Shown piece after piece: positions 1 through 34,316 of a stretch of DNA of 34,316 bases. The notes under the pieces are model-generated. The model did not search any database. It worked only from the letters and a program-made list of their open reading frames with translations, and had not been told where the DNA came from. Source of the DNA: Thermoleophilia bacterium (lineage in GTDB: Bacteria > Actinomycetota > Thermoleophilia > Solirubrobacterales > 70-9); contig JAENWU010000015.1 of assembly GCA_016649905.1 (NCBI GenBank), positions 1-34,316 on the forward strand, read 5' to 3'. Each line of letters begins with the position of its first letter. Position 1 is the stretch's first letter. The position numbers were made by a program, and so were the translations under genes.

Positions 1-23
1 CGTCAGATGTGTATAAGAGACAG
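1..23 (+). other. Nextera adapter remnant (non-genomic)
   Basis: The first 23 bases match the 3' part of the Illumina Nextera read-1 adapter. Positions 5-23 are the 19-bp Tn5 mosaic end AGATGTGTATAAGAGACAG. This is library-preparation sequence left at a contig end, so genomic sequence starts at about 24. Any reading frame running into it is artificial. Confidence 0.97.
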
Positions 24-347
24 GCCGAGAGTGGCGGTGGCGGCCGCAGTGGCGCGATGGCGGACCCGCAGCACGGCGGGATGGGCACGCTCGAGGGCGC
101 GGTCGGCGCTGCGATCGAGGCGCCGGGTCCACTTCCGTAAGCCGCCGGGAATCGCCGCGAGGCGCCTGCCGATGCGCGGCCGCTTCGCTGCTATCATCGC
201 CGGTCGCTCAGGCAGTTTTCGCGCAGGATGCCTCGCCGGGCCCACTGGGGCCTTTTTTTTGGGCCGATTGCGCCGAACACGTCCTGAGCCGGATCGACCC
301 TGTTTCACCCGCAACCCACTTCGAAACGACTACTCAGCTTAGGAACC
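24..347. other. Region upstream of fusA; no supported gene
   Basis: These 324 bases contain no gene I can support. I looked for rpsG (uS7), the usual upstream neighbour of fusA, and saw no trace of it. A reverse frame from an ATG at 197 down to the contig end has coding-like codons (58 residues visible) and could be the start of a divergent truncated gene. The plus-strand frame ending at a TAA at 138-140 is about equally GC-biased, so neither is convincing. A -10-like TATCAT lies at 192-197 on the plus strand, followed by a hairpin and T-tract at 239-260 and then fusA. This would suit a leader with an attenuator, but no good -35 is visible. Confidence 0.4.
239..260 (+). terminator. Intrinsic terminator or leader attenuator upstream of fusA
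   Basis: GGCCC (239-243) pairs with GGGCC (248-252) across a 4-nt loop and is followed by eight consecutive T (253-260). This is the only textbook hairpin-plus-T-tract I saw in the window, and it is oriented toward fusA. It either ends an upstream plus-strand transcript or attenuates the fusA leader. Confidence 0.6.
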
Positions 348-2459
<2,112 letters not shown>

Positions 2460-2512
2460 GCCCAACCGCGAGAAGCGGCGCCATCTGGCTATATTTCCCA
2501 GGTTCGCCCGCA

Positions 2513-2533
2513 GGCAGGACAAAACGCCCTGCC
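2513..2533. other. Small hairpin in the fusA-tuf spacer
   Basis: GGCAGG (2513-2518) pairs with CCTGCC (2528-2533) around a 9-nt loop, with no T-tract. The surrounding 144-bp spacer is AT-richer than its neighbours and contains TATATT (2490-2495) and TTAAAT (2560-2565), either of which could be a -10 box for tuf. I found no matching -35 for either. Confidence 0.3.
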
Positions 2534-2603
2534 AGGCAGTACCCGCAGAACTTAAGCACTTAAATCAGACAGAACACGACTTCGAAAGGTAGAACGGAGA
2601 GAG

Positions 2604-3788
<1,185 letters not shown>

Positions 3789-3800
3789 CGACTCCCCCCG

Positions 3801-3821
3801 GGGCGGGCGTAGTGCCCGCCC
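3801..3821. terminator. GC hairpin 1 after tuf
   Basis: GGGCGGGC (3801-3808) pairs perfectly with GCCCGCCC (3814-3821) across the 5-nt loop GTAGT. It starts 12 nt after the tuf stop codon. There is no T-tract, so it may be a pause or RNA-stability structure or a T-less terminator. Confidence 0.55.
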
Positions 3822-3823
3822 TA

Positions 3824-3844
3824 TCGCTGCCCGCCGGGCAGCGA
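3824..3844. terminator. GC hairpin 2 after tuf
   Basis: TCGCTGCCC (3824-3832) pairs with GGGCAGCGA (3836-3844), a 9-bp stem with a 3-nt loop, two bases after hairpin 1. No T-tract follows. Confidence 0.55.
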
Positions 3845-3868
3845 GACAACTGCAAAGACATACGACCG

Positions 3869-3904
3869 GGGCGGCGCCCCACCGACAGGGGCCCCGCCCT
3901 TATT
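3869..3904 (+). terminator. GC hairpin 3 before rpsJ
   Basis: GGGCGG (3869-3874) pairs with CCGCCC (3894-3899). After one C-C mismatch, GCCCC (3876-3880) pairs with GGGGC (3888-3892) around a 7-nt loop. TTATT follows at 3900-3904, making this the most terminator-like of the three hairpins between tuf and rpsJ. Confidence 0.5.
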
Positions 3905-3962
3905 GCGCCCTAAGAGCGCCCGAACCGAGACAAGCAACAGGATCTGGAGACAGCAGGAAAAA

Positions 3963-4283
3963 GTGGCAGCGATAGCAGCACAGAAAATTCGAATCAGGCT
4001 CAAGGCCTACGACCACGACGCGATCGATCGCGCTGCTCGGGAGATCGTTGAGACGGCCGAGCGCACTGGCGCCAGCGTCTCTGGCCCGGTGCCGCTGCCG
4101 ACCGAGAAAAACGTCTACTGCGTGATCCGCTCGCCGTTCAAGGACAAGGACTCGCGCGAGCACTTCGAGATCCGCACCCACAAGCGTCTGATCGACATCC
4201 TCCAGCCGTCGCCGAAAACCGTCGACTCGCTGCAGCGCCTGGACTCGCTGCCGGCCGGCGTCGACATCGAGATCAAGCTTTAG
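3963..4283 (+). CDS. rpsJ: 30S ribosomal protein uS10 (S10)
   Basis: uS10 sits in the 30S head and is also the NusE partner of NusB in antitermination complexes. The family signature [15 protein letters not shown] follows shortly after the start, and the rest of the roughly 100-residue fold is complete to the C-terminal VDIEIKL. I place the start at the GTG at 3963, giving 106 residues. An AGGA at 3955-3958 precedes it, and the ATG at 3903 in the same frame would add about 20 residues of unrelated sequence running out of the hairpin zone. It is the first gene of the S10 operon, and rplC begins immediately after its stop codon. Confidence 0.95.
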
Positions 4284-4913
4284 ATGGCCGCGATTCTCGG
4301 CAAGAAGCTAGGCATGACCCAGGTCTTCCGCGAGGACGGAACCGTCGTGCCCGTGACCGTGATCGAAGCCGGTCCCTGCAAGGTGACCGCGGTTCGCGCC
4401 TCCGACCGCGATGGCTACGCGGCGGTGCAGCTCGCCTTCGGCGAGGTCAAGCAGGGCAAGCTCAGCAAGGGCGAGGAAGGCCACCTGAAAAAGGCCGGCG
4501 CGCCGCCGATGCGCCACCTGGTCGAGTTCCGCGACGAGGATCTCGGCGTCGAGGAGGGACCGAAGATCGGTGATGACGTCACCGTCGCCGGTTTCGAGGC
4601 GGGCCAGAAGGTCAAGGTCACCGGGATCTCGATCGGCAAGGGCTTCCAGGGCGGCATCAAGCGCCACAACTTCAGCCGCGGACCGGTCAGCCACGGCTCC
4701 CACAACGTTCGCGCGCCAGGATCGATCGGCGCCAGCGCCTTCCCCGCTCGCGTCTTCAAAGGGATGCGGATGCCCGGCCAGATGGGCAACAAGCGCCGCA
4801 CCCAGAAGGGGCTTGAAATCGCCGACATCGACACCGACCGCAACCTGCTCTTGATCAAAGGCTCGGTCCCCGGCTCCCGCAACGCGATGGTCGAGGTGAG
4901 GACCGATGGCTAA
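4284..4913 (+). CDS. rplC: 50S ribosomal protein uL3 (L3)
   Basis: uL3 is an early-assembly 23S rRNA binder whose loop reaches the peptidyl-transferase centre. The protein has 209 residues, the normal size. It begins with ILGKKLGMTQ and carries the family signature KGFQGGIKRHNF (about 119-130). GQMGNKR near 165-171 surrounds the glutamine that is methylated in E. coli L3. Its ATG abuts the rpsJ stop, and its end overlaps rplD by 8 nt, so translation is probably coupled. Confidence 0.98.
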   Translation: MAAILGKKLGMTQVFREDGTVVPVTVIEAGPCKVTAVRASDRDGYAAVQLAFGEVKQGKLSKGEEGHLKKAGAPPMRHLVEFRDEDLGVEEGPKIGDDVTVAGFEAGQKVKVTGISIGKGFQGGIKRHNFSRGPVSHGSHNVRAPGSIGASAFPARVFKGMRMPGQMGNKRRTQKGLEIADIDTDRNLLLIKGSVPGSRNAMVEVRTDG

Positions 4914-5517
4914 AGCTTCCGTGCTCGGCAAGACGACCAAAGCCGATCTGCCCAAAGAGATCTTCAGCGAGCCTTTCCACCAGTCGCTGGTGCACGAGGC
5001 TGCGCGTGCCGACATGGCTTCGCGCCGACGCGGCACCGCTTCGACCCTGACCCGCGGCGAGGTCGCCTTCACCACCGCCAAGGCCTGGCGCCAGAAGGGG
5101 ACCGGCCGCGCTCGTGTCGGCGCCCTCGGCGTCTCCAGCCGCTACGGCGGCGGCGTCACCTTCGGCCCGAAGCCGCGCCACTACACGGTCAAGGTCAACC
5201 GCAAAGCCCGTCGTCGGGCGCTGCGCTCCGCCCTCTCGGTCCACGCCGAGCGCGACTCGGTCGCCCTCCTCGACGCCGCGACCTTCGAGACTCCCTCGAC
5301 CAAAGAAGCTGCGGCGGCGCTGGCCAAATGGGCCGCCAAGAGCCCGACCCTGATCGTCCTCACGGCCGAGGAGGTCGGCGCGATGAAGAGCTTCCGCAAC
5401 ATCCCGCGCACCCACGTGCTCGAGGTTGGCGCCACCGGCGTTGCCGATGTGATCGCGGCGGCCTCGCTGGTCATCTCCGAGTCCGCCTTGACGGCGCTGC
5501 AGGAGAGGTTGGGCTGA
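4906..5517 (+). CDS. rplD: 50S ribosomal protein uL4 (L4)
   Basis: uL4 lines the constriction of the peptide exit tunnel. In enterobacteria it also represses the S10 operon, but there is no evidence for that here. The 203 residues include the tunnel-loop region KAWRQKGTGRAR and the following GGGVTFGPKPR segment. The start overlaps rplC by 8 nt, and the stop overlaps the rplW start by 1 nt (TGATG). The length is usual for the family. Confidence 0.97.
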   Translation: MAKASVLGKTTKADLPKEIFSEPFHQSLVHEAARADMASRRRGTASTLTRGEVAFTTAKAWRQKGTGRARVGALGVSSRYGGGVTFGPKPRHYTVKVNRKARRRALRSALSVHAERDSVALLDAATFETPSTKEAAAALAKWAAKSPTLIVLTAEEVGAMKSFRNIPRTHVLEVGATGVADVIAAASLVISESALTALQERLG

Positions 5518-5810
5518 TGGACGCGCGATCGATCCTGATTCGTCCGGTGATCTCGGAGAAGAGCTACGCCCTGATTGCTGAGGGCAAGTACACCTTCCGC
5601 GTCGATGATCGCGCCCACAAGACCCAGATCGCCCAGGCGGTCCACGAGGTCTTCGGCGTCGAGGTCGCGCAGGTGCGCACCGCCAAGGTGCGCTCAAAGC
5701 CCAAGCGTCGCGGGCTTACGAAAGGCCGCACCCGCGCCTGGAAGAAGGCGATCGTCCAGCTCGCCCCCGGCGAGCGGATCGAGCTGTTCGAGGGCGGACA
5801 GACCGCCTAG
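5517..5810 (+). CDS. rplW: 50S ribosomal protein uL23 (L23)
   Basis: uL23 lies at the tunnel exit, where trigger factor and SRP dock. The protein has 97 residues. It begins with the typical [12 protein letters not shown], has the [11 protein letters not shown] strand region, and keeps the basic loop [11 protein letters not shown]. The ATG at 5517 shares one base with the rplD stop. This start fits the family length; longer frames open upstream only inside rplD. Confidence 0.97.
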
Positions 5811-5821
5811 GAGATCTGAAG

Positions 5822-6669
<848 letters not shown>

Positions 6670-6670
<1 letters not shown>

Positions 6671-6942
6671 TGGGACGCTCGACCAAAAAGGGCCCGTGGG
6701 TCGAAGAGCGGCTGATGGGACGGATCTCTGCCCTGAACGACGCCGGCAAAAAACAGATGGTGAAAACCTGGTCGCGGACCTCGACGATCTTTCCGGAGAT
6801 GGTCGGTCACACGATCGCCGTTCACGACGGCAAAAAACACGTCCCGGTCTTCATCTCGGAGTCGATGGTCGGGCACAAGCTCGGCGAGTTCGCTCCCACC
6901 CGCACCTTCCGCTCGCACTCCGGCACCGGCAAGGGCGACTAG
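6670..6942 (+). CDS. rpsS: 30S ribosomal protein uS19 (S19)
   Basis: uS19 belongs to the 30S head and contacts uS13 and the A-site finger. The 90 residues are complete, opening with [10 protein letters not shown] and carrying the signature segment [20 protein letters not shown]. The ATG overlaps the rplB stop by 1 nt. Lysine is encoded largely by AAA here, a trend that becomes extreme in the next gene. Confidence 0.97.
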
Positions 6943-6944
6943 CG

Positions 6945-7508
6945 ATGGCCGACGAGAAAGACAAAACCAAAATCAGCAACAGCAAAAAAACTGCTGATAA
7001 GAAAACTGCTGAGAAAAAAGCTCCGGCGAAAAAAGCTGCGGCGAAAAAAGAGCCCAAAAAAGCTGCGGCGAAAAAAGCTGAGCCGAAAGCGGCCAAAGGC
7101 AAAGAGAAAGCCAAAGCTCCGGCGAAAAAAGCTGCCGCGAAAAAAGCCCCCTCGGCTCCGGTTGCGCCGCCGGTCGTCCGCGCCAGCGCCCGCTACGTGC
7201 GGATCGCGCCGCGCAAGGCGCGCTTGATCGCCGACCAGGTCCGCGGCCTGCACATCGAAAAGGCCCGAGCGCTGCTCCAGTTCTCGCCCCGCGGCGCCGC
7301 CGAGGATATCCACAAGCTGATCGACTCCGCTGCCGCTAACGCGGAGAACAACCACGACCTGATCGGGGATGAGATGCGCGTTTCCTCGATCACCGTCGAC
7401 GAGGGCCCGACGCTGAAGCGCTTCCGGCCCCGCGCCCAGGGACGGGCGACCCCGATCCACAAGCGAACCAGCCACATCGCCGTGGCCCTAACCCCGGTAG
7501 AGGACTGA
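6945..7508 (+). CDS. rplV: 50S ribosomal protein uL22 (L22) with lysine-rich N-terminal extension
   Basis: uL22 binds all domains of 23S rRNA, and its beta-hairpin lines the exit tunnel. The conserved core begins near residue 77 (RASARYVRIAPRKAR) and ends with the RPRAQGRATPIHKRTSHI hairpin region. The protein has 187 residues instead of the usual 110-115. The first 70 or so are a low-complexity Lys/Ala/Pro extension of AKKAAAKK-type repeats, resembling a histone-H1-like tail. In it 25 of 26 lysines are encoded by AAA, while all five lysines I counted in the core use AAG. The start is the ATG at 6945, 2 nt after rpsS. The extension is in frame with no intervening stop and is probably translated. 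Confidence 0.95.
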   Translation: MADEKDKTKISNSKKTADKKTAEKKAPAKKAAAKKEPKKAAAKKAEPKAAKGKEKAKAPAKKAAAKKAPSAPVAPPVVRASARYVRIAPRKARLIADQVRGLHIEKARALLQFSPRGAAEDIHKLIDSAAANAENNHDLIGDEMRVSSITVDEGPTLKRFRPRAQGRATPIHKRTSHIAVALTPVED

Positions 7509-7517
7509 GGTCTAGCA

Positions 7518-8354
7518 ATGGGACAGAAGATCCATCCGGAGGGGTTCCGCGTCGGCTACATCCACGACTGGAAGTCGACCTGGTACGAGGAGAAAAACTT
7601 CGCCGACGTGCTCCAGGAAGACCTGCAGATCCGGGATCACATCGTCAACAAGCTCTCTCATGCCGGCCTCTCGAACATCACGATCGAGCGTCGCGGCGAG
7701 GTCGCGGTCGATATCCACACGGCTCGACCCGGCATCGTCATCGGCAAGTCGGGCAGTGAAGTCGACGCCCTGCGCAAGGAGCTGCACAAGCTGACCGGCA
7801 GCCCGGTGAAAGTGAACATCCGCGAGGTCAAGCGCCCCGAGCTCGATGCCAAGCTGGTCGCCCAGTCGATCGCCGAGCAGCTGCAGAACCGGGTCGCCTT
7901 CCGGCGGGCGATGAAACGCGCCCTCACTTCGGCGATGCGCTCCGGCGCCAAGGGCGTCAAGGTCCAGGTCTCCGGCCGCCTCGGCGGTGCCGAGATGGCG
8001 CGGACCGAAAGCTATTCCGATGGCCGCGTGCCGCTGCACACGCTGCGCGCCGACATCGATTACGGATTCTTCGAGGCCCGCACGACGACCGGTCGCATCG
8101 GCGTCAAATGCTGGATCAACAAGGGCGAGGTCATGCCCGAGGGCTTCCGTTCTGACCTTGCATCGACCGACGGTGAGCCGCAGAACGCCGGTCGTGATCG
8201 CGGCGGACGCGATCGCGGTGGGCGTGGACCCGGCGGCGATCGCGGCGGCCGTGGGCCCGGTGGCGATCGCGGCGGACGTGGTGGTGGCCCCGGTGGCGGA
8301 CGCGGCGGCGATCGCGGCGGCCGTGGTGGCCAGCGTGGCGGAGGTGGTCGTTAG
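7518..8354 (+). CDS. rpsC: 30S ribosomal protein uS3 (S3) with Gly/Arg-rich C-terminal tail
   Basis: uS3 forms part of the mRNA entry channel and has helicase-related function together with uS4 and uS5. The 278 residues include the KH type-2 domain with the GKSG loop (76-79) and the C-terminal domain ending at [10 protein letters not shown] (about 201-210). A tail (222-278) of [10 protein letters not shown]-type repeats follows, resembling an RGG box. At DNA level the tail is an imperfect tandem repeat of about 27 bp containing several GCGATCGC palindromes. It starts 9 nt after rplV. The next gene, rplP, is unusually distant (163 bp), and a structured repeat fills the gap. Confidence 0.96.
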
Positions 8355-8380
8355 CGATGACTCCTTCCAACGCAGCACGC

Positions 8381-8488
8381 CTCAGCCGGCTGCAAACCGG
8401 CACTGGATCTTCGTCCTCGGCCTTGCCTTTGGCGCTGCCAAAGGCGGCGGCCTGCGTCCTCGCCCAGCTTGGTTTTCGCTCGGCTGAG
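8381..8488 (+). repeat. Structured repeat family 2, copy 1 (rpsC-rplP gap)
   Basis: The element is bounded by CTCAGCCG (8381-8388) and its complement CGGCTGAG (8481-8488). Just inside, GCTGCAAACCGGC (8389-8401) and CTTGGTTTTCGC (8468-8479) can pair through GC-GC and AAACC-GGTTT, leaving a TGC/TC internal loop. The middle holds a strong hairpin, GCCTTTGGC-GCT-GCCAAAGGC (8425-8445), flanked by a GGCC/GGCC pair. The blocks GTCCTC and CTGCGTCC are shared with the copy at 15549-15669. No reading frame is evident. It separates two genes that normally touch in this operon. Confidence 0.75.
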
Positions 8489-8517
8489 TCGCACTGCGCC
8501 GAAAGGAGGCACCGCTG

Positions 8518-8937
8518 ATGCTGATGCCGAAACGGGTCAAGCACCGCAAACAGTTCCGCGGTCGCATGCGCGGCAACACCAAGGGCGGCAGCACCGTCGC
8601 CTTCGGCGAGTACGGCCTGAAGTCGCTCGACCGCGGCTGGATCACCAACCGCCAGATCGAGGCCGCTCGTGTGGCGATGACCCGCAAGATCAAACGTGGC
8701 GGCAAGGTCTGGATCAACATCTTCCCTGACAAGCCCTACACGAAGAAGCCGGCCGAGACCCGGATGGGCTCCGGCAAGGGCAACCCCGAGGGCTGGGTCG
8801 CCGTGGTCAAGCCCGGCAAGGTGATGTTCGAGCTCGCCGGTGTTCCCGAGGAGCTCGCTCGCGAAGCACTGCGCCTGGCCGGTCACAAGCTTCCCGTGAA
8901 GACGAAATTCGTCAAGCGCGAGGGCGTTGAAGACTGA
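8518..8937 (+). CDS. rplP: 50S ribosomal protein uL16 (L16)
   Basis: uL16 lies near the A site and the central protuberance and is needed for late 50S assembly. The 139 residues are full length, with [12 protein letters not shown] at the start and the conserved [17 protein letters not shown] segment near 85-101. Either the ATG at 8518 or the one at 8524 could serve. The strong Shine-Dalgarno AGGAGG at 8504-8509 is 8 nt before the first. This good site fits a gene that cannot rely on coupling, because 163 bp separate it from rpsC. Its stop overlaps rpmC by 1 nt. Confidence 0.97.
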
Positions 8938-9152
8938 TGAATTCTGCCGAGGTGCATAACCTGAAAGACGACGAGCTGGTGGCGAAGCTGATCGACGCCA
9001 AGCAGGAGGCCTTCAACCTCCGCTTTCGCCACGCCACTGGCGAGCTCGAGAACACCGCCCGGCTCGGCTCGGCCAAGCGCGACATCGCGCGGCTGCTGAC
9101 CATCGCCCGGGCACGCGGCATCGATGTCGAGAAAGAGACGAAGCGGATATGA
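8937..9152 (+). CDS. rpmC: 50S ribosomal protein uL29 (L29)
   Basis: uL29 is a small helical hairpin protein near the tunnel exit. The 71 residues match the family, with [10 protein letters not shown] at the start, then [16 protein letters not shown] and [15 protein letters not shown]. It overlaps rplP by 1 nt and rpsQ by 4 nt (ATGA), so it is probably translationally coupled on both sides. Confidence 0.96.
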
Positions 9153-9787
9153 GCGACGAGACGAAAAACGAGAGCACCGAGCCCGAGGAGCCCCAGGCCG
9201 AGGAGACCCCGGTCGAGGAGGCACCCGCCGCCGAGGAGACTCCGGTGGAGGAGACCCCTGCCGAGGAGGCCCCCGCAGAGAAGCCCACTCCCGCTCCCGC
9301 CGCCGCAGCGCCCGCTGCGGAGCCGGACCCCGAGGACGATCTTCCCTGGAAGCAGCGCCGGCGCCTGCAGCGCTCGCGCCGTCCGCATCAGGCCGGCCCG
9401 GCGCTGAGCCCCGAGGAGCGCGCCGCCAAGCGCGCCACCGAGCGCGCCACGAAGGCGAAAGGCCGGCGCAAAGAGCGGACCGTGGCGAAGACCAAGAAGA
9501 GCGCCGCCGGGCCCGGCACCCAGCCCGCCGAGCGCGACGCCAACGCGGCCAAGGTCCGCCAGGGCATCGTCGTCTCCAACAAAGGCGACAAGTCGATCAC
9601 CGTTCGCATCGACATTGCCCGCCGTCACCCGACTTACGAGAAGATCGTCCGCCGCTCGCGCACGCTGCACGCGCATGACGAGCGCAACGAGGCCGGCGAG
9701 GGCGATGTCGTTCGCGTCGTCGAGACCCGACCGCTGTCAAAGACCAAGCGTTGGCGCCTGGTCGACGTCGTCGAGAAGGCGAGGTAG
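9149..9787 (+). CDS. rpsQ: 30S ribosomal protein uS17 (S17) with long bipartite N-terminal extension
   Basis: uS17 is a primary 16S rRNA binder with an OB fold. The recognisable core begins near residue 136 ([19 protein letters not shown]) and runs to the end, about 77 residues and typical of the family. Ahead of it is an extension of about 135 residues in two parts. Residues 1-64 are acidic and Glu/Pro/Ala-rich with EETPVEE repeats. Residues 65-135 are strongly basic. The start overlaps rpmC by 4 nt and no start lies between the stop of rpmC and the core that is better placed, so the extension is likely real. The acidic part resembles the C-terminal tail of uS5 in this operon. Confidence 0.92.
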
Positions 9788-9793
9788 AGGCCG

Positions 9794-10165
9794 ATGATCC
9801 AGCAGGAGTCCAGGCTTAAGGTCGCCGACAACTCGGGGGCTCGCGAGATCCTCTGCATCCGTGTCAAGGGTGGCTCGCATCGGCGTTACGCAAGCGTCGG
9901 CGACGTCATCACCGCGACCGTGAAATCGGCCAGCCCGCAGGGCGCCGTCCGCAAGGGCGAGGTCGTGCAGGCCGTCGTCGTCCGCACCCGCAAGGCGCTG
10001 AGCCGCCCCGACGGCACCTACATCTCCTTCGACGAGAACGCCGCCGTGCTGATCGATCCCGCGAACAACAACCCGCGCGGGACCCGCATCTTCGGCCCGG
10101 TGGCACGCGAACTCCGCGATCGCAACTTCATGAAAATCATCTCGCTCGCGCCCGAGGTCCTCTGA
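9794..10165 (+). CDS. rplN: 50S ribosomal protein uL14 (L14)
   Basis: uL14 lies at the subunit interface and is the docking site for the silencing factor RsfS. The 123 residues are complete. They open with [18 protein letters not shown], the family hallmark, and end with [28 protein letters not shown] in conserved order. It starts 6 nt after rpsQ and overlaps rplX by 1 nt. Confidence 0.98.
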
Positions 10166-10503
10166 TGGCGAAGTCGATGCGAGTCAAGACCGACGACCAG
10201 GTGATCGTGACCAGCGGCAAGGACGCCGGCAAGACCGGTCGCGTCGTGCGCACCGATCCGAAACGCCGCCGCGTCTACGTCGAGGGCCTCAACATCATCA
10301 AGCGCCACGAACGTCCGCGCTCGACCAGCGACATGTCGAAAGCGCAGGCGGGTGGAATCGTCGAGAAGGAGGGTCCGATCGACGCCTCCAACGTGATGCT
10401 GCTCGACCCCAAAGACAACAAACCGACCAGGGTCGGTGTCCGGGTTGACGACGGTGGCAAGCGCGTCCGCTACGCGAAGCGCACGGGGACGGCGATCGAC
10501 TGA
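10165..10503 (+). CDS. rplX: 50S ribosomal protein uL24 (L24)
   Basis: uL24 is an assembly initiator near the tunnel exit. The 112 residues begin with the KOW motif region ([17 protein letters not shown], about 12-28). [13 protein letters not shown] and the C-terminal [17 protein letters not shown] follow. It overlaps both neighbours by 1 nt (TGATG at each junction). Confidence 0.97.
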
Positions 10504-11324
10504 TGGAGGCGACCGTGGCACCGACTTCACAGGCGCCTCCGCCGCCGCGCCTCCGCGGGCGCTACGAGGAGCAGATCCTGCCCGAGCTGACGCGGAAATT
10601 CGGCTACTCGACGCCGATGGACGCGCCGCGCCTGGTCAAGATCACCCTCAACATGGGACTCGGCACCGAGAAACAGGACAAGAAATCCTTCGAATCGGCG
10701 CAGAACCAGTTGGCGCTGATCGCCGGTCAGCACCCGAACGTGCGCCGCGCCCGCAAGTCGGTCGCCTCCTTCAAGCTGCGCGAGGGGATGCCGGTCGGCG
10801 TCTCGGTGACGCTGCGCCGGGCCCGCATGTGGGAGTTCCTCGACCGCCTGACCTCGATCGCGGTGCCGCGGATCCGCGACTTCCGCGGCCTCAACCCGCG
10901 CTCCTTCGACGGCCGAGGCAACTACTCGATGGGCGTCAAAGAGCAGCTGATCTTCCCCGAAATCGACTACGACACGGTCGACGTGGTTCGTGGCCTCGAC
11001 ATCACGATCACGACCACGGCCAGGACCGACCTCGAGGCCTTCGAGCTGCTGCTGGCGCTGGGCATGCCCTTCGCCCAGGAGGGCCGACCGGGCCAGGCGG
11101 CCCGTGAAGAAGCCGAAGCCGAGGCCGAGGAGGAACAGCGCAAAGAGGAGGCTCGCCTCAAGGCCGAGGTCGAGCAGGCCGCGCTGGAGCAGCTGAAAGA
11201 GGAGAACCCCGAGGCCTACGCCAAGCCCGAAGCCGAGGACGGCGAGGGCGAGGACGGCGCCGAGAGCGGAAACGACGAGGCTGCCGAGAGTGGCGCCGAC
11301 GAGGAGAATTCAAAGGATGGCTAA
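10503..11324 (+). CDS. rplE: 50S ribosomal protein uL5 (L5) with acidic C-terminal extension
   Basis: uL5 binds 5S rRNA and forms the central protuberance. The core (about 17-190) includes KITLNMGLG, the [15 protein letters not shown] motif and the FPEIDYD segment. The family usually ends near residue 180-190. Here about 80 more residues follow, first a Glu/Ala/Lys-rich stretch likely to be helical or coiled, then an Asp/Glu/Gly-rich end. Total length is 273 residues. The end overlaps rpsN by 8 nt. Confidence 0.95.
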
Positions 11325-11502
11325 GACTTCCCAGAAGGTCCGTCAGGGCCGCAAACCGAAGTTCCAGTCCCGCGGCTACAACCGCTGCCGGCGCTGCGGT
11401 CGCCCGCGCGCCTACTACCGCAAGTTCGGCCTCTGCCGGATCTGCCTGCGCAACGCCGCCCACGAGGGGTACATCCCCGGCATGACGAAGTCGAGCTGGT
11501 AG
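11317..11502 (+). CDS. rpsN: 30S ribosomal protein uS14, zinc-binding type (S14 type Z)
   Basis: uS14 is a 30S head protein. The short 61-residue form carries two CxxC pairs (C24/C27 and C40/C43) that bind zinc, the type common in Actinobacteria and Firmicutes. The ATG at 11317 has AAAGG just upstream and overlaps the end of rplE by 8 nt. An in-frame ATG at 11290 would add nine residues with no family match. Confidence 0.97.
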
Positions 11503-11506
11503 GACC

Positions 11507-11902
11507 ATGCAGACCGATCCGATCGCCGATTACCTGACCCGCATCCGCAACGCGATTCGCGCTGGCCACGACGAGGTGGAGATTCCCCTCTCGGGCCTGA
11601 AGATGGAGATGTCGCGGATCCTCAAGGAGCAGGGCTACATCACCGACTTCCACCGCAAGCCCGCCCCCGTGGGCGAGGCGATCAACGTGCGCCTCAAGTA
11701 CACCGAGGACCGCCGTCCTGTCATCCTTGGCATCGAAAGGGTCTCCCGCCCCGGCCGCCGCCGCTACGTCGATCACAAAAACGTGCCGCGCGTCCAGGGA
11801 GGAACCGGGACCGCGATCGTCAGCACCTCCACCGGCGTTATGACCGGCCACGAAGCCCGCGCCAAGGGCGTCGGTGGCGAGGTCGTCGCCTACGTCTGGT
11901 GA
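11507..11902 (+). CDS. rpsH: 30S ribosomal protein uS8 (S8)
   Basis: uS8 binds helix 21 of 16S rRNA. In E. coli it is the repressor of the spc operon, which is not testable here. The 131 residues include [13 protein letters not shown] at the N terminus and the C-terminal signature [20 protein letters not shown]. It lies 4 nt after rpsN and 4 nt before rplF. Confidence 0.98.
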
Positions 11903-11906
11903 ACCA

Positions 11907-12440
11907 ATGAGCCGAATCGGAAGAAAACCCGTCCCCGTTCCCGAGGCCGTCACGGTCGAGATTGCCCCTGGCAACGTCGCCGTCAAGGGCCCCAAGGGCG
12001 AGCTCAGCCAGACCCTCTCCCGGGACATGGCGATCGAGCAGGCCGACGGCGTCGTCACCGTCGCCCGTCCGACCGACCGCGGCGACCATCGCGCTTTGCA
12101 TGGCCTCACTCGCAGCCTGATCGCGAACATGGTCGAGGGAGTCACCGACGGCTTCGAGAAGCGGCTGGAGATCCAGGGCGTCGGTTACCGCGCCGCCCTC
12201 AAAGGCAGGGACCTCGAGCTCGCCCTCGGCTACTCGCACCCGGTTTCGATCGATGCCCCCGATGGCATCGAGTTCGAGGTCCCGCAGCCGACCGAAGTGA
12301 TCGTGCGCGGGATCGACAAGCAGCTGGTCGGCCAGGTCGCCGCCGACATCCGCAAGCGCCGCAAGCCGGAGCCCTACAAGGGCAAGGGCATCCGCTACAA
12401 AGGCGAGCAAGTGCTGCGCAAGGTGGGTAAGCGCGCATGA
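11907..12440 (+). CDS. rplF: 50S ribosomal protein uL6 (L6)
   Basis: uL6 lies near the factor-binding site of the 50S subunit. The ATG at 11907 gives 177 residues, starting with the standard [12 protein letters not shown]. The signature [15 protein letters not shown] is near the C terminus. An upstream in-frame ATG at 11874 lies inside rpsH and adds unrelated residues. It overlaps rplR by 4 nt. Confidence 0.97.
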
Positions 12441-12790
12441 CCCTCATCACCAAGCGCCAGGGCCGGCTGCGCCGTCGCCGCCGGGTTCGCGCCCGGATCA
12501 GCGGCACCGCCGAGCGCCCGCGCCTCTCCGTCTACCGCTCCAACCGCGGCGTCTTCGCCCAGCTCATCGACGACACCAAGGGCCACACCCTGGCTGCCGT
12601 CAACTGGATCGAGCCCGACCTTCGCAAACTCACCGCTTCCGAGCAGGCCAAGAAGGCCGGCGAACTCCTCGCCGAGCGCGGCAAGGCCGCTGGCGTCGAA
12701 ACCTGCGTCTTCGATCGCGGTGGCTACCAGTACCACGGTCGCGTCAAGGCGCTGGCCGATGGTGCGCGCGAGGGAGGGTTGGCCTTCTGA
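12437..12790 (+). CDS. rplR: 50S ribosomal protein uL18 (L18)
   Basis: uL18 binds 5S rRNA next to uL5. The 117 residues have an arginine-rich N terminus, [20 protein letters not shown], and the C-terminal [24 protein letters not shown], all typical. It overlaps rplF by 4 nt. Its stop codon is joined (TGATG) to a 12-codon micro-ORF that leads into rpsE. Confidence 0.97.
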
Positions 12791-12828
12791 TGGCCGGCTA
12801 TTCCGCTACGGTGGGCCGCTGCTTATGA
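12790..12828 (+). CDS. Putative 12-codon coupling micro-ORF between rplR and rpsE
   Basis: An ATG overlapping the rplR stop by one base (TGATG) opens a frame encoding [12 protein letters not shown]. It ends in a TGA that overlaps the rpsE ATG (ATGA at 12825-12828). The frame exactly bridges the 34-nt gap with the two overlap types used throughout this operon. A GGAGG at 12773-12777 lies 12 nt upstream. The last sense codon is TTA, rare in such GC-rich sequence. The product need not have a function; the likely role is to carry ribosomes from rplR to rpsE. Coincidence is possible. Confidence 0.4.
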
Positions 12829-13607
12829 AGGGAATGGATACCAAGAACGTTGAGACGGTCAGCCCCCGCGGGCTCGACCTGCAGGAGCGCGTGATCGAGA
12901 TCAACCGCGTCGCCAAGGTTGTCAAGGGCGGCCGGCGCTTCTCCTTCACCGCCCTGGTCGCCGTCGGTGACGAAGAGGGAGTCGTCGGGATCGGCTACGG
13001 CAAGGCCCGCGAGGTCCCGCTGGCGATTCAGAAGGGCGTCGAGGACGCCCGTAAGAACATGATCCGCGTGCCCAAATACGGGCAGACGATCACCCACCGG
13101 ATCATCGGCCGCTTCGGCGCCGGGCACGTCGTCCTGCGCCCGGCCAGCCCCGGTACCGGCGTCATCGCCGGCGGCGGCGTTCGCGCCGTGCTCGAGCTCG
13201 GCGGCGTTCGCGACGTCCTCACCAAGAGCATCGGCACCCAGAACCCGATCAACCTCGTCAAGGCGACGATGGACGGCTTGATTCGTCTGCGGCGGCCTGA
13301 GGAGGTGGCTGAGCTGAGGGGCCTGACGGTCAAGCAGGTGCTCGGGCTCGACCTGAACGTGACTTCGACCAACGGCGAGCATCTCGCCGCGGCTCCGGCC
13401 GCCGACGATGCCGCGCCAGCCGAGGAGACTCCCGCCGCGGAGGAGCCGGCTGCGGAGACCGAGGCTGCTGCGGTCGAGTCGCCCGCCGCGAGCGACGCGG
13501 AGGTCGTCGAGCAGGCGCCGAGCGCAGAGAACCCCGTGCCCGACGCTCCCGCCGACGACGCTCCCACCGCCGAGGAGGCTCCGGCCACGGAGGAGGCGCA
13601 GTCGTGA
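12825..13607 (+). CDS. rpsE: 30S ribosomal protein uS5 (S5) with acidic C-terminal extension
   Basis: uS5 shapes the mRNA entry channel and affects decoding accuracy. The core shows [21 protein letters not shown] (split about 19-39), [11 protein letters not shown] (56-66), and a C-terminal domain ending near 183. A tail of about 77 residues (184-260), rich in Ala, Glu and Pro, follows and brings the length to 260 instead of about 165-200. The start is the ATG at 12825 or, less likely, the ATG at 12834. Neither has a well-spaced ribosome binding site, which supports re-initiation from the preceding micro-ORF. It overlaps rpmD by 4 nt (GTGA). Confidence 0.95.
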
Positions 13608-13777
13608 GCGGGGTGACGATTTCGCAGGTGAGGTCCAAGAACGGGACCGATCCGAAGCAGAAAGCAACTTTGAAGGCCCTGGGCCTCGGCCGCATCGGCA
13701 AATCCGTCGAGCGCGTGGACTCGCCGCAGCTGCAGGGCCAGCTGAAGATCGTCTCCCACCTGGTGGAGGTCTCCTGA
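13604..13777 (+). CDS. rpmD: 50S ribosomal protein uL30 (L30)
   Basis: This 57-residue protein starts at a GTG overlapping the rpsE stop and has the small uL30 fold signature. [11 protein letters not shown] comes first, then the basic [19 protein letters not shown] helix and a C-terminal [10 protein letters not shown] strand. Its stop overlaps the rplO ATG by 1 nt. Position between rpsE and rplO is the conserved one. Confidence 0.95.
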
Positions 13778-14274
13778 TGGCTGAGACGCCGCGCTCGGAG
13801 GAGATCGGTCTCCACAACCTGAAGCCGAAGCCCGGCTCGCGCCGTCCGCGCAAGCGGATCGGCCGCGGCGAGGGCAGCGGTCTCGGCAAGACCTCGGGGC
13901 GCGGCCACAAGGGTGCCGGCTCCCGCGCGGGAGCTAAGCGCAAGGCTGGCTACGAGGGCGGGCAGAACCCGATCCACATGCGGATGCGAAAGCTCCGCGG
14001 CCCGCACATGAAGAAGTCGATGCCCTTTGAGAACTTCCGCACCAAGACGCAGCCCGTCAACCTCTCCGACCTCGAGGAGCGCTTCGACGCCGGTGCCGAA
14101 GTAACCCCGGCTGCGCTCAAGGAGAAGGGGCTGGCCAAGCGCTCGGATCCGGTCAAGATCCTCGCCCGCGGCGAGATCGCCAAGAAGCTGGACGTCCACG
14201 CGCACGCCTTCAGTACGGCCGCCAAAGAGAAGATCGAGGCTGCCGGCGGTACCTGTCACACTCTGGAGCCGTAA
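13777..14274 (+). CDS. rplO: 50S ribosomal protein uL15 (L15)
   Basis: uL15 is a late-assembly 50S protein. The ATG at 13777 gives 165 residues. The basic glycine-rich N-terminal part (KRIGRGEGSGLGKTSGRGHKG, split about 27-48) is followed by the globular C-terminal domain. It overlaps rpmD and secY by 1 nt each. Confidence 0.97.
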   Translation: MAETPRSEEIGLHNLKPKPGSRRPRKRIGRGEGSGLGKTSGRGHKGAGSRAGAKRKAGYEGGQNPIHMRMRKLRGPHMKKSMPFENFRTKTQPVNLSDLEERFDAGAEVTPAALKEKGLAKRSDPVKILARGEIAKKLDVHAHAFSTAAKEKIEAAGGTCHTLEP

Positions 14275-15545
14275 TGCTCAGAACTATTCTCAACGCGTTC
14301 AGCGTTGCGGACATCCGCAAGAAGCTCGCCTTCACCGCGGCGATCCTGGCGCTGTACCGCCTCGGCGCCTACATCCCGGCGCCGGGCGTCGACGTCGCGG
14401 CCGTGAAGGAAATCGAGAACAACTTCACCGGCTCGGGGATCCTCAGCTTCCTCAACACCTTCTCGGGCGGCAGCCTCTCGCGACTATCGCTCTTCGCGCT
14501 GGGGATCATGCCCTACATCACCGCCTCGATCATCCTGCAGTTGCTGACGGTGGTCGTGCCCTCGCTCGAGCGCCTGCAGAAAGAGGGTGAGGTCGGCCAG
14601 CAGAAGATCACCCAGTACACGCGCTACCTCACCGTCGGCCTCGCCTTTGTGCAGTCGCTCGGCTACGTCTTCCTCTTCCGCTCCTTCGGCGAAGAATCGG
14701 GCACCAGCGTCGTCGGCACGCTCACCTTCCCCAAGGTCTTCCTGATCGTGATCGCCCTCACCGCCGGCTGCACCCTGTTGATGTGGATGGGCGAGCTGAT
14801 CACCCAGCGCGGGATCGGCAACGGCATCTCGCTGATGATCTTCGCCTCGATCGTCTCCTCGCTGCCCAGCGGGCTCAGCAAGTGGTGGAACAGCCCCGAC
14901 CAGGTCTTCATCGTGATGATGCCCTTCATCGCCCTGGCCGTGATCGTCGCGATCGTCTTCGTCCAGGAGGGGCAGCGGCGGATCCCGGTTCAGTACGCCA
15001 AACGGGTCGTCGGGCGCAAAATGACCTCGGGCGGCTCGACCTACCTGCCGCTGCGGGTGAACATGGCCGGCGTCATCCCGGTCATCTTCGCCGCCTCGAT
15101 CATGGCCTTCCCGCCGACGATCGGGCAGCTCCTCAACACCCCGGCCGCGCTTGATTTCGCCGCCTTCTTCGAACCCAACGGCTGGGCCTACGTGGTCGGC
15201 GAGGTCTTCTTCATCATTATCTTCACCTACTTCTATACGGCTGTGACCTTCAACCCGGTCGACCAGGCCGACAACCTGAAGAAATACGGCGGCTTCATCC
15301 CGGGCGTGCGTCCGGGGCGGCCGACCGCCGAGTACCTGGACCGCATCCTCTCGCGGCTGACCTTCCCGGGAGCGCTCTATCTGGGGGCGGTCGCGGCGCT
15401 GCCGACGATCCTGATCAGCCAGACGTCGGCCAACTTCTACTTCGGCGGCACCTCGATCCTGATCGTGATCGGCGTGGCTTTGGATACGGTCAAGCAGTTG
15501 GAGGCGCAGCTGATGATGCGCAATTACGAGGGGTTTTTGAAATAG
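14274..15545 (+). CDS. secY: Protein translocase subunit SecY
   Basis: SecY is the channel-forming subunit of the SecYEG translocon in the cytoplasmic membrane. The 423 residues contain about ten hydrophobic segments. RLGAYIPAPGVD after TM1, the plug region, GIMPYITASIILQLL (TM2), GIGNGISLMIFA (TM4-5) and the cytoplasmic loop with PGVRPGRPTAEYL are all recognisable. It ends the tightly coupled spc cluster. The next gene starts 146 bp later, beyond a structured repeat. Confidence 0.98.
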   Translation: MLRTILNAFSVADIRKKLAFTAAILALYRLGAYIPAPGVDVAAVKEIENNFTGSGILSFLNTFSGGSLSRLSLFALGIMPYITASIILQLLTVVVPSLERLQKEGEVGQQKITQYTRYLTVGLAFVQSLGYVFLFRSFGEESGTSVVGTLTFPKVFLIVIALTAGCTLLMWMGELITQRGIGNGISLMIFASIVSSLPSGLSKWWNSPDQVFIVMMPFIALAVIVAIVFVQEGQRRIPVQYAKRVVGRKMTSGGSTYLPLRVNMAGVIPVIFAASIMAFPPTIGQLLNTPAALDFAAFFEPNGWAYVVGEVFFIIIFTYFYTAVTFNPVDQADNLKKYGGFIPGVRPGRPTAEYLDRILSRLTFPGALYLGAVAALPTILISQTSANFYFGGTSILIVIGVALDTVKQLEAQLMMRNYEGFLK

Positions 15546-15548
15546 CTT

Positions 15549-15669
15549 GAGGGCGCTGCAAACCGGCGCATCTCGCGGTCCTCAGTCGCTCGGATCGGGT
15601 CACGCACTAGAGTGCGCTCCCCTCACCTCGCTCCCTGCGTCCCACGACCTACTTGGTTTTCGCGCCCTC
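15549..15669 (+). repeat. Structured repeat family 2, copy 2 (secY-adk gap)
   Basis: The terminal arms GAGGGCGC (15549-15556) and GCGCCCTC (15662-15669) are perfect complements. Inside them AAACC (15560-15564) pairs with GGTTT (15655-15659), with the same TGC/TC internal loop as the copy at 8381-8488. Shared blocks in order are GCTGCAAACCGGC, GTCCTC, CTGCGTCC and CTTGGTTTTCGC. The middle has a different hairpin (CGCAC-TAGA-GTGCG, 15603-15616... stem arms 15603-15607 and 15612-15616). The arms differ from copy 1 but keep complementarity. It starts 4 nt after the secY stop and could end or process the spc transcript. Confidence 0.75.
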
Positions 15670-15679
15670 CGGTTAGAAA

Positions 15680-15685
15680 TAGACT
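15680..15685 (+). promoter_or_regulatory. Candidate -10 box for adk (leaderless)
   Basis: TAGACT lies 6 nt before the adk ATG at 15692, the spacing expected if transcription starts at or next to the start codon. No ribosome binding site precedes adk. No clear -35 is visible. Confidence 0.35.
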
Positions 15686-15691
15686 TCCTCA

Positions 15692-16372
15692 ATGGCTGAG
15701 CTCAACCTCGTACTTCTAGGCCCGCCCGGCTCCGGCAAGGGCACGCAGGGCGAGCGGCTCAACGAAGATTTGCGGTTGCCCTACTACGCGACCGGGGACA
15801 TCCTCCGCGCTGCCGTCCGGGACAAGACCGAGCTTGGCCGCACGGCGAAGGGCTATATGGACGCGGGGGACCTGGTGCCCGACGAGGTGATCGTCGGCGT
15901 GATCGTCGAGGCGCTCGACTCCGATGCCGCCCGCGACGGCTTCATCCTCGACGGCTTCCCGCGGACCACACCGCAGGCCGAGGCGCTCGACGCCAAGCTC
16001 GACGAGCTGGGGCGGAGGGTCACCGCGGTGCTGTTGATCGACGTCACCGACGACGAGGTCGTGCGCCGGATCGGCGGCCGCCGCACCTGCGCCGAGAACG
16101 GCCACGTCTTCCACGTCGACTTCAACCCGCCCAAGCGGGAGGGCGCCTGCGACATCGACGGCAGCGAGCTGATCACCCGCGACGACGACAACCCGGCGAC
16201 GATCCGCAACCGTCTCAACCAGTACCACGAGAAGACCGAGCCGCTGGTCGACTACTACGACCAGCGCAGCGTCCTGCGCCGAATCGACGGCGAGAAAGAC
16301 CCCGACGAGGTCGCCGAGGAGATCCGTCGCACCCTGGCGACGATGCGCCTGGAGCAGGACGAGGCGGTCTAG
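15692..16372 (+). CDS. adk: Adenylate kinase
   Basis: Adenylate kinase interconverts ATP, AMP and ADP in the cytosol. The 226-residue protein has the P-loop GPPGSGKGT (10-18), the AMP-binding YATGDILRAA (32-41) and DGFPRTTPQA (87-96). The LID domain (about 127-165) is the long, zinc-type form. However, its four-ligand site is degenerate: C133-x2-N136 and C153-x2-D156 replace the usual C-x2-C and C-x2-C/D pairs, so zinc may be lost or ligated differently. The gene follows secY as in most Actinobacteria but after a 146-bp gap. map starts 1 nt after its stop. Confidence 0.97.
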   Translation: MAELNLVLLGPPGSGKGTQGERLNEDLRLPYYATGDILRAAVRDKTELGRTAKGYMDAGDLVPDEVIVGVIVEALDSDAARDGFILDGFPRTTPQAEALDAKLDELGRRVTAVLLIDVTDDEVVRRIGGRRTCAENGHVFHVDFNPPKREGACDIDGSELITRDDDNPATIRNRLNQYHEKTEPLVDYYDQRSVLRRIDGEKDPDEVAEEIRRTLATMRLEQDEAV

Positions 16373-16373
16373 C

Positions 16374-17141
16374 GTGTACCGGATGATCATCCGCAAGACG
16401 CCCGAGCAGATCGACCTGATGGCCGCCTCCGGCGAGATCCTCGTCCGCTGCCTGAAGATGGTGACCGCCAAGGCGCGCGCCGGCGTCACCACCGAGGAGC
16501 TCGACGCCGCCGCCGAGAAGTTCATCCGCTCCCAGGACGCGGTGCCGGCCTTCAAGGGCTACCGCGGTTTCCCGGGCTCGATCTGCGCCTCGCCCAACTC
16601 GATGGTGGTGCACGGGATCCCCGGCCCCTACGAGTTGCAGCGCGGCGACATCCTCTCGATCGACGTCGGCGTGATCAAGGACGGCTGGGTCTCCGACGCG
16701 GCGATGACGATCCCGATCGGCCCGATCGACCGCGGCGCCCGCCAGCTGCTCGACGTCACCAAGGCCTCACTCTTCGCCGGCGTCGCGCAGATGCAGGTCG
16801 GCAACCACCTCGGCGACGTTTCCGCGGCGATCCAGCACTCGGTCGAGGCCGAGGGCCTCTCGATCATCCGCACCCTGGTCGGTCACGGGGTCGGGCGCGA
16901 GATGCACGAGGAGCCGCAGGTCCCGAACTTCGGCGAGCCGGGCAAAGGCCCGGAGCTCGAGGAGGGGATGGTGCTGGCGATCGAGCCGATGGTCAATGCC
17001 CGCGGGCCGTTGGTGCGGATGGGGGACGACGGTTGGTCGGTCTACTCCGAGGACGACTCGCTCGCGGCGCACTTCGAGTTCACGGTGGCTGTGACGGCTG
17101 ACGGGCCGCGGATTCTCACGCCCTGGCACGAAGAGAGCTAG
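16374..17141 (+). CDS. map: Methionine aminopeptidase, type I
   Basis: This enzyme removes the initiator methionine from nascent proteins. The 255 residues contain all five metal ligands, D97, D108, H171, E204 and E235, plus the substrate-side histidines H80 and H178. With the GTG start at 16374 these numbers coincide almost exactly with the E. coli enzyme, which supports that start over the ATG at 16383. It is coupled to adk with a 1-nt gap. infA, the expected next gene, is absent. A 4.4 kb segment follows before rpmJ. Confidence 0.96.
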   Translation: MYRMIIRKTPEQIDLMAASGEILVRCLKMVTAKARAGVTTEELDAAAEKFIRSQDAVPAFKGYRGFPGSICASPNSMVVHGIPGPYELQRGDILSIDVGVIKDGWVSDAAMTIPIGPIDRGARQLLDVTKASLFAGVAQMQVGNHLGDVSAAIQHSVEAEGLSIIRTLVGHGVGREMHEEPQVPNFGEPGKGPELEEGMVLAIEPMVNARGPLVRMGDDGWSVYSEDDSLAAHFEFTVAVTADGPRILTPWHEES

Positions 17142-17164
17142 CTCTCGCCGACCTCGGGCCGGTA

Positions 17165-17282
17165 GGGAGGGTGGGGCATCCTCCTACCTTCGCTGGATTT
17201 TTCGCCCGAACCCTCGCCAGCTCCCAAGGAACGGGCAAGCGAAAAATTAACGCCGCTCGTACGGAGGATGCCCCACCCTCCC
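17165..17282 (+). repeat. Long inverted-repeat element, family 1, copy 1 (forward)
   Basis: This 118-bp element has perfect 20-bp arms, GGGAGGGTGGGGCATCCTCC (17165-17184) and its complement (17263-17282). The interior carries the family core: CTGGATTTTTCGCCC near 17193-17207, and GCGAAAAATTAACGCCGC near 17239-17256. ATTTTTCGC and GCGAAAAAT themselves pair, so the whole element folds into one long interrupted hairpin. The same core, reversed, is found at 17442-17559. No frame here looks coding. It lies 23 bp after map. Confidence 0.85.
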
Positions 17283-17342
17283 TCCACGATCCGGGATCGG
17301 CTCGGAGCTGAGCAGATTCGCCCCGGGGCACTTCCAGGCTTC

Positions 17343-17394
17343 GTGAGGTCGCAGCTCTTCTCGCTATCCGGTCGAAAGTGCGACCTCACTTTCG
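17343..17394. other. Mutually exclusive hairpins in the spacer between family 1 copies 1 and 2
   Basis: GTGAGGTCGCA (17343-17353) is perfectly complementary to TGCGACCTCAC (17379-17389). An alternative smaller hairpin pairs CGAAAGT (17373-17379) with ACTTTCG (17388-17394) and uses some of the same bases. The two cannot form together. The 159-bp spacer (17283-17441) otherwise contains nothing I recognise. Confidence 0.5.
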
Positions 17395-17441
17395 AGATGG
17401 GCGGACCTTGTGGGCTGGTGGATCTTCGGGCGGCTTGATGG

Positions 17442-17559
17442 GAGGGGTTGGGGTGCCCGTCGTACGAGCGGCGTCAATTTTTCGCTTGCCTGTTCTTGAG
17501 AGTTTGTGTAGCTCCCGGGCGAAAAATCCAGCGAAGGTAGACGGGTACCCCAACCCCTC
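17442..17559 (-). repeat. Long inverted-repeat element, family 1, copy 2 (reverse)
   Basis: The 118-bp element is bounded by GAGGGGTTGGGGTGCCCGTC (17442-17461) and GACGGGTACCCCAACCCCTC (17540-17559). These are complementary except for one position that would be a G-U wobble in RNA. Read on the reverse strand the interior matches copy 1 closely, from CTACCTTCGCTGGATTTTTC to GACGCCGCTCGTACG. Its length is identical to copy 1. It ends 90 bp before the acylase start. Confidence 0.85.
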
Positions 17560-17649
17560 ACGCCAACCCCTCCGAACCAGATTCCCGGCTGCCCGGCCAG
17601 TCCAATCGGCTAGTGTCTTCCGCAAGCGGCGGGGGCGCCGCTTAAGGGA

Positions 17650-20343
17650 ATGGGAGAGGTTTTGAACGCTCGAGTCTGTCGGTTTGCGCTGCCCTTGATC
17701 CTGGCGGTGGCCGCCTTCGCCCCGTCGGCGAGCGCCGCGACCCCCTCGCCGTACGGGACCAACGACGCGGGAGGCTTCCGCAACGTCTTGCCTCCGGGTG
17801 AGAACGGGCTCGGCACGCTGCTGCAGATCCTCGCCTCCAGAGGCCCGACTCATCCGACGCCTCCGCACTTCGCCGATCAGCAGGCGCTTTACGAAAACCT
17901 CGTCTACGCCAGCCCGACCCTGACCGACGACCAGGTCTCCAACTACTTCAAGGACGCGACCTTCGGCGTGCCCGCTGGGCAGGTCGAATCGATGATCGAA
18001 CCGCGCCCGGGAGTGACGATCCAGCGCGACTCCGCCTACGGCGTGCCCCATATCTACGGCGATACCCGCGCCGACACGATGTTCGGTGCCGGCTATGCCG
18101 GTGCCGCCGACCGCCTCTTCCTGATGGACGTCCTGCGCCACACCGGCCGCGCCGAACTCGCCTCCTTCCTCGGCGGCGCCAACGCCGAAGCCGACGCCGG
18201 CCAGTGGAGCTTCGCTCCCTACACCGAAGCCGACCTCGAAAAGCAGGTCGTGCAGATGCCGCAGATCTACGGCGCCGCCGGTCAGCAGGCCGTGGCCGAC
18301 GTGCAGAGCTATGTCGAAGGGATCAATGCCTACATCGCCGCCGCAACCGTCAACCCGGCGCTGCAACCGGGCGAGTACACGCTGCTGAAAAAGCCGATGG
18401 AAGCGTGGAAAGTGACCGATGTGATCGCGATCGCCTCGCTGGTCGGCGGCATCTTCGGAAAGGGCGGAGGCAACGAGCTCAACTCGGCCCTGACGATGCA
18501 GGCCTTCGTCGAGCGGATGGGCAGAAAGGCTGGGCGCAAGGCCTGGCTCGGCTTCCGCGCCAAGAACGACCCGGAGGCGCCGACGACGATCTCCAAGCCG
18601 TTCCCCTATGAGACTCGCAGCGCTTTCGCCAAGCAGGGACTGGCGCTGCCCGACGAGAACTCGGTGCGCCTGACCCCGACCGCGACGACCTCTTCCGCGC
18701 CGGGAGGCGGCAGCGGACTCTCCAGCCTCGGCGCGCGCCTGCAGCAGGCGATCGCAAGTGCCGGTCACGCCTCCAACTGGGAGCTCGTCTCCGCCAAGCA
18801 CTCGGCAACCGGACACCCGATCGCGGTGATGGGCCCACAGGTTGGCTACTTCGTCCCCCAGATCCTGATGGAGGAGGACCTGCATGGGCCCGGCATCGAT
18901 GCCCGTGGCGCCTCCTTCGCCGGCGTCAACCTCTACGTCCAGCTCGGTCACGGCCGCGACTACGCCTGGAGCGCGACCAGCGCCGGCTCCGACAACGTCG
19001 ACACCTTCGCCGAGGTGCTCTGCAAGGACAAGCTCCACTACCTCTACCGCGGCAAGTGCCTGGCGATGGAGAAGCTCGAAAAGACCGAGAGCTGGGCACC
19101 GAACGCGATCGACACGACCGCGGCCGGCTCACAGACCCTGGTCGCCTACCGGACCGTGCACGGGATCGTCTTCGCCCGCGCCAAGGTGGGCGGCAAGAAG
19201 GTCGCCTACGTGCATCAGCGCAGTACCTACTTCCACGAGGCCGACTCGGTGGTCGGCTTCGGTCAGCTGAACGAACCGGGTCTGGTCACCGGCGTCTCCG
19301 GCTTCAAAAAAGCCGTCTCCAACATCAACTTCACCTTCAACTGGGCCTACGTCGACTCCGAACACATCGCCTACGCGCTCTCCGGCGCCTACCCGCAGCG
19401 GGCCAAGGGCACCTCGCCCGACTTCCCGGTGCTCGGCACCGGCAAGTACGACTGGAAGGGCTTCAAGCCCTCGACCCAGACCGCCGACTATCTGCCGTTC
19501 GCCAAACACCCCCAGCAGGTCGACCCGGATTACCTCGTCTCCTGGAACAACAAGCAGGCGCCGGAATGGGCCGCGGCCGACGACAACTACGGCTACGGGC
19601 CGCTGCAGCGCCAGCAGCTGATCGCCGACAAGGTCAAGCAGAAGACCAAGGGCAAGGGCAAGATGACGATCTCCCAGCTGGTGCAGGCGATGGATGAAGC
19701 GGCGACCCAGGACCTGCGCGGTTACCGGCTGCTGCCGACGATCCTGAAGGCGGTCGGCAAGCCGCAATCGGCCAAGCTGAAGAGCGCGGTGGCGACGCTG
19801 CGCGCTTGGCAGAAGGCCGGTGCCCACCGGCGCGACCTCGACCGCGACGGGATCGACGAGGAAACCCCGGCGATCCAGCTGATGGACGCCTGGTGGCCGA
19901 AGCTGGTCGAAGCTGAGTTCAGGCCGGCGCTCGGCGCGAAGGCGTTCGAACGGCTCGAGGGGATGCTGCAGATCGGCGACTCGGTCGGCGGCTCACCCGA
20001 CGCACCCGCCTTCTACGACGGCTGGTGGGGCTACGTCTCCAAGGACCTGCGCAACGTCTTCGGGTCGAAGCCGAAGGGCGCCTTCAGCCGCAAGTACTGC
20101 GGCGGCGGTTCGCGGGAGAAGTGCGAAGCACTCCTGCAGAAGTCTCTCGCGGCGGCGCTGCAGGTGACTCCGGCCCAGCTCTACGGCGGCGGCAACGGTA
20201 AGTGCGCCGCGAACCCCCAGCCATCCTGCTTCGACCAGAACCGGCCGCAGGTGACCGGCGGGATCGAACTCGGTCCCTTCCCGTTCCAGAACCGGCCGAC
20301 CTTCCAACAGGTCGTGACTCTGACTCAGCGACTCGGCCGCTGA
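17650..20343 (+). CDS. Secreted penicillin-acylase-family (S45) N-terminal-nucleophile amidase
   Basis: The 897-residue protein belongs to the penicillin/cephalosporin acylase family, whose members cleave amide bonds of beta-lactams, N-acyl-homoserine lactones or other acyl amides. A signal peptide (about 1-29, ending SASA) predicts export. The alpha-chain region shows [20 protein letters not shown] (split about 126-145) and [13 protein letters not shown]. The likely nucleophile at the start of the beta chain is Ser375 in [18 protein letters not shown], exposed by autocatalytic cleavage in this family. Substrate cannot be told. The ATG at 17650 is assumed. A TTG at 17662 with GGAG 5 nt upstream is an alternative and keeps the signal peptide. 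It interrupts the ribosomal operon. Confidence 0.88.
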
Positions 20344-20347
20344 GTCA

Positions 20348-20370
20348 GGCCGCGCCCAGTGGGCGCGGCC
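20348..20370. terminator. GC hairpin after the acylase gene
   Basis: GGCCGCGCCC (20348-20357) pairs perfectly with GGGCGCGGCC (20361-20370) around the 3-nt loop AGT. It lies just between the acylase stop and the convergent DUF4396 remnant. There is no T-tract on either side; a bidirectional T-less terminator is plausible. Confidence 0.55.
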
Positions 20371-20371
20371 G

Positions 20372-20617
20372 TCAGTGGTGAGCGTGTTGCGCGTGCACGA
20401 CCGCGTGACCCCTGCCGCGCGAGATCAGCCAGCCGTTGAGCGGCCAGGCGACGGCGCCGGCGATCAGCAGGGCAACCGCGAGGGTCCACCAGAACATCGC
20501 GTCGGCCAGTCCCGCCGCCATCGCCCCCGGCAGCAGGATCAGGAAGAGGTTGTCGACGACCTCCATCGTCGCGATCGAAGCGGTGTCGGAGGCGAAGGCA
20601 AGGGGTGCGACGCGGCG
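20372..20617 (-). pseudogene. C-terminal remnant of a DUF4396 membrane protein
   Basis: Read on the reverse strand, the frame from about 20617 to the stop at 20372 encodes about 81 residues, including [13 protein letters not shown], the hydrophobic [20 protein letters not shown] and [21 protein letters not shown], ending in a His-rich tail. This resembles the C-terminal end of DUF4396 integral membrane proteins as I remember them. The upstream part is missing: an in-frame stop (20618-20620) lies where sequence of another gene begins. An ATG at 20566 could give a 64-residue peptide, but a truncated relic is likelier. It meets the copA remnant at about 20612-20617. Confidence 0.65.
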
Positions 20618-20740
20618 CTACCACTGGCCGCGGCCGGCCTGCTCAACCCGGTGATCGCCGGCGCCGCGATGGCGCTCTCCAGCGTCTCGGTCGTCGCCAA
20701 CTCGCTGCGGCTGCGCCGCTTCCGTCAAGATCGGGGTTAG
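20612..20740 (+). pseudogene. C-terminal remnant of a copper-type P1B ATPase
   Basis: The plus-strand frame ending at the TAG at 20738-20740 encodes [20 protein letters not shown] followed by [16 protein letters not shown]. This is the last transmembrane segment and C terminus of CopA-like heavy-metal ATPases. All catalytic domains (CPC, DKTGT, HP) are absent. The remnant starts at about 20612, where it abuts the broken end of the divergently oriented DUF4396 remnant. Its stop touches the ATG of the next gene. Confidence 0.7.
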
Positions 20741-21409
20741 ATGGACCAGCAGACCTTCGACGCGGTGGACCAGTTCGTGGTGGAGACGCTCGCCCCCGAC
20801 GACGAGCACCTGCGGGCGGCGGTTGCGGCCGCCGAGGCGGCTGGGCTGCCCTCGATCCAGGTCTCGCCGCCGCAGGGCAAGTTGCTGCAGCTACTGGCGC
20901 GCCTGCAGGGAGCCCGGACGATCCTCGAGTTCGGCACCCTCGGCGGCTACAGCACGATTCTGCTGGCGCGTGCCCTGCCTGCCGGCGGCCGCCTAATCAC
21001 GCTCGAGGCCAAACCCGAGTTCGCCGAGGTCGCGCGCGGCAGCATCGATCGGGCTGGCCTTGCCGACGTTGTCGAGATTCGCGTCGGCCCGGCGCTGGAG
21101 ACCTTGCCGGTGCTGGAGGAGGAGGGGGCGGGCCCCTTCGACCTCGTCTTCATCGACGCCGACAAGGTAAATACGCCTCACTACTTCGCCTGGGCGCTCG
21201 ATCACACTAGGCCCGGCAGCCTGATCATCGCCGACAACGTCGTCCGCGACGGCAGCCTCGCCGACGCTGCCGATCCCGACCCGGCCACCAAAGCCCAGCG
21301 CCAGCTCCACGAAACCCTTGCCCAAGAGCCACGAGTAACGGCCACGACGATCCAAACCGTCGGCTCCAAGGGTCACGATGGCTTCACCATCGCCCTCGTC
21401 GATGGCTAG
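20741..21409 (+). CDS. Class I SAM-dependent O-methyltransferase (family 3, caffeoyl-CoA OMT-like)
   Basis: The 222 residues fit the family of small cation-dependent O-methyltransferases. The SAM-binding motif I EFGTLGGYST is at 63-72. The metal-binding FIDADK is at 138-142 (D139, D141) and ADNVVRDG at 164-171. Substrates in bacteria are usually catechol-like compounds and cannot be predicted here. The ATG follows directly after the stop of the copA remnant, suggesting it was once downstream of that gene. No ribosome binding site is obvious. It is the last gene of the segment between map and rpmJ. Confidence 0.88.
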   Translation: MDQQTFDAVDQFVVETLAPDDEHLRAAVAAAEAAGLPSIQVSPPQGKLLQLLARLQGARTILEFGTLGGYSTILLARALPAGGRLITLEAKPEFAEVARGSIDRAGLADVVEIRVGPALETLPVLEEEGAGPFDLVFIDADKVNTPHYFAWALDHTRPGSLIIADNVVRDGSLADAADPDPATKAQRQLHETLAQEPRVTATTIQTVGSKGHDGFTIALVDG

Positions 21410-21458
21410 TCGTCACTGGGCGGCGCCCGATTAGCGTCCCCCTGCTATCTTTCTCCGT

Positions 21459-21473
21459 CGGCCCAATGGGCCG
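21459..21473. other. Small hairpin upstream of rpmJ
   Basis: CGGCCC (21459-21464) pairs with GGGCCG (21468-21473) around AAT. It lies in the 132-bp gap between the methyltransferase and rpmJ, which should contain the promoter for the alpha operon if the inserted segment is transcribed separately. TATCTT (21446-21451) is a weak -10 candidate. The gap is too short for infA. Confidence 0.35.
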
Positions 21474-21541
21474 GTGATTCGTGCCTGCCGTCCGACTCAT
21501 GGGGCGAGCAGGAATCCTGTATTCGATACGAGACCGGAGCA

Positions 21542-21655
21542 ATGAAGGTTCGAGCTTCCGTTAAGCCGATGTGCGAGAAGTGCAAGATCATCCGCCGCAA
21601 TGGTGCGGTCCTAGTGATCTGCCAAAACCCCCGCCACAAGCAGAGGCAGGGTTAG
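21542..21655 (+). CDS. rpmJ: 50S ribosomal protein bL36 (L36)
   Basis: This 37-residue zinc protein has the signature [20 protein letters not shown] with C11 and C14, then C27 and H32 as the remaining ligands. A GGAG 3 nt before the ATG serves as ribosome binding site. It starts the alpha operon and is followed by rpsM after 2 nt. infA, normally immediately upstream in Actinobacteria, is absent. Confidence 0.96.
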
Positions 21656-21657
21656 GC

Positions 21658-22032
21658 ATGGCACGAATCGCTGGCGTCAACATCCCGGTCAACAAACGCA
21701 TCGAAGTTGGGCTCACCTACATCTTCGGGATCGGCCACTCGACGGCCAAACAGATCCTCGCCGAGACGAAAGTCGATCCCGGCACGCAGGCCAAGGACTT
21801 GACCGAGGAAGAGGTCATCAAATTGCGCGAGGCGGTCGAGAACCACGAGGTCGAGGGAGACCTGCGGCGCGATCGCTCGCAGAACGTCAAACGCCTGATG
21901 GAGATCGGCTCCTACCGCGGCCTGCGTCACCGCCGCGGTCTGCCGGTCCGGGGTCAGCGGACCAAGACCAACGCGCGCGGCCGTAAGGGACCGCGCCGGT
22001 TGAGCATCGCCGGCAAGCGCAAAGTCAGGTAG
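21658..22032 (+). CDS. rpsM: 30S ribosomal protein uS13 (S13)
   Basis: uS13 in the 30S head forms intersubunit bridges and touches P-site tRNA. The ATG at 21658 gives 124 residues: [21 protein letters not shown] at the N terminus (first 20 conserved), the helix-two-turn-helix region with [20 protein letters not shown], and a basic tail. It starts 2 nt after rpmJ. A longer in-frame start at 21571 lies inside rpmJ and is rejected. Confidence 0.97.
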
Positions 22033-22041
22033 GGGAGAGAC

Positions 22042-22440
22042 ATGGCTGAGAAAAAACCCGGCAAGGGTCGCGCCCGTCGCCGCGTCAAAAAGAACGTCAC
22101 CTACGGGCAGGCGCACATCAAGACTTCTTTCAACAACACGATCGTTACCCTGACCGACACCGACGGCAACGTGATCGCCTGGGAGTCGGCCGGTTCGGCC
22201 GGGTTCAAAGGCTCTCGCAAGTCGACTCCGTTCGCCGCCCAGGTGACCGCCGACGCGGCCGCCAAGAAGGGCATGGAACACGGGCTGGAGCGGGTCGAGG
22301 TCTTCGCCAAGGGCGCCGGCTCCGGTCGCGAGACGGCGATTCGCTCGCTGCAGGCCGCCGGGCTCGACGTGACCACGGTCAAGGACGTCTCCCCGCAGGC
22401 TCATAACGGCTGCCGGCCGAAGAAGCGGAGGCGCGTCTAA
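22042..22440 (+). CDS. rpsK: 30S ribosomal protein uS11 (S11)
   Basis: uS11 lies on the 30S platform. The 132 residues have a basic N-terminal tail, THQ-like [39 protein letters not shown] and the C-terminal signature [27 protein letters not shown] precedes the ATG. Its TAA is directly followed by the rpsD ATG. Confidence 0.98.
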
Positions 22441-23061
22441 ATGGCTCGCGACACCTCCCCGCAGTGCAAGCAGTGCCGGCGCGAGGGCCAGAAGCTCTTC
22501 CTCAAGGGCGAGCGCTGCTTCACCGACAAGTGCGGTGTCGAGCGCCGTTCCTACCCACCCGGCGAGCACGGCCGCGGCCGTCTGCGCCAGTCCGAGTACC
22601 GGGTCCAGCTGCGCGAGAAGCAGAAGACGCGCCGCTACTACCAGGTGCTCGAGAAACAGTTTCGCGCCTATTACGACAAGGCTTCGCGCCAGGACGGCGT
22701 CACCGGTGAGAATCTGCTCCGGCTGCTCGAGTCGCGTTTTGACAACGTGCTCGTCCGGCTCGGCTTCGCCGCCTCACGGCGTCAGGCCCGGCAGCTGATC
22801 AGCCACGGCCACTGGATGATCAACGGCCGCCGGGTCGACATCCCGTCCTACCAGGTGCGTCCCGAGGACATCATTTCGATCAAGGCAAGCTCGTCCGCCA
22901 CGGACACGATCCAGCGGGCTACCGAACTCGTATCCACGGTTCCCGCCTGGCTGCAGGCCGATCACGATGCCCTTACCGCCAAGGTCCTGCGCTATCCCGA
23001 GCGCTCCGAGATCTCGGCGCCGGTACAGGAGCAGCTGATCGTCGAGCTGTACTCCAAGTAG
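22441..23061 (+). CDS. rpsD: 30S ribosomal protein uS4 (S4), zinc-type
   Basis: uS4 nucleates 30S assembly and flanks the mRNA entry site. The 206 residues include the N-terminal zinc knuckle C9-x2-C12-x13-C26-x4-C31, the complete four-cysteine form, and the S4 RNA-binding domain near 98-160 (RLDN-like ESRFDNVLVRLGF, then LISHGHWMINGRRVDIPSY). It starts immediately after rpsK. rpoA follows 43 bp later. Confidence 0.98.
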   Translation: MARDTSPQCKQCRREGQKLFLKGERCFTDKCGVERRSYPPGEHGRGRLRQSEYRVQLREKQKTRRYYQVLEKQFRAYYDKASRQDGVTGENLLRLLESRFDNVLVRLGFAASRRQARQLISHGHWMINGRRVDIPSYQVRPEDIISIKASSSATDTIQRATELVSTVPAWLQADHDALTAKVLRYPERSEISAPVQEQLIVELYSK

Positions 23062-23104
23062 TCCGGAACCACGATATTTCTGAACACGCATACGCAAGGA
23101 ACTC

Positions 23105-24085
23105 ATGACCACTGATTTCCAGGTCCCCCGCATCATCTCCGAGAAGGTCGACGACCGTCGCGGCACCTTCACCATCGAGCCGCTCGACAAGGGCTTCGGC
23201 TACACCTTCGGCAACAGCCTTCGACGCGTGCTGCTCTCCTCGCTGGCGGGCGCCGCAATCACCAGCGTCCGGATCGAGGGCGTCGCGCACGAGTTCTCCA
23301 CTGTGCCCGGCGTCAAGGAGGACGTCACCGACATCGTCCTCAACCTCAAGGACCTCGTCGTCCGCATGCACACCGACGCCGACGAGGTGGAGGCGCCGCT
23401 GGTGGCGACCGGCCCCGGCGAGGTCAAGGCGAAGGACATCGACCTGCCCTCGGGCGTCGAGATCCTCAACCCCGAGGCGCCGATCGCGACGCTCGAGAAG
23501 AAAACGAAACTCGAGGTCTATCTGACGATCGGCCGCGGCCGCGGCTACTCGCCGGCCGAAGAGAACAAGTCCGACGAGCAGCCGATCGGCGTGATCCCGA
23601 TCGACTCGATCTTCTCGCCGATCCGCCGCACGTCCTACGCGGTCGCCGCAGCCCGCGTCGGTCAGCGGACCGACTTCGACAAACTCACCCTCGACCTCGA
23701 GACCGACGGCTCGATCGAGCCCGCGGCGGCGCTGCGCGAGGCCTCCGAGATCCTGATCAAGAGCCTGGCGATCTTCACCGACGCCGAGCGGGTGGAGGAA
23801 TTGACCGCGCGTGAACCGATGCCGGTTCCGCTCAGCGATTCGCTCTCATCCGCTGCTGGCGACGGCATCGCCAGCAACAACGGGCTCGACGAGATCCTGA
23901 TCGAGGAGCTCGAACTCGGCGTTCGCTCCTACAATTGCCTCAAGCGCGCCGGCGTACAGACCGTCGGCGACCTGGTCCGCAAGTCTCGCGCGGAACTGAA
24001 CGCGATCCCCAACTTCGGTCAGAAGTCGATCGAGGAAGTAATCGAGACCCTGCACGCCCGCGGCCTCGACCTCCAGCAGGACTAG
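23105..24085 (+). CDS. rpoA: RNA polymerase alpha subunit
   Basis: The alpha subunit dimerises to start RNA polymerase assembly and contacts UP elements and activators. The 326 residues show the N-terminal dimerisation domain (GFGYTFGNSLRRVLLSSLAG, 20 residues near 32-51) and a linker near 240-260. The C-terminal domain has GVRSYNCLKRAGV, where R274 corresponds to the DNA-contacting R265 of E. coli, then IPNFGQKSIEEV. It lies in the usual position between rpsD and rplQ. Confidence 0.98.
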   Translation: MTTDFQVPRIISEKVDDRRGTFTIEPLDKGFGYTFGNSLRRVLLSSLAGAAITSVRIEGVAHEFSTVPGVKEDVTDIVLNLKDLVVRMHTDADEVEAPLVATGPGEVKAKDIDLPSGVEILNPEAPIATLEKKTKLEVYLTIGRGRGYSPAEENKSDEQPIGVIPIDSIFSPIRRTSYAVAAARVGQRTDFDKLTLDLETDGSIEPAAALREASEILIKSLAIFTDAERVEELTAREPMPVPLSDSLSSAAGDGIASNNGLDEILIEELELGVRSYNCLKRAGVQTVGDLVRKSRAELNAIPNFGQKSIEEVIETLHARGLDLQQD

Positions 24086-24110
24086 TCGCGGAACCCAGGG
24101 GAGCGGACCG

Positions 24111-24464
24111 ATGCGCCACAAAAAGAAGCGGAACAAGCTGAGTCGCACTTCCGCTCATCGTGAGTCGCTGCTGGCAAACCTCTCCAAGCAGCTGATCGAG
24201 CACGAACGGATCGAAACCAGCCAGGCCAAGGCGAAGGCGGTCAAGCCCGAGGTCGAGCAGCTGATCACGCTCGCCAAACGCGGCGACCTGCACGCCCGCC
24301 GCCAGGCGCTGGCGACGCTCCACAACGACAAGTTCATCGTTCACAAGCTCTTCGACGAGGTCGCGCCGCGCTACTCGACGCGACCCGGCGGCTACACCCG
24401 CATCATCAAGATCGGCCCTCGGCGGAGTGACTCCACCGAAATGGTCTATCTCGAGCTGGTTTAG
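24111..24464 (+). CDS. rplQ: 50S ribosomal protein bL17 (L17)
   Basis: The 117 residues carry the family features: MRHKKKRNKLSRTSAHRES at the N terminus, LLANLSKQLIEHERI, and the C-terminal GGYTRIIKIGPRRSDSTEMVYLELV (in two parts). GGGAGCG lies upstream of the ATG. It closes the alpha operon and converges with truA; only one base separates the two stop codons and no terminator is visible. Confidence 0.97.
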   Translation: MRHKKKRNKLSRTSAHRESLLANLSKQLIEHERIETSQAKAKAVKPEVEQLITLAKRGDLHARRQALATLHNDKFIVHKLFDEVAPRYSTRPGGYTRIIKIGPRRSDSTEMVYLELV

Positions 24465-24465
24465 C

Positions 24466-25200
24466 TCACTCGTAAGAGACCGATTCGAGGTAGAGGCCGT
24501 GCGGTGGGGCGGTATCGCCTGCCTCCGATCGCGGCGCACCCTTTAGGAGCTCCGTGAAGCTGGCCACCGTGCGGCGTTCGGAGGCGACCTCGAGCATCGT
24601 GCCGACCAGGGCGCGGACCATGCTGCGCATGAAGGCGTCGGCGGTGATCTCCAGCGCGAGCAGGTCCCCGCTGCGCTCCCAGGCGGCCCCGAAGACGACC
24701 CGGTCGAAGCGGACGTGGGCGGTTTGGGTGGGGGTGAAGGCGGTGAAGTCGTGGCTGCCCAGGAGGGCGGCGGTGCAGGCGTCGAGCGCCTCGTGGTCGA
24801 CCCGGTGCGGCCACCAAAGGGCCCGCCCACGCTCGAACGGGCTCGGTGCCGCCCGCGTGAGCAGGCGGTAGCGGTAGGTCCTGGAGCTGGCGTCGCGGCG
24901 GGCGTTGAAGCCGTCGGCGACCACCGCGGCAGCGGTGATGCCGATGTCCTGCGGCCCCACCCCGTTCAGGCGTCGGGCTAGTTCTGCCGGTACCTCAGAG
25001 GCGGTCTTGAAGCTCGCCACCTGACCGCGGGCGTGGACGCCCGTGTCGGTGCGTCCGGCGACGGTCAGCTCGACCGCGTCGCGCAGCACCGTGGCCAGCG
25101 CGGTCTCCAGCTCACCCTGCACGGTGCGCATCCCCGGCTGCTTTGCCCAGCCCCGAAAGCCGGAGCCGTCGTACTCGATGTCAAGCCTGAGGGTCGGCAC
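24466..25200 (-). CDS. truA: tRNA pseudouridine(38-40) synthase
   Basis: TruA converts uridines 38-40 of the tRNA anticodon arm to pseudouridine. The product has LDIEYDGSGFRGWAKQP near the N terminus, the catalytic motif AGRTDTGVHA with the nucleophilic Asp at 52, and ARRDASSRTYRYRL in the core. I prefer the GTG at 25200 (244 residues), which begins right at the family start and has a -10-like hexamer 7 nt upstream. A GTG at 25221 would add seven residues. In many Actinobacteria truA follows rplQ on the same strand; here it is inverted and faces rplQ, and is divergent from surE. Confidence 0.93.
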   Translation of the reverse strand: MPTLRLDIEYDGSGFRGWAKQPGMRTVQGELETALATVLRDAVELTVAGRTDTGVHARGQVASFKTASEVPAELARRLNGVGPQDIGITAAAVVADGFNARRDASSRTYRYRLLTRAAPSPFERGRALWWPHRVDHEALDACTAALLGSHDFTAFTPTQTAHVRFDRVVFGAAWERSGDLLALEITADAFMRSMVRALVGTMLEVASERRTVASFTELLKGAPRSEAGDTAPPHGLYLESVSYE

Positions 25201-25207
25201 CGGGGGA

Positions 25208-25213
25208 AGTATC
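25208..25213 (-). promoter_or_regulatory. Candidate -10 box for truA (leaderless)
   Basis: GATACT on the reverse strand ends 7 nt before the GTG at 25200. This would place the transcription start on the start codon. No Shine-Dalgarno sequence has a suitable position. Without a clear -35 this stays tentative. Confidence 0.3.
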
Positions 25214-25222
25214 TCCGACACC

Positions 25223-28063
<2,841 letters not shown>

Positions 28064-28080
28064 CCGCAGGGAGCCGCTAG

Positions 28081-29322
28081 CTAGAAGCTGGCGACCACTC
28101 CGGCGATCCGGTCCTGCTCGAGGTGGGCGAGGCTGAGGTTGCCGACGCTGCCCATCAGGATCGAGAAGGCGATGATCTTGCCGCTGGTGTTGAAGCAGTA
28201 GCCGGAGAGGTTGCTGACCCCGGTCAGGGTCCCGGTCTTGACCCGGCAGCGGCGGTTGGCCGCGGTGCCGAGCATGCGGCCGTCGACGGTGCCCTCGGCG
28301 CCGGTCAGGGCGAGGTCCTGGATGAACTCGTCGCCGGTCTCCTGCGCTCGCATGCCCAGCAGCAGGTCGACCACCTCGCGCGGCGAGGCGCGGTTGGAGC
28401 GGGTCAGCCCGGAGCCGTCGACGGAGTGGACCTGGGAGCCGAGCGAGCTGGCAAAGCCCTCGACCACGGCGGCGCCGGAGGGGGTGGTGCCACCCTTGCC
28501 GAGCTCCGCCCCCAGCAGCTTGATCAGCATCTCGGCGAAGAAGTTGATCGAGTAGACGTCGGTGGCCTCGATGATCCGGGTCAGCGGCGGCGATTCGATG
28601 ATCGCCACCCGCTCGGCGTTCGGCGGCGTCACCCCGAGCGCGACCTTGGCCGACATCGAGACGCCGGCCCCGCGCAGCGAGCGAGCCAGCTTGGTCGCCG
28701 CCAGCTTCGCCGGGTCCGAGGAGAAGCCGCTGGCGCTGGTCGAGCCGCTGAAGCCGGAGTTGAAGGCGAGCCCGGAGAGCGGCCCGATGTAGGAGCTGGT
28801 GGCATAGCCGGAATCGGCGACGCCACGCAGGCGGTCGAAGACGGAATCATCGGCGTAGAGGCGGCCCGTGATCGCTTTGATCCCGGCGAGGCGGATTTGC
28901 GGGGTCAGCGAGAGAAGGTTGGTGCCGAGCCCGCCCAGGTAGCCGTTGTAGAAGCCCGGCGTGCCGAGTGCGGGGTCGCCGCCGCCCTGCAGGTAGAGGC
29001 TGCCGTGGAGGACGCCGCGGGCATCGATGCGGCCATCGCGGAAGACCTTGGTCGCGATCCGGTATTCGGGCCCGAGCTTGGCGATCGCCGTCGCGGTGGT
29101 GAAGAGCTTCGTGTTCGATGCCAGCGGCAGCGGTCGCTCGGCGGCGCTGGCGCAGAGGGTGCGGCCGCTTTCGGCGTCGACGACGAGCAGGCCGCTGGCG
29201 CCGCCGCCACCCGTCGTCAGCAGGCTCTTCATGCGGTCACAGGCGGGTCCGGCGTGGGCGCTGGAGGCGAGCAGGAGCGCGATCGCGCACGCCGCCACCA
29301 GCAGGATCGAAGCCCGTTTCAT
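28081..29322 (-). CDS. dacB: D-alanyl-D-alanine carboxypeptidase/endopeptidase, PBP4 family (peptidase S13)
   Basis: This class C low-molecular-weight penicillin-binding protein trims or cleaves peptidoglycan cross-links outside the membrane. The 413 residues start with a clear signal peptide (about 1-24, ending SAHA). The three active-site motifs are S69-N-T-K72, S258-I-N260 and K362-T-G364. The region between the first two motifs is long, as in the S13 family. I start at the ATG at 29322; a GTG at 29337 would add five residues before the signal peptide. It converges with ligA (17 bp) and diverges from the patatin gene. Confidence 0.92.
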   Translation of the reverse strand: MKRASILLVAACAIALLLASSAHAGPACDRMKSLLTTGGGGASGLLVVDAESGRTLCASAAERPLPLASNTKLFTTATAIAKLGPEYRIATKVFRDGRIDARGVLHGSLYLQGGGDPALGTPGFYNGYLGGLGTNLLSLTPQIRLAGIKAITGRLYADDSVFDRLRGVADSGYATSSYIGPLSGLAFNSGFSGSTSASGFSSDPAKLAATKLARSLRGAGVSMSAKVALGVTPPNAERVAIIESPPLTRIIEATDVYSINFFAEMLIKLLGAELGKGGTTPSGAAVVEGFASSLGSQVHSVDGSGLTRSNRASPREVVDLLLGMRAQETGDEFIQDLALTGAEGTVDGRMLGTAANRRCRVKTGTLTGVSNLSGYCFNTSGKIIAFSILMGSVGNLSLAHLEQDRIAGVVASF

Positions 29323-29406
29323 TGCCCGTATCAACACCAGAGCCGGTCAAGGTAGCGGGCGCCCCGGCCTGGTTGGCCGGCCAAGATGGGATAATTGAGC
29401 GTAGGC

Positions 29407-30654
29407 ATGGGGAAAGTCGTCGATATCGAGTCAAAACCGCGCCGTCGGACGCGCCGCAAAAAGCCGTCTAAGACGGCGCTGGTGCTCGGCGGCGGCGGCT
29501 TCACCGGCGGCGTCTACGAGATCGGCGCCCTGCGCGCGCTCGACCTGCTGGCGGTCAACAGCACGGTCAATAACTTCGACGTTTACGTCGGCACCAGCGC
29601 CGGCTCCTTTGTCGCCTCGATGCTCTGCAACGGCGTCACTCCGGATGAGATGATGCAGGTGCTGAACTCCCGCGTCCCCTCCGAGCTCGAGGACCTCGAC
29701 CTCGACAAGGTGCTGAAGCCCAACTACCTCGGGTTTGCCCAGAAAGCGCTGGCGCTGCCGCTGAGGACGCTGGAGCTGGTCCGGGCGCTGGCGCGGATCG
29801 GCGAGATCTCGGCGATCGACATCGGCGTCGGTCTGGCTGAGGCGCTGCCGACCGGCCTCTACTCGGGCTCCGGCCTGGCCGACTACGTCGCCGAGGTGCT
29901 CAGCGATGGCGGCCGGGTCAACGACTTCCGCCTGCTCGATCGTGAGCTCTACCTGACCTCCACCGACCTCGACACCTGCGAGCGGATCGTCTTCGGCGAG
30001 GACGGCTGGCAGGACGTGCCGATCTCCAAGGCGGTGCAGTGCTCGACGGCGCTGCCGATCGTCTACAAACCGGTCGAGCTGAAGGGCCGGCATCTGGTCG
30101 ACGGCGGCATCCGCTCGACCACCAACGTCGACATCGCGGTCGAAAAGGGCGCCAAATTCATCATCGTCGTCAACCCTCTGGTCCCTTACGTCAACGACTT
30201 CGAGAAGACGATCCCGACTGTCTTCGGGACCCGCGTGCGCCGCGTCTCCGACATGGGGCTGCCGGCGATCGCCAACCAGACCTTCCGCCTGATCGCCCAC
30301 CAGCGCCTGCACCAGGCGGTCGACATGTGGCAGGAGAAGTACCCGGGCGTCGACATCATTCTGATCGAGCCCGAGCCGACCGACGAGCTGATGTTCGGCA
30401 CGCCGATCATGGACTACTCGCGGCGCCTGAAAATCGCCCGCCACGGTTTCGAATCGGTCACCGCCACCCTGGCCAAGGACTACGAGCGCTTCGAGGAGAT
30501 CGCCGGCCGCCACGGCCTCGAAATCTCCGGCAGTCGCGTTCGCAGGGTCGTTGAGCGCGCCGCCGAGGTCGAGCCCGAGCAGGTTTCCGCGTGGAAACGC
30601 GTCCTCGAGCAGACGACCTCCGTGCTGCTGCGGCAGTCTGGCGAGGCTTCTTAG
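29407..30654 (+). CDS. Patatin-like phospholipase
   Basis: The family hydrolyses acyl chains of phospholipids or other lipids with a Ser-Asp dyad. The 415 residues have a basic N terminus (10-22), the oxyanion loop GGGGFTGG (28-35), the nucleophile elbow G62-T-S64-A-G66, and the catalytic Asp232 in VDGGI. A DUF3336-like or surface-antigen domain is not seen; the C-terminal part is helical and unassigned. The ATG at 29407 is my choice. A TTG at 29395 is possible. GATAAT at 29390-29395 may be a -10 box that leaves almost no leader. Confidence 0.9.
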   Translation: MGKVVDIESKPRRRTRRKKPSKTALVLGGGGFTGGVYEIGALRALDLLAVNSTVNNFDVYVGTSAGSFVASMLCNGVTPDEMMQVLNSRVPSELEDLDLDKVLKPNYLGFAQKALALPLRTLELVRALARIGEISAIDIGVGLAEALPTGLYSGSGLADYVAEVLSDGGRVNDFRLLDRELYLTSTDLDTCERIVFGEDGWQDVPISKAVQCSTALPIVYKPVELKGRHLVDGGIRSTTNVDIAVEKGAKFIIVVNPLVPYVNDFEKTIPTVFGTRVRRVSDMGLPAIANQTFRLIAHQRLHQAVDMWQEKYPGVDIILIEPEPTDELMFGTPIMDYSRRLKIARHGFESVTATLAKDYERFEEIAGRHGLEISGSRVRRVVERAAEVEPEQVSAWKRVLEQTTSVLLRQSGEAS

Positions 30655-30660
30655 TTCGAC

Positions 30661-30769
30661 GGGTGGGGTGTCCCCGCCGCTTGCTGGATTTTTCGCCCCG
30701 TCCCTCGCCCATCTCTCGAGGACGGGCGAGCGAAAAATTAACGCCGCGCGCTCTGGGGACACCCCACCC
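30661..30769 (+). repeat. Long inverted-repeat element, family 1, copy 3 (forward)
   Basis: The arms are GGGTGGGGTGTCCCC (30661-30675) and its perfect complement (30755-30769). The interior repeats the family core with CTTGCTGGATTTTTCGCCCC and GCGAAAAATTAACGCCGCGC. It is 109 bp long, starts 6 bp after the patatin stop, and is in the same orientation as copy 1. The 107-bp spacer to copy 4 (30770-30876) contains a small hairpin, GCCTC-G-GGC-AAA-GCC-G-GAGGC, and nothing else that I recognise. Confidence 0.85.
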
Positions 30770-30876
30770 CTCCACACCAGCCGTCGCCCAGAATCTCAGC
30801 AGCCTCGGGCAAAGCCGGAGGCGACAAGAGGGGCCCGTGGCGTTTCCAGCTGGCTCCTAGAGGAGTGGAGACGATC

Positions 30877-30994
30877 GGCGGGAGCTGGGTGCCCCTGGAG
30901 CGCGCGGCGTCCATTTTTCGCTTGTGCCTTTGCGAGAGATGGCGAGGGAGCGGGCGAAAAATCCAGCAAGCGGAAGGGGCACCCAGCTCCCGCC
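30877..30994 (-). repeat. Long inverted-repeat element, family 1, copy 4 (reverse)
   Basis: The perfect 20-bp arms are GGCGGGAGCTGGGTGCCCCT (30877-30896) and its complement (30975-30994). On the reverse strand the interior reads CGCTTGCTGGATTTTTCGCC, then a variable loop, then GCGAAAAATGGACGCCGCGC. It is 118 bp long, like copies 1 and 2. It ends 6 bp before the stop codon of the convergent acyl-CoA ligase gene. Confidence 0.85.
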
Positions 30995-31000
30995 CCTCGC

Positions 31001-32785
31001 CTACGCTGCGTAGAGCTGCTCGATCTCGCTCTCGTGCTTTTGCGTGACCACGGCGCGTTTGACCTTGAGCGTGGGCGTCAGCTCGCCCGTCTCCTGCGAG
31101 AGGTCGTGGGGGAGGATCGCGATCTTCTTGACCTGCTCGACCCGGGCGAAGTTCTGGTTGATCTTCTCGACGTGGGCGTCGATCGAGGCCTTGACGTCGG
31201 CGTTGGTGGCGAGCTCGGCGGGGTCCTCGGCCAGGTCGTGCTCTTTGGCGTAGGCGATCGCTTCTTCGGGGTCGAGGGTGACGAGGGCGACCAGGTAAGG
31301 GCGGCGGTCGCCGACGACCACGCACTGGGAGACCAGCGGGTGCTGCTTGATTTCGGCCTCGAGGTTGGCCGGGGTGATGTTCTTGCCTCCGGCGGTGATG
31401 ATGATGTCCTTTTTGCGGCCGGTGATCTTGATGAAGCCGTCGGAATCGATCTCGCCGAGGTCGCCGGTGCGCAGCCAGCCGTCGACGATCGTCTCCCGGG
31501 TCGCCTCCTCGTTCTTGTGGTACCCCTGGAAGACGTTGGCGCCCTTGACGAGGATCTCGCCGTCCCCGGCGATCTTCACCTCGCAGCCGGGGAAGGGTTT
31601 GCCGATCGTGCCGACCTTGAAGTCGTCAGGGGTGGAGATCGTCGCCGCGGTCGAGGTCTCGGTCATGCCCCAGCCCTCGAGCACGAGCACCCCGGCGGCG
31701 TCGAAGAAGCGCAGGATCTCCGGGTTGATCGGCGCCGCGCCGGAGACGGCGAGGCGCAGGTTGCCGCCGAAGAGATTGCGGATTTTCGACAGCACCTGCT
31801 TGTCGGCGAAGGCGTATTTGCGCTGCAGCAGGAAGCCTGGCTTGCGGCCGTTGCGTTCGACTTCGTGCATCTTCGCGCCGACCTTGATCGACCAGTCGAA
31901 GATCGCTTTTTTCAGGCCGCCGGCTTTTTCCATGCCGCTGGTGGCGGCGGTGTAGATCTTCTCGAAGATCCGCGGCACCGAGGGGAAGTAGGTCGGTTTC
32001 AGTTCGGCCAGGTTTGGCAGGATCTTCAGCGGGTCCCGCTCCCAGTAAGCGATCGTCGAACCGAGGTCGAAGCTGCCCAGCTGGATCAGCAGGGCGAAGG
32101 AGTGGGCCAGCGGCAGGTAGAGGTAGCTGACGTCTTCGGGCTCGATCACGCTGGTCGAAGCGACCATGTCGAGCATCGCCCGGTAGTTGCCGTGGCTGAT
32201 CACGCAGCCCTTCGGCGGCCCGGTCGTCCCGGACGTGTAGATGAACGTGCAGATGTCCTGCGGAGTCACCGCCGTGTAGCGCTGCTCCCAGACCGAGGGG
32301 TCGACGCCGGCGCCCTTGGCGGCCAGCTCCTCCATCGAGATCGCTTCCGGGTCGCTGCCCGTCATCAGCACGATCTGCTCCAACTTCGGCAGCTGCGAGC
32401 GCACCTGGCGGACCTTCTCCAGCTGTTCGGCGTCCTCGACGACGACGACCTTGGCGTCGGAGTTGTCGAGGACGTAGCGGCACTCCTCGGGGGAATTGGT
32501 CTGGTAGATCGGCACCACGGTGGCGCCGATCGCCAGCGCCGCGAAGTCGAAATAGGTCCACTCGGGCCGCGTGTTGCCGAGGATCGAGACCCGGTCGCCC
32601 TTGGCGATCCCGAGCTCGGTCAGGCCCAGCGCCAGCGGCCGGACGATCTCCAGGACCTCGGAGAAACTGCGGCTGATCCACTGCTCGCCGTCCTTGTAGC
32701 GCACGGCCGGACGGTCGCCGTAGATCTCCGCCGCTCGTTGCAGCAAGTCAGCGAGCGTCTTGGAATTGGTCCCCCTCCCCTCCAT
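31001..32785 (-). CDS. Long-chain fatty acid-CoA ligase (AMP-forming)
   Basis: The enzyme activates fatty acids to acyl-CoA through an acyl-adenylate. The 594 residues hold the ANL-superfamily motifs: the P-loop YTSGTTGPPKG (183-193), EGWGMTE (370-376), GWLRTGD (436-442) and GRKKD (456-460). The catalytic-lysine region of the C-terminal domain is also present. It is closest in feel to the FadD15/long-chain group common in Actinobacteria, but substrate length cannot be inferred. The ATG at 32785 lies 15 bp after the stop of a small upstream gene on the same strand and has no ribosome binding site, so coupling or a leaderless start is likely. Confidence 0.93.
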   Translation of the reverse strand: MEGRGTNSKTLADLLQRAAEIYGDRPAVRYKDGEQWISRSFSEVLEIVRPLALGLTELGIAKGDRVSILGNTRPEWTYFDFAALAIGATVVPIYQTNSPEECRYVLDNSDAKVVVVEDAEQLEKVRQVRSQLPKLEQIVLMTGSDPEAISMEELAAKGAGVDPSVWEQRYTAVTPQDICTFIYTSGTTGPPKGCVISHGNYRAMLDMVASTSVIEPEDVSYLYLPLAHSFALLIQLGSFDLGSTIAYWERDPLKILPNLAELKPTYFPSVPRIFEKIYTAATSGMEKAGGLKKAIFDWSIKVGAKMHEVERNGRKPGFLLQRKYAFADKQVLSKIRNLFGGNLRLAVSGAAPINPEILRFFDAAGVLVLEGWGMTETSTAATISTPDDFKVGTIGKPFPGCEVKIAGDGEILVKGANVFQGYHKNEEATRETIVDGWLRTGDLGEIDSDGFIKITGRKKDIIITAGGKNITPANLEAEIKQHPLVSQCVVVGDRRPYLVALVTLDPEEAIAYAKEHDLAEDPAELATNADVKASIDAHVEKINQNFARVEQVKKIAILPHDLSQETGELTPTLKVKRAVVTQKHESEIEQLYAA

Positions 32786-32793
32786 CTGGGGGG

Positions 32794-32799
32794 AGTCTA
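32794..32799 (-). promoter_or_regulatory. Candidate internal -10 box for the acyl-CoA ligase
   Basis: TAGACT on the reverse strand ends 8 nt before the ligase ATG. It could support a leaderless internal transcript within the two-gene unit. No -35 is visible. Confidence 0.25.
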
Positions 32800-32800
32800 G

Positions 32801-32992
32801 TTAGTGGCGGGGCTCCAGGTCAGCCTGACGCGTCTTGATGGCGCCGAGGTTGCGCAGCGAGCTTTCGAAGAGGGTCCTGTCGATGCGACCGTGGAAGATC
32901 GGGACACTCATCGCGACGCATCTTCCGATCACCTCCTGCTGGTCCATCTTCAGCTGGTCGGCGAGCTCGCTGGGCGTCAGGTGATTGGCCAT
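32801..32992 (-). CDS. Small HTH-like hypothetical protein
   Basis: The 63-residue protein starts at an ATG (32992) preceded by GGGAGGG at good spacing. The sequence LTPSELADQLKMDQQEVIGRC followed by AMSVPIFHGRIDRTLFESSL (two short stretches) resembles a small winged or MerR-like helix-turn-helix, or the IF2 N-terminal helical module. I do not recognise the family. A near-consensus promoter lies 36 bp upstream. It is 15 bp upstream of the acyl-CoA ligase gene and could regulate it. Confidence 0.7.
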   Translation of the reverse strand: MANHLTPSELADQLKMDQQEVIGRCVAMSVPIFHGRIDRTLFESSLRNLGAIKTRQADLEPRH

Positions 32993-33028
32993 CTAGACCC
33001 TCCCGAATCGTTGAAAGTAGGTAGTCCA

Positions 33029-33056
33029 TATTTATCGCTGACCGCGGACGTGTCAA
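33029..33056 (-). promoter_or_regulatory. Sigma70-type promoter for the small HTH gene and acyl-CoA ligase
   Basis: On the reverse strand a perfect TTGACA (33056-33051) is followed after 16 bp by TAAATA (33034-33029). The 112-bp region 32993-33104 is AT-richer than its surroundings. It is the only clear -35/-10 pair I found in the window and points toward the small gene starting at 32992. Confidence 0.6.
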
Positions 33057-33100
33057 CCGCTTTTTGCGGACCCTGCGGGATGCCCGCGGCCGCCGCTCAC

Positions 33101-33106
33101 GATAAT
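33101..33106 (+). promoter_or_regulatory. Candidate -10 box for the thioredoxin-fold gene (leaderless)
   Basis: GATAAT ends exactly 7 nt before the ATG at 33114. This matches the arrangement at surE. It also overlaps the alternative ATG at 33105 and so argues for the downstream start. Confidence 0.35.
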
Positions 33107-33113
33107 GCAGGAG

Positions 33114-33851
33114 ATGTCTGAAGCCAACGCCGAAGTCGCCGTCAAGCCGATCCCGCGCCGCGGTCGCCTCTGGGTGATCGCCGTGCTCGCGGTGTTTCTC
33201 TTCGGCCTCGGCTACCTGGTCGTCGAAATCGCGACCGTCGAGCCGGGCAACGACGTCGTCCGCATCGAAGGCGTCTCCGACGCGCAGCGACTCTTCGGCG
33301 GGGTGCCGCAGGAAGGTGACCGGCTCGGCTCCTCCGATGCCCCGGTCGCGATCCAGATCTTCAACGACCTGCAGTGCGCCGACTGCCGCCAGGACTTCCT
33401 CGGCACGATCCCGACCCTGGCCGAAGACTACGCCCGCCCCGGCGACGTGCAGCTGCTCTACCGCCACTACTCGAACAGCGAGAACGTCCAGCAGCTCGGC
33501 TTCTTCGGCGCCGAGGCGGCGGCCGAACAGGGCTACGGCTGGAACTACACCTACCTCTTCTTCCGCAACCAGGGGGAGGCCCAGCACTTCGGCGTCAACC
33601 AGGACTTCCTCGACTCGGTCGCCAGCGGCGTCGAAAAACTCGACGGGCCCGAATGGGAGGCGGCGCTGGAACAGAATGGTGGCCCCGACGGCCTGATCGC
33701 TCGCCGGCTCGAAGGCTACGAGGAACTCGGCCAGGACCTCGGGATCCGTGTCCGCCAGGCGGCGATCGTCAGCGGCCCCAACGGCACGATCACGCTCCAG
33801 GACGGTCCGAAGCTGAGCGAAATCGAGAAAGCGATCGCCGAAGTCGAATAG
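33114..33851 (+). CDS. Membrane-anchored DsbA-like thioredoxin-fold protein
   Basis: The 245-residue protein has one N-terminal membrane segment (about 18-38, LWVIAVLAVFLFGLGYLVV) and an extracytoplasmic thioredoxin_4/DsbA-like domain. The redox motif is C88-A-D-C91 in NDLQCADCRQDF. The helical insert with LLYRHY and the final strand with LGIRVRQAAIVSGPNGT are recognisable. Oddly, the cis-proline normally found in this last element (TPT-like) is replaced by QAA, which may alter substrate handling. The ATG at 33105 is an alternative start. It converges with the hydrolase gene 22 bp away. Confidence 0.82.
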   Translation: MSEANAEVAVKPIPRRGRLWVIAVLAVFLFGLGYLVVEIATVEPGNDVVRIEGVSDAQRLFGGVPQEGDRLGSSDAPVAIQIFNDLQCADCRQDFLGTIPTLAEDYARPGDVQLLYRHYSNSENVQQLGFFGAEAAAEQGYGWNYTYLFFRNQGEAQHFGVNQDFLDSVASGVEKLDGPEWEAALEQNGGPDGLIARRLEGYEELGQDLGIRVRQAAIVSGPNGTITLQDGPKLSEIEKAIAEVE

Positions 33852-33873
33852 CCGCCGCGCTCGGGGACCGCGC

Positions 33874-34316
33874 TCAGGCAGGGCGCGCCGAGCCGTCCGG
33901 CAAGCGCTGCTCGATCACCGCTCCCCACTCGGAATCGTCGATCCGGGTCGGCTCCGTCGTCGCCAGGAAGTCGCGCAGAACCTCGGCCAGGCCCTCGGGA
34001 TCTTCGAGGTTGGGAAAGTGGGCGGCCCGGGGGAGGGTCTCGAAGCGGCAGTTGGGGATCGCGCGCGCTGCTTCGACACCGTGCTTGATCGGGATCGTGC
34101 GGTCGCGCTCGCCCCAGACGATCAGCGTCGACATGTCGCCGAGCAGGTAGAGGCGGTCACGGGCGCTGACCCGCTGGCCGTGGATGTCGATGACCGCGCG
34201 CAGGGTCTGGAGGAAGGCCTGCTGTGAGCCGGTTCCCTGCAGCGGTCCAAGTGCCCGCGCGACCGCCTGCAGGTAGACGCCGCCGGCGTTGCCGCGCGAG
34301 CGCAGGCGCTCGCCGC
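33874..34316 (-). CDS. Alpha/beta hydrolase, C-terminal part (cut by window end)
   Basis: The reverse-strand frame is open from the window edge at 34316 to a TGA at 33874-33876. The visible 147 or so residues include the cap-region helices (GNAGGVYLQAVARALGPLQG), then TLIVWGERDRTIPIKHG with the acid residue Asp, and AAHFPNLEDPEGLAEVLRDF with the catalytic His. This is the C-terminal half of an alpha/beta hydrolase similar to epoxide-hydrolase or haloalkane-dehalogenase-like enzymes. The nucleophile lies outside the window, so substrate cannot be stated. An internal ATG at 34134 is not the start. Confidence 0.85.
   Translation of the reverse strand, partial: GERLRSRGNAGGVYLQAVARALGPLQGTGSQQAFLQTLRAVIDIHGQRVSARDRLYLLGDMSTLIVWGERDRTIPIKHGVEAARAIPNCRFETLPRAAHFPNLEDPEGLAEVLRDFLATTEPTRIDDSEWGAVIEQRLPDGSARPA

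What the first reader, a model, noticed from the sequence alone, without database searches (positions are those of the whole stretch)
17165..17559. Paired, oppositely oriented long-hairpin repeats after map (family 1, pair A)
Two 118-bp elements lie head to head 159 bp apart. Each has its own 20-bp arms that pair within the element, and the pairing is perfect in one and has a single G-U-compatible change in the other. The arms differ between copies, while the cores (CTGGATTTTTCGCC ... GCGAAAAATT.ACGCCGC) are conserved in reversed orientation. Identical length, core conservation and arm covariation suggest selection on a folded RNA or DNA structure, or a non-autonomous mobile unit resembling a BIME. 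I do not know a described family matching it.
Basis: partly seen in the sequence, partly recalled or inferred. Interest (0 to 1): 0.82.

Follow-up and report, generated by a model that had tools for sequence, protein, structure and literature searches.

The report
Nested REP-like intergenic hairpin repeats
Bacteria of one actinobacterial genus carry a family of long, self-complementary DNA repeats, often in mirror-image pairs just after gene ends, which look like a new variant of the small mobile palindromes (REPs) known from other bacteria.

Summary
The two 118-bp hairpins lie inside a ~440-bp repeated unit (17141-17581): hairpin A, a third hairpin with a CTATS loop, and hairpin B inverted. 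A covariance model finds the family in 9 of 12 genus genomes at E<=0.01 (four of these have 4 rows or fewer), 6 of 12 at E<=1e-4, and in 2 of 12 genera of the family. Named carriers are Solirubrobacterales MAGs. Outer and inner stems change compensatorily (17 of 27 pairs; 6 of 9) around a fixed mismatched loop. Counted in each copy's own register, G.T is rarer than A.C (inner 2 against 6 of 459 cells, outer 4 against 14 of 918), so pairing looks kept as DNA. Short orthologous intervals without hairpins and different cores after hppA show gain or loss. The fixed loop strands are the reverse complements of CGTC/CGTT (37/14 of 51) and CCA (51 of 51), the published tag and tail of CGTC-REPs; loop length and the AT rule do not fit. 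Y1/RAYT was found in 0 of 12 genomes. Best reading: REPIN/BIME-like non-autonomous mobile DNA, mover unknown.

The parts
17141..17581 (+). Composite repeat unit: A hairpin, spacer with central hairpin, B hairpin
   Evidence: query 42-482 (17141-17581) matches C142, C55 and C90 of the own genome over almost the whole unit at 75-79% identity; partial units elsewhere; alignment
17165..17282 (+). Hairpin A (type I core), starting about 20 nt after the map stop codon
   Evidence: 17161-17284, 127.8 bits; 21-bp perfect outer stem
17193..17196 (+). CTGG of A: reverse complement of the CCA(G) tail
   Evidence: CCAG in 50, CCAA in 1 of 51 copies
17197..17205 (+). Inner stem of A, 5' half
17239..17247 (+). 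Inner stem of A, 3' half
17248..17255 (+). TAACGCCG of A: its reverse complement holds the tag, here CGTT
   Evidence: CGTC 37, CGTT 14 of 51
17343..17389 (+). Central hairpin (R2 family), 11-bp arms 17343-17353 and 17379-17389, CTATS loop at 17364-17368
   Evidence: 17339-17394, 58.9 bits; stand-alone copies in the genus
17442..17559 (-). Hairpin B (type I core), inverted partner of A
   Evidence: (17440-17563, 132.2 bits)
17472..17475 (+). CGTC tag of B
17528..17531 (+). CCAG tail of B
30653..30775 (+). Second pair, hairpin A2, directly after the patatin-like gene (29395-30654,+)
   Evidence: (112.8 bits)
30876..30997 (-). Second pair, hairpin B2, directly after the convergent AMP-binding-enzyme gene (31001-32785,-)
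   Evidence: (103.5 bits)

Best explanation
These are copies of a REP/REPIN-like family of non-autonomous mobile palindromic DNA. Each ~118-bp copy is a nested palindrome: an outer stem of about 20 bp, a fixed mismatched internal loop whose two strands read, in the reverse orientation, as a CGTC-type tag and a CCA tail, an inner stem of about 9 bp and a loop of 31-39 nt. Two copies in inverted orientation, tags facing inward, with a spacer that in this species often holds a third REP-like hairpin, form the unit that spreads. Shown: copy number, inverted doublets, occupied and hairpin-free orthologous intervals, compensatory stem changes without a G.U excess in register-aware counts, fixed tag and tail, placement just after stop codons. 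Inferred: the unit moves as single-stranded or extruded hairpin DNA recognised through tag and tail by an enzyme supplied in trans that is not a Y1/RAYT transposase; the stems are kept complementary by hairpin-templated repair (template switching) plus the need for a hairpin substrate; copies persist after stop codons because they do little harm there and may serve as bidirectional terminators.
For: Copies: 79 BLAST rows at E<=1 in the own genome, several rows per hairpin; 9 of 12 genus genomes, E<=0.01; 9 of 50 family genomes, E<=1e-4, 2 of 12 genera. Near-identical own copies: C79 and C120 95.8% over 237 bp. Doublets: 20 of 20 neighbouring copies are + then -. Place: 0 of 79 chosen hairpins inside a called gene; 55 of 79 have a sense gene ending within 60 nt on the 5' side, median 18 nt; 23 convergent, 28 tandem, 2 divergent of 53 units with both neighbours. 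Covariation. DNA rather than RNA. Gain or loss: map-Penicil_amidase interval with an R1 match in 1 of 10 readable relatives; patatin/AMP-binding interval of 24 and 21 bp in G002 and G003, remnants in G004, mosaic in G001 (by eye); deletion derivative in C96. Tag and tail. Published REP dimers, REPs set in palindromes, REPINs.
Against: No transposase linked to the family was found; PF01797 was found in 0 of 12 genus genomes. No target-site duplication was seen by eye at the two intervals compared. Six sites are shared between species among 59 units, so part of the distribution is inheritance. Against the full window unit most own matches are 71-87% identical. By fixed columns of the 25-copy alignment G.U (15) exceeds A.C (5). 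The loop is far longer than in published CGTC-REPs.
Confidence: 0.68

Rival explanations
1. Host-encoded bidirectional transcription terminators or insulators: each hairpin ends the transcript of the gene before it, and pairs sit between convergent genes.
For: 55 of 79 lie within 60 nt after a sense stop codon; 23 convergent against 2 divergent units; after hppA the same place holds simple G/C hairpins in G004, G007 and G011 and nested hairpins with other cores in G001, G000, G002 and a second G007 copy (classed by eye), as if a hairpin of any kind were wanted there.
Against: No T-run follows the stems printed (by eye); relatives do without at two loci; 20 of 79 have an antisense gene on the 5' side; a fixed tag and tail are not needed for a terminator.
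Confidence: 0.25
2. No function: old repeats whose arms stay complementary only because hairpin-templated replication errors copy one arm onto the other.
For: Several alternative inner stems, nearly all perfectly paired, with few mismatched intermediates, as template switching predicts (PMC8794818, abstract and passages).
Against: The internal loop between the two paired stems stays mismatched, with T34, G35 and G36 and most of ACGCCG invariant in 51 of 51 copies, which pure correction should erase; doublets and gain or loss need a further process.
Confidence: 0.15
3. A structured RNA family (3' UTR element or small RNA) read from the strand of the preceding gene.
For: Covariation, sense placement after genes, and 15 G.U against 5 A.C by fixed columns of A1.
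Against: No Rfam match; register-aware counts show 2 G.T against 6 A.C (inner) and 4 against 14 (outer); both strands fold far better than shuffles.
Confidence: 0.06
4. Assembly or binning artefact of metagenome-assembled genomes.
For: The window's genome is in 212 contigs and the two named carriers are MAGs; copies reach the ends of C42 and C79.
Against: Two MAGs of different named records carry the family, between genes shared with other species and with diverged sequences.
Confidence: 0.01

Closest known systems
CGTC-tagged REPs (PMC3733652; abstract, passages, sections 7 and 14 seen)
   Same: CGTC-type tag on one side of the stem, CCA tail on the other, short stem with several complementary types, mostly inverted dimers with spacers that may hold stem-loops, mostly downstream of genes, no transposase associated in that paper; some are set inside larger palindromes (H. 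neapolitanus CGTC-1).
   Different: Loop 31-39 nt instead of 4-5; stem starts G-C in 43 of 51, not A-T; own covarying ~20-bp outer stem; unit ~440 bp; that paper lists five other phyla for CGTC repeats and has no occurrence of 'actinobacteria'.
REPINs with RAYT transposases (PMC3116915; outline and abstract seen)
   Same: A REP doublet in inverted orientation is the replicating unit and can fold as hairpin DNA.
   Different: Y1_Tnp found in 0 of 12 genus genomes; no GTAG tag among the conserved motifs; units much longer.
BIMEs of enterobacteria (recalled; named in the abstract start of PMC2817692)
   Same: Palindromic repeats in alternating orientation, composite.
   Different: Sequence, size and nesting; gyrase or IHF binding not tested.
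ERIC/IRU, RUP, Correia and other bacterial MITEs (PMC2229807; passages seen)
   Same: 100-200 bp non-autonomous intergenic elements that fold as long stem-loops.
   Different: Most of those have terminal inverted repeats, TA ends and target duplications; here the outer arms differ between copies and no duplication was seen.

Membership tests
CGTC-REP superfamily | CGTC motif at one end, unpaired | tested here: met
   CGTC 37, CGTT 14 of 51 type I copies by alignment column; in the own species 14 of 17 are CGTT. It falls in the predicted internal loop
CGTC-REP superfamily | CCA tail at the other end | tested here: met
   CCAG 50, CCAA 1 of 51
CGTC-REP superfamily | 8-9 bp stem with A-T pairs at first and second position | tested here: not met
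   Stem length about right (perfect runs of 9-10 bp in 35 of 51; the script failed to find the stem in 7), but the first pair is G-C in 43 and A-T in 8 of 51
CGTC-REP superfamily | 4-5 nt loop | tested here: not met
   31-39 nt between the 9-bp inner stem halves, median 33
CGTC-REP superfamily | Inverted dimers predominate | tested here: met
   20 of 20 neighbouring copies within 400 bp are + then -
REPIN/RAYT | Y1 tyrosine transposase (RAYT) in the genome | tested here: not met
   PF01797 found in 0 of 12 genus genomes; found in 5 of 14 control genomes. Genomes are 78-100% complete
REPIN/RAYT | GTAG tag beside the hairpin | tested here: not met
   The conserved loop strands are CTGG and (A/G)ACGCCG-like
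Classical MITE | Target-site duplication; terminal repeats fixed between copies | tested here: inconclusive
   No duplication seen by eye at two intervals; outer arms vary between copies
Known RNA family | Rfam covariance-model match | tested here: not met
   0 matches at gathering score in the window
Intrinsic terminator | G/C stem followed by a T-run; terminates in vivo | not testable with these tools
   No T-run seen in the copies printed; termination itself needs RNA data

The most novel reading that the evidence does not exclude
A two-layer mobile palindrome system: terminator-like outer palindromes after genes act as docking sites into which different hairpin cores are exchanged (after hppA: no core, or cores of types I, II and III in different genomes), moved as single-stranded hairpin DNA by an enzyme other than RAYT, which would also be a candidate mover for CGTC-type REPs.
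Probability: 0.2. Interest if true: 0.75.

Novelty: new variant of a known kind. Interest (0 to 1): 0.5.

Why it matters
The paper that defined CGTC-REPs found no transposase for them (PMC3733652). A genus in which no Y1 enzyme was found, yet which carries an apparently CGTC-tagged, nested and turning-over version, beside a close species with few or no copies of either hairpin family (G010: 3 weak R1 rows, 0 R2), gives a comparative setting to look for the mover and to separate selection on structure from template-switch correction.

Tried and rejected
Rfam: no match. tRNA/tmRNA: none. Phage and plasmid records: no match. Viral contigs: no match to a strict pattern. The strict pattern found nothing in named genomes; a pattern from two relatives found 24 stretches. 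RAYT as mover: not supported in this genus. Structured RNA on the sense strand: not supported by register-aware counts, though a fixed-column count leans that way. Integron attC sites, group II introns and retrons were considered from memory and dropped without a test. An autonomous copy (a gene between inverted hairpins) was looked for only in the R1 rows printed, which are capped lists; none was seen. That the outer arm is itself a small hairpin (mean 4.7 pairs against 3.0 in shuffles, 26 of 61 arms at p<0.05) is suggestive only, since the arms are related. PMC2267715 (outline seen) describes many bacterial stem-loop families; no match was looked for.

Rows dropped: one search collapsed copies with the same core and kept 29; A1 uses 25 of them (two from C11, the C96 hybrid and one G004 copy left out). 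The 79 hairpins (33 own, 22 G001, 9 G002, 15 G004) and the 51 of A4 were chosen by me from R1 matches in fetched loci, not all matches; weak hits in L106, L147 and L148 were left out. Gene calls come from a simple codon-usage caller trained on window genes. Six units at contig edges are outside the 53. The tag counts (36/13/2) put two copies wrongly; one search recounts them by alignment column.

Full report
1. Observation. The first has a 21-bp perfect outer stem, the second 20 bp with one mismatch, G-T on the + strand. A two-sided core pattern occurs 4 times in the window, mean 0.00 in 100 shuffles. All 8 folds beat each of 200 shuffles. Rfam finds nothing.

2. What the unit is. BLAST of 17100-17650 against the own genome (a 2.9-Mb, 212-contig, 92% complete assembly whose contig C152 is the window) gives matches spanning almost exactly 17141-17581 in C142, C55 and C90 at 75-79% identity, and partial units elsewhere. 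The aligned unit is hairpin A, a spacer with a third hairpin (17343-17389, loop CTATS), and hairpin B inverted. Own copies are mostly well diverged, but C79 and C120 are 95.8% alike over 237 bp; C79 and C42 are identical over 136 bp at contig ends and may be one locus. C96 carries a deletion derivative that fuses the outer half of A to B across the shared ATTTTTCGC. Several of its own-genome hits (C90, C55, C197, C79, C133, C120, C100, C142) lie inside units; others stand alone. Of the 52 sources, R2 was found beside an A/B pair only in the window.

3. Spread. With stricter filters it matches 9 of 50 family genomes at E<=1e-4: 6 of 12 in the genus and 3 in one other genus, so 2 of 12 genera. 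A pattern from G001 and G004 copies names the carriers as Solirubrobacterales MAGs JACDGU01 and JADGPJ01: 24 stretches, with contig lengths equal to those of G001 and G004 contigs.

4. Structure. On 25 copies, 17 of 27 pairs have changes on both sides, 96.6% of cells pair against 80.6% in shuffles, covariation score 0.491 against 0.200. On 51 copies from four species the 9-pair inner stem pairs in 98.5% of cells, 6 of 9 pairs change on both sides, score 0.339 against 0.105. Slid registers score far lower in both. Related copies can exceed shuffles without structure, so the slid registers weigh more. Between the stems a mismatched loop is nearly invariant: CTGG on one side, ACGCCG with its preceding base on the other. 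In each copy's own register the inner stem has 450 Watson-Crick, 2 G.T, 6 A.C and 1 other of 459 cells, the outer stem 882, 4, 14 and 18 of 918; a lenient, longer outer-stem count on 79 copies gives 35 G.U, 57 A.C and 53 other. By fixed columns of the 25-copy alignment, however, G.U cells number 15 against 5 A.C, leaving out one column pair that is G-U in 22 of 25; part of this is register slip in that alignment. An RNA on the sense strand should tolerate G.U over A.C; the register-aware counts do not show it, so I read the pairing as a DNA property.

5. Place and arrangement. Of 79 chosen hairpins none lies inside a called gene; 55 have a sense gene ending within 60 nt on the 5' side (median 18 nt), 2 a sense gene farther off, 20 an antisense gene (median 93 nt), 2 none. 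Of 53 units with both neighbours 23 are convergent, 28 tandem and 2 divergent. Every neighbouring doublet within 400 bp, 20 of 20, is + then -, with 76-202 bp between. Partners can have different core types (by eye).

6. Gain and loss. From map to the Penicil_amidase-family gene there are 508 bp here. Of 11 relatives' loci, 10 show the interval (G001 ends before it); R1 matches inside it only in G011, which carries there a pair of hairpins with another core; G004, G010 and G002 have 74, 67 and 89 nt. The interval between the patatin-like and AMP-binding genes could be read in 9 of 12 genomes: 24 bp in G002, 21 bp in G003, 96 bp with remnants in G004, a type I/type II mosaic in G001, other sequence in G006, G008, G010 and G011 (by eye). 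After hppA (11 copies from 10 genomes, classed by eye) there is a simple G/C hairpin in G004, one G007 copy and G011, a type I core in G001, type II in G000, type III in G002 and the other G007 copy, and other hairpins not classed in G003, G005, G006 and G010. Six sites are shared between species among 59 units, so some copies are inherited.

7. Comparison. PMC3733652 (abstract, passages, sections 7 and 14) defines CGTC-REPs by an unpaired CGTC tag, an 8-9 bp stem that almost always begins with A-T pairs, a 4-5 nt loop and a CCA tail, mostly in dimers, without associated transposase; it also describes REPs set inside larger palindromes. Here tag (CGTC 37, CGTT 14 of 51; in the own species 3 and 14) and tail (CCA 51 of 51) fit; loop (31-39 nt) and the A-T rule do not. 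So it works like a CGTC-REP doublet but is not filed as a member. REPINs (PMC3116915, abstract) share the inverted-doublet logic but go with RAYTs, and Y1_Tnp was found in 0 of 12 genomes here. Template switching can make and keep paired arms (PMC8794818, abstract and passages); the invariant mismatched loop argues that this alone is not enough. My searches of open-licence papers listed no description of these repeats; I saw listings and abstract starts, not the papers.

8. Verdict. A real, modular family of nested palindromic repeats across much of one genus; mobile-DNA reading likely, mover unknown, possible use as bidirectional terminators open.

Noticed in passing
L045 (C133), L110, L113, L137, L220: Another small hairpin type (GGTTCCTTTT...AAGGAACC-like) lies between A/B hairpins or alone in several species (by eye).
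   Followed up: no
L148 (map to Penicil_amidase interval), L110 intergenic: Hairpins with about 18-25 bp stems and a loop near ACARCGGGAGGTTYG ('type IV'): a pair in G011, one in G001 (by eye).
   Followed up: partly
L199 5347-5425 and 8326-8404, L200 18796-18878, L202 12772-12839: Stems of 21-28 bp, perfect or with one mismatch, with 26-27 nt loops of unrelated sequence in G002 and G010; the near-constant loop length is unexplained.
   Followed up: no
L054 about 1495-1550: A stand-alone CTATS hairpin in G001 may lie inside a coding region (impression from the printed flanks; reading frame not checked).
   Followed up: no
G000 C42 start, C79 end: Copies reach contig ends, so the assembly may be broken at repeats and the copy number underestimated.
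   Followed up: no
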